In this document: piece after piece, positions 1 through 34,627 of the stretch
Numbering within the stretch: the first letter of the stretch is position 1
Layout: the number at the start of each line of letters is the position of its first letter
Virus record (IMG/VR): IMGVR_UViG_3300032294_001716
Location: 1 to 34,627 of that record
Strand: one strand, 5' to 3'
DNA: 34,627 nt
DNA from: a virus
Position numbers and translations under genes: made by a program
Notes under the pieces: generated by a model
Databases searched by the model: none
What the model was told of the DNA's origin: nothing
Seen by the model: only the letters and a program-made list of their open reading frames with translations

Positions 1-35
1 ATTCAGAAGCCCGTAGAGCTAGTAAAAAAAAATAA
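1..35 (+). CDS. 3' tail of a basic protein gene cut by the window start
   Basis: One frame, ending in TAA at 33-35, reads SEARRASKKK. This resembles the lysine/arginine-rich C-terminus of a small phage basic protein, like others nearby. A second frame ends earlier at TAG 14-16, and that one would continue the partial gene at the right edge if the two ends are joined directly. I cannot tell which frame is real. No function can be assigned. Confidence 0.35.
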   Translation, partial: SEARRASKKK

Positions 36-70
36 AGTGTAATAACTTATTTAAAAGAGTTCGAAACGTG

Positions 71-94
71 TACACTATGGGTACCGATAGTGTA
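71..94. promoter_or_regulatory. Near-perfect 24-bp palindrome (operator or hairpin)
   Basis: TACACTAT at 71-78 and ATAGTGTA at 87-94 are exact reverse complements. They flank G-GGTACC-G, so 11 of the 12 symmetric pairs match and only 79/86 (G/G) fail. It lies in the gene-free stretch 36-187 upstream of the gene at 188. It could be a dimeric repressor or activator site, or a transcribed hairpin. There is no T tract after it, so it is not an ordinary terminator. Confidence 0.6.
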
Positions 95-104
95 TGTGTT
101 ACGC

Positions 105-186
105 AAACCTCTAGTATTGTTAAAAGACTGTAATAATAAGTTAGATATAGTAAATTAAAGACAGTTTTTTTAAATGCTAGAGGTTT
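105..186 (+). promoter_or_regulatory. Long-range inverted repeat overlapping a ribosome binding site
   Basis: The 10-mer at 105-114 (AAACCTCTAG) is the exact reverse complement of 177-186 (CTAGAGGTTT). The right arm contains the AGAGG Shine-Dalgarno sequence of the ATG at 188. In RNA the pairing would mask that site. The 62-nt loop is long and one 10-mer match could be chance, so control of translation is only a hypothesis. Confidence 0.35.
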
Positions 187-187
187 T

Positions 188-679
188 ATGTTTTTATTGC
201 GTATTTTAAAAGCAGCTTTGGTAGTTCATTTATTGCAGTCACAAGAAGTTCGCGTAGACATTAATGACCTAATGCAAAAGCAAATAGCTTACGCACAACA
301 GCACCCTGAGTTTTACAAAAGCTTACCAGCCCCCGACCTGTTTCAAAAAAGCTGTTCACCATTACCACCTATAGCTAAAAAACAAATTGTATCTAAAGCC
401 ATTGCAGCGTTTAAACAAAGTAGCCCAGCACATGACCCAGCAGTAGCTCAGATAGAACAACAAATAAGCTCTGATGTTGTTGAGCCCGGCATGTCTACGC
501 TTGTGCTCAATGCCATGACAAATGCTTTAGAACAGCTACAACGGCAAAACTCACAGAAAGAAGAACAGCTGCAAGAAGCCGTACCTAAAACTAAGGCTTA
601 TGCTGGTAGTGCAACCACTGCAGTACTTGGCATTGTTTGTACGTTATTAGTTCGTTATCTTGATAAATCTAATTGTTAA
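188..679 (+). CDS. Hypothetical protein with hydrophobic ends, 163 aa
   Basis: Not recognised as a family. The first 18 residues are hydrophobic (FLLRILKAALVVHLL) and could be a signal anchor. The middle (about 20-135) is soluble, rich in Gln and Ala, with coiled-coil-like stretches near 110-130. A second hydrophobic segment lies at about 139-158 (AGSATTAVLGIVCTLLVRYL). A protein with two possible membrane segments in a phage lacking a visible lysis cassette is a holin or membrane-factor candidate, but nothing here proves it. Start supported by AGAGG four bases upstream. It is followed after 9 bp by the DUF6321-like gene and begins the operon leading to the scaffold gene. Confidence 0.7.
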   Translation: MFLLRILKAALVVHLLQSQEVRVDINDLMQKQIAYAQQHPEFYKSLPAPDLFQKSCSPLPPIAKKQIVSKAIAAFKQSSPAHDPAVAQIEQQISSDVVEPGMSTLVLNAMTNALEQLQRQNSQKEEQLQEAVPKTKAYAGSATTAVLGIVCTLLVRYLDKSNC

Positions 680-688
680 GGAGATGGT

Positions 689-955
689 ATGAAAAAGTTA
701 AAAAAATCACCAGCTTGGCAAAGAGCTGAAGGTAAAAATAAAAAAGGTGGGTTGAATGAAAAAGGTCGTAAATCGTATGAAGCTCAAAATCCTGGTTCTG
801 ACTTAAAAGCTCCGAGCAAAAAACCAGGCAACAAGCGTCGTAAATCATTTTGCGCGCGGATGAAAGGTATGAAACGTAAACTTACATCTGCTAAAACTGC
901 TAATGATCCAAACTCAAGAATAAATAAATCACTTAGAGCCTGGGCATGTCACTGA
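689..955 (+). CDS. Small basic phage protein, DUF6321-like
   Basis: The 88-residue product is very rich in Lys and Arg. It matches from memory the pattern of the DUF6321 family, common in environmental phages: an N-terminal KKSPAWQR segment, GGLNEKGRKSYEAQNPGS near residues 27-44, and RRKSFCARMKGMKRKLTSAK followed by DPNSRINKSLR in the C-terminal half. No activity is known to me; the charge suggests nucleic-acid binding or packaging with DNA. Start supported by AAGGAGATGGT directly upstream. It is followed after 7 bp by another basic family, the DUF5872-like gene. The two often occur near phage structural genes. Family membership is from recall, not a search. Confidence 0.85.
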   Translation: MKKLKKSPAWQRAEGKNKKGGLNEKGRKSYEAQNPGSDLKAPSKKPGNKRRKSFCARMKGMKRKLTSAKTANDPNSRINKSLRAWACH

Positions 956-962
956 GGAAATT

Positions 963-1361
963 ATGGCTAACTATACAAATCCAACGCTGCGTGAGTCTAT
1001 TAAAAAACGTGTTATGGCAGGTACAAAAGGCGGTAAGGCAGGTCAATGGTCAGCGCGCAAAGCGCAGCTCGTGGCTATGGAATACAAGAAGGCTGGAGGC
1101 GGCTATACTGGCAGTAAAACCAAAAAACAAAAGTCATTGTCAAAATGGACAAAAGAAAAATGGTCAACAAAATCGGGTAAACCAAGCACGCAAGGGCCAA
1201 GGGCCACGGGTGAAAGATATTTACCAAAAGCCGCTATAAAATCATTGACTCCTCAAGAATATGCTGCTACAACAAGAGCTAAAAGAGAAGGCACAAAACA
1301 AGGCAAACAGTTTGTGCGTCAACCTAAAGCTATTGCCAAAAAAACAGCAAAAAAGAGGTAG
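963..1361 (+). CDS. Small basic protein, DUF5872-like
   Basis: The 132-residue product contains the hallmarks I associate with DUF5872, found in phages and some large eukaryotic DNA viruses: LRESIKKRVMAGTKGGKAGQ near residues 9-28, WSARKAQLVAMEYKKAGGGY at 29-48, then QKSLSKWTKEKW, a GKPSTQGPRATGERYLPK segment, and a lysine-rich tail ending IAKKTAKKR. Function is unknown; it is strongly basic and probably contacts DNA or RNA. Start supported by GAGG six bases upstream. The stop codon and the next ATG (1363) are nearly fused, so translation is probably coupled to the CHC2 gene. Confidence 0.88.
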   Translation: MANYTNPTLRESIKKRVMAGTKGGKAGQWSARKAQLVAMEYKKAGGGYTGSKTKKQKSLSKWTKEKWSTKSGKPSTQGPRATGERYLPKAAIKSLTPQEYAATTRAKREGTKQGKQFVRQPKAIAKKTAKKR

Positions 1362-1362
1362 A

Positions 1363-1701
1363 ATGGTCAACAACGATGTTTTTAGTTTTATAAAAAAAAA
1401 TGTTCCCATAAAAGAAGTTGTAGAACAACATTTTAAATTAGAAAAAGACGAAGCATTTTTTTATTATGGGTATTGTCCTTTTCATAAAGGTAAACAAAAA
1501 AACGAACCCAAAGAATTTTGTGTCAACGTAACTAAAAAATGCTATTACTGTTTTGTATGCAATGATACAGGCGATGTTATTTCATTTACATCAAAAATGT
1601 TAGAAATAACACCAAACGAAGCTGCAGAAATTTTGTTAAAAGATTACAGCTTGAATTACAAAAAACCCAAAAAAACTATTTTGCGAGTGAGAAATGCATA
1701 A
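1363..1701 (+). CDS. Stand-alone CHC2-type zinc-finger protein (DnaG N-terminal domain only)
   Basis: The 112-residue product looks like the zinc-binding domain of DnaG-type primases: a short helical lead-in (VFSFIKKNVPIKEVVEQHFKL), then YGYCPFH with putative ligands Cys38 and His41, and YYCFVC with Cys63 and Cys66, followed by GDVISFTSKM, as in bacterial primases. There is no TOPRIM catalytic domain and none downstream, so it cannot prime alone. It may recruit host primase or act as a DNA-recognition module. The frame is open further upstream (to 1261), but that part overlaps the DUF5872-like gene, and AGAGG just before ATG 1363 decides the start. It overlaps the next gene by 8 bp. It sits in the virion operon, not with the replication genes. 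Confidence 0.85.
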   Translation: MVNNDVFSFIKKNVPIKEVVEQHFKLEKDEAFFYYGYCPFHKGKQKNEPKEFCVNVTKKCYYCFVCNDTGDVISFTSKMLEITPNEAAEILLKDYSLNYKKPKKTILRVRNA

Positions 1702-2218
1702 AAAAACTTATGGGCAAGAATTATTAGATCATCGTAAAAAGAATCTTGAGGTTGAAGATGATGTTATTGAATACCGCCGCGTTATAGAAAAAGACATTGC
1801 AAAACAGCTACATGAAACAGCCTTAAATGCTAAAGCACAACCACTATATAGAAATAAAGATTTCTATGTAGTCATGATGACCAGATTAGAAAAAATAGGC
1901 AGCGTGCCGCGTACATTTATTTTTGCAAGGCGTTCATGCCCAACACCTGTTTATAATCAATCTGTGTGGAAATTTATGCATATGACTGATACATTAGAGT
2001 ATCTGTGGAGCATTCCTGATCAAATATTGTATTGGCATATATTTAACAACCAAGCACAATATATAAACGACAAAGAATGTGCCACGCTAGCAAAATTTGT
2101 TATTTTAATGGAATCAGGCGAATTGCTCACATGGGTTAAAAAAGAAAATGGTGAGTTGAAAGACGCTGTTATCAAATTACAAAAAGAGAGTGAAGTATGT
2201 ACAACGAAGAAAATTTAG
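1694..2218 (+). CDS. Conserved-looking phage hypothetical protein, 174 aa
   Basis: Not recognised by name. The product has a charged N-terminus, a central region with PRTFIFARRSCPTPVYNQSVW (about 71-91) and DTLEYLWSIPDQILYWHIFNN (about 98-118), and a coiled-coil-like C-terminus. No membrane segment or catalytic motif is evident. Genes of this size just before the scaffold are often virion or assembly factors. It overlaps the CHC2 gene by 8 bp and the scaffold gene by 22 bp, so the three are probably translated together. Confidence 0.75.
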   Translation: MHKKTYGQELLDHRKKNLEVEDDVIEYRRVIEKDIAKQLHETALNAKAQPLYRNKDFYVVMMTRLEKIGSVPRTFIFARRSCPTPVYNQSVWKFMHMTDTLEYLWSIPDQILYWHIFNNQAQYINDKECATLAKFVILMESGELLTWVKKENGELKDAVIKLQKESEVCTTKKI

Positions 2219-2928
2219 AGCAATTTATTGAGCAACCAACAGCTCCAGTGGTTGAAGAGCAACAACAAGAGGTTGAAGAAAGAATTGAGTCTAATAAAGA
2301 ATATAACATGCGTATGATGCGTGAACGCCTTGAAGCAGCAGAGCGCCGCAGTATAGAGCTTGAACGCATGATTCAACAAAACATGAATCAAAATCAACCA
2401 TCGCAAAAGATTGAGTTGATTGATGAAGATGACGGTATAGATTTAGATGATGATTCATTTGCAGAAGGCAAGCATCTAAAAAAAACTGTTAAAAGCGTTA
2501 ATGCAAAAATAAATGAGCTTAAAAAGTTACATCAACAGACTCAGGTACAGCAAATAGAATTGCAACTAAGAAGTGCATACAGTGACTTTGACAAAGTTGT
2601 AAGTGCTGAAAACTTGGAAAAGTTAAAACAAAATAAGCCGTTTTTATACAAATCTATAATAAGTAATCCAGATTTATATGAAAAAGGACAAGCTGCATAC
2701 GATATCATTAAAAATAGTACGTTTTATGCAGATAAAAATAAATACGAAGACGTGGACAAACGCATTGAACAGAACAAAAATAAACCTCGTTCTATTGCTA
2801 ATATTTCTCCACAAACATCAGATACACCTCTTGCTAAAATTGGCGATTATGATCGTCGGATATTAACAGAAGAGCGTAAAGCGGAAATTAGAAGACAAGT
2901 AGAAGAAGCTAAACGTAATAGGCAGTAA
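2197..2928 (+). CDS. Probable capsid scaffolding protein
   Basis: The 243-residue product lies directly before the major capsid gene, the usual place for a scaffold. It is highly charged and predicted to be mostly helical: a Glu/Gln-rich start, a coiled coil at about 30-66, an acidic patch IDEDDGIDLDDDSF near 72-85, a second coiled coil at about 95-130, and a basic C-terminal helix (ILTEERKAEIRRQVEEAKRNRQ). A basic terminal helix that grips the capsid protein is typical of podovirus scaffolds. Sequence families of scaffolds diverge strongly, so the call rests on position and composition. It is followed by a terminator. Confidence 0.75.
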   Translation: MYNEENLEQFIEQPTAPVVEEQQQEVEERIESNKEYNMRMMRERLEAAERRSIELERMIQQNMNQNQPSQKIELIDEDDGIDLDDDSFAEGKHLKKTVKSVNAKINELKKLHQQTQVQQIELQLRSAYSDFDKVVSAENLEKLKQNKPFLYKSIISNPDLYEKGQAAYDIIKNSTFYADKNKYEDVDKRIEQNKNKPRSIANISPQTSDTPLAKIGDYDRRILTEERKAEIRRQVEEAKRNRQ

Positions 2929-2965
2929 TTATTAATATTGTTTGGTTATAAATTCCTATTACGTG

Positions 2966-2999
2966 AAATAGCCTTGTTTATTGCAAGGCTATTTTTTTT
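2966..2999 (+). terminator. Intrinsic terminator after the scaffold gene
   Basis: An 11-bp perfect stem (2966-2976 with 2984-2994) and 7-nt loop are followed by a run of T to 2999. It separates the scaffold transcript from the capsid transcript, which starts with its own structured leader. Confidence 0.85.
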
Positions 3000-3013
3000 G
3001 TGTTAAAACAAAT

Positions 3014-3094
3014 TTGACGTATTAGACCTCGTCAGTCTCCTATCTTAGGCGTATTGATTCTCGCCAAATCCTTTGTCGTAGTGAGTCTCGGCAG
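3014..3094 (+). repeat. Three tandem hairpin repeats in the capsid gene leader
   Basis: Three degenerate 18-bp repeats start at 3018, 3050 and 3077. Each forms the same hairpin, a 4-bp core stem with a 10-nt loop: GACG/CGTC (3016-3019 with 3030-3033), GGCG/CGCC (3048-3051 with 3062-3065) and GTCG/CGGC (3075-3078 with 3089-3092). The second stem pair changes A-T, G-C, T.G, so pairing is kept while sequence changes. Hairpins 1 and 3 extend by two more pairs (TT with AG). Loops are TATTAGACCT, TATTGATTCT and TAGTGAGTCT. The block is GC-richer than its surroundings and lies between a terminator and the capsid start at 3136. Role unknown: RNA stabiliser, protein-binding array or RNA antiterminator. 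Confidence 0.7.
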
Positions 3095-3135
3095 CTCAAA
3101 GTTTTAAAAGTTAATTTTTTGCACAGGATAATAGT

Positions 3136-4083
3136 ATGATCACTACTCCTACAACGCTACCTGCGCCAGTGCAACAAACTTTTGATGACGTATTACTATC
3201 AGTCAGAACCCCTAATTTAATTATGAAATTAGGTGCGTTATCAAAACGTTTACCTGCAAAAGGCGGCCGTACATTACGTATGGCAAGATACGATAGATTA
3301 CCAACAGCTCCAGTTCCTCTCGGGCCTTCCGGTGCTACACCACCTGCTACCCCATTAAACAGGGTGGATATTGATGCTACCATGTCCTTCTATGGTCAGT
3401 ATGTAGCGATCAACCAGCAGGTTACCCTCCAAAACCAAGACCCTGTTCTAAATGAAACAGCTGAGCTACTTGGTTTGTCATTACGTATGACAGAAGATCA
3501 GCTTACACGTGATATGTTAGCTTCAACAGCTGGCTTTATTAACTGTACAGGTGGTACAAACGGCGACTTGCCAACCAACCTAAGTTTAAGTGACATTGAT
3601 AATGTGACACAAGCATTATTAAGTAACGATGCTTGGATGATTTTAGACAACGTTCAAGGTGAAGATCGTTTTGGAACAGGCCCAGTGAGAGACTCTTACT
3701 TGGCTCTAGGACACACAGATTTAGCAAAAGATCTTAACAATATCAACGGATTTATTTCTAAATGGAATTATCCAAACCAAAACTCAACACTAAGAAGTGA
3801 GTGGGGTACAGTTAATAACGTTAGATTTATGCTATCAAGCGTAGGTTCTAAAGTTCCAAATGCGTCAGCATTAGGTAACACTGTATACAATACGTTTATT
3901 CAAGGTATGGAAGCATTGGCTTGTGTTGAGCAAGATAACTTCTCAGCTAGGTTCTTATATAGACCGCCAGTGTTCTCAGATCCACTTTTCCAAAACGTAA
4001 CTATTGGTTATGTGTTTGCTGAAGTACCTCGAATCTTAAACGATTTGTGGATCTATAACTTACGTTCAACATTAAGTTCATAA
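3136..4083 (+). CDS. Major capsid protein, N4-gp56 family
   Basis: The 315-residue product has the layout of the N4-gp56 major capsid family (HK97-like fold): helical start, LIMKLGALSKRLPAKGGRTL then MARYDRLPTAPVPL near residues 30-62, a beta segment with ATMSFYGQYVAINQQV near 81-96, ETAELLGLSLRMTEDQLTRDML around 107-128, and a long C-terminal domain ending RILNDLWIYNLRSTLSS. It forms the capsid shell. Start chosen from AGGA about eight bases upstream. It has its own long leader (2999-3135) with three hairpins and is followed after 10 bp by a virion protein gene with a GGAG ribosome site. Confidence 0.93.
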   Translation: MITTPTTLPAPVQQTFDDVLLSVRTPNLIMKLGALSKRLPAKGGRTLRMARYDRLPTAPVPLGPSGATPPATPLNRVDIDATMSFYGQYVAINQQVTLQNQDPVLNETAELLGLSLRMTEDQLTRDMLASTAGFINCTGGTNGDLPTNLSLSDIDNVTQALLSNDAWMILDNVQGEDRFGTGPVRDSYLALGHTDLAKDLNNINGFISKWNYPNQNSTLRSEWGTVNNVRFMLSSVGSKVPNASALGNTVYNTFIQGMEALACVEQDNFSARFLYRPPVFSDPLFQNVTIGYVFAEVPRILNDLWIYNLRSTLSS

Positions 4084-4093
4084 GGAGATTATA

Positions 4094-5101
4094 ATGAGCG
4101 TAGTTTTTTCAGGCACAAACCAAGGTAAATTTACATCTACTGGTGCTAGCACGATTTTAAATATTCGCAGTGATGTTGATTGGATTAATGTTTATAACTA
4201 CACAGCTGCAACACAAGCTGCTGCTGACTTGGGTTTCCAATATTATTTCCAAAGAGGTATGGCACAAGGTACTGGTATTATTTATACCAAACTTGGTGCA
4301 GTCGCTAACGATCCACTAACTGTTGGTGTTTTAGCAGCTCCAGATGGTTTTTATTTGATTGATACATCAATAAACGTACCAGGTGCTTCTGTTGCATTAA
4401 CATCTGTAAGTGCTGGTGCTACTCCAGTAGTGGCTACTGGTAATACAGCTGGTTTAGCTGATGGCGACATTGTACGTCTATACAACGTTACAGGTGGTTT
4501 ACAGCTTAACGGTTTAGATTTTACAATTGATACTATTATAGCTAATACTTCATTTGAATTAGCTTACATGGTGCAAATTGTTGCAGCCGGTGCAGGTACA
4601 TTCCGTAAGATTCCTTACAACCCAATTTACTATCCAAGAGCGCGTTATATTTCAAGCATAACACAAGCTGCACAAGCTGTTGTTAAATTGACAGTAACTC
4701 ATGGTTATAAAGTTGGTCAAGCTGTAAGGTTTATTGTTCCTTCAGTTGCTGGTTCTGCTGTATCATACGGTATGACAGAAATGAACAACCTACAAGGTAC
4801 AATTCTTGCAATAAATACAGTAAACAACACAATTACTGTTGATATTGATTCAAGCGGATTTACTGCTTTTGCATTCCCAACAACTGCATTAGCTGCTTCA
4901 GGGTTTACTCCTGCGCAGGTAGTTCCTATCGGTCAAAATACTGCTGAGTCTCTTGATGCAGGCGTGGATATTTTATCTGACGCTACAGTCAACGAAGCTA
5001 TCATCGGTATTAAACTAATCGGTGGTGCAAACAAACCAGGTGGTGATGCTAATGATGTAATTTACTGGGTAGCTGGTAAATCATTCAGTGTTAGCAACTA
5101 A
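4094..5101 (+). CDS. Virion protein with two FCCH-like beta modules (decoration candidate)
   Basis: The 335-residue product is Ala/Gly/Thr-rich and predicted all-beta. Two segments resemble the module often annotated in phages as ubiquitin-activating E1 FCCH-like: residues about 118-170 (GDIVRLYNVTGG then LNGLDFTIDTI) and about 182-300 (VGQAVRFIVPS, YGMTEMNNLQGTI, VDIDSSGFTAF, then TPAQVVPIG). The second segment aligns with the whole protein at 5639, ending in the same ILS-E/D-AT motif. Location directly after the capsid gene suggests a capsid decoration or head-fibre protein. Function is inferred from position; no enzymatic motif is present. Confidence 0.85.
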   Translation: MSVVFSGTNQGKFTSTGASTILNIRSDVDWINVYNYTAATQAAADLGFQYYFQRGMAQGTGIIYTKLGAVANDPLTVGVLAAPDGFYLIDTSINVPGASVALTSVSAGATPVVATGNTAGLADGDIVRLYNVTGGLQLNGLDFTIDTIIANTSFELAYMVQIVAAGAGTFRKIPYNPIYYPRARYISSITQAAQAVVKLTVTHGYKVGQAVRFIVPSVAGSAVSYGMTEMNNLQGTILAINTVNNTITVDIDSSGFTAFAFPTTALAASGFTPAQVVPIGQNTAESLDAGVDILSDATVNEAIIGIKLIGGANKPGGDANDVIYWVAGKSFSVSN

Positions 5102-5109
5102 CATTTGAT

Positions 5110-5133
5110 AGAGAGGGGCAACCCTCTCTTTTT
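5110..5133 (+). terminator. Intrinsic terminator or attenuator with GCAA tetraloop
   Basis: An 8-bp stem AGAGAGGG (5110-5117) / CCCTCTCT (5122-5129) closed by GCAA is followed by TTTT. It lies between two co-directional virion genes, so it likely reduces rather than stops transcription after the abundant capsid genes. The same GCAA design occurs at 34386. Confidence 0.8.
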
Positions 5134-5147
5134 AAAAAGGAGATAAA

Positions 5148-5630
5148 ATGAAAAAACCAGAAATAACAAATGGACAAGCAGAAACACGTAAAATGACTCG
5201 TGAGCAGCTTGAAAAAGAAATTAAAAAAATGCGTGATCGTGACCGTGAATTGGTTACAGGTATTTTTAAAAACTTAGAAAACCCAGCCCAAAACGGAGCT
5301 AAAGGTTCTGTAAGTTTTGGATACAAAGCTTATCCTGGCGACGAGCTAGAATTCTATGAGCTGTGGGATGGTGAAAGATATACAATACCACGTGGAGTAG
5401 CACGCCACCTTAACCAAAACTGTTGGTACAAAGAATACAAACACCTATCAGGTGAAATGGGTGCGCAAGGTATTAGAGGAGCTAACTCAGACGGTCGTTT
5501 AGCTTCTAAAGATGCTGGCATGCAGTTAGCCCGCAAAGTACACAGATATGCTTTTCATTCTCTAGAGTTTATGGATGATGAAGCAGTAGATGTAAGTCAA
5601 AAATCAATCATAGAAGTTACAAAATTATAG
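5148..5630 (+). CDS. Conserved-looking virion-operon protein, 160 aa
   Basis: Function not recognised. Residues 1-45 are highly charged and probably helical (EQLEKEIKKMRDRDRELVTG). The rest is a compact domain with KGSVSFGYKAYPGDELEFYEL near 52-72, YTIPRGVARHLNQNCWYKEY near 78-97 and a C-terminal AFHSLEFMDD segment. Position between capsid-related genes and the adaptor suggests a head or head-completion protein. AAGGAG seven bases upstream supports the start. Confidence 0.8.
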   Translation: MKKPEITNGQAETRKMTREQLEKEIKKMRDRDRELVTGIFKNLENPAQNGAKGSVSFGYKAYPGDELEFYELWDGERYTIPRGVARHLNQNCWYKEYKHLSGEMGAQGIRGANSDGRLASKDAGMQLARKVHRYAFHSLEFMDDEAVDVSQKSIIEVTKL

Positions 5631-5638
5631 GGGTTAAA

Positions 5639-6037
5639 ATGGCTAACTATTATGCTGTTGAGTTTCCTACATTCCAACGTAAGATGATGAATATTTTATC
5701 AATTACCAATGCTAATCCTATGGTAGTAACAACTACTTTAGATGGTGTTGTTGCAGGTGACCATGATTACAATACTGGATTAATTGCCAGATTAAATATT
5801 CCAAGTTATTGTGGAATGCAACAGGCTAATAGACTGCTCCTCCCTATTACTGTTTTAAGCCCTTCTACATTTTCTATGGATGTAGATTCGACTGGTTTCG
5901 ACCCATTCGTTGCGTATGCGCCTAGCCTGGCTCCTCCCTACCCAGTAATCGGTGCTACACCTGCGACGGTCGTACCAGTCGGCGAAGTAAATGATATACT
6001 TTCAGAAGCTACCCAAAATGTGTTGCCTTATGTATAA
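5639..6037 (+). CDS. Small virion protein, paralogue of the 4094 gene's C-terminal module
   Basis: The 132-residue product aligns over most of its length with residues about 182-300 of the preceding beta-rich virion protein: ILSITNANPMVVTT, LIARLNIPSYCGM, STFSMDVDSTGFDPFVAY, TPATVVPVGEVNDILSEATQN. It seems to be one FCCH-like module as a free protein. It probably belongs to the capsid surface or neck. The start has GGGG(T) upstream. It ends at a 16-bp palindrome and then a terminator, so it closes the head-gene transcript. Confidence 0.8.
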   Translation: MANYYAVEFPTFQRKMMNILSITNANPMVVTTTLDGVVAGDHDYNTGLIARLNIPSYCGMQQANRLLLPITVLSPSTFSMDVDSTGFDPFVAYAPSLAPPYPVIGATPATVVPVGEVNDILSEATQNVLPYV

Positions 6038-6089
6038 AATTTAGCTAAATTTATGTGGCTTATCGAGTAAGCATGATTTTAGCAGTCAT
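6037..6089 (+). promoter_or_regulatory. Cluster of three short hairpins after the head genes
   Basis: A perfect 16-bp palindrome AAATTTAGCTAAATTT at 6037-6052 touches the stop codon. GCTTA-TCGAG-TAAGC follows at 6058-6072. ATGA/TCAT with a 9-nt loop lies at 6073-6089. None has a T tract. They could protect the 3' end of the head mRNA or bind a protein. AT-rich short repeats arise easily by chance, so only the palindrome and second hairpin are persuasive. Confidence 0.4.
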
Positions 6090-6114
6090 CACATTTATTC
6101 CTTTATTAACAGAG

Positions 6115-6149
6115 ACCCTAATTAACGATTCTGTTTAATTAGGGTTTTT
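6115..6149 (+). terminator. Intrinsic terminator between head and tail genes
   Basis: An 11-bp perfect stem (6115-6125 with 6135-6145), a 9-nt loop and TTTTT end the head-gene transcript before the adaptor gene. It is the strongest stem in this intergenic stretch. Confidence 0.87.
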
Positions 6150-6170
6150 GCTTTATATCTGGTTACTGTA

Positions 6171-6201
6171 TGATACATTGATATAAATTTTGATTGTATC
6201 A
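6171..6201 (+). promoter_or_regulatory. Inverted repeat at the start of the tail operon
   Basis: TGATACA (6171-6177) and TGTATCA (6195-6201) are exact reverse complements 17 bp apart, just before the AGGAG ribosome site of the adaptor gene. A TATGAT (6169-6174) overlaps the left arm and could be a -10 box with TTGCTT at 6148, though the 15-bp spacer is short. An operator over a promoter is possible; evidence is modest. Confidence 0.35.
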
Positions 6202-6211
6202 AGGAGTAGTA

Positions 6212-7219
6212 ATGCCAGATTCAAGCTTAACCGCCATACGTACAAAAGTACGTCGCCTTACAAGAAGCCCCTCTACAGCACAGATATCTGATGCCCAAAT
6301 AGACGAATATGTTAATACCTTTGTAGTGTACGATTTTCCAGAACAAATAAGACTTTCTGCATTACGTACAGTGTTAACTTTTTACACCCAACCTGGTGTA
6401 GACGTTTATGAAACATCGACAGATCCTAATAATCCATTATATGATTTTAAAAACAGATATGTTGCTGTTCACCCACCAATTTATCTAGCAGGTATACAAG
6501 GTTTTTATACACAATGGAGAGATGTATTTTATGGATATTATCCACAAACGAACACTATTGCACAAACTGGTTTGTTTGGTGATGGTGCTACAACTGCATT
6601 TACTGGCACTGTTGTTGCTAGACCTATGCTCCAAAGAAGCGTTATCTTTACTGCGGTAAATAATGCAGGCACAAGCATGGTTTTAATAGATGAACCTGCA
6701 ACAAACACAACAGGTAATTTAAGACTGCCTACACCAGAACCACCATTTCCAGCACCAGTTGGCACAATTAATTATGTTACAGGTGCATTTACCCTAACGT
6801 TCCCTGCTGCACCAGCAGCTCAAGCACCTGTTATAGTAGAAAATATAGCTTACCAACCAGGCAAACCCTTAGCTATGCTTTACTACGATCAAAAGTTTAC
6901 AATTAGACCTGTGCCAGATAAGTCATACGCAGTTAGCATAGAAGCAGATATCAGACCAACTGAACTGTTAGCTACAAACCAAAGCCCTCAACTAGCTCAA
7001 TGGTGGCAGTATATAGCGTTCGGCGCAGCAAAGAAGATATTCGAAGACCGCATGGATATGGATTCTGTGCAATTAATACTGCCTGAATTTAAACTACAAG
7101 AACGTTTGTGCTTACGTGCCACATTAACACAACAAGCTAACGAACGAACAGTAACTATATACACACAAGGTAAAAATTATGGCTTTGGCTGGTTTGGAAC
7201 TGGCGGATGGCCTTATTAA
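6212..7219 (+). CDS. Head-to-tail adaptor protein (SU10/phiEco32-type)
   Basis: The 335-residue product starts with the signature I associate with podovirus adaptor proteins of the SU10 kind: LTAIRTKVRRLTRSPSTAQIS, then DAQIDEYVNTFVVYDFPEQIR and LRTVLTFYTQPGVDVYE (residues about 6-70). A beta-rich insertion spans about 120-225, followed by the conserved ADIRPTELL and QWWQYIAFGAAKKIFEDR near 265-285. Adaptors join the portal ring to the nozzle and fibres. An upstream in-frame TTG (6194) exists, but AGGAG at 6202-6206 points to ATG 6212. It is the first gene of the tail operon after the terminator. Confidence 0.88.
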   Translation: MPDSSLTAIRTKVRRLTRSPSTAQISDAQIDEYVNTFVVYDFPEQIRLSALRTVLTFYTQPGVDVYETSTDPNNPLYDFKNRYVAVHPPIYLAGIQGFYTQWRDVFYGYYPQTNTIAQTGLFGDGATTAFTGTVVARPMLQRSVIFTAVNNAGTSMVLIDEPATNTTGNLRLPTPEPPFPAPVGTINYVTGAFTLTFPAAPAAQAPVIVENIAYQPGKPLAMLYYDQKFTIRPVPDKSYAVSIEADIRPTELLATNQSPQLAQWWQYIAFGAAKKIFEDRMDMDSVQLILPEFKLQERLCLRATLTQQANERTVTIYTQGKNYGFGWFGTGGWPY

Positions 7220-7228
7220 GGAGATATT

Positions 7229-7888
7229 ATGGCTTTAAATCAAGTACCACAAGTAGGGCAAGACTTAGCTAATACGCAAACACCAATATTAAATAATTTT
7301 AATAATATAAATAATAATTTTTTAGTAGACCATGTAGAATTTGCTAGCGGTGCAGATAGCGGTAAACATAAAAAAATTACTTTTCCTGTTTTGTATAGTA
7401 CAACGGGAACCATGCCGGCGTTTGGTGTAGATGAGCGTGGACTGTTTGCTGCGCAAACAACAACAACAGGTGTAAATGAAATATTTGTTTGGAAAAGTGC
7501 ATCATTTGGTGGTGGTTTACCTAGTCAAAGATTTTCTATTACACAAAACAGAGGTAATAATCCTGCTGAAGCAGCAGCTAGTTATGGTGCTGCCCTTGGA
7601 TCATTACCAAACACAACTGGTTATTCTATGTTGCCAAATGGAACTTTCTTGCAATGGATGGTAGTAAATTTTGCAGCAGGTGCAGCAAGCCGATCATTTA
7701 ACTGGCCAATACCTTTTGTTGGTTATGTTTTTAATGTGCAGATTACATTGTATGCTGCAGCTGGTTTTTCTAATACTACAGCTAATGTTAGTACTGCTGC
7801 GGCGAATGTGTTAACTGAAGTAAGGATTTCTCAGTCAAATACAAACCAGCATACATATATGATTTTTGGCATAGGAACACGTTACTAA
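7229..7888 (+). CDS. Tail-associated structural protein, 219 aa
   Basis: The product starts NQVPQVGQDLANTQTPILNNF then FLVDHVEFASGADSGKHKK, a pattern common in environmental phage tail or fibre-hub proteins, followed by a beta-rich Gly/Ala/Asn body ending in VRISQSNTNQHTYMIFGIG. It lies between adaptor and nozzle, so it is likely part of the tail knob or a fibre attached at the neck. GGAG eight bases upstream supports the start. The exact role is unknown. Confidence 0.8.
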   Translation: MALNQVPQVGQDLANTQTPILNNFNNINNNFLVDHVEFASGADSGKHKKITFPVLYSTTGTMPAFGVDERGLFAAQTTTTGVNEIFVWKSASFGGGLPSQRFSITQNRGNNPAEAAASYGAALGSLPNTTGYSMLPNGTFLQWMVVNFAAGAASRSFNWPIPFVGYVFNVQITLYAAAGFSNTTANVSTAAANVLTEVRISQSNTNQHTYMIFGIGTRY

Positions 7889-7898
7889 AGGAAATACT

Positions 7899-10073
7899 AT
7901 GTCTGATAGATTTTTTATAGCTCCGTACGATGCAAACTCAGGTTTGCGTACGGATGTTAAGCCATGGCTTATACCAGATGAGGCATTTTCCGTCATGGAG
8001 AATGCTTATGTTTTTCGTGGTCGTGTTCGTAAAAGATTTGGCACAAGATATATAAATAACCAATTTGACCCAAAACTAAGTCAACTAAGACATTTGTTAG
8101 TACCAGTTGGTCTTGTGGTGACTACTGCTAGCAATATTGCTCTAGGTCAAACTTTTACTATTGGTAATGATGTATTTACAGTTATTAACACAACTGTTGG
8201 ACAATTTTTATTATCTACATCTGGTGTAACTGCTCAAATAACAGCAGCAAACCAAGTTACTTTTTCTGCAATTGCAGGTAACGTTTTTTGGTACCCGCAT
8301 TTACCAGTTATGGGTTTTATAATCAGAGAACAAAGTACGTTAAACCAAGAAGAAACAATAGCTTTTGATACACAATACGCATATAGATATGCTGCTGGGT
8401 GGTTACGTTTGGCTGGCGGAGCAGATACATGGAGTAGCACAGATGCTAACTTTTTTTGGGGCATTAACTATTTAGCTCCACAAACTGGTACGCGTTACTT
8501 ATTTGTAACTAACTATGATCTTACTTTACCTGTAAGTGCTACAAATACTATGCGTTATTATGATGGTGCTACATGGGCAGCATTTCAACCAAGAATTAAT
8601 TCTATCGCAACAGTTACATTAAAAACAGCTAGAATATTGACTGTTTTTCATAACAGATTGTTAGCATTAAACGTGCAAGAATATGATTCAGTAGGGCCAA
8701 CAGCTACTTTATATCCAAACAGATGCAGATTTAGTGCTTTAGGAAATTTTACTGATCCTGCTTTTCGTGAAGACGTAGCGGGTCAAGGTGGTTTTATTGA
8801 TGCGTATACATCAGAAGCTATCGTAACAGTAGAATTTGTTAAAGACAGATTAATTGTTTATTTTGAACGATCAACATGGGAATTAGCGTATACAGGCAAT
8901 GAAATTACACCTTTTACATGGCAACAACTTAACACGGAATTAGGTGCTGAGTCTACATTTAGTATTATTCCGTTTGACCGTGTAGCTATTGGTATAGGTC
9001 AAACTGGTGTACATGCTTGTAACGGGTCTAACGTAGAGCGTATTGACCAAAAAATACCAGAACAAGTATTTAATATAAGAGATGCTAGCGTAGCCACAGC
9101 AAGAGTATATGGCATACGTGATTATTTTGTAGAAATGCTTTATTGGACATATCCTGACTCACAAACAAATAACAATTTAAACCCGTATCCAAAAAAAATA
9201 TTAGTTTATAACTATGTAAATAATACATGGTCAATAAATGACGATTCAATAACAGCTTTTGGTTATTTCCAAGCATCGCAAGGCGTAAACTGGGCTATGC
9301 CAGTACCTTGGGCAAGCAGTACACCATGGGTTTCTGGAAGTGGGCAAGCGCAATTTAGAAGCGTTTTGGCTGGAAACCAACAAGGGTTTACTTTTATTTG
9401 TGATACTAATAGTACAAACACAGTGCAATTAATTACAATTACAAACATAACTGCTGTTGTAGCACCAGATGGACAGGTTACAAGAACTCTAACAGTGTAT
9501 AATCACAATTTTAATGTGAATGAATATATTTACATTGATGATTGCAGTGGCGATACAAACATAAATGGCAAAATATTTGAGATCACAAGATATTTAGATG
9601 AAAACAGTTTTGAAATTCAAAGCTTTGATGCGTTTGTTGCTTACACTGGTGGTGGTTCAATAGCTCGAGTGCCAGAAATAGTTATTTCAACAAAAGAGTT
9701 TAACTTTTATGGTCAAAAAGGTCGAAATACGGCATTAAACAAAGTAGATTTTTTAGTAGACACAACGCCAGCTGGCAGAATAGATGTTAACTATTACGCG
9801 AGTACCAATTTTCAAAACTTATTAACAGCGTCGGCAACAAGTGGTGCATTACTAGGTACTGGTACATTAGAAACTTTTGCTCAGCCAAACTCTTTTGAAG
9901 TGTTTACATCAAGAGTATGGCATCCAGTGTATTTTTTAGGTGAGGGTGAAGTTGTGCAATTGCAATTTAAGTTTACAGACGCACAGTTAAGAGATGTAAA
10001 TGTTTGGTTGTCAGATTTTCAATTGCATGCAATGTGTTTATATACCAACCCAACAAGCTATAGGTTTCAATAA
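7899..10073 (+). CDS. Tail nozzle protein
   Basis: The 724-residue product begins RFFIAPYDANSGLRTDVKPW then LIPDEAF, NAYVFRGRVRKRFGTRYIN, the N-terminal pattern of SU10/phiEco32-type nozzle proteins, and the size fits a podovirus nozzle (T7 gp12/P22 gp10 role). The body is beta-rich. Around residues 510-590 an FCCH-like insertion is visible (YNHNFNVNEYIYIDDCSGDT, NINGKIFEI, YTGGGSIARV), similar to the module in the proteins at 4094 and 5639. The protein should form the hexameric tail tube below the adaptor. Its stop overlaps the next start (TAATG at 10071-10075), implying coupled translation. Confidence 0.88.
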   Translation: MSDRFFIAPYDANSGLRTDVKPWLIPDEAFSVMENAYVFRGRVRKRFGTRYINNQFDPKLSQLRHLLVPVGLVVTTASNIALGQTFTIGNDVFTVINTTVGQFLLSTSGVTAQITAANQVTFSAIAGNVFWYPHLPVMGFIIREQSTLNQEETIAFDTQYAYRYAAGWLRLAGGADTWSSTDANFFWGINYLAPQTGTRYLFVTNYDLTLPVSATNTMRYYDGATWAAFQPRINSIATVTLKTARILTVFHNRLLALNVQEYDSVGPTATLYPNRCRFSALGNFTDPAFREDVAGQGGFIDAYTSEAIVTVEFVKDRLIVYFERSTWELAYTGNEITPFTWQQLNTELGAESTFSIIPFDRVAIGIGQTGVHACNGSNVERIDQKIPEQVFNIRDASVATARVYGIRDYFVEMLYWTYPDSQTNNNLNPYPKKILVYNYVNNTWSINDDSITAFGYFQASQGVNWAMPVPWASSTPWVSGSGQAQFRSVLAGNQQGFTFICDTNSTNTVQLITITNITAVVAPDGQVTRTLTVYNHNFNVNEYIYIDDCSGDTNINGKIFEITRYLDENSFEIQSFDAFVAYTGGGSIARVPEIVISTKEFNFYGQKGRNTALNKVDFLVDTTPAGRIDVNYYASTNFQNLLTASATSGALLGTGTLETFAQPNSFEVFTSRVWHPVYFLGEGEVVQLQFKFTDAQLRDVNVWLSDFQLHAMCLYTNPTSYRFQ

Positions 10074-10561
10074 TGCCACAATATAAAAACGTATATGTAC
10101 CAAATACATTTATATGGGAGACAGGGACTATCGATAAGATAGACCCTAACACACCCCAATTTAAAGAGCTGTTAGTTAGGTTATACCAGAACTTAAACTT
10201 GATGTGTTTTGCGTTGAACCTCAAAGACACAGGTTATTATATCTTAGAACCTGTACAATCAAGCCAACAATGGTTTACACCAAACAACAACAGTGCTTTT
10301 AGGTTTGCTATTCGTAAAACGATAGACCTAGGTGCTTTGGGTGCTGGTGTTAAAAACGTGGCACATGGCTTAAACATTGCTGCTTCTTGGAAGTTTACGC
10401 AAATAGTAGGTGCTGCATCTGACACAGTAGGTTCAAACTACTATCCAATACCAAGTGCAAACCTAACGGCTTATGTGGATGCAGTAAACGTTGTAATAAA
10501 TAACACAACAGGTATTAATTTTGATTATGCTTATATCGTGTTAAATTGGCTAGAAACTTAA
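10073..10561 (+). CDS. Tail structural protein with C-terminal beta domain, 162 aa
   Basis: An N-terminal segment (FIWETGTIDKIDPNTPQFKEL) precedes a conserved-type beta domain: KTIDLGALGAGVKNVAHGL near 83-101, FTQIVGAASDTVGSNYYPIP near 107-126, and a closing YAYIVLNWLE. The same type of domain ends many phage fibre and tail proteins, with D-G-L..(K/T)-VAHG as its mark. It is translationally coupled to the nozzle gene and is probably mounted on the tail. Host binding versus tail closure cannot be decided from sequence. Confidence 0.8.
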   Translation: MPQYKNVYVPNTFIWETGTIDKIDPNTPQFKELLVRLYQNLNLMCFALNLKDTGYYILEPVQSSQQWFTPNNNSAFRFAIRKTIDLGALGAGVKNVAHGLNIAASWKFTQIVGAASDTVGSNYYPIPSANLTAYVDAVNVVINNTTGINFDYAYIVLNWLET

Positions 10562-10573
10562 AAGGAAAAACAA

Positions 10574-11218
10574 ATGGCAATAATGGATTTATTTCAATCA
10601 AAACCCGCCCAAATACAGGGCGTGTCACCATACGACCCAGCGCAGTTAGCTGATATTCAAAGACTAAGGCAAACTGGTTTTGGTATTTTAGCGGACCCTA
10701 CGCAAAGTTTTCAACCAATAGCACAACAAGCAAGAACACAGTTTCAGCAAAAGACTGTACCGATGCTCGCAGAAAGATTTTTGGGCAGCGGACAAAACCT
10801 TGCAAGCAGTGGGCTAACACAACAGCTCAGCCAAGGTGCCGCGGGCCTCGAAGAAGCGTTAGCAGCCTTACAAGCACAATACGGTTTACAAAACAGAGCG
10901 CAAGGGCTTCAAGCAATTGGCATGGGGCTATCTCCGCAGTTTCAATTTTTTCAAACACCAGAACAACAAGGTTTATTAGGTTCGTTATTACCTATGGCTT
11001 TGCAAGCTGGTTTAGGTTATTTAACTGGTGGTGGTGCTGGTGCATTAATGAGTGGACTGGGTGGACTGTTTAATAAACCAGCTAGTGGTTCAGCACCAAC
11101 AAGTTTTGGCAACAAACTCACAGCGATGCAGTATGGCGGAGTAGAAGGTTTATATAAACCAAGCTTTGCTCAAGGTGGTTTAGGATTTACAAACCCATTA
11201 ATAGCAGGAGGTTTCTAA
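10574..11218 (+). CDS. Putative ejection (internal virion) protein, 214 aa
   Basis: Gln-rich helical N-terminal half (PIAQQARTQFQQKTVPMLAE, LTQQLSQGAAGLEEALAALQ) followed by a hydrophobic Gly/Leu/Ala stretch at about 137-166 (LLGSLLPMALQAGLGYLTGG), which could insert into a membrane. The pairing with a much larger, similarly built gene downstream is typical of podovirus ejection proteins that leave the head with DNA and form a channel. No enzymatic motif is seen. AAAGGAAAAAC upstream supports the start; only one base separates it from the next gene. Confidence 0.7.
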   Translation: MAIMDLFQSKPAQIQGVSPYDPAQLADIQRLRQTGFGILADPTQSFQPIAQQARTQFQQKTVPMLAERFLGSGQNLASSGLTQQLSQGAAGLEEALAALQAQYGLQNRAQGLQAIGMGLSPQFQFFQTPEQQGLLGSLLPMALQAGLGYLTGGGAGALMSGLGGLFNKPASGSAPTSFGNKLTAMQYGGVEGLYKPSFAQGGLGFTNPLIAGGF

Positions 11219-11219
11219 C

Positions 11220-13895
11220 ATGGCAGACCCACTAAAACTAGCAACAACAGCACCAGTAAGTATCTCGAGCCCAATGACAACCCTAGGTGGACAGTTAGGG
11301 CAAGCATTAGGCGGAGGCTTACAACAGCTAGCGGCTAACAGGCTTCAAAGGCTACAACAGCAACAACAGGTTAGCGGATTAGCTAATTTAATCGGCGGAG
11401 ACCAACAGCTTGCAGCAAACATACTTAGCCAATCACCAGAGATTCAAAAACAAATCTTTGGTAGCCAAGGTTTTGCAAATTTGATGGGTGGTGGTCTTGG
11501 TATGGCACCAGCTGAAGGCGTGCCTAGTCAAGCTGCAGGTGGGTTGTTTACTCCAGCGGAAAAACCATTAACAGCTTACCAACGCGGACAGCAAGAACTT
11601 GCAGAAAGAACTTTGCAGCAAAAAGAACAAGCCGCTGAATCAGCTGAAAGAAGAGCTGTAGCTAAAGAAAAACTTGCATTAAGAAAAGAATCCGAAGCTT
11701 TTTACCAAAAAAATATTGATCCTGAAATTAAAAAAGCAGAAAAAGCTAAATTAGACAACGTTAAATTATTAAACTTGCGCAAGATAAGTAAAGATATAAC
11801 TAATCTTGATAGGTTAATTGACAAGCTACCATCAGAAGGTTGGTATTCTAACCTAGCCACTCAATTTTTAAGCCCTGCGGCAATTAATGCGAAAAAAGAT
11901 CAAGCAAGCTTTTTACGTGGGATCAAAGACGAGCTAGGCGGAAGGCTTAACGAAACAGAATTTAATGCGTGGATGAGCCAATATCCTGATTTATTAGGCA
12001 CCACCCCAGCAGCTTCAGACAGGGTTATTGAGGCTTTGATTAATTTGAATGATTTTTTAATTAAAAAAGCCGAAGTTAAATTGGATATATTTAACGAAAA
12101 CCCTGACATAACTTCTGGTGAGTTTGCTAAAGAATTAAGCAAAAGAATGGAGCCTTTTTATAACGAGTTTGCAGGCAACAAGCCAATAGAAACAGCGCAA
12201 ACCCCGCAAGGTGAAGTGGTGCAGCCAGAATCATCTGAAGCGTTACAGCAAGCAACAGCTCAAATACCACAACAACAATTACAAGCAGCACCTGCACCAC
12301 AGGTAGTAGGACAACCGCAAGCTACGATTCAGGAAAGAGTTGATAGATTACAAAACTTAGATCCAGATACGCAGCTTAGAGCTAGAGAATTATTACGTGA
12401 AGGTTTCAGCGAGCAAGAAGCTTTAGATATAATAAGAGAACAAGACAAAACGACAAAGCAATTTGTGGGTGCAACAGCAGGGACAGCGGCTCAAATTGTG
12501 CAACCTTTTGTTACGGCGTTTGGCAATCCTCTAAGCAAAATATTTAACAACCTTGGCGAAGGCAAAATAGGCCAAGCTGCAAAAATAGCTAGAAAGATAA
12601 TACCTACAGATGCAGAAGCCGAGCAATATTTAAAACAGCTAGGCGTGCCACAAGAACAAATAGATAATCCAAGTTTATTGGTTAAAAGTTTGCGTGCTGC
12701 TGGCGTTTTAGTGCCATTAGGTCTAGCAACTGCTGCTGCTCCGTTGGCAACATTAGCATCGGTAGCATTAGGTACAGCAGGAAGTCAATTTGGTTCTTTT
12801 GCTTTGGGTAAACTAGGCGGCATGATTAGTCCTGAAGCTGAGCAAATTGGAGCGGGAATAGGTGAGCTTGGTGGCGGTGTTTTAGGTGCTGCAAAAGGCC
12901 AACAATATGGCAAACAGTTGTCAAAAGCAATCAGCAATAATGAAGCTGCAAATAATGTTTTAAAATCTGTTACTGATAAAATAGAGTCAGTAAAAAATTT
13001 AACTACAAAACAAAACCTAGACTTAGACAAACAAATCAAAAGTGTTGGGCCAACATTAAACAAACAAGGCAAAGAACTTTCCGCAGCATATAATTCTATT
13101 GATCCGTTATTAGAAGCTAACAAAAACGTTCTAATAGATCAGGGAACAAGGCAAAGTATATTCAACGAGCTTCTAAACCTAGCCGACAAGGAATATTCAC
13201 CAGCTGCAAGAAGTAAGCTAATGGAATATGCCAAGAAATATGAACCAGCTAGGGTCGGCGAAAATCCTGTGTCAGTTGCTGAAATGGTGCAAGATTCCAA
13301 AAACCTGTATCAATCAGCTTTAAAAAGCAGTAATAAGAAACCGTTCTTAGAAGCTAGAGAGTTTATCAAAGAGCAAGGTATAGAAAAGTTTGCTACTCCA
13401 GAATATCTTGAAGCTGTAAAGCCATTGAACGAGCAATACAGACAATATAAAAACAATCTAAAAGAAGTATCAGACATAAAAGCTAAACTATCTATTGAAA
13501 AGATCCAAAACAAAGAAAAAGCTCTGACAAACTTATTTCAAGGCGTTGAAAAAATACAAAATGATTACGCTAGAAACAAAGGTGAAGCAGCATACAATAT
13601 CCAAGATCTTTTAATTGATAAATACTTACCAAAATCTCTCAAAGGTGTGAGGCTTGCCGCTAAGTTTAAAAAAAGGACTGGTGCAGAAGCAGAAAAAACC
13701 AAAGCGGTTATGAATTTATTAGAAGCAGAAGCTCCGGAATTGTTAAACCAATTTGTTACGCAATCTGTTGAATTTGCATTGATGCCAAATAAAACTAACT
13801 ATGCCGCTATGCAAGCAATCAACAATCAAATTAATAATTATTTGTTTAAACAAGAAGAACGCAAACCTTTAAAACGTATGTCGTTCGCCAAATAA
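11220..13895 (+). CDS. Large internal virion / DNA-ejection protein
   Basis: The 891-residue product has a Gln/Leu/Gly-rich N-terminus (about 20-90), a long coiled coil (about 115-185), a Gln/Pro-rich linker (about 320-375), a hydrophobic region around 490-560 (VPLGLATAAAPLATLASVAL and the Gly-rich segments after it) that could form membrane helices, then a long helical C-terminus to 891. Position at the end of the tail operon, size and this mix of helical and membrane-active segments fit a podovirus ejection protein. I see no lysozyme or transglycosylase motif. It ends just before a strong terminator facing the opposite gene set. Confidence 0.75.
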   Translation: MADPLKLATTAPVSISSPMTTLGGQLGQALGGGLQQLAANRLQRLQQQQQVSGLANLIGGDQQLAANILSQSPEIQKQIFGSQGFANLMGGGLGMAPAEGVPSQAAGGLFTPAEKPLTAYQRGQQELAERTLQQKEQAAESAERRAVAKEKLALRKESEAFYQKNIDPEIKKAEKAKLDNVKLLNLRKISKDITNLDRLIDKLPSEGWYSNLATQFLSPAAINAKKDQASFLRGIKDELGGRLNETEFNAWMSQYPDLLGTTPAASDRVIEALINLNDFLIKKAEVKLDIFNENPDITSGEFAKELSKRMEPFYNEFAGNKPIETAQTPQGEVVQPESSEALQQATAQIPQQQLQAAPAPQVVGQPQATIQERVDRLQNLDPDTQLRARELLREGFSEQEALDIIREQDKTTKQFVGATAGTAAQIVQPFVTAFGNPLSKIFNNLGEGKIGQAAKIARKIIPTDAEAEQYLKQLGVPQEQIDNPSLLVKSLRAAGVLVPLGLATAAAPLATLASVALGTAGSQFGSFALGKLGGMISPEAEQIGAGIGELGGGVLGAAKGQQYGKQLSKAISNNEAANNVLKSVTDKIESVKNLTTKQNLDLDKQIKSVGPTLNKQGKELSAAYNSIDPLLEANKNVLIDQGTRQSIFNELLNLADKEYSPAARSKLMEYAKKYEPARVGENPVSVAEMVQDSKNLYQSALKSSNKKPFLEAREFIKEQGIEKFATPEYLEAVKPLNEQYRQYKNNLKEVSDIKAKLSIEKIQNKEKALTNLFQGVEKIQNDYARNKGEAAYNIQDLLIDKYLPKSLKGVRLAAKFKKRTGAEAEKTKAVMNLLEAEAPELLNQFVTQSVEFALMPNKTNYAAMQAINNQINNYLFKQEERKPLKRMSFAK

Positions 13896-13900
13896 TAAAA

Positions 13901-13928
13901 AAGCCGTGGGGTAAGCACGGCTTCTTTT
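13901..13928. terminator. Terminator at the end of the tail operon (bidirectional)
   Basis: An 8-bp stem AAGCCGTG (13901-13908) / CACGGCTT (13916-13923) is followed on the plus strand by CTTTT and preceded by A6, so it can also act on the convergent minus-strand gene ending at 13947. Confidence 0.87.
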
Positions 13929-13946
13929 AAAGGAGCTAGACAAAGT

Positions 13947-14186
13947 TTATTCTGTGCTAACTACTGAAGATTCTATCACATCACTGGCAATAGAGCCAGA
14001 AATGTCTTTTGCGCCACAAATCACTCGCAACGTTTGTATATCGTCAGGCAATCCATCCAAATCAACTACGGTTATGAATTTAATTTCAAAGAACCCTTTA
14101 TACGTTTCGTTTAGCTCTTTTAGCACTGGTATTAGTTTTGCCGCTGTCTCGTTCTCCATCTGCTGACGCAGTAATATGTCTTTCAT
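13947..14186 (-). CDS. Small acidic hypothetical protein, 79 aa
   Basis: No family recognised. A helical N-terminus (LLRQQMENETAAKLIPVLKE) is followed by alternating strand-like segments (FFEIKFITVVDLDGLPDDIQ, LRVICGA) and an acidic Ser-rich tail. Last gene of a three-gene minus-strand set; it overlaps the previous gene by 89 bp in another frame, an unusually long overlap. GAGATAG upstream of the ATG is a modest ribosome site. The antisense open frame at 13954-14166 is a shadow. Confidence 0.6.
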   Translation of the reverse strand: MKDILLRQQMENETAAKLIPVLKELNETYKGFFEIKFITVVDLDGLPDDIQTLRVICGAKDISGSIASDVIESSVVSTE

Positions 14187-14370
14187 TTTCTATCTCACTT
14201 TTAATTTTTTCTAGTTTATTCTTTTGATACTCTAGCTCTTGTTGTAAATGTTCTATAATGCCTTGTAACTCATGATTGCGTGTTGTAAGTTGACTTATTA
14301 CTTGCATATCAGAATCGTGCAAATCCATGTATTTTTGAAGGTCTCGTTTAGCCTTAAAAAGTGAAAACAT
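14098..14370 (-). CDS. Small coiled-coil protein, 90 aa
   Basis: The start is set at the second in-frame ATG (MFSLFKAKRDL) because GGAGG lies nine bases upstream and the longer form would overlap the preceding gene. Residues about 10-65 form a likely coiled coil (ISQLTTRNHELQGIIEHLQQ, ELEYQKNKLEKIKSEIENER), then a basic Ser/Thr-rich tail. Function unknown; it resembles small phage accessory or spacer proteins only in composition. It starts three bases after the upstream stop. Confidence 0.65.
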   Translation of the reverse strand: MFSLFKAKRDLQKYMDLHDSDMQVISQLTTRNHELQGIIEHLQQELEYQKNKLEKIKSEIENERHITASADGERDSGKTNTSAKRAKRNV

Positions 14371-14372
14371 AA

Positions 14373-14963
14373 TTAAAAGCCTCCGTCTGGTTCTGGATCT
14401 ATTCCGCCACTGCATTGTTTACTAGTTACTGCAGGTTTATTTAAGATAACGCTAATAGGCGTGGTTGGTGTTTCAAGCTGTTTTAACAAAGCCATGGTTT
14501 TCTCGTGGTCGTATTTGGAAGTATCAAAGTAAGGTAAATAATGTTTTGTTAAGCTTTCGCTAAACACCTTCTTCATACCATTAGTAATCAAATTGTCTGC
14601 AACAGCAAGCTTGAAATTGTTGATTGCCGCTTTCAGGTACTTAGCGTTACTATGATGCGACACAGATAATTCATACAAATAATCTCTACTTATACCAACA
14701 AGATGTCCAAGCTTCTGTAGACTGAAGATTTCAAGCGTGCCTGCATAGACTTGCTCAGTAATCAAAACCACATGCCGCGTTAGTTTTAATATCTTGTCAT
14801 TGGTGTCGTTAGTGTTAAAGAAGTTCTTGTCAATTTCATCCTTGATTTGCATCAACACCGTATCAGCATGCTCTCCCAAAGGACGTGTTCTTAGGTCTAC
14901 CTTCTTCCTCCGTGGAGCAGGCTTATTTACTTCTTCTTTAGTTTTTTTACTATTATTTACCAT
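14373..14963 (-). CDS. Hypothetical protein with HTH-like segment (small terminase candidate)
   Basis: The 196-residue product has a basic, Pro/Lys-rich N-terminus (to about 27), then a helical core. FSLQKLGHLVGISRDYLYEL near 80-99 looks like a helix-turn-helix, followed by a long helix region (KYLKAAINNFKLAVADNLI). A disordered tail ends GGIDPEPDGGF. Basic arm plus HTH plus helical core would suit a small terminase subunit, which is otherwise missing, or a regulator. Neither is proven. It has a strong AGAGGTGG ribosome site and leads a minus-strand operon from the divergent promoter region 14964-15131. Confidence 0.7.
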   Translation of the reverse strand: MVNNSKKTKEEVNKPAPRRKKVDLRTRPLGEHADTVLMQIKDEIDKNFFNTNDTNDKILKLTRHVVLITEQVYAGTLEIFSLQKLGHLVGISRDYLYELSVSHHSNAKYLKAAINNFKLAVADNLITNGMKKVFSESLTKHYLPYFDTSKYDHEKTMALLKQLETPTTPISVILNKPAVTSKQCSGGIDPEPDGGF

Positions 14964-14984
14964 TTACCACCTCTTTTTTTATAA

Positions 14985-15012
14985 AAAATAGCTCAATTGT
15001 TGCTTAAATCAA
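14985..15012 (-). promoter_or_regulatory. Putative minus-strand promoter
   Basis: Read on the minus strand: TTGATT at 15012-15007, 16-bp spacer, TATTTT at 14990-14985. It lies about 20 bases before the gene starting at 14963. AT-rich DNA yields such boxes easily, so confidence is moderate. Confidence 0.45.
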
Positions 15013-15060
15013 CACACATACACCACACCATAACAATAAAAATATTTAAATACAAATATA

Positions 15061-15089
15061 TTGACATTAAAATTAAAATATAATATTAT
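15061..15089 (+). promoter_or_regulatory. Putative sigma70-type promoter for the lone gene at 15132
   Basis: Perfect TTGACA at 15061-15066, 17-bp spacer and TATTAT at 15084-15089. Together with the minus-strand boxes at 14985-15012 it makes the AT-rich region 14964-15131 a divergent control region. The perfect -35 suggests recognition by host RNA polymerase early in infection. Confidence 0.65.
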
Positions 15090-15131
15090 ATAAATAACAA
15101 ATAAAACAACAACATTTAATAAAGGAAAAAA

Positions 15132-15428
15132 ATGTTATTATTAACTTACCGCATATCATGGTGTACCGACGTTCGTGATACAATTTTAGTCAAAATATTA
15201 AACCATAATCGTCCAAGTTTTAATTTTCAACCATCGGGAACTGATCAACCAGATTTAGAAATTGATGATATTTATGTTTGGTTCAAGCCTAGCAAAGATA
15301 ACCCATCTATTTATGTACCAAATGAAGACCTACAATTCTCTCATTTTTATTCAAGCGATGATAAATTTATGGGAAAACTGTCGTGGGACGTCAACAGATT
15401 TGCAAAAACAGTAAAAAACCCTTATTAA
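15132..15428 (+). CDS. Hypothetical protein, lone plus-strand gene, 98 aa
   Basis: No family recognised. The product starts with a strand-like YRISWCTDVRDTILVKIL and continues with DLEIDDIYVWFKPSKDNPSIY and LQFSHFYSSDDKFMGKLSW; it looks like a small soluble beta-rich protein. It stands alone between minus-strand modules with its own promoter, AAAGGA ribosome site and terminator, the arrangement of early host-takeover or anti-defence genes in many phages. That role is inferred from context only. Confidence 0.75.
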   Translation: MLLLTYRISWCTDVRDTILVKILNHNRPSFNFQPSGTDQPDLEIDDIYVWFKPSKDNPSIYVPNEDLQFSHFYSSDDKFMGKLSWDVNRFAKTVKNPY

Positions 15429-15443
15429 ATTCTTTATTAAATG

Positions 15444-15472
15444 GGGGGCATGACTTCGGTCAGCCCCTTTTA
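15444..15472. terminator. Terminator with UUCG tetraloop between convergent genes
   Basis: GGGGC (15445-15449) pairs with GCCCC (15463-15467), one A is bulged, TGAC pairs with GTCA, and the loop is C(TTCG)G; TTTT follows. UUCG loops are very stable. It closes the 15132 gene and lies only a few bases from the end of the convergent gene at 15473. Confidence 0.87.
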
Positions 15473-16048
15473 TTAAAGTTCAGTGAACTTGATCTCTAGA
15501 TAATCTTCTTTTTCACCAGTTACCACTTTTTTTATGTTGAGCTCTTGAATCAACTTTAAATTCAATTCTGAGCAAACGTGAGGCGTCAAATTCACCCAAA
15601 TATAATTTTTAAGCTGTCTGATATCAGGAGCCACTAAATGGTGACCATAGACCTGATTTTGTTGCAGTTTTTTATTACCGTATATACTGCAAGCAAAGTA
15701 ATAGGTTGCATCAATCAAAAATGGTTTAGTAAAAGGCTTTTCCAATGTGTTTTCAAATGTCACCTGCAACGCCAAATTTTGTTCTGAACTTGTATCAGCT
15801 ATATTGCGATAGCTTTTGGTCCTAAAACCTGTGTAGAAGATCAATTTACTTGCGTCTACCTTAAATTTTACAATATGACATTTGCCGCTGCGTTTTAACA
15901 AATTTAGTTCTTGTTGAAGCACTGAATTTTGCAGTTGAACTTTTTTTAGCTCATCTTCAGCAAAGTCTTTTTCTTTTGTTAATAACCTCTCGCGATTGTT
16001 AAAATCTTGCAATATCTGACTAACGAATGCTTTTTGAGCTTCATTCAT
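15473..16048 (-). CDS. Hypothetical protein with N-terminal coiled coil, 191 aa
   Basis: Residues about 1-55 form a coiled coil (LLTKEKDFAEDELKKVQLQN); the rest (about 56-191) is a mixed domain (KFKVDASKLIFYTGFRTKSY, PFLIDATYYFACSIYGNKKL, YLEIKFTEL at the end). No catalytic motif recognised. It is the last gene of the replication-side minus-strand operon, 44 bp after the 16093 gene. Its ribosome site AGGGG lies in a small hairpin. It might bind DNA or a host protein, but nothing visible shows this. Confidence 0.75.
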   Translation of the reverse strand: MNEAQKAFVSQILQDFNNRERLLTKEKDFAEDELKKVQLQNSVLQQELNLLKRSGKCHIVKFKVDASKLIFYTGFRTKSYRNIADTSSEQNLALQVTFENTLEKPFTKPFLIDATYYFACSIYGNKKLQQNQVYGHHLVAPDIRQLKNYIWVNLTPHVCSELNLKLIQELNIKKVVTGEKEDYLEIKFTEL

Positions 16049-16053
16049 GTTTT

Positions 16054-16069
16054 CCCCTTTTTTAAGGGG
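16054..16069 (-). promoter_or_regulatory. Hairpin covering the Shine-Dalgarno site of the 16048 gene
   Basis: Read on the minus strand, CCCCTT-AAAA-AAGGGG ends about five bases before the ATG at 16048. The AAGGGG arm is the ribosome binding site. A 6-bp GC-rich stem at the start would limit translation unless opened by the ribosome finishing the upstream gene. Confidence 0.5.
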
Positions 16070-16092
16070 TATAACAAATTAATTGTGCAAAG

Positions 16093-16968
16093 TTAATCGT
16101 TTCTTGCAGAAGCTATCAACAAATCATTTATGACTTTTATACTGTTTCTAAACATACCCAACAAGTCATCAATTTCTCTTGTCATGCGTCCTTTTACATT
16201 GTTTTCAGACTCTTTATAAGCTTCTTCACAATAGACCTTAGTAATCATCATAAACTCATCTTTTAACTGTTTGTCTAAGATGTCAGAAAATTGCATCCAC
16301 CCACCCATATCGGCACGATAAACACACATACCATACATTTCCCATGCTTTTTGATTGCGTGTTTTATTTTGATTATTCTCATTGTAATTAGAATAATCTT
16401 TGTATTTGTAATGAAATTCTTGACGAAAAGTTTCGTCTTCCTCGGCCCATAGCTCTGACCGACGGTTCTTAAAGGCAAGTCTAACCAACTTGACTACATC
16501 TTCATCGCTTCGGTTCAACAGCTTGGCTCCTGCAAAACTAGAAGCTTGTTCTTGAGTCTGTTTTGGTAACGCAAATGCCGCTCTGATAGCTTCTTTTTTG
16601 GCTCTAAAGGGCTTTGACTTGTAATTGGTTTCCCATTTTTTAAAATCGCTCACTTTATACCAAAACACCCAATACGGTTTAGGCTCGATTTCAATTAGTT
16701 TATTAGTAATAAAATATATCGCTCCATCTCTTTTGTTGATGTCCTCCTGAAGAAAACTCATCTCAACACAAAATTGCTTAAGTGTTTCTTCCTCAAAGGG
16801 CAATAACCTCAATCCTTCCATTTCAGAAAGCTGGAACACTTTTATTATTTTTTTTACACATTCACTGCTATATAATTTAGCAAAATCGCTTTTTAAAAAA
16901 TTTACTGTTTCAGGGTCGTTGTTTTCAATACCGTTAACCAAATATTTTTTATGTTCTAGGGATATCAT
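16093..16968 (-). CDS. Hypothetical protein of the replication operon, 291 aa
   Basis: Not recognised. The product is soluble and mixed helical: MISLEHKKYLVNGIENNDPE at the start, an aromatic segment PKPYWVFWYKVSDFKKWE near 97-114, a basic stretch (KSKPFRAKKEAIRAAF) near 117-132, an Asn-rich loop near 194-207, and a helical C-terminus. No nuclease, helicase or polymerase motif is apparent. It overlaps the initiator candidate by 20 bp, so a replication or loader role is plausible but unproven. Confidence 0.75.
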   Translation of the reverse strand: MISLEHKKYLVNGIENNDPETVNFLKSDFAKLYSSECVKKIIKVFQLSEMEGLRLLPFEEETLKQFCVEMSFLQEDINKRDGAIYFITNKLIEIEPKPYWVFWYKVSDFKKWETNYKSKPFRAKKEAIRAAFALPKQTQEQASSFAGAKLLNRSDEDVVKLVRLAFKNRRSELWAEEDETFRQEFHYKYKDYSNYNENNQNKTRNQKAWEMYGMCVYRADMGGWMQFSDILDKQLKDEFMMITKVYCEEAYKESENNVKGRMTREIDDLLGMFRNSIKVINDLLIASARND

Positions 16969-18109
16969 GTTGTTTATACAATTCGTTTATTTTTAACCTG
17001 ATTAAATTAGTTCGTTCATCAATCTTCTTCCTGTACACCTGTAAATCATTACCACATTCACCCAAGGATACATCAGGATACATTTTTTTAGCTTGGTCGA
17101 TTAACTTTAAGCGTAAATCAATATCGTTTAGCTCAGTTGATTTTTGTTCGCTTTTCTCTTCAAGCTTAAATTGTTCTTTCAGCAACTCTACATAAGCAGG
17201 GTTTAACCTTTTATTTATTTCTTGGATGTAATTGTCGTCGTTCATTTGTGAAGTTAAAGGTGCCTGATGAGTATTGTCATTATACCATTGAGTACGGGTG
17301 CCAGCAATTTTGTGTGCAGTGATTGGTGGGTGATGCGATAAAGTTTTGCTCTTCAAAGTTTCAGGTGCCAAATAATCACCCTTACTTATAAGATTATTAT
17401 TTAAATTATCTTCTAAGATACCTTTTTTATTATCACCTACCTTATACACCTGATTTATAAATAAATCTCCTATTATATCTGTGGTAGGAGAATTGTGGAT
17501 ATGTGGATAACCCAGAAAAGCAGCTTGTACAGCCTCTCTGTAGAGTTGAAATAAAGTTTTCTTTAGGGCTTTTTTTGGTTCTTTTATTTTTAAAATATGG
17601 GGGGTGGTGTCATGGCATAAATTGTATAAAATGCCACGGGATTTTTCATCGATAAAGCAGGTGTAAACATTAACGGAATATTTGTTGCTTTGTTCTTTGG
17701 CAAATATCTTAGCCGTTGCAAATTTCTTGGTGGCTTGTTTAACTAACCACACAGAGCAACCTATTTCGTTGGCTATGATTTGATTTTTAGCTTGGAACGG
17801 TTTTTTGTTTCTCTTAACAGTAAGCATCATAGATAGCAGATACTTCAACACAAGCTTTTCACCATTGGTAAGCTTGGCTACAAACTGCTCTAAAAATGAG
17901 ATCGAACGTGCCTGTTGTTTGTGGGTTCTTTGTCCAGCAAACAGCTTGTCAGTGTCATGTTGTTTTTTCCAGCCATAAAGTCTTTGATATTCTCTATGTG
18001 GATAAAAAACAAAATTGTTGCTTTTTTTATTAGATAAAGGTATATTTAAATTAATAACTGACATGGTTTGCAATCTTGTTGTAAATCGTGTTTTGAAGTT
18101 TATTGACAT
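16949..18109 (-). CDS. Putative replication initiator with winged-helix-like domain, 386 aa
   Basis: Residues about 75-150 resemble the winged-helix domain of plasmid or phage initiators: KLVLKYLLSMMLTVKRNKK, NQIIANEIGCSVWLVKQATK (recognition-helix region), then FAKEQSNKYSVNVYTCFID as a wing. The remainder is a low-complexity linker rich in Asn/Thr and a charged helical C-terminus (residues about 290-386). There is no ATPase motif. Placement downstream of SSB and ERF genes and beside a 273-bp AT-rich gap supports initiation. A TTG nine bases upstream (18118) is also open; ATG 18109 is preferred with a GGA just upstream, and a later ATG at 18064 is possible. A transcriptional regulator is the main alternative. 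Confidence 0.6.
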   Translation of the reverse strand: MSINFKTRFTTRLQTMSVINLNIPLSNKKSNNFVFYPHREYQRLYGWKKQHDTDKLFAGQRTHKQQARSISFLEQFVAKLTNGEKLVLKYLLSMMLTVKRNKKPFQAKNQIIANEIGCSVWLVKQATKKFATAKIFAKEQSNKYSVNVYTCFIDEKSRGILYNLCHDTTPHILKIKEPKKALKKTLFQLYREAVQAAFLGYPHIHNSPTTDIIGDLFINQVYKVGDNKKGILEDNLNNNLISKGDYLAPETLKSKTLSHHPPITAHKIAGTRTQWYNDNTHQAPLTSQMNDDNYIQEINKRLNPAYVELLKEQFKLEEKSEQKSTELNDIDLRLKLIDQAKKMYPDVSLGECGNDLQVYRKKIDERTNLIRLKINELYKQHDIPRT

Positions 18110-18118
18110 GGCTTCCAA

Positions 18119-18391
18119 ACTTAAAGTTATTAAAAAAAATAATCATGCGTTTTTTGGTTTTCTTTCTTTGGGATGAATTTAAATCTAAGATAACACATGA
18201 TTTTTTTTTGTCTAAAAATTTACAAAATATAAACTTAGTGGTAAGTTAGGATTTGTTAATATTAGACGTAAAACAGGTTTTGTTCCCTGTTTAACAATTC
18301 ATGATTCCTGTATTTAATATTTTTCATGGTATTGAATATTTTGTTTCCAGTTCGTTGTTTAAAGCCTAGTTTTTAGACCTAGGCTTTTTTT
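18119..18391. other. AT-rich intergenic region, candidate origin or antisense RNA locus
   Basis: This 273-bp gene-free stretch lies upstream of the initiator candidate. It holds a 7-bp inverted repeat AAACAGG (18271-18277) / CCTGTTT (18286-18292), three scattered AATCATG/CATGATT words, and long T/A runs. AT-rich DNA next to an initiator gene is a usual site for an origin. I do not see clear iterons or DnaA boxes, so the origin call is weak. Confidence 0.35.
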
Positions 18392-18393
18392 TT
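18361..18393 (+). terminator. Strong plus-strand terminator with no plus-strand gene before it
   Basis: A 9-bp perfect stem (18361-18369 with 18379-18387) is followed by a long T run to 18393 on the plus strand. On the minus strand, where the adjacent gene (stop at 18392) is transcribed, the same stem is followed by only three T. It may work weakly for the minus gene, but its best orientation fits a plus-strand RNA starting inside 18119-18360 or reading through from the left. Confidence 0.7.
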
Positions 18394-18637
18394 ATAGTTT
18401 TGATAAATCAATATATTTTACTGAATAGATGCCATCTCTGCGTCTGGCTGTGTCGTTTTGATAGTCGAGTTCACAAACTGCCCAATATTTAAACTCACGT
18501 ATCCATTTATATAAAGTTGCATGCGTAGTGCCGCATTCTTTAGTGATTTCAATAAGCTTAAATGTTTTGTTTTGCTTGTGGGCTTCTTGTAGCCAAGCAA
18601 ATATAGTCTGTGCTTGTACGCTGTTTAATTTGTTCAT
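18392..18637 (-). CDS. Small helix-turn-helix protein, 81 aa
   Basis: Residues about 26-52 read FKLIEITKECGTTHATLYKW then IREFKYW, a plausible helix-turn-helix with the turn at ECGTTHATL, followed by a wing-like RRRDGIYSVKYIDL. The first 20 residues are helical. It is probably a DNA-binding regulator or replication accessory. Its start overlaps the SSB stop (TAATG), so both are translated together in the recombination/replication operon. Confidence 0.75.
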   Translation of the reverse strand: MNKLNSVQAQTIFAWLQEAHKQNKTFKLIEITKECGTTHATLYKWIREFKYWAVCELDYQNDTARRRDGIYSVKYIDLSKL

Positions 18638-19065
18638 TAGAACGGTAACTCATCTACGAAAGCTTGTTGTTTTTTTGTTGCCCCCAAACTGTTAATCATG
18701 TTTTCTATAACAGCTGCTTTATTACTTTCTTTTTCTGTAATCTGTTCTTCGTGGACCATTTGCTGAGTAAGCACCAACTCACACACCACCACATGTTTAC
18801 TAAACTTTTTACCGTCTTTCTCCCAAGATTCAAGCTTCAATTTACCAGCTACAAAGACCTTGCTACCTTTTTTTATGTCTTGGCATTGTTTTTCATTAAA
18901 GGCTGTACAAGAAATAAACAAGGTGTCTTTCTTCAGCTCACCATTAGCCTTACGGATGCTATTGTCTACTGCAAGACTAAATTTGTATAAAGTCGTGTTT
19001 GAGATTTGTTTAACATCAACATCAGAACAAATGTTTCCGTACAGAATTATGTTATTTATATTCAT
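18637..19065 (-). CDS. ssb: Single-stranded DNA-binding protein
   Basis: The 142-residue product has the OB-fold pattern of bacterial SSB: ILYGNICSDVDVKQ at the start, YKFSLAVDNSIRK, LFISCTAFNEKQCQDIKKGS, KVFVAGKLKLESWEKDGKKF and a strand before the tail. The last residues FVDELPF form the acidic tail that recruits replication and repair partners in cellular SSB (consensus DDDIPF). The tail is kept, so it may recruit host proteins. It overlaps the ERF gene upstream by four bases (ATGA) and the HTH gene downstream by one base. Confidence 0.93.
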   Translation of the reverse strand: MNINNIILYGNICSDVDVKQISNTTLYKFSLAVDNSIRKANGELKKDTLFISCTAFNEKQCQDIKKGSKVFVAGKLKLESWEKDGKKFSKHVVVCELVLTQQMVHEEQITEKESNKAAVIENMINSLGATKKQQAFVDELPF

Positions 19066-19658
19066 TTTTTCTTATAAGTATTTTTAATTTGGTTGTATTG
19101 CTGATTGTTCAAATGATAAATATTTGGAATTTTATAATGCAGCAGCATTTTAGCCTCATCTTTATCATTCTCTTTTAATAACGCACGTATCTCCTCTGCT
19201 TGCTGTGGTGATACGTGCCCTGTTAAATGTTTTTGTTCTTCTGCCCCATCATCATCAGTAGTGCTAAGTCCACACAAACACAATATCGCGTACTTGCGAC
19301 AATAAGTATTTGCTGACCCTCTACCCTGATTACCCGGTTTTTCAGAAATATTTAAACGTATATCACGCATAAACTCACCTGAAACATGCATGATAGTCGT
19401 TATCAATAGTTCTTGGTCTAACGAGAGAGCAATAATCTGATGGGTAATATATAACGAATTGGAATGTAATGAGTCTTCAACCGCTTCATAGATATCGCTA
19501 ATCTTTGCATAGTCATATTTCCTTCCTCCGCCCACTTCTCCACGGGCTGATGTAAATGCTTTGCCAAAATCTTTTTTGGCTGCTAAAAATGATTCATTAT
19601 ACTTTGTTATTGTTTCACTTTTGTACGGGAACATTAACAATATTTGTTCTAAGTTCAT
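19062..19658 (-). CDS. ERF-family single-strand annealing recombinase (copy 1)
   Basis: The 198-residue product has the ERF hallmarks: KYDYAKISDIYEAVEDSLHS near 48-67, a strand region LLITTIMHVSGEFM, and the diagnostic GRGSANTYCRKYAILCLCGL with STTDDDGAE at residues 112-140. ERF proteins anneal complementary single strands for phage recombination and genome circularisation or concatemer formation. The C-terminus (VSPQQAEEIRALLKENDKDE) is helical and may contact SSB, which is the next gene, overlapping by four bases. AAGGAAAC supports the start. Confidence 0.88.
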   Translation of the reverse strand: MNLEQILLMFPYKSETITKYNESFLAAKKDFGKAFTSARGEVGGGRKYDYAKISDIYEAVEDSLHSNSLYITHQIIALSLDQELLITTIMHVSGEFMRDIRLNISEKPGNQGRGSANTYCRKYAILCLCGLSTTDDDGAEEQKHLTGHVSPQQAEEIRALLKENDKDEAKMLLHYKIPNIYHLNNQQYNQIKNTYKKK

Positions 19659-19665
19659 TGTTTCC

Positions 19666-19707
19666 TTGTTAATACATAATGTTATTTAAATAATATCATA
19701 TTTACAA
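19666..19707. promoter_or_regulatory. Overlapping divergent promoters between ERF gene 1 and the 19727 gene
   Basis: Plus strand: TTGTTA (19666-19671), 17-bp spacer, AATAAT (19689-19694). Minus strand: TTGTAA (19707-19702), 17-bp spacer, TAACAT (19684-19679). The two promoters interlock in a 68-bp gap with a TTATTTAAATAA palindrome at its centre. The boxes are imperfect, and the DNA is AT-rich. Confidence 0.45.
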
Positions 19708-19726
19708 AAAAAGAAAAGGGTAGAAA

Positions 19727-20035
19727 ATGTTCAAAGATAGAATTTTAGAGTTTGATAAAGAGTTTTTAGAGATTTATCAGCAATACGTAAACGAGCATGA
19801 CAAGCTAAGTAAATTTAGAGGTGAGGTAGTTAGTGATGATAAAGTGGCGGAAGTAAACGCTATATTAAGTAATATACATAACCATTTCAACCAGATAATT
19901 TTTTACATCAAATACGTGCAAGACCGTCATGAGTTTGTAACTAACGTATACAATCAATATGTAGGCTTTATAGAAGAGCTGAAAGCAAATGGCGCTACGT
20001 TGGTAGAGACAGAGCAGAAAGAAGTTATTAACTAG
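19727..20035 (+). CDS. Small helical protein between the two ERF genes, 102 aa
   Basis: No family recognised. The product is acidic and almost entirely helical (ILEFDKEFLEIYQQYVNEHD, VAEVNAILSNIHNHFNQIIF, FVTNVYNQYVGFIEELKANG). It is the only plus-strand gene inside the replication block, with its own divergent promoter and a 3' hairpin. A small independently expressed helical protein in this position could be a regulator or an inhibitor of a host factor; this is context only. Confidence 0.72.
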   Translation: MFKDRILEFDKEFLEIYQQYVNEHDKLSKFRGEVVSDDKVAEVNAILSNIHNHFNQIIFYIKYVQDRHEFVTNVYNQYVGFIEELKANGATLVETEQKEVIN

Positions 20036-20069
20036 CTGTTACTAGGGGGCTAATAACAGCCAATTAGTT
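20030..20069 (+). terminator. Hairpin at the end of the 19727 gene
   Basis: GCTGTTA (20035-20041) pairs with TAACAGC (20054-20060), and AACTA (20030-20034) with TAGTT (20065-20069) across a 4-nt bulge; the loop holds GGGGG. Only short T runs follow, so it is a weak terminator or an RNA end protector. The rest of the gap to 20148 is plain AT-rich DNA. Confidence 0.5.
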
Positions 20070-20148
20070 TATTTGTATTTATCAGGTAGTAATTAAATAA
20101 TTTTCAATAAATTAGTTAATAAAAAAATACTTATTCATCATACCTAAT

Positions 20149-20820
20149 TTATTTTTTTTGCCTACTACTTTCATAGTCTTCTTGAATCTTTTTTATCTTC
20201 AAGATTTTATGGCGTGCCTTGTGGTATTCTTCACGAGGTAGGTCAGCCAACGTTTCGATCGAGTAACACTCAAGAATGTCCTTAGCAATGGCCTCAAAGC
20301 CATCTAGTTCAATCAAAAGCTCTTGGTATTGCTCTTTGTTGATAATATCGTTTTTATCAATTTCACGTTCTATCTTTTTAGGCTTTCTAATCTCATCGAT
20401 TAACTGTTGCTCAGCTATTTCGGCAGAGTTGTCATCGAATGCAATAGGATCGTTTTCACTAGGTGCAATCCCAAGAATAGACAAGGCGTGTAGACGTTTT
20501 GTAATTTCATATAAATTCCCTGTTTGACGAAGGTTTTTACCTGCGATAACCCTATCTACCGAACAGATAAATTGACCGCTCTTATGAGCCAACGTCGTCT
20601 TTAATAATTTACCACCCGCACCCTCATCTTGTAGTTCTATATATTGATAGAATGCCAGATTGTATTTTGATAAAGCTTCACGTGTGGCAGTTAAAATGTT
20701 TTGTAAGTTTGCGTATTTACCGCTGGGGCTGCTTTCCGTAGCAACAAGAGGTTTATATTCACCTTGGGCTTTAGAAAAGTCAGCCATCAGCTGGTCAATG
20801 TTTTCGCTTCTATAGTCCAT
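20149..20820 (-). CDS. ERF-family single-strand annealing protein (copy 2, divergent)
   Basis: The 223-residue product shows the ERF pattern: KYANLQNILTATREALSKYN then LAFYQYIEL (residues about 35-63), a beta segment LLKTTLAHKSGQFICSVDR (about 72-90), and the equivalent of the ERF signature at 101-131 (GNLYEITKRLHALSILGIAP, then ENDPIAFDDN). The usual GSA-YARRYA is altered to GNLYEITKRLHA, and the DDD motif to DPIAFDDN, so it is clearly more divergent than copy 1. The C-terminal half is a charged helical domain. Two ERF proteins in one phage are uncommon. It overlaps a tiny membrane-protein gene by 11 bp. Confidence 0.78.
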   Translation of the reverse strand: MDYRSENIDQLMADFSKAQGEYKPLVATESSPSGKYANLQNILTATREALSKYNLAFYQYIELQDEGAGGKLLKTTLAHKSGQFICSVDRVIAGKNLRQTGNLYEITKRLHALSILGIAPSENDPIAFDDNSAEIAEQQLIDEIRKPKKIEREIDKNDIINKEQYQELLIELDGFEAIAKDILECYSIETLADLPREEYHKARHKILKIKKIQEDYESSRQKK

Positions 20821-20956
20821 GCGTACTATCCATTAAGGTGTAAAAAAAACTTAAGATAGCAAGTTGTAGCCTTCCAGCTAACAAGCTAAGTACTACAAGT
20901 ACTAATACAAGCATAATTAAAGCATCAATAATTGCACGTCTATTTTGTTGATTCAT
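20810..20956 (-). CDS. Tiny single-span membrane protein, 48 aa
   Basis: ATG at 20956 opens 49 codons to TAG at 20810. The product begins NQQNRRAIIDALIMLVLVLV and continues VLSLLAG: a basic start, one strong transmembrane segment (about 9-27), a second amphipathic or hydrophobic stretch (LQLAILSFFYTLM) and a short tail. It overlaps the preceding membrane gene by 17 bp in another frame, and the ERF gene by 11 bp. This size and layout suits a small holin or accessory membrane protein. The real use of the ORF is inferred from its hydrophobic pattern and tight packing. Confidence 0.55.
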   Translation of the reverse strand: MNQQNRRAIIDALIMLVLVLVVLSLLAGRLQLAILSFFYTLMDSTHGL

Positions 20957-21131
20957 TTTTTTCAGAACTCAAAGGTGTTATATCGATATTAATACCTATT
21001 TGAGATTCAATTACCTCTTCAGCAAATTCTTCTATAGGATTGTCATCTCGGTAGTTCGGATAATAATTCTTCAAGATTATTCCTGTACCCAAGGCACTGG
21101 CTATGATTAATATTTTGTATAGAGTGAGCAT
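20940..21131 (-). CDS. Small N-anchored membrane protein, 63 aa
   Basis: One N-terminal transmembrane segment (YKILIIASALGTGIILKNYY, about residues 5-24) is followed by an acidic soluble part (DDNPIEEFAEEVIESQIGIN, IDITPLSSEK). The topology is probably cytoplasmic start and periplasmic tail. I recall similar small DNP-EE-AEEVI proteins in other phages but know no function. It has a strong AAGGAAAAAAG ribosome site. It overlaps the 48-aa membrane ORF. A role in lysis or as membrane anchor is possible. Confidence 0.72.
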   Translation of the reverse strand: MLTLYKILIIASALGTGIILKNYYPNYRDDNPIEEFAEEVIESQIGINIDITPLSSEKNESTK

Positions 21132-21149
21132 CTTTTTTCCTTATAGGTT

Positions 21150-21197
21150 GCTTGATGTCTAATAGTAGAATTAACAAAAAACTATAAAACATCAAGC
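21150..21197 (-). promoter_or_regulatory. Long stem-loop between fibre operon and membrane-protein genes
   Basis: A 9-bp perfect outer stem GCTTGATGT (21150-21158) / ACATCAAGC (21189-21197) encloses a 5-bp inner stem ATAGT (21162-21166) / ACTAT (21181-21185), separated by symmetric 3-nt internal loops. No T tract follows on either strand, so it may be an RNA processing or stability element. Confidence 0.55.
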
Positions 21198-21207
21198 ATC
21201 CCTTTAA

Positions 21208-22767
21208 TTAAGATAGCAATTGTCCACTAAAATATGATGAAATACCTCCAGTAATACCAACTGTAAGCGCTCCATTATAAACAAGAAATGCAACCTCAAC
21301 ATAATCGTTTTGATTCAGTTGAATCATTGCACTGTTATTTACACAACAATACCCTAAACCACCATCAGTTCTGTACCACGGATTAACTAAACCTTGTATA
21401 GTAGCAGCTCCATTTATTGTAAAACCAATCATGCATAAACTATAATTAATATTGTTTATACCTGTTATAAATAACTCAGTGCTAAAGGAATACATACCTG
21501 CTTGGGGAGCGGTAAATCGGCCAGTAGCTCCATTAAAACTATTAGAATTATTACGAATTACATTAGTAAAAGGTGGGTGATAAATTGGTGTTGCCCCAGT
21601 AGCATTACCTGTAACGTTTACTAACCCACCAGCATCAACTTGTGCATAAAATGAACATTGTTGTGGTAAGTTAATCTGATTGTTTAAAACATTGAGCGTA
21701 AAAAAATTATTTGTTCCCAACGTCGAACTATTTGCCATAGCAAATTGGTTTTCACTGGTATCTATGCCTAAAGCTATAGCTCTAATACCTAAATTTAAAA
21801 ATCTTAATGTAGGATCTCCTCCAGTAACCAAAGGCTGGTTAACAACATCTATTGAAACTTGAGTAGAACTGCCTGCTGTGCCGTCAAGGTTCCAAAGTCG
21901 TGCAGCGTTATGTATTCCACCTGCAACAGCAGCTGACGATACTAATGAATAGTTAGCAGCACTGTTAACGCCTAAAACCTCTAAAGCGCTGCCTGCTGCA
22001 GTTGGAGTATTAATTCTAACTAAACCATCTTTGTTAATGACCATGCGTTCATTTAAGGCAGAAGTGGGTGGAACTAAACCATCACTACCAGATGTAGAAA
22101 ATACCATTTCAGCTTCAACGCAGTTAGCTCCCACAACACCACCAGCAGGTACACGGCTTGTTATGTTTGTACCAATGACGTAATTAGTGCCATCAAACCC
22201 ATATGAATTAATTTCTGACAATTCCGTAGGGGCAACAACAGGTAAGGGTGCCGCAACAGTACCTTTACTTTTAAAAATCTCTAACGCTAAGCCAAGATTA
22301 TTATTTGTTACGCTTTCTAAACTCAGTACATCATTAAATGCAGATTTCAAATAAACTTCTGGGGTAAGATTTATTAAAAAATTGTTGCTATTGTTAGGCT
22401 GCACAGAGGTTAAAATATTAGTAACTGCATTTGTGTTAGCTGTAATTACAGTATTTGGAAAATCAATTTGCCCATTTACTGGTAAGGCTACAGAACCATC
22501 AGCAGCTTGCAATGACTCTACTACTCCTGCAGCTGTACCTGTAAAGTCTGTCCAAGTAGCATTAAATTCATTTGTTACTGGGTTACGCTCTAAGCTAACC
22601 AGTACAAAAGCTTGTTGGGTCACTGTGTTTAACCACAAGTCACCCAAGCTAAAGTTTTGATATGTATAAATCGTCGGATCGTGTGGATAAAAATTCCAAT
22701 TAGGTGGTTGTTGGGCATTAGTACCAAGATACGCCGTACCTTGTTTGCCCCCAAGTCTATTGCTCAT
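21208..22767 (-). CDS. Tail fibre/spike with C-terminal C1q-like domain (copy 1)
   Basis: The 519-residue product begins with a collar-like segment naming its attachment part (GGKQGTAYLGTNAQQPPNWN, FYPHDPTIYTYQNFSLGDLW), then a long repetitive beta region, a linker VRAIALGID-like segment (here IRAIALGIDTSENQFAMANS), and a C-terminal domain of about 130 residues with the C1q/TNF jelly-roll pattern: FNGATGRFTAPQAGMYSFST and the closing YFSGQLL. C1q-like trimeric heads bind receptors. Last gene of the fibre operon; it overlaps the upstream gene by 11 bp. Strongly similar in its C-terminal half to the fibre at 23085. Confidence 0.87.
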   Translation of the reverse strand: MSNRLGGKQGTAYLGTNAQQPPNWNFYPHDPTIYTYQNFSLGDLWLNTVTQQAFVLVSLERNPVTNEFNATWTDFTGTAAGVVESLQAADGSVALPVNGQIDFPNTVITANTNAVTNILTSVQPNNSNNFLINLTPEVYLKSAFNDVLSLESVTNNNLGLALEIFKSKGTVAAPLPVVAPTELSEINSYGFDGTNYVIGTNITSRVPAGGVVGANCVEAEMVFSTSGSDGLVPPTSALNERMVINKDGLVRINTPTAAGSALEVLGVNSAANYSLVSSAAVAGGIHNAARLWNLDGTAGSSTQVSIDVVNQPLVTGGDPTLRFLNLGIRAIALGIDTSENQFAMANSSTLGTNNFFTLNVLNNQINLPQQCSFYAQVDAGGLVNVTGNATGATPIYHPPFTNVIRNNSNSFNGATGRFTAPQAGMYSFSTELFITGINNINYSLCMIGFTINGAATIQGLVNPWYRTDGGLGYCCVNNSAMIQLNQNDYVEVAFLVYNGALTVGITGGISSYFSGQLLS

Positions 22768-23065
22768 TAGTCATTCCTGGTGTTTGATTTTCAACATCCC
22801 AAATAGGTTTATAGTCTGGCTGGGCAAATATAAGCTCTGCAAGCGCATCTTTGCTGGTTGGTAGAGAATCATAACGTTCTCTTAATTTTGGTAACCAGCG
22901 TTTAATTAAATCGTCATAACACATATCATATTTATGGCTAATAACCCAATTAACACGTCTTTCCATATCAGAAACAAAAATGTCTAAGTTGACGTTGTCT
23001 TGCAGTACTTTAATTTGTGTTGGGTTCAGTTCATATACTTGTTTGGAGTTTACAAAAAATTTCAT
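22757..23065 (-). CDS. Small conserved-looking fibre-operon protein, 102 aa
   Basis: The start is set at ATG 23065 (MKFFVNSKQVYEL) with AAAGGA eight bases upstream; the longer frame would need a TTG. The product is charged and helical (IKVLQDNVNLDIFVSDMERR, DDLIKRWLPKLRERYDSLPT, ALAELIFAQPDYKPI). Small genes like this between fibre genes are often fibre chaperones or tail assembly proteins; that is inference. It overlaps the 22767 fibre start by 11 bp. Confidence 0.78.
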   Translation of the reverse strand: MKFFVNSKQVYELNPTQIKVLQDNVNLDIFVSDMERRVNWVISHKYDMCYDDLIKRWLPKLRERYDSLPTSKDALAELIFAQPDYKPIWDVENQTPGMTNEQ

Positions 23066-23084
23066 AATCAAAATCCTTTCTTGT

Positions 23085-24302
23085 TTAACATATTAAATAA
23101 CCACTAAAATTTGATCTTGGATCATTAATTGCACCAAAAATATCAACTACTTGTGTATTTGTTCCGCCATTGACATTTATACGCACAAATGCCGTATCGC
23201 CTGCTGTCATAGCTACAAAAATTGTAGGATTAGTTACTGATAAATTTGTAGCAAACGTAAGAATATTTGCATTAGGTTGTATATCACTGAGTGTATATGT
23301 TAACGATGTTGTTACTAGTTGTGTAAAATATTGACCATGATTTACTAAACCTGTTAAATATAACGAATAAGTAAAAGCATATCGACCAGTTGCAGGTGCT
23401 GTAAAAAGCCCAGTTGCATTGTTATAATTGCTTCCTTGATCAAATGTCTCAGTATTAAATACTATTTGATAATTAGTACCATTACCAGTGACGTTAGCGA
23501 TGGTAGCGTTAACATAGGCATGAAAAGCACATTGCAACGGCAGGTTGATTTGAGAATTTGATGCAGTAAAAGTAAAAAAATTGCCTAACCCTAAAGCTGA
23601 ACTGTTAGCTATTACAAATTGATCTGTACTTGTGTCTATACCCAAAGCTATAGCTCTGACCCCATAATTCACAAATCTTAAAGAAGCGTCTCCTCCAGTA
23701 GCGCCGGCTTGCAGAGCAACACTGCATTCAATCTGACAAGAACTACCAGCTGTGGTAGTATTATTAATAGCTCTAAATGCATCAAATTGAGCGCCTGGCA
23801 CAACACCTAAAAATTGTGCTCCATATGTGCCAGCAGCGTTAAATCCATTGACAGTTAGGGCTGTCCCCGCTGCTGCAGGAGTATTAATACTTACACGACC
23901 ATCTTGATCTAAAATCATGCGTTGACCAAGCGCACCTGCAGTGGATGTAGTAAACCAATCCATACCGCCTGAAACATAGCCTGCAGCAACATTGGTTGAA
24001 TATATTCTTTGCATTGCGGCTAGACGATCTACACTACCACTTTGACCATAAGCTTCTAATTGCCAAATAACATCATTTGCCGTAATAGTGCCAGTAGTAT
24101 ATCTTTTAAAATTTCGAAAATAGACTGGCTGTGCATCATTACTAAGCTGTACGCAACTTAACGTTGGTGCTCCACCAAAACTTTGTTGAGTAACAACAAC
24201 GCTATCAGCTATTGTGCTATATACGGTCAACGCCGCACCAGATGTAGGGCCGTTAACAGTAAACCCTGTACTTTGATTATTTATTGAATTTCTTACTGGC
24301 AT
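23085..24302 (-). CDS. Tail fibre/spike with C-terminal C1q-like domain (copy 2)
   Basis: The 405-residue product has a shorter stalk than copy 1 but the same succession: RMILDQDGRVSINTPAAAGT (intramolecular repeat also seen in other fibres), VRAIALGIDTSTDQFVIANS, INLPLQCAFHAYVNATIANV, then a C1q-like head with YNNATGLFTAPATGRYAFTY and closing NFSGYLIC. Head loops differ strongly from copy 1, as expected for different receptor targets. One base separates it from the fibre gene at 24304. Likely a second receptor-binding protein or alternate head. Confidence 0.86.
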   Translation of the reverse strand: MPVRNSINNQSTGFTVNGPTSGAALTVYSTIADSVVVTQQSFGGAPTLSCVQLSNDAQPVYFRNFKRYTTGTITANDVIWQLEAYGQSGSVDRLAAMQRIYSTNVAAGYVSGGMDWFTTSTAGALGQRMILDQDGRVSINTPAAAGTALTVNGFNAAGTYGAQFLGVVPGAQFDAFRAINNTTTAGSSCQIECSVALQAGATGGDASLRFVNYGVRAIALGIDTSTDQFVIANSSALGLGNFFTFTASNSQINLPLQCAFHAYVNATIANVTGNGTNYQIVFNTETFDQGSNYNNATGLFTAPATGRYAFTYSLYLTGLVNHGQYFTQLVTTSLTYTLSDIQPNANILTFATNLSVTNPTIFVAMTAGDTAFVRINVNGGTNTQVVDIFGAINDPRSNFSGYLIC

Positions 24303-24303
24303 A

Positions 24304-26370
24304 TTACACCACGTTTAAGTTACCAACACTACTTAGGGTAACCCATGTAGTATTAGCGGTTATACATAATAACTCTAAAGCATCGTATTGGTTGGTGCTA
24401 TCAATTGATCCACCAGTACCGACAGTTGTTGCTGTATTGCCAAAATTGATAGTTTGACCAGCGTTTTGCGCACACTTCCACCCACCAGCACCTTTACCAG
24501 CAATACGAACACGATCACCCACTGCAGCCGTAGCAGGCAATGTTAAAGTAACAAGGCCAGCATTGTTAGCAATATAGCCAGAGTCGACAGCCATAGCTTG
24601 TGATGTGCCTGTAACTTCTGTCCATGCTATGCCGTTGGTGCTTGCGATGGTAATAGTATTAGCTCCTGGTGTTACACTAATACCAGCACCTGCTGTTATT
24701 GTTGCAGTACCAAGTTGATCACTAGCCATTGTTACTACTTTGGCTACTGAACCTACGTCAACGCCGTCAATGCCAGCAATAAAACATTTGTTTTGTTGGA
24801 ATGAACCTGAACCAGATATCCCTATGCGAATTGCGTTAGACTGACCAGTTACCCCAGCGTTACCAATACAAATATTACTTGAATCAGCTAAGGTATAATT
24901 CTGACCACCATTATCGTTATAATTACCTAATATGATATTGTAGGAACCTGTGGTAATAAATAACCCCGCACCATAACCTATACCAATATTATTACTACCT
25001 GAAACTAAACTTTGATAAGCCTGTCCAACAGCAGTATTAAAGCTGCCAGTAGTCAACACTGTTAAAGCTGTAGGAGCAAGAGCGGTATTATGAGTACCAG
25101 AGGTAACGTTTGATAGAGTACTCGTACCCAGTCCTGTATTGTTGGTGCCTGTTAACGTAAAATTACCCGAAACAACGCCTACAAACGTATTAGTAGCACC
25201 ATAATTGTGTATAAATCTATTACCACCAGCAGTTATTACACCAGTTGCACCACTTGTAGTAGTAGTCAAATTAATATTGCCAGCAGATAAAGTTAAATCT
25301 CCTGCAGTTATAGTTTCACCACCACCAACAATAGTTAGCGCAGTCCCAGATACAGGTGTAGAAATGGTAACATTCCTGTTTGTTGAAATGCCTATTGCTT
25401 CATCAACCATGCCAATTCGTATAGACATTGGCAAAACAGTACCAGTTCCAAGAAAACCACTTATTAACTTTACTGACGCATTGTCTATTTGCAGCTGTCC
25501 AAAGCCAGAATTAGTAGGATCTGATCTATTACTTACTACAATACTTGCTATTGTATTTGCTCCAGACGGAATTATTAAAGGGCTAGTATCCATGTTAGCG
25601 CCATTAGATTGGATGCATAACCTATTAATATAAGGCGTCGGTGTATCCATATCGCCTTTAATTCTTTGTCCTACAGAACTAAAGTTTAAGTTGCTGCCAG
25701 CTATTGTTAATGCATCTCCAGATACAGGTCCATTAATTGTTACATTACCATCTGCCGAAATATTCATTCGCGTATTTATAGCAGCATAAGTAGTAGGACG
25801 TGTTCTAAATTGCAAACTACCACTAACAGACGCACCGTTTACAGTCTCCGCTTGCGCTCGGATATCAGCTGCTTCGATTGCGGTACCACCCTGAAAACCT
25901 CTAAACTCTAAGCGACCAAGATCGTCAGACGCGTTTACATCTGCTGTACCAACCCTAGATCTAGTAAAATGAATATGCGGACTATTGATGGCTGTCGCGT
26001 TTGCGGTTCTTAAGTTAATATTCGGGCCAGTGCCATTATTGGTAACCTGTAAAGCTGGTATGGTAGTGTCTGGATTATTTATAATTACTTCACCAACATT
26101 ACTAATAACCATTCTTTGAGTGCTTGCAGTAACTGAGTCAGGGTGTGTATAAAACTCTAAGTTACTGCCTATACGGTTAGCTGCAATCGTACCACTTGCA
26201 GTTGATGTAATAGCACTAGTTAGCAAGTAACCACTTCCATCAAACCCGTAAAATTGGAACTCTCCAAGTCCATCACCTGCTAAAACAGCACCATTATTTC
26301 GATCTTTTTGAAATCTAAACGTTGGCGATTGAATACCAACTTGTTTGTTTATAAAGCTATTGTATGCCAT
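24304..26370 (-). CDS. Large tail fibre with YadA-head-like repeats
   Basis: The 688-residue product has repeating fibre blocks (RMVISNVGEVIINNPD and similar, several times in residues about 20-360), then a region rich in NTGLG, HNTALAP, FNTAVGQ and NNIGIGYGAG (about 405-480), the pattern of left-handed beta-roll heads in trimeric adhesins. A C-terminal domain (about 600-688: YIANNAGLVTLTLPATAAVG, VRIAGKGAGGWKCAQNAGQT) is of a type common at the end of environmental phage fibres. It is the longest fibre gene. It overlaps its upstream neighbour by one base. Confidence 0.86.
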   Translation of the reverse strand: MAYNSFINKQVGIQSPTFRFQKDRNNGAVLAGDGLGEFQFYGFDGSGYLLTSAITSTASGTIAANRIGSNLEFYTHPDSVTASTQRMVISNVGEVIINNPDTTIPALQVTNNGTGPNINLRTANATAINSPHIHFTRSRVGTADVNASDDLGRLEFRGFQGGTAIEAADIRAQAETVNGASVSGSLQFRTRPTTYAAINTRMNISADGNVTINGPVSGDALTIAGSNLNFSSVGQRIKGDMDTPTPYINRLCIQSNGANMDTSPLIIPSGANTIASIVVSNRSDPTNSGFGQLQIDNASVKLISGFLGTGTVLPMSIRIGMVDEAIGISTNRNVTISTPVSGTALTIVGGGETITAGDLTLSAGNINLTTTTSGATGVITAGGNRFIHNYGATNTFVGVVSGNFTLTGTNNTGLGTSTLSNVTSGTHNTALAPTALTVLTTGSFNTAVGQAYQSLVSGSNNIGIGYGAGLFITTGSYNIILGNYNDNGGQNYTLADSSNICIGNAGVTGQSNAIRIGISGSGSFQQNKCFIAGIDGVDVGSVAKVVTMASDQLGTATITAGAGISVTPGANTITIASTNGIAWTEVTGTSQAMAVDSGYIANNAGLVTLTLPATAAVGDRVRIAGKGAGGWKCAQNAGQTINFGNTATTVGTGGSIDSTNQYDALELLCITANTTWVTLSSVGNLNVV

Positions 26371-27032
26371 TAGAACACCTCATAACTTGTACCATTAAAA
26401 ATAAATTGAGCAGCACCAAAAGCCAGATTAATTATATAGGTAGTTGCGCCATCTAAATTTACAGCACCACTAACAGTAGTAACCGTAATATTATTAGTAT
26501 TGGCTAAACCTAATCTATCTTTTATTATCCAATATTCACCAGTTGTAGGTGCATTTGGTAATTGTATTGTAATAGCGCCGCCACTTACATCACAAGATAT
26601 AAAAAGATTACTTACTAAAGCTACATAATTAGCATTTACGCCAACATAAGCCAAAATAGGTGATGTGCTGCTTGCAATAGTAATACTGCCTGGAGCGTTG
26701 GTAATTGTTATATTGGTGCCTGCTGTTAGTGTAGCTAATACTGGATCATTTCCCGTGCTACCTATAGGTATTTGACCATCAGTTGCAGCAGCTAAAGAAG
26801 TCAAACTTCCTCCAGCATTACCAACTTGTAAACAATGATTAGTTGTGCCAGTCAAACTAAATTGTATTGTGTGGGGTCCTGTACCAGTGGTAGTAATGTT
26901 ATTACCACTTACCAAATTAATATTATTAGCACCATCAGGTGTCACAGGTATCGTACCTGCGCTTGGGCTTAGTTTCTCAGTAACGGTAAAGGGTGGATAC
27001 ACCCCACGATTAAGAATACCACTTTGTGACAT
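26370..27032 (-). CDS. Short tail fibre protein, 220 aa
   Basis: The product has a linker with GNAGGSLTSLAAATDGQIPI then GSTGNDPVLATLTAGTNITI (residues about 72-112), as in many phage fibres, and a compact C-terminal beta domain (FISCDVSGGAITIQLPNAPT, GEYWIIKDRLGLANTNNITV, ending FIFNGTSYEVF). The N-terminus is short and Pro-rich. It shares the one-base overlap style of the fibre operon (stop/start at 26370). A receptor-binding or fibre-tip role is likely. Confidence 0.82.
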   Translation of the reverse strand: MSQSGILNRGVYPPFTVTEKLSPSAGTIPVTPDGANNINLVSGNNITTTGTGPHTIQFSLTGTTNHCLQVGNAGGSLTSLAAATDGQIPIGSTGNDPVLATLTAGTNITITNAPGSITIASSTSPILAYVGVNANYVALVSNLFISCDVSGGAITIQLPNAPTTGEYWIIKDRLGLANTNNITVTTVSGAVNLDGATTYIINLAFGAAQFIFNGTSYEVF

Positions 27033-27040
27033 AGTTTCTC

Positions 27041-27388
27041 CTAAACTGTGCTAGCGTATATAGCCGTTACATACAAATTTCCACTTGTAGGAGCAGCTCC
27101 AGCACGTTTCACATAAATGCGTTTTTGCGCCTGCAGTTCTAGTACGCCAGCTTGTGCTGAAGCATTACCTGTAAAGTCGTATAAAACAAAACCGTTAGCT
27201 GCTACAATATCTTGGTCGTCAATACCGTTAAAAGATATTAATGCACTCTCATCGGTTTCATTAGAAATTTTTAATATACGTATTGGATTGTTAAATACAC
27301 CGCCTACAGCAGCGTAATTAGCTCCTATGCCACCAAAAGCAATAGACCGCAACGTTTCAAATTTTATAATTGCTGCACTTGTTAACAT
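27041..27388 (-). CDS. Small beta-rich virion protein A, 115 aa
   Basis: The start is set at ATG 27388 (MLTSAAIIKF) because AGGAG lies seven bases before it; the longer frame would run into the previous gene. The core reads IRILKISNETDESALISFNG then DDQDIVAANGFVLYDFTGN, closing with KRIYVKRAGAA and NLYVTAIYA. It resembles its neighbour at 27397 (ISF-G-D pattern), so the two are probably tandem paralogues. Likely a small tail or fibre-base protein; function unknown. Confidence 0.8.
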   Translation of the reverse strand: MLTSAAIIKFETLRSIAFGGIGANYAAVGGVFNNPIRILKISNETDESALISFNGIDDQDIVAANGFVLYDFTGNASAQAGVLELQAQKRIYVKRAGAAPTSGNLYVTAIYASTV

Positions 27389-27396
27389 ATTATCTC

Positions 27397-27723
27397 CTAG
27401 CAATAATAACCAGATATAGTAACAGCTGTTCCACCACCTGCGCCTTTGATAAAAATAGTATCACGAGCAGAAAACAAACTAACTTTGTTGTTTGGCAAAC
27501 TATTTGTTTGTGTGTTTATTTCAAAAACTTGTCCCGATAAAACATATTCATGATCTGTTGCACCATCAAAACTTATGGTTATAGGGTTATTTGTTTGATT
27601 AACTATTCTTAAAAAAAACACTGCATTTGGCAAAGTAAGCTGAGGAGCTGCAGGATATGCTGCTGGCACTGCTGCCGCAAGTATTGTAGTTAGCGGAATG
27701 GCTTTGACTGTATTTTGTGGCAT
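27397..27723 (-). CDS. Small beta-rich virion protein B, 108 aa
   Basis: The core FFLRIVNQTNNPITISFDGA then TDHEYVLSGQVFEIN and the end RDTIFIKGAGGGTAVTISGY match the order of segments in the neighbour at 27041: RI-N-T-ISF-G--D--V--G--(I/Y)-(I/V)K--G--V--(I/S)-Y. This points to tandem duplication with divergence. The start has AAAGG. Likely a component of the fibre attachment. Confidence 0.8.
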   Translation of the reverse strand: MPQNTVKAIPLTTILAAAVPAAYPAAPQLTLPNAVFFLRIVNQTNNPITISFDGATDHEYVLSGQVFEINTQTNSLPNNKVSLFSARDTIFIKGAGGGTAVTISGYYC

Positions 27724-27732
27724 GTTATACCT

Positions 27733-27930
27733 TTAAACTATTTCAGGTTTTACTGGTTCTTCAACTGGCTTCATTTGCTGGGCTTGTTGTTTATGTATTT
27801 CTATAGCATTCATAAACAATTCGTATGATCCATCAATAACACTACCCCAAGACATACCTACTGGTACATGTAAAGAAATAATATGATCACCTTTTTTGCA
27901 TTCAATTACTACTATGTTTTTAGTTTCCAT
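27733..27930 (-). CDS. Small conserved-looking fibre-operon protein, 65 aa
   Basis: The start is set at METKNIVV (27930) with AAAGGA about seven bases upstream. The product has an N-terminal strand pattern (NIVVIECKKGDHIISLHVPV), then GMSWGSVIDGSYELFMNAIE as helix and a Gln/Pro/Glu tail. Proteins of this kind occur widely beside phage fibre genes, but I know no function. It follows the hairpin at 27959. Confidence 0.75.
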   Translation of the reverse strand: METKNIVVIECKKGDHIISLHVPVGMSWGSVIDGSYELFMNAIEIHKQQAQQMKPVEEPVKPEIV

Positions 27931-27958
27931 AACTAATCCTTTCAATTTTACAAAATAA

Positions 27959-27993
27959 TAGCCCTATATAATTTGAAAAGCTATATAGGGCTA
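27959..27993 (-). terminator. Perfect 12-bp hairpin, probable attenuator after the first fibre gene
   Basis: TAGCCCTATATA (27959-27970) and TATATAGGGCTA (27982-27993) pair over 12 bp with an 11-nt loop. On the minus strand TTATTTT follows. It lies between the first gene of the fibre operon (28026-28751) and the rest, so it likely makes the first gene more abundant than those downstream. Confidence 0.75.
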
Positions 27994-28025
27994 CAAGAGG
28001 AGAAAATGAAACAACAAATTTAATA

Positions 28026-28751
28026 TTATGATTGCCTAATTATTACGTAAGCAAATGAACCAGTGTCTGTACCAGCAGCAGCACCAGTGGCATCAACAGA
28101 ACTAACAACAAAGTTTGTAGCAGCGTTAATAACATAAGTTAAGAATCCTACTGCACCACCACCAGCTGTTATACGAGACAAAAGAATACGATCATTGGCA
28201 GCGATATTTGTATTAGCAATCGTAACTGTACCAGCAGCTAATGTAGCTGTACCAATAAAGTCAGTTGCAGCGCCGCCATTAATAATTAATTTTTTACCAG
28301 CTGTAGATATTTCTAAATCAGAAACTACAGAAACAGCAGCAGTTGCATTCAAGGCAAGAGTTGAACCAGCTGTAGCTGAACCAATGGATACAGTTTTTGC
28401 CGCAGCACCTGTACCTATTGAAATTGTTTGCACAGCAGCATCAGCCCCAAGGCTTACGTTACCAGCAGTTTGAGTAATGCCACCAGTAAAAGTAGAAGCT
28501 CCATTTACAGCAAGCGATGTAAATACAGCAGCACCACCATTGTTACTTTGTACTACCCATACAGCATTACCAGCACTATTTTTAATAAAAATGTATGATA
28601 ATTGTCCTGCTTGGTCTACCCAAATTTGACCTACCACAGCTTTATCAGCAGCCGTTGGCGCTCTTTGCGCTACAATAGGATCTGGAAAAGATGCTAATTG
28701 CGGATTTGGATAACCATAAACTGTGTTACTTCTACTTACTTTAGTTGCCAT
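28026..28751 (-). CDS. Fibre protein, first gene of the fibre operon, 241 aa
   Basis: The N-terminal part (YGYPNPQLASFPDPIVAQRA then VGQIWVDQAGQLSYIFIKNS, about 13-63) is of the type that attaches environmental phage fibres. The middle is an Ala/Thr/Gly-rich beta repeat (SIGTGAAAKTVSIGSATAGS). The C-terminus (NIAANDRILLSRITAGGGAV, then FAYVIIRQS) is a common fibre-end domain. AAGGTCAATT precedes the ATG. It lies nearest the divergent promoter and is separated from the rest by an attenuator, suggesting the highest copy number. Confidence 0.82.
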   Translation of the reverse strand: MATKVSRSNTVYGYPNPQLASFPDPIVAQRAPTAADKAVVGQIWVDQAGQLSYIFIKNSAGNAVWVVQSNNGGAAVFTSLAVNGASTFTGGITQTAGNVSLGADAAVQTISIGTGAAAKTVSIGSATAGSTLALNATAAVSVVSDLEISTAGKKLIINGGAATDFIGTATLAAGTVTIANTNIAANDRILLSRITAGGGAVGFLTYVINAATNFVVSSVDATGAAAGTDTGSFAYVIIRQS

Positions 28752-28780
28752 AATTGACCTTCAAATAAAAATTAAATAAC

Positions 28781-28831
28781 ATCATGCACACAATTATTTA
28801 AATTGACAAATTTCTTCTATTTTGCTATAAA
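28781..28831. promoter_or_regulatory. Divergent promoter pair with overlapping -35 boxes
   Basis: Plus strand: TTGACA (28803-28808), 17-bp spacer ending TGC, TATAAA (28826-28831), so also an extended -10. Minus strand: TTGTCA (28809-28804), 17-bp spacer, CATGAT (28786-28781). The -35 boxes overlap by five bases, so two RNA polymerases cannot bind at once. The pair drives the regulator/terminase/portal set one way and the fibre operon the other. Confidence 0.72.
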
Positions 28832-28863
28832 TATATTTAAATACTTTTACATCTAAATACAAA

Positions 28864-29049
28864 ATGACAAAATATATAAATTTTAAAATAGATCCAGCAT
28901 TGCATACAGCATTAAAAATATATTCTGCTAGAAAAAATGTTACGGTTTGCAAAATATTAGAAGATTTAATTATAAAAGAACTTGAAAGAAACAAGATATT
29001 GGAGGAAGAATGGATTACGATCAAAAAAACATGCAATACCAACACTTAG
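28864..29049 (+). CDS. Ribbon-helix-helix (Arc/CopG-like) DNA-binding protein, 61 aa
   Basis: KYINFKIDPALHTALKIYSA then RKNVTVCKILEDLIIKELE (residues 3-41) fits a ribbon-helix-helix fold: a basic N-terminal strand, helix A, a turn at RKNVTV, helix B. Such proteins bind as dimers to operators. It is the first gene after the divergent promoter, so autoregulation and control of the fibre operon are plausible. No good Shine-Dalgarno is visible before the ATG; translation may start on a short leader from the promoter at 28803. The antisense frame at 28794-29045 is a shadow. Confidence 0.78.
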   Translation: MTKYINFKIDPALHTALKIYSARKNVTVCKILEDLIIKELERNKILEEEWITIKKTCNTNT

Positions 29050-29162
29050 TTAAAGAGCTTCAAAGTTACGATTTAAAAAATGATCCAGAAAAAATTTATA
29101 TAACTATTAATAGGTTAACTATTTTATTAGATGAAGTTTGGGTAGAAAATGGATACGAATAA
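29010..29162 (+). CDS. Tiny ORF after the RHH gene, 50 aa
   Basis: ATG 29010 has GGAGGAAGA immediately upstream, a strong ribosome site. The product is acidic and helical (MDYDQKNMQYQHLVKELQSY, IYITINRLTILLDEVWVENG). It overlaps the RHH gene by 40 bp and the next tiny ORF by 14 bp. Unknown function. The strong ribosome site makes it likely to be translated. Confidence 0.62.
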   Translation: MDYDQKNMQYQHLVKELQSYDLKNDPEKIYITINRLTILLDEVWVENGYE

Positions 29163-29283
29163 AGAAGAAGAGTACAAAAAAATAGTGCATGAATTATTTC
29201 ACGCAAGAATAAATAGGTCATACACAAACTTATTAAATCTAATTATGAAATGCGATAAGATATTAGACTTAATAAAAAAATAA
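29149..29283 (+). CDS. Tiny ORF before the terminase gene, 44 aa
   Basis: ATG 29149 opens 45 codons ending in TAA at 29281-29283. The product is charged and helical (EEEYKKIVHELFHARINRSY then TNLLNLIMKCDKILDLIKK). Overlap with the preceding ORF and the 12-bp gap to the terminase suggest coupled translation. The ribosome site is weak. It is too short for a normal small terminase subunit, though helical. Confidence 0.5.
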   Translation: MDTNKEEEYKKIVHELFHARINRSYTNLLNLIMKCDKILDLIKK

Positions 29284-29295
29284 GCAGGAAGAGTA

Positions 29296-30666
29296 ATGAG
29301 CAATGTTGAAGTACAAATCACTTTGGATAAATTCAAATTGCGGTGGTATCAGGAAGAGCTTTGGGATACTATTGAGGAAGGCAAATCAAAACGTGTGTTG
29401 TATATTGCAAGTCGTCGTGCTGGCAAAGATATTTTATGCTGGAACTTGGCTATTAGGCAATGTATTAAAAAACCATGTTTAGTGTTTTACGTGCTACCTA
29501 CGTATGCTCAAGGGCGTAAAGCTATCTGGGACGCTATAACCATAGACGGTACAAAGTTTTTAGATTTTATACCTAAGCAATTAATTACTAGCATGAACCA
29601 AAACGAAATGAAAATACGTTTTTTTAATGATAGTGTGTTGCAGATTATTGGTGGTGATTCTTATGACACATCTTTGGTAGGTACAAACCCATACGCAGTT
29701 ATCTTGAGTGAATACAGTTTAATGCCTTCGGAAATTTTTAGCTTTATTCGTCCCATATTGGCGGCCAATGGTGGTTGGTGTATAGCTAACGGAACACCAA
29801 GAGGCAAAAACCATATGTGGCACTTGTACAAAATTGCTCAAGAACTTCCTGAGTGGAAAATATTTACTCACAAAGCTAGTGAGATAGGACATATACCTGA
29901 AGACGTTTTAGCTAATGAAAAAGCTCAAATGGACGAAGGTTTATATTTGCAAGAGTATGAATGCAGTTTTGATCGTGGTATTAGTGGATCTTATTATGGT
30001 ACACATTTAGATGCGCTAAAGCTTAAAGGACAGGTAACATCAGTGTCTTGGGAGCCAGGACTTTTGGTGTATACAGCGTGGGATATTGGGGTCAACGATC
30101 AGACCTGCATTATATTTTTTCAAATAGTAGGTAATGGTACTGTTATACGAATAATAGACTGTTACAGTAACACAGGATTAGGCTTAGACCACTATGCCAA
30201 GTTAATACAAGAAAAGCCTTATAAGTATGGTGACCATTACGCGCCTCATGACATAAAAGTAAGGGAGTGGGGCGGTGGTGCTGTTACCAGATATGAAAAA
30301 GCGCGGCAACTAGGTATTACGTTCAAGCTAGTAGACCAAGTGCCAGTGATTGATGGTATTGAAAACGTATGGACGCATATTTCAAAGTTTTGGATTGATG
30401 CAGAAAAATGTCGTTCTTTGTTAAACGCTATGGAAAACTATCGTAAAATATGGGACGATGCTAAATCAGTATATCTGAACAAGCCTTTGCATAACTGGGC
30501 GTCAAACTATTGTGATGCTTTGCGTTACATGTGTTTATCAATACACAAAGCTGGACATCGTGGACTTAGCTCAGAAGAGTTTGAACGCAAAAAAGCTGAA
30601 GCGTTATACGGCAACCAAGATTTACCAAGATTTTTTAGAAACACTAATTACGATAGATACTCATGA
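29296..30666 (+). CDS. terL: Terminase large subunit
   Basis: The 456-residue product has the two terminase domains. ATPase: Walker A-like SRRAGKD at residues 39-45, Walker B and catalytic Glu in AVILSEY (134-140, Glu139), coupling motif IANGTPRGKNH at 163-173. Nuclease (RNase H-like): Asp263 in AWDIG, Asp288 in RIIDCY, HD at 318-319, and Asp408 in NYCDALRYM. It pumps DNA into the procapsid and cuts it. AGGAAG upstream supports ATG 29296. It overlaps the exported ankyrin gene by four bases (ATGA), so that cargo gene is tied to packaging gene expression. Confidence 0.95.
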   Translation: MSNVEVQITLDKFKLRWYQEELWDTIEEGKSKRVLYIASRRAGKDILCWNLAIRQCIKKPCLVFYVLPTYAQGRKAIWDAITIDGTKFLDFIPKQLITSMNQNEMKIRFFNDSVLQIIGGDSYDTSLVGTNPYAVILSEYSLMPSEIFSFIRPILAANGGWCIANGTPRGKNHMWHLYKIAQELPEWKIFTHKASEIGHIPEDVLANEKAQMDEGLYLQEYECSFDRGISGSYYGTHLDALKLKGQVTSVSWEPGLLVYTAWDIGVNDQTCIIFFQIVGNGTVIRIIDCYSNTGLGLDHYAKLIQEKPYKYGDHYAPHDIKVREWGGGAVTRYEKARQLGITFKLVDQVPVIDGIENVWTHISKFWIDAEKCRSLLNAMENYRKIWDDAKSVYLNKPLHNWASNYCDALRYMCLSIHKAGHRGLSSEEFERKKAEALYGNQDLPRFFRNTNYDRYS

Positions 30667-31202
30667 TTTTATTAATTTTTTTATTTATTTTTAATTTTAT
30701 TTTTTCATCAGAAACACCACCACCACCAAAAGGTAAACCATCTCCGACATATATGTTTAGTATGGCGTGTCCATTTGTAGCTTGCGTGGATGAAAATGGT
30801 GTGAGCGCATGGCCTACAGATGAGCAATCAGTTTGCCGTAGCTCCACGAGTTTAAGAGGTTCCTTGATTTGGCAAGTCCCACGTGACCACGACGGCGCGC
30901 CATTTGTAGCGGAAGAAGCTCCGCATGTAGTAGATGCCTTTCTAGGTAAAAGTATTGGTGAGGTAGAACAGCTTATAGACCGCAAAGAGTTAGCAGTAAA
31001 CCAGAAGTTTGGCTTTATGGGTAACACGCTGTTAATGTATGCGGTATTGAAAGACCGCAAAGACTTATGCCAATTATTACTGAACAAGAATGCGGATCTA
31101 ACCGTACGCAATAACCACAACTTAAACGCTTTACAGTGGGCTAAGATAAACGGCAGCCATAAAGATATTGTAAAACTGCTTATTGAAAAAGGAGCAGTTT
31201 AA
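30663..31202 (+). CDS. Exported ankyrin-repeat protein, 179 aa
   Basis: Residues 1-16 (MILLIFLFIFNFIFSS) form a hydrophobic signal peptide or anchor; a Pro-rich linker (ETPPPPKGKPSPT) follows. The middle (about 30-95) holds four Cys residues (36, 41, 58 and one further if misassigned), VSAWPTDEQSVCRSSTSLRG and LIWQVPRDHDGAPFV. Two ankyrin repeats end the protein: GNTLLMYAVLKDRKDLCQLL at about 119-151 and LNALQWAKINGSHKDIVKLL at about 152-179. Such proteins bind other proteins and are often host-interaction factors in intracellular bacteria. Starts inside the terminase stop. The leader has no clear lipobox. A cargo (moron) gene is the likely nature. Confidence 0.82.
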   Translation: MILLIFLFIFNFIFSSETPPPPKGKPSPTYMFSMACPFVACVDENGVSAWPTDEQSVCRSSTSLRGSLIWQVPRDHDGAPFVAEEAPHVVDAFLGKSIGEVEQLIDRKELAVNQKFGFMGNTLLMYAVLKDRKDLCQLLLNKNADLTVRNNHNLNALQWAKINGSHKDIVKLLIEKGAV

Positions 31203-31211
31203 AAATAGACA

Positions 31212-31235
31212 CCCCTAGCAGTAAGGTACTAGGGG
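31212..31235 (+). promoter_or_regulatory. Hairpin between the two exported-protein genes
   Basis: CCCCTAG (31212-31218) / CTAGGGG (31229-31235) with a 10-nt loop. No T tract follows, so it is an RNA stability or weak pausing element. A TTGACG at about 31244 could be a -35 box for the next gene, but I see no matching -10. Confidence 0.5.
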
Positions 31236-31323
31236 CAAACAGACTTGACGAAAAAAGGGTATGAATCAATGAAAACAAAACAATCTTAGTTAACCATATT
31301 TTTTAAAAACAAGAAGGATTGAT

Positions 31324-31749
31324 ATGAAATATATTTTATTGTTATGTAGTGGTTTGATGATGTGTAGTAATGTATGCATCGGGTCGTTAGAGCAAAATAT
31401 ACGCACAATAAACAATTTTAGAGAATTTACTGATGCTTTTGCGTTATCTTGTACGATTAATTTGACTGGCTGCAAACTATCAGAAGCGCATTTAAAAAAA
31501 CTAGCCAAAACGTATTTACCTAACATTCTAAACACAGGTAAGTTCCAAAAAACTATGGTGTTTGAATCAGGTAGCACAAAAAAAATATGTTTGTTTAACG
31601 AAGAAGCTACAGTAACTATTCATGTAGTAGGCGAAAATATTTACGTGGACGTAATAGACTGTAAAGAATTTAATCCATATTTAATTGGTGCTTTTGTTGC
31701 AAATTTGTATAAAGCTGAATACTTTTCAGTGACTACAATTGTTCGATAA
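31324..31749 (+). CDS. Secreted protein with SpeD (S-adenosylmethionine decarboxylase)-like fold
   Basis: Residues 1-20 (MKYILLLCSGLMMCSNVCIG) look like a signal peptide. The remaining part follows bacterial SpeD in order: CTINLTGC near 38-45 (SpeD HxIxDLxGC), a helix, a strand, EEATVTIH near 95-102 (SpeD ESHxxIH), YVDVIDC near 108-114 (SpeD AxVDVFTC), FNPYLIGAFVANLYKAEYFS and a final R. The autocleaving Ser of SpeD aligns with Ala, and the next His with Thr, so no pyruvoyl cofactor should form; the later His and Cys are kept. It is thus a probable pseudoenzyme or repurposed fold. The match is by eye. AAGGA supports the start; a terminator follows. Confidence 0.7.
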   Translation: MKYILLLCSGLMMCSNVCIGSLEQNIRTINNFREFTDAFALSCTINLTGCKLSEAHLKKLAKTYLPNILNTGKFQKTMVFESGSTKKICLFNEEATVTIHVVGENIYVDVIDCKEFNPYLIGAFVANLYKAEYFSVTTIVR

Positions 31750-31774
31750 TAAAGCATAATTTTTAAAAAAATTT

Positions 31775-31800
31775 AAAAGAGGCTTAAATGGCCTCTTTTT
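31775..31800 (+). terminator. Intrinsic terminator after the exported-protein genes
   Basis: AAAAGAGGC (31775-31783) / GCCTCTTTT (31791-31799), 7-nt loop, T run to about 31802. It isolates terminase plus cargo genes from the portal gene. Between it and 31905 I see only AT-rich DNA with a small ATAATA/TATTAT repeat; no clear promoter. Confidence 0.88.
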
Positions 31801-31905
31801 TATTGAAGTAGTTTTTTGTTGTCAGATGTTGAAGTATAGTTAGTTACTTATGTTTTTTTGTAATAATAAACTATTATAAATAACAAAATTCTTAGGAGAT
31901 AAGTA

Positions 31906-33978
31906 ATGTTAATGCGACAACCTGAATATCTACCTGATGATTACGGCGCTATTAAAAAAAAAATTGATAGTGATTACAGTGCAAATCAGGCTATTTGGCA
32001 AGTATATTGGACGGAAGCAACGTTAGACACCAGACTTGAGGCAGGTGATTCCAGTCTTATGGCTGACTTAAATCAGCAGTTACCAAACAACAACCGTGGT
32101 AATTTTTATTTCAATCGTGTGCGGCCTATCTGCAACATGGTTTCTGGATTCCAAAGACGTAACCGCAAATCTACAATAGTTGTGCCATTAGAAAATGGTG
32201 ACCAACAAACAGCTGACCAGCTAACAAAAATATTATTACATATCTACAAACGTGAAGGCGTATATGAAACTATATCAGATGCCTTTCACCAAGGTGCTTG
32301 TATAGCTGGTATGAACTTATTGCAAGTTTATATGGACTACAGCAAAGATCCTGTTAACGGTGATATCAAAGTAGACAACTGTTCATATAATAGTTTTTTT
32401 ATAGATCCTTACTTTAGAAAGCCAGATTTATCAGATTGTTCATTTGTATGGCGTCGTTCATATTTATCTCACACGGCTGCAGCAGCTTTGATACCTGACA
32501 AGTATGATGAGATTATGGCCTTGCAAGGTAATCCTACAGGAACGGGTCGCGACGGTCGTTTTCAATACATGCCTGAGTCATACGGTCAGACGCAACAAAA
32601 TCGTTTAGCATACGATGAATATTACTACCGTGATTATCGCAAGCAAAAATTACTTGTAGATAAAAACACAGGTGAAACACTTGAAGTTACTGGACGTGAA
32701 GAAATAGATCTTAACGAGTTTTTAGCAAACAACCCAGAAGTTACCCTTATAGAGCAAAACGTGCCGACAGTACGTATGGCTATCATGATACAAGACAAGG
32801 TGTTTTATGATGGGCCAAATAACCTTAACATCGACACCTACCCATTTGTACCAGTAATCGGTTATTATAATCCGATGATGCCTTATTTCTACAGTCGTAT
32901 ACAGGGTATTTGCCGTTCGTTAAGAGACCCACAAACACTTTTAAACCGTCGTATTGTGCTGTCAGCGGACATGTTAGAAAGTCAGGTAAACAGTGGGTTC
33001 ATCTTTAAAGAAAATGCTCCAGTTGATGTTAAACATTTATTCCAAACTGGACAAGGACGCATTATCCCGCTTAAAGAAGAAGCGGCTATGACCGACATAC
33101 AACCAATCCAACCACCACAAATACCACCTTCATTCTTTCAATTACAAGACACCTTTAGCAAAGAGCTAATGTTAGTTTCTGGTGTAAATGAAGAACTACT
33201 AGGCAGTGCCATGGACGATAAAGCAGGTATTTTATCTGCGTTAAGACAAGGTGCTGGATTGACTACCTTGCAGCCTTTGTTTGATAGGCTTGATTACTCA
33301 CAAAACTTGCTAGGTGAATTAATTATGCGTGTAGTTCAAAATAACTATACACCTGGAAAGGTTAGAAGCATCTTAGAGGGTGAAGAGCCAGCAGGATTGT
33401 TTTATAATAAGGCGTTTGGCAAGTACCATTGTATGGTTGAGGCTGGATTTAACACAGAGTCACAAAAACAAATGCAATTTGCGCAACTATTACAGTTACG
33501 TGAGATGGGTGTACCGATACCTGATGAGTCATTGATTGAAGCAGCTACTATCCAAGACAAAGACAAAGTAGCAAAAGTTATGATGGATAAATTACAGATG
33601 GCTTCACAGATGCAACAAATGCAACTACAGACAGCTTTACAAAACCAACAAGCACAAACTAAATTGGCAGAAGCTAGAACAATTGCTGACCAAGGCCTTG
33701 GTTATGAACGTTTAAGCCGTATCGAAGAAAACAAAGCTCTAGCTGAAGAACGTAAAGCGGCTGCTGTTAAGGATGATCAGATGGCGTTGCTTAATTTTGC
33801 AAAAGCTATTCGTGAGCTTGAAAACATAGACATGACGCAGCTGCAAAAAATAATTGAATTGCAAAAGCTTTTATCTGTTGCAGAACAGAGTAAGATAGAG
33901 AAACAAAATCCTCCTATGGCACAGAGTGGTTCTGAGTTAGATAGAGGTGTTAACCTTGCGGAAAACCGCAGTTTCTAA
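31906..33978 (+). CDS. Portal protein (P22/phiEco32-type)
   Basis: The 690-residue product matches the large podovirus portal type: FYFNRVRPICNMVSGFQRRN near 65-84, IYKREGVYETISDAFHQGAC near 113-133, NSFFIDPYFRKPDLSDCSFV near 163-182, PFVPVIGYYNPMMPYFYSRI near 309-330, RSLRDPQTLLNRRIVLSADM near 335-354, then a long helical crown region (about 545-640) with QMQQMQLQTALQNQQAQTKL. It forms the dodecameric DNA gate and the seat for terminase and adaptor. AGGAG eight bases upstream decides the start; a second Met two codons on is possible. A small basic protein gene follows 10 bp later. Confidence 0.92.
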   Translation: MLMRQPEYLPDDYGAIKKKIDSDYSANQAIWQVYWTEATLDTRLEAGDSSLMADLNQQLPNNNRGNFYFNRVRPICNMVSGFQRRNRKSTIVVPLENGDQQTADQLTKILLHIYKREGVYETISDAFHQGACIAGMNLLQVYMDYSKDPVNGDIKVDNCSYNSFFIDPYFRKPDLSDCSFVWRRSYLSHTAAAALIPDKYDEIMALQGNPTGTGRDGRFQYMPESYGQTQQNRLAYDEYYYRDYRKQKLLVDKNTGETLEVTGREEIDLNEFLANNPEVTLIEQNVPTVRMAIMIQDKVFYDGPNNLNIDTYPFVPVIGYYNPMMPYFYSRIQGICRSLRDPQTLLNRRIVLSADMLESQVNSGFIFKENAPVDVKHLFQTGQGRIIPLKEEAAMTDIQPIQPPQIPPSFFQLQDTFSKELMLVSGVNEELLGSAMDDKAGILSALRQGAGLTTLQPLFDRLDYSQNLLGELIMRVVQNNYTPGKVRSILEGEEPAGLFYNKAFGKYHCMVEAGFNTESQKQMQFAQLLQLREMGVPIPDESLIEAATIQDKDKVAKVMMDKLQMASQMQQMQLQTALQNQQAQTKLAEARTIADQGLGYERLSRIEENKALAEERKAAAVKDDQMALLNFAKAIRELENIDMTQLQKIIELQKLLSVAEQSKIEKQNPPMAQSGSELDRGVNLAENRSF

Positions 33979-33988
33979 GGAGCCTAAT

Positions 33989-34228
33989 ATGGCAAAACGT
34001 TACCATGACAGCATGGATTTAAAAAAACAAATGAAAAAAGCTGGTTCTATGTTATCAGAAGATATGTCAGCTCCAGCTTTGTTACCACAAGGCGTGATTG
34101 ACAGATATTTTCCAGATGCTGGTTACGGCATGAGTGGTGGATACAAAGATCTATTTGGTGGTGTACAAGACCAACTTAAAATGGATCGTTCTGGTTTAAA
34201 CAAAGCATTCTCACCTAAAAAGTGGTAA
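33989..34228 (+). CDS. Small protein after the portal gene, 79 aa
   Basis: The start is set at MAKRYHDSMDL (33989), with AAGGAG eight bases before; the longer frame overlaps the portal. The product has a basic N-terminal half (DLKKQMKKAGSMLSEDMSAP), LPQGVIDRYFPDAGYGMSGG and a C-terminus SGLNKAFSPKKW. Proteins like this beside portals in environmental phages are unnamed; it may be a head-completion or DNA-associated protein. Confidence 0.78.
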   Translation: MAKRYHDSMDLKKQMKKAGSMLSEDMSAPALLPQGVIDRYFPDAGYGMSGGYKDLFGGVQDQLKMDRSGLNKAFSPKKW

Positions 34229-34232
34229 TCAA

Positions 34233-34382
34233 ATGTGCAACGCTCCACGACCAAACAAAAAAGCTATGAAAATAGCATTTAAGATTTTACGAGTACCTAA
34301 AGACATGCAACAGCGTGACGAAAAAAAGGTATCCGCTAAAAGATTAAATGAATGGTTTAGAGATAGTTCAACTGCTCAATAA
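34233..34382 (+). CDS. Tiny basic ORF, 49 aa
   Basis: ATG 34233 starts a 50-codon frame ending TAA at 34380-34382. The product begins MCNAPRPNKKAMKIAFKILR, is basic, and is followed by a GCAA terminator. Residues RVPKDMQQRDEKKVSAKRLN suggest a helical basic protein. The ribosome site is weak; translational coupling to the gene ending five bases before would explain that. Confidence 0.6.
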   Translation: MCNAPRPNKKAMKIAFKILRVPKDMQQRDEKKVSAKRLNEWFRDSSTAQ

Positions 34383-34385
34383 AAT

Positions 34386-34407
34386 AAGGGAGGGCAACCT
34401 CCCTTTT
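34386..34407 (+). terminator. Intrinsic terminator/attenuator with GCAA loop
   Basis: AAGGGAGG (34386-34393) / CCTCCCTT (34398-34405) closed by GCAA with TTTT at 34404-34407. It copies the build of the hairpin at 5110, including the position just before a strong ribosome site. Confidence 0.82.
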
Positions 34408-34418
34408 AAAAGGACGAT

Positions 34419-34627
34419 ATGCATAATGAAGTAAAAAAACATTTAATGGATGACATTGGTATGTTTAAAAAAGAAGCTGCAGAAGACAAAAAATTAATAA
34501 AAAAAATATCTGCAAAAAAAGAATACGGCAAAAAATCTAAAGACTGTGAATGTGAAGAAAACATGAAAGCAGTCAAAGTAAAAAAAACTGCAAAAGTAGC
34601 TAAGCCTAAAGTTGGTAAAAAACTTGG
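34419..34627 (+). CDS. Lysine-rich small protein, cut by the window end
   Basis: Start supported by AAGGACGAT six bases upstream. At least 69 residues: MHNEVKKHLMDDIGMFKKEA, an acidic-basic helix, a CECEE motif near residues 48-52 and a histone-like tail of Lys, Val and Ala (KAVKVKKTAKVAKPKVGKKL). Joined directly to the window start it would read on as G-F-R-S-P-stop. It resembles other basic genes near 689-1361, likely DNA-binding or packaged with DNA. Confidence 0.7.
   Translation, partial: MHNEVKKHLMDDIGMFKKEAAEDKKLIKKISAKKEYGKKSKDCECEENMKAVKVKKTAKVAKPKVGKKL

Follow-up and report, generated by a model that had tools for sequence, protein, structure and literature searches.

The leader of the major capsid protein gene in a virus record of 34.6 kb contains three tandem RNA pseudoknots. 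The window analysed here is that whole record (34,627 nt). Comparison with related leaders makes it close to certain that each repeat unit folds into a compact 23-nt H-type pseudoknot. We rate the array as a new structured-RNA family, of unusual form, within the general class of cis-acting leader RNAs. It is a widespread and strongly covarying element that is absent from Rfam and tied to the most needed late gene in several tailed-phage lineages. We tentatively propose, at somewhat less than an even likelihood, that the array acts in cis to shield the 5′ end of the capsid mRNA against decay.

The phage has a P22-like portal, and its major capsid gene is reasonably presumed to be its most expressed gene. 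The window reads in the order upstream gene, terminator, proposed promoter, three repeats and capsid gene, as listed below (S1 and S2, first and second stem; L1 to L3, loops).

2965–2995, + strand: intrinsic terminator of the preceding gene, with a 13-bp stem and a U run (−17.1 kcal/mol, z = −6.2)
2981–2986, + strand: proposed −35 box TTGCAA, read from the sequence by analogy with the promoters of relatives; the match is weak in this genome
3004–3009, + strand: proposed −10 box TAAAAC, read from the sequence, with TGT before it (extended −10)
3016–3038, + strand: pseudoknot 1; S1 GACG 3016–3019 / CGTC 3030–3033; L1 TATT; S2 AGAC 3024–3027 / GTCT 3035–3038; L2 CT; L3 A 3034
3048–3070, + strand: pseudoknot 2; S1 GGCG 3048–3051 / CGCC 3062–3065; L1 TATT; S2 GATT 3056–3059 / AATC 3067–3070; L2 CT; L3 A 3066
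3075–3097, + strand: pseudoknot 3; S1 GTCG 3075–3078 / CGGC 3089–3092 (one U.G); L1 TAGT; S2 GAGT 3083–3086 / GCTC 3094–3097 (one U.G); L2 CT; L3 A 3093
3136–4083, + strand: major capsid protein gene (phrog_1357), whose leader holds the array

The 3′ part of the terminator overlaps the proposed −35 box. The spacer between the −35 and −10 boxes is 17 nt, and 6 nt separate the −10 box from the first pseudoknot at 3016.

Structure and covariation of the repeat unit

The units share the formula 5′-NNCG-UAW(N)-SSSS-YU-CGNN-A-SSSS-3′, where S denotes the second stem. S1 comprises four base pairs (NNCG/CGNN), L1 is UAW(N), L2 is YU and L3 is a single A. S2 comprises 3–5 bp, formed between loop bases and the bases directly 3′ of S1. 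This pairing was found by reading the leaders of the capsid relatives among 80 fetched loci and is not evident from one genome. The initial annotation had described three tandem hairpins at 3014–3094, just downstream of a terminator. We confirm the terminator, and the three repeats read as described there: GACG-tattagacct-CGTC (3016–3033), GGCG-tattgattct-CGCC (3048–3065) and GTCG-tagtgagtct-CGGC (3075–3092). The second stem pair does change from A-U to G-C to U.G with pairing kept. The hairpin stems and loops are therefore real, but each belongs to a pseudoknot, and the S2 pairing carries the correctly placed array on to 3097.

Units abut, differ in sequence within one array, and start about 24–27 nt apart at the mode. 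S1 is limited to 4 bp, as the two pairs further outward occur at background in cores chosen on the loop motif alone. By our reckoning, an L3 of one nucleotide cannot span a 4-bp S1 in the coaxial arrangement of a classical H-type pseudoknot, which hints at S2 stacking against the lower end of S1 and at L1 lying on the outside.

Several variants of the unit were observed. The second units of L004, L014 and L019 have a hairpin inserted in L1 and retain both pseudoknot stems. A single bulged base inside S1 (NN[N]CG) recurs by eye in L020, L023 and the third unit of L446, and is missed by our strict descriptor. The longest array, at about 4589–4740 on the + strand of L165, has 7–8 consecutive units before the capsid gene. 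In four leaders (L046, L053, L055 and L058), other tandem elements of different sequence occupy the array's place. For L053, L055 and L058 these elements, too, can be drawn by eye as H-type pseudoknots, for example GAACCA-aac-TTGAG-cg-TGGTTC-a-CTCAA in L058, and one of them was picked up by the scan.

The pseudoknot units are not explained by base composition. The window's leader has three, whereas none of 2000 dinucleotide shuffles reached two, so a chance origin of the array was rejected. An array of plain hairpins was also rejected: at least three stems of 4 bp with 10-nt loops arose in about a third of dinucleotide-shuffled leaders (668 of 2000), and outward stem pairs 3–4 are unsupported. 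A nested fold of the whole leader does not do better than folds of shuffled sequence (z = −0.68). By our own descriptors, which include both stems, capsid leaders hold 157 units in 24 kb (6.5 per kb), whereas 1213 kb of other sequence, counted on both strands, hold 175 (0.14 per kb); the enrichment is 45-fold. Within the window, a scan of both strands found no second array, only nine scattered weak single hits.

Both stems covary. In cores selected by the loop motif only, the two outer S1 pairs are each present in 94% of leader cores, compared with 42% for the same motif elsewhere. Among units with 10-nt loops, loop positions 8, 7, 6 and 5 pair with tail positions 2, 3, 4 and 5 in 70, 99, 97 and 92% of cases, where composition predicts 34, 61, 67 and 70%. 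Across 79 distinct ungapped units, selected for S1 pairing and not for S2 pairing, standard pairs make up 94.1% (shuffled, 74.0%) and cells with compensatory double changes number 146 (shuffled, 42.9). The covariation score of this set is 0.605, against 0.206 when shuffled and at most 0.147 when the registers are slid by 1–3 columns; related sequences inflate such counts, and the slid registers control part of that. Relatives carry the element at the same place, and its pairs do not vary independently. The earlier suggestion that the capsid leader is under selection for RNA structure thus has strong support.

The substitutions also point to RNA of the + strand as the functional form, for which G.U pairs are expected to exceed A.C mismatches, as they do by 63 to 36. 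The same excess counts against a DNA-level element, either an operator or a set of single-stranded DNA hairpins. The units do start at a promoter, where inverted repeats are often operators. However, their half-sites change freely and yet remain complementary in two interleaved stems, a pattern not seen in operators, and arrays also occur without a visible promoter. We consider a DNA-level role highly improbable.

Capsid families carrying the array, and presumed hosts

The array is widespread among relatives of the window's capsid. Of 140 distinct leaders (those of at least 120 nt or of unknown length), 117 have at least two units, eight have one and 15 have none. Several of these 15 are cases of introns displacing the leader from the recognised part of the gene or, by eye, of units with a bulged base in S1. 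Fewer than 80 nt separate the capsid start from an upstream reading frame in 18 cases, and 13 of these have no units. Arrays range from two to eight units, mostly 2–4.

We show from the leaders compared here that the array goes with capsid leaders rather than with one capsid protein, as it precedes three capsid families unrelated in sequence. Five two-unit DNA patterns were scanned over 2.9 million viral contigs. Two pseudoknotted units lie before a window-family capsid at 95 sites and occur without that capsid at nine. The nine comprise three contig ends immediately ahead of the capsid (L161 twice, L443), two matches apparently due to chance (L353, L204) and four genuine arrays in other phages (L394, L396, L441 and L329). 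The arrays of L394 and L441 lie upstream of phrog_14242 major head protein genes and that of L329 upstream of a phrog_9953 major head protein gene; L396 and L459 are one contig, and L459 is related to the L394 capsid. BLASTP detects no similarity between any two of the window, phrog_14242 and phrog_9953 capsids, and arrays are also found in many relatives of the latter two. BLASTN of the arrays against 50,697 phage records returned no match. No array was seen in cultured phages of Microcystis, Arthrobacter, Bacillus, Pseudoalteromonas, Stenotrophomonas and Pseudomonas that have distant capsid relatives, and in these the capsid gene lies closely behind the upstream gene.

Many relatives' capsid genes also carry inserts resembling group I introns, some with a LAGLIDADG-like reading frame (L029, L034, L042, L090, L099, L110, L112, L114, L131 and L158). 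Their signatures are clear by eye, though Rfam gave no match to them at the gathering threshold. The array stays before exon 1 in these genes.

Capsid relatives occur in nine of 234 Chlamydiota genomes and in two of 287 genomes from the phylum of a Saccharibacteria bin. Arrays are present in three Chlamydiota bins (L212, L215 and L218). Two of the contigs were examined and are of phage size (39,969 and 36,464 bases), and host assignment thus rests on metagenome binning. Besides those in Chlamydiota, capsid relatives (L082, L084 and L086) were binned with Saccharibacteria, Lokiarchaeota and another Patescibacteria genome; at least some of these bins must be wrong. RNase E/G is present in all eight Chlamydiota bins holding such phages, and no RNase J was found above the cut-off in those eight. 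The window has no tRNA genes that might serve as a host clue. It does encode an ankyrin-repeat protein, unusual in a phage, between terminase and portal (30663–31199, + strand), which is suggestive of a host living inside eukaryotic cells.

Position on the transcript and proposed function

In the window's family, the first unit is predicted to lie at the very start of the transcript. Of 86 distinct arrays, 47 have a TATACT/TATAAT-like box ending 5–8 nt upstream of S1 in the first unit, compared with 2% of random anchors. A good box lies within 2–13 nt in 50 arrays, with a spacer of 18 nt in 39 and a −35 box beginning TTG in 40. Unit 1 opens with a purine (A or G) in 71 of the 86. Because the promoter spacing is fixed, transcription is expected to start at the first base of unit 1, leaving 0–2 nt unpaired; judged from the promoter sequences, the start should fall there to within two nucleotides. 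The window's own box is weaker than those of its relatives, and its distance to unit 1 is within their range. The two other capsid families show no evident promoter of this kind, and their arrays closely follow the stop codon of the preceding gene. A location at the mRNA 5′ end would thus apply to the window's family only.

The initial annotation had offered three functions: a protein-binding array, an mRNA stabiliser and a put-like antiterminator. We prefer the stabiliser because unit 1 sits at the inferred transcription start. The tandem pseudoknots would form the 5′ leader of the capsid mRNA, and the folded end would deny decay enzymes a free single-stranded end. The enzymes kept out would be the RppH pyrophosphohydrolase, the 5′ sensor of RNase E/G and, where present, RNase J. 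Structure at the 5′ end stabilises mRNA because RppH and RNase E require single-stranded 5′ ends (PMC3997798). The RNase E/G of the eight Chlamydiota bins also fits the proposal, as does the frequent absence of the array where the capsid gene lies close behind its neighbour. Additional units would serve as back-ups, and the capsid message would outlast its neighbours. Some arrays come after the scaffold gene with no promoter visible; there the operon transcript would be processed, and the array would guard its capsid portion. A message that opens inside a pseudoknot and has others behind it fits such a shield, and it is the message required in the largest amount. One 5′ stem-loop is usually enough for mRNA stabilisation, and the presence of 2–8 units therefore needs a further reason. 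Also against the shield are the two capsid families with no evident promoter, the reliance on binning for the hosts, and the RNase J search of the bins, which found none.

Occurrence before three unrelated capsids fits a generic mechanical role. We infer such a role, over recognition of a single site, from the freely changing stems, the several units and the pseudoknots of other sequence in L053, L055 and L058. Leaders with diverged units or with pseudoknots of other sequence keep the topology.

In contrast to the variable stems, the loop bases UA, YU and the L3 A show strong conservation; such fixed bases could equally be a recognition signature, which speaks against a shield. Binding of each unit through these bases, whether by a phage protein or by a conserved one of the host (a ribosomal protein, S1 or the ribosome itself), might raise or time capsid translation. 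Multiple units resemble multivalent sites, and the last unit ends a median of 54 nt before the start codon. On the other side, a motif common to three unrelated capsids makes a capsid autoregulator unlikely, and the loops may be conserved for purely structural reasons; units in the conservation counts had been selected in part on base 2 of L1 and the final base of L2. We regard a protein-binding array as rather unlikely.

The put RNA of phage HK022 also consists of short RNA structures in tandem near the beginning of a phage transcript. Its two stem-loops have a conserved sequence and bind RNA polymerase; the array's units are pseudoknots with freely varying stems. A nascent array that bound RNA polymerase could still promote read-through of late-operon terminators. 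The predicted transcript start at unit 1 in the window's family is compatible with this, and a partner conserved across hosts, as RNA polymerase is, would suit unrelated phages. Terminators had been reported downstream at 5110 and 6115; hairpins resembling terminators do lie at both, but the terminator scan flags neither and the one at 5110 has a short U run. A strict scan of 64 array-bearing loci finds few terminators downstream, eight in all (array-free loci are too few for comparison), and in two capsid families the array lies between operon genes. Antitermination is thus a distinctly unlikely function.

A protective 5′ shield would offer a testable route to more capsid message than neighbouring message without a phage-coded factor. 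It might also supply a small transferable 5′ stabiliser for expression work.

Relation to known RNA elements

The array matches no described RNA family in the databases searched. Rfam 15 gave no match over 3016–3097 even at E ≤ 5, nor any for 12 related loci at E ≤ 1. A literature search on tandem pseudoknots in phage leaders, with most subscription journals outside its reach, found nothing like it.

A parallel in proposed action is with the 5′ stem-loops of E. coli ompA and papA, which are likewise folded at or near the mRNA 5′ end before the gene of an abundant structural protein (PMC3997798). These are single plain stem-loops without a shared family, whereas the array is a covarying pseudoknot repeated 2–8 times and common to many phages. 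The array may work like a 5′ stabiliser, which is a statement on action and not on membership.

Loop-to-3′-flank pairing in plant-virus exonuclease-resistant RNAs (xrRNAs) resembles that of the array, and the suggested stacking of S2 on the lower end of S1 is like theirs in topology only. Viral xrRNAs (coremin, PMC10520033; flavivirus, PMC5760640) are compact folds, often in several copies, that protect downstream RNA, a role only proposed for the array. Known xrRNAs occur in RNA viruses, act on Xrn1 and differ in sequence from the array, and no RNase J was found in the host bins examined for the array. By analogy, DNA phages could carry self-sufficient mechanical RNA shields in which, given the one-nucleotide L3, S2 may stack below S1 and the loops enclose the 5′ strand, as in xrRNAs. 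Tandem copies would then make the capsid mRNA resistant to 5′-end-dependent nucleases, a solution common to phages with unrelated capsids. We consider this unlikely, though conceivable. If such a ring-like fold were true, nuclease-blocking pseudoknots would extend from RNA viruses to bacterial mRNA.

Tandem H-type pseudoknots are also found in the type III antitoxins ToxI and antiQ and in a phage pseudo-ToxI, which are transcribed from a nearby promoter, as the array is predicted to be (PMC5086642, PMC3475682). The phage mimic raises the prospect that the array is an RNA decoy soaking up a host endoribonuclease of an abortive-infection system. ToxI repeats are, however, near-identical and 34–36 nt long, have single-stranded tails that contact the toxin, and are followed by a terminator and a toxin gene. 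The array's units are about 24 nt, differ from one another, abut without toxin cleavage linkers, and are followed by a capsid gene. Because repeat identity, repeat length and the toxin gene all differ, we do not class the array with type III antitoxins. No two-unit-pattern arrays were found on the chromosomes of 234 Chlamydiota genomes, apart from a phage contig. A search of these genomes for ToxN gave no match, but neither did control genomes. A decoy acting in trans need not be tied to capsid genes, as the array is, and we find this role very unlikely.

The upstream pseudoknot domain of TMV and the pseudoknots of tmRNA also place several H-type pseudoknots in a row (PMC4683447, PMC1168896). 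They differ from the array in position, sequence and loop length, with the S1-crossing loop of the array being one nucleotide.
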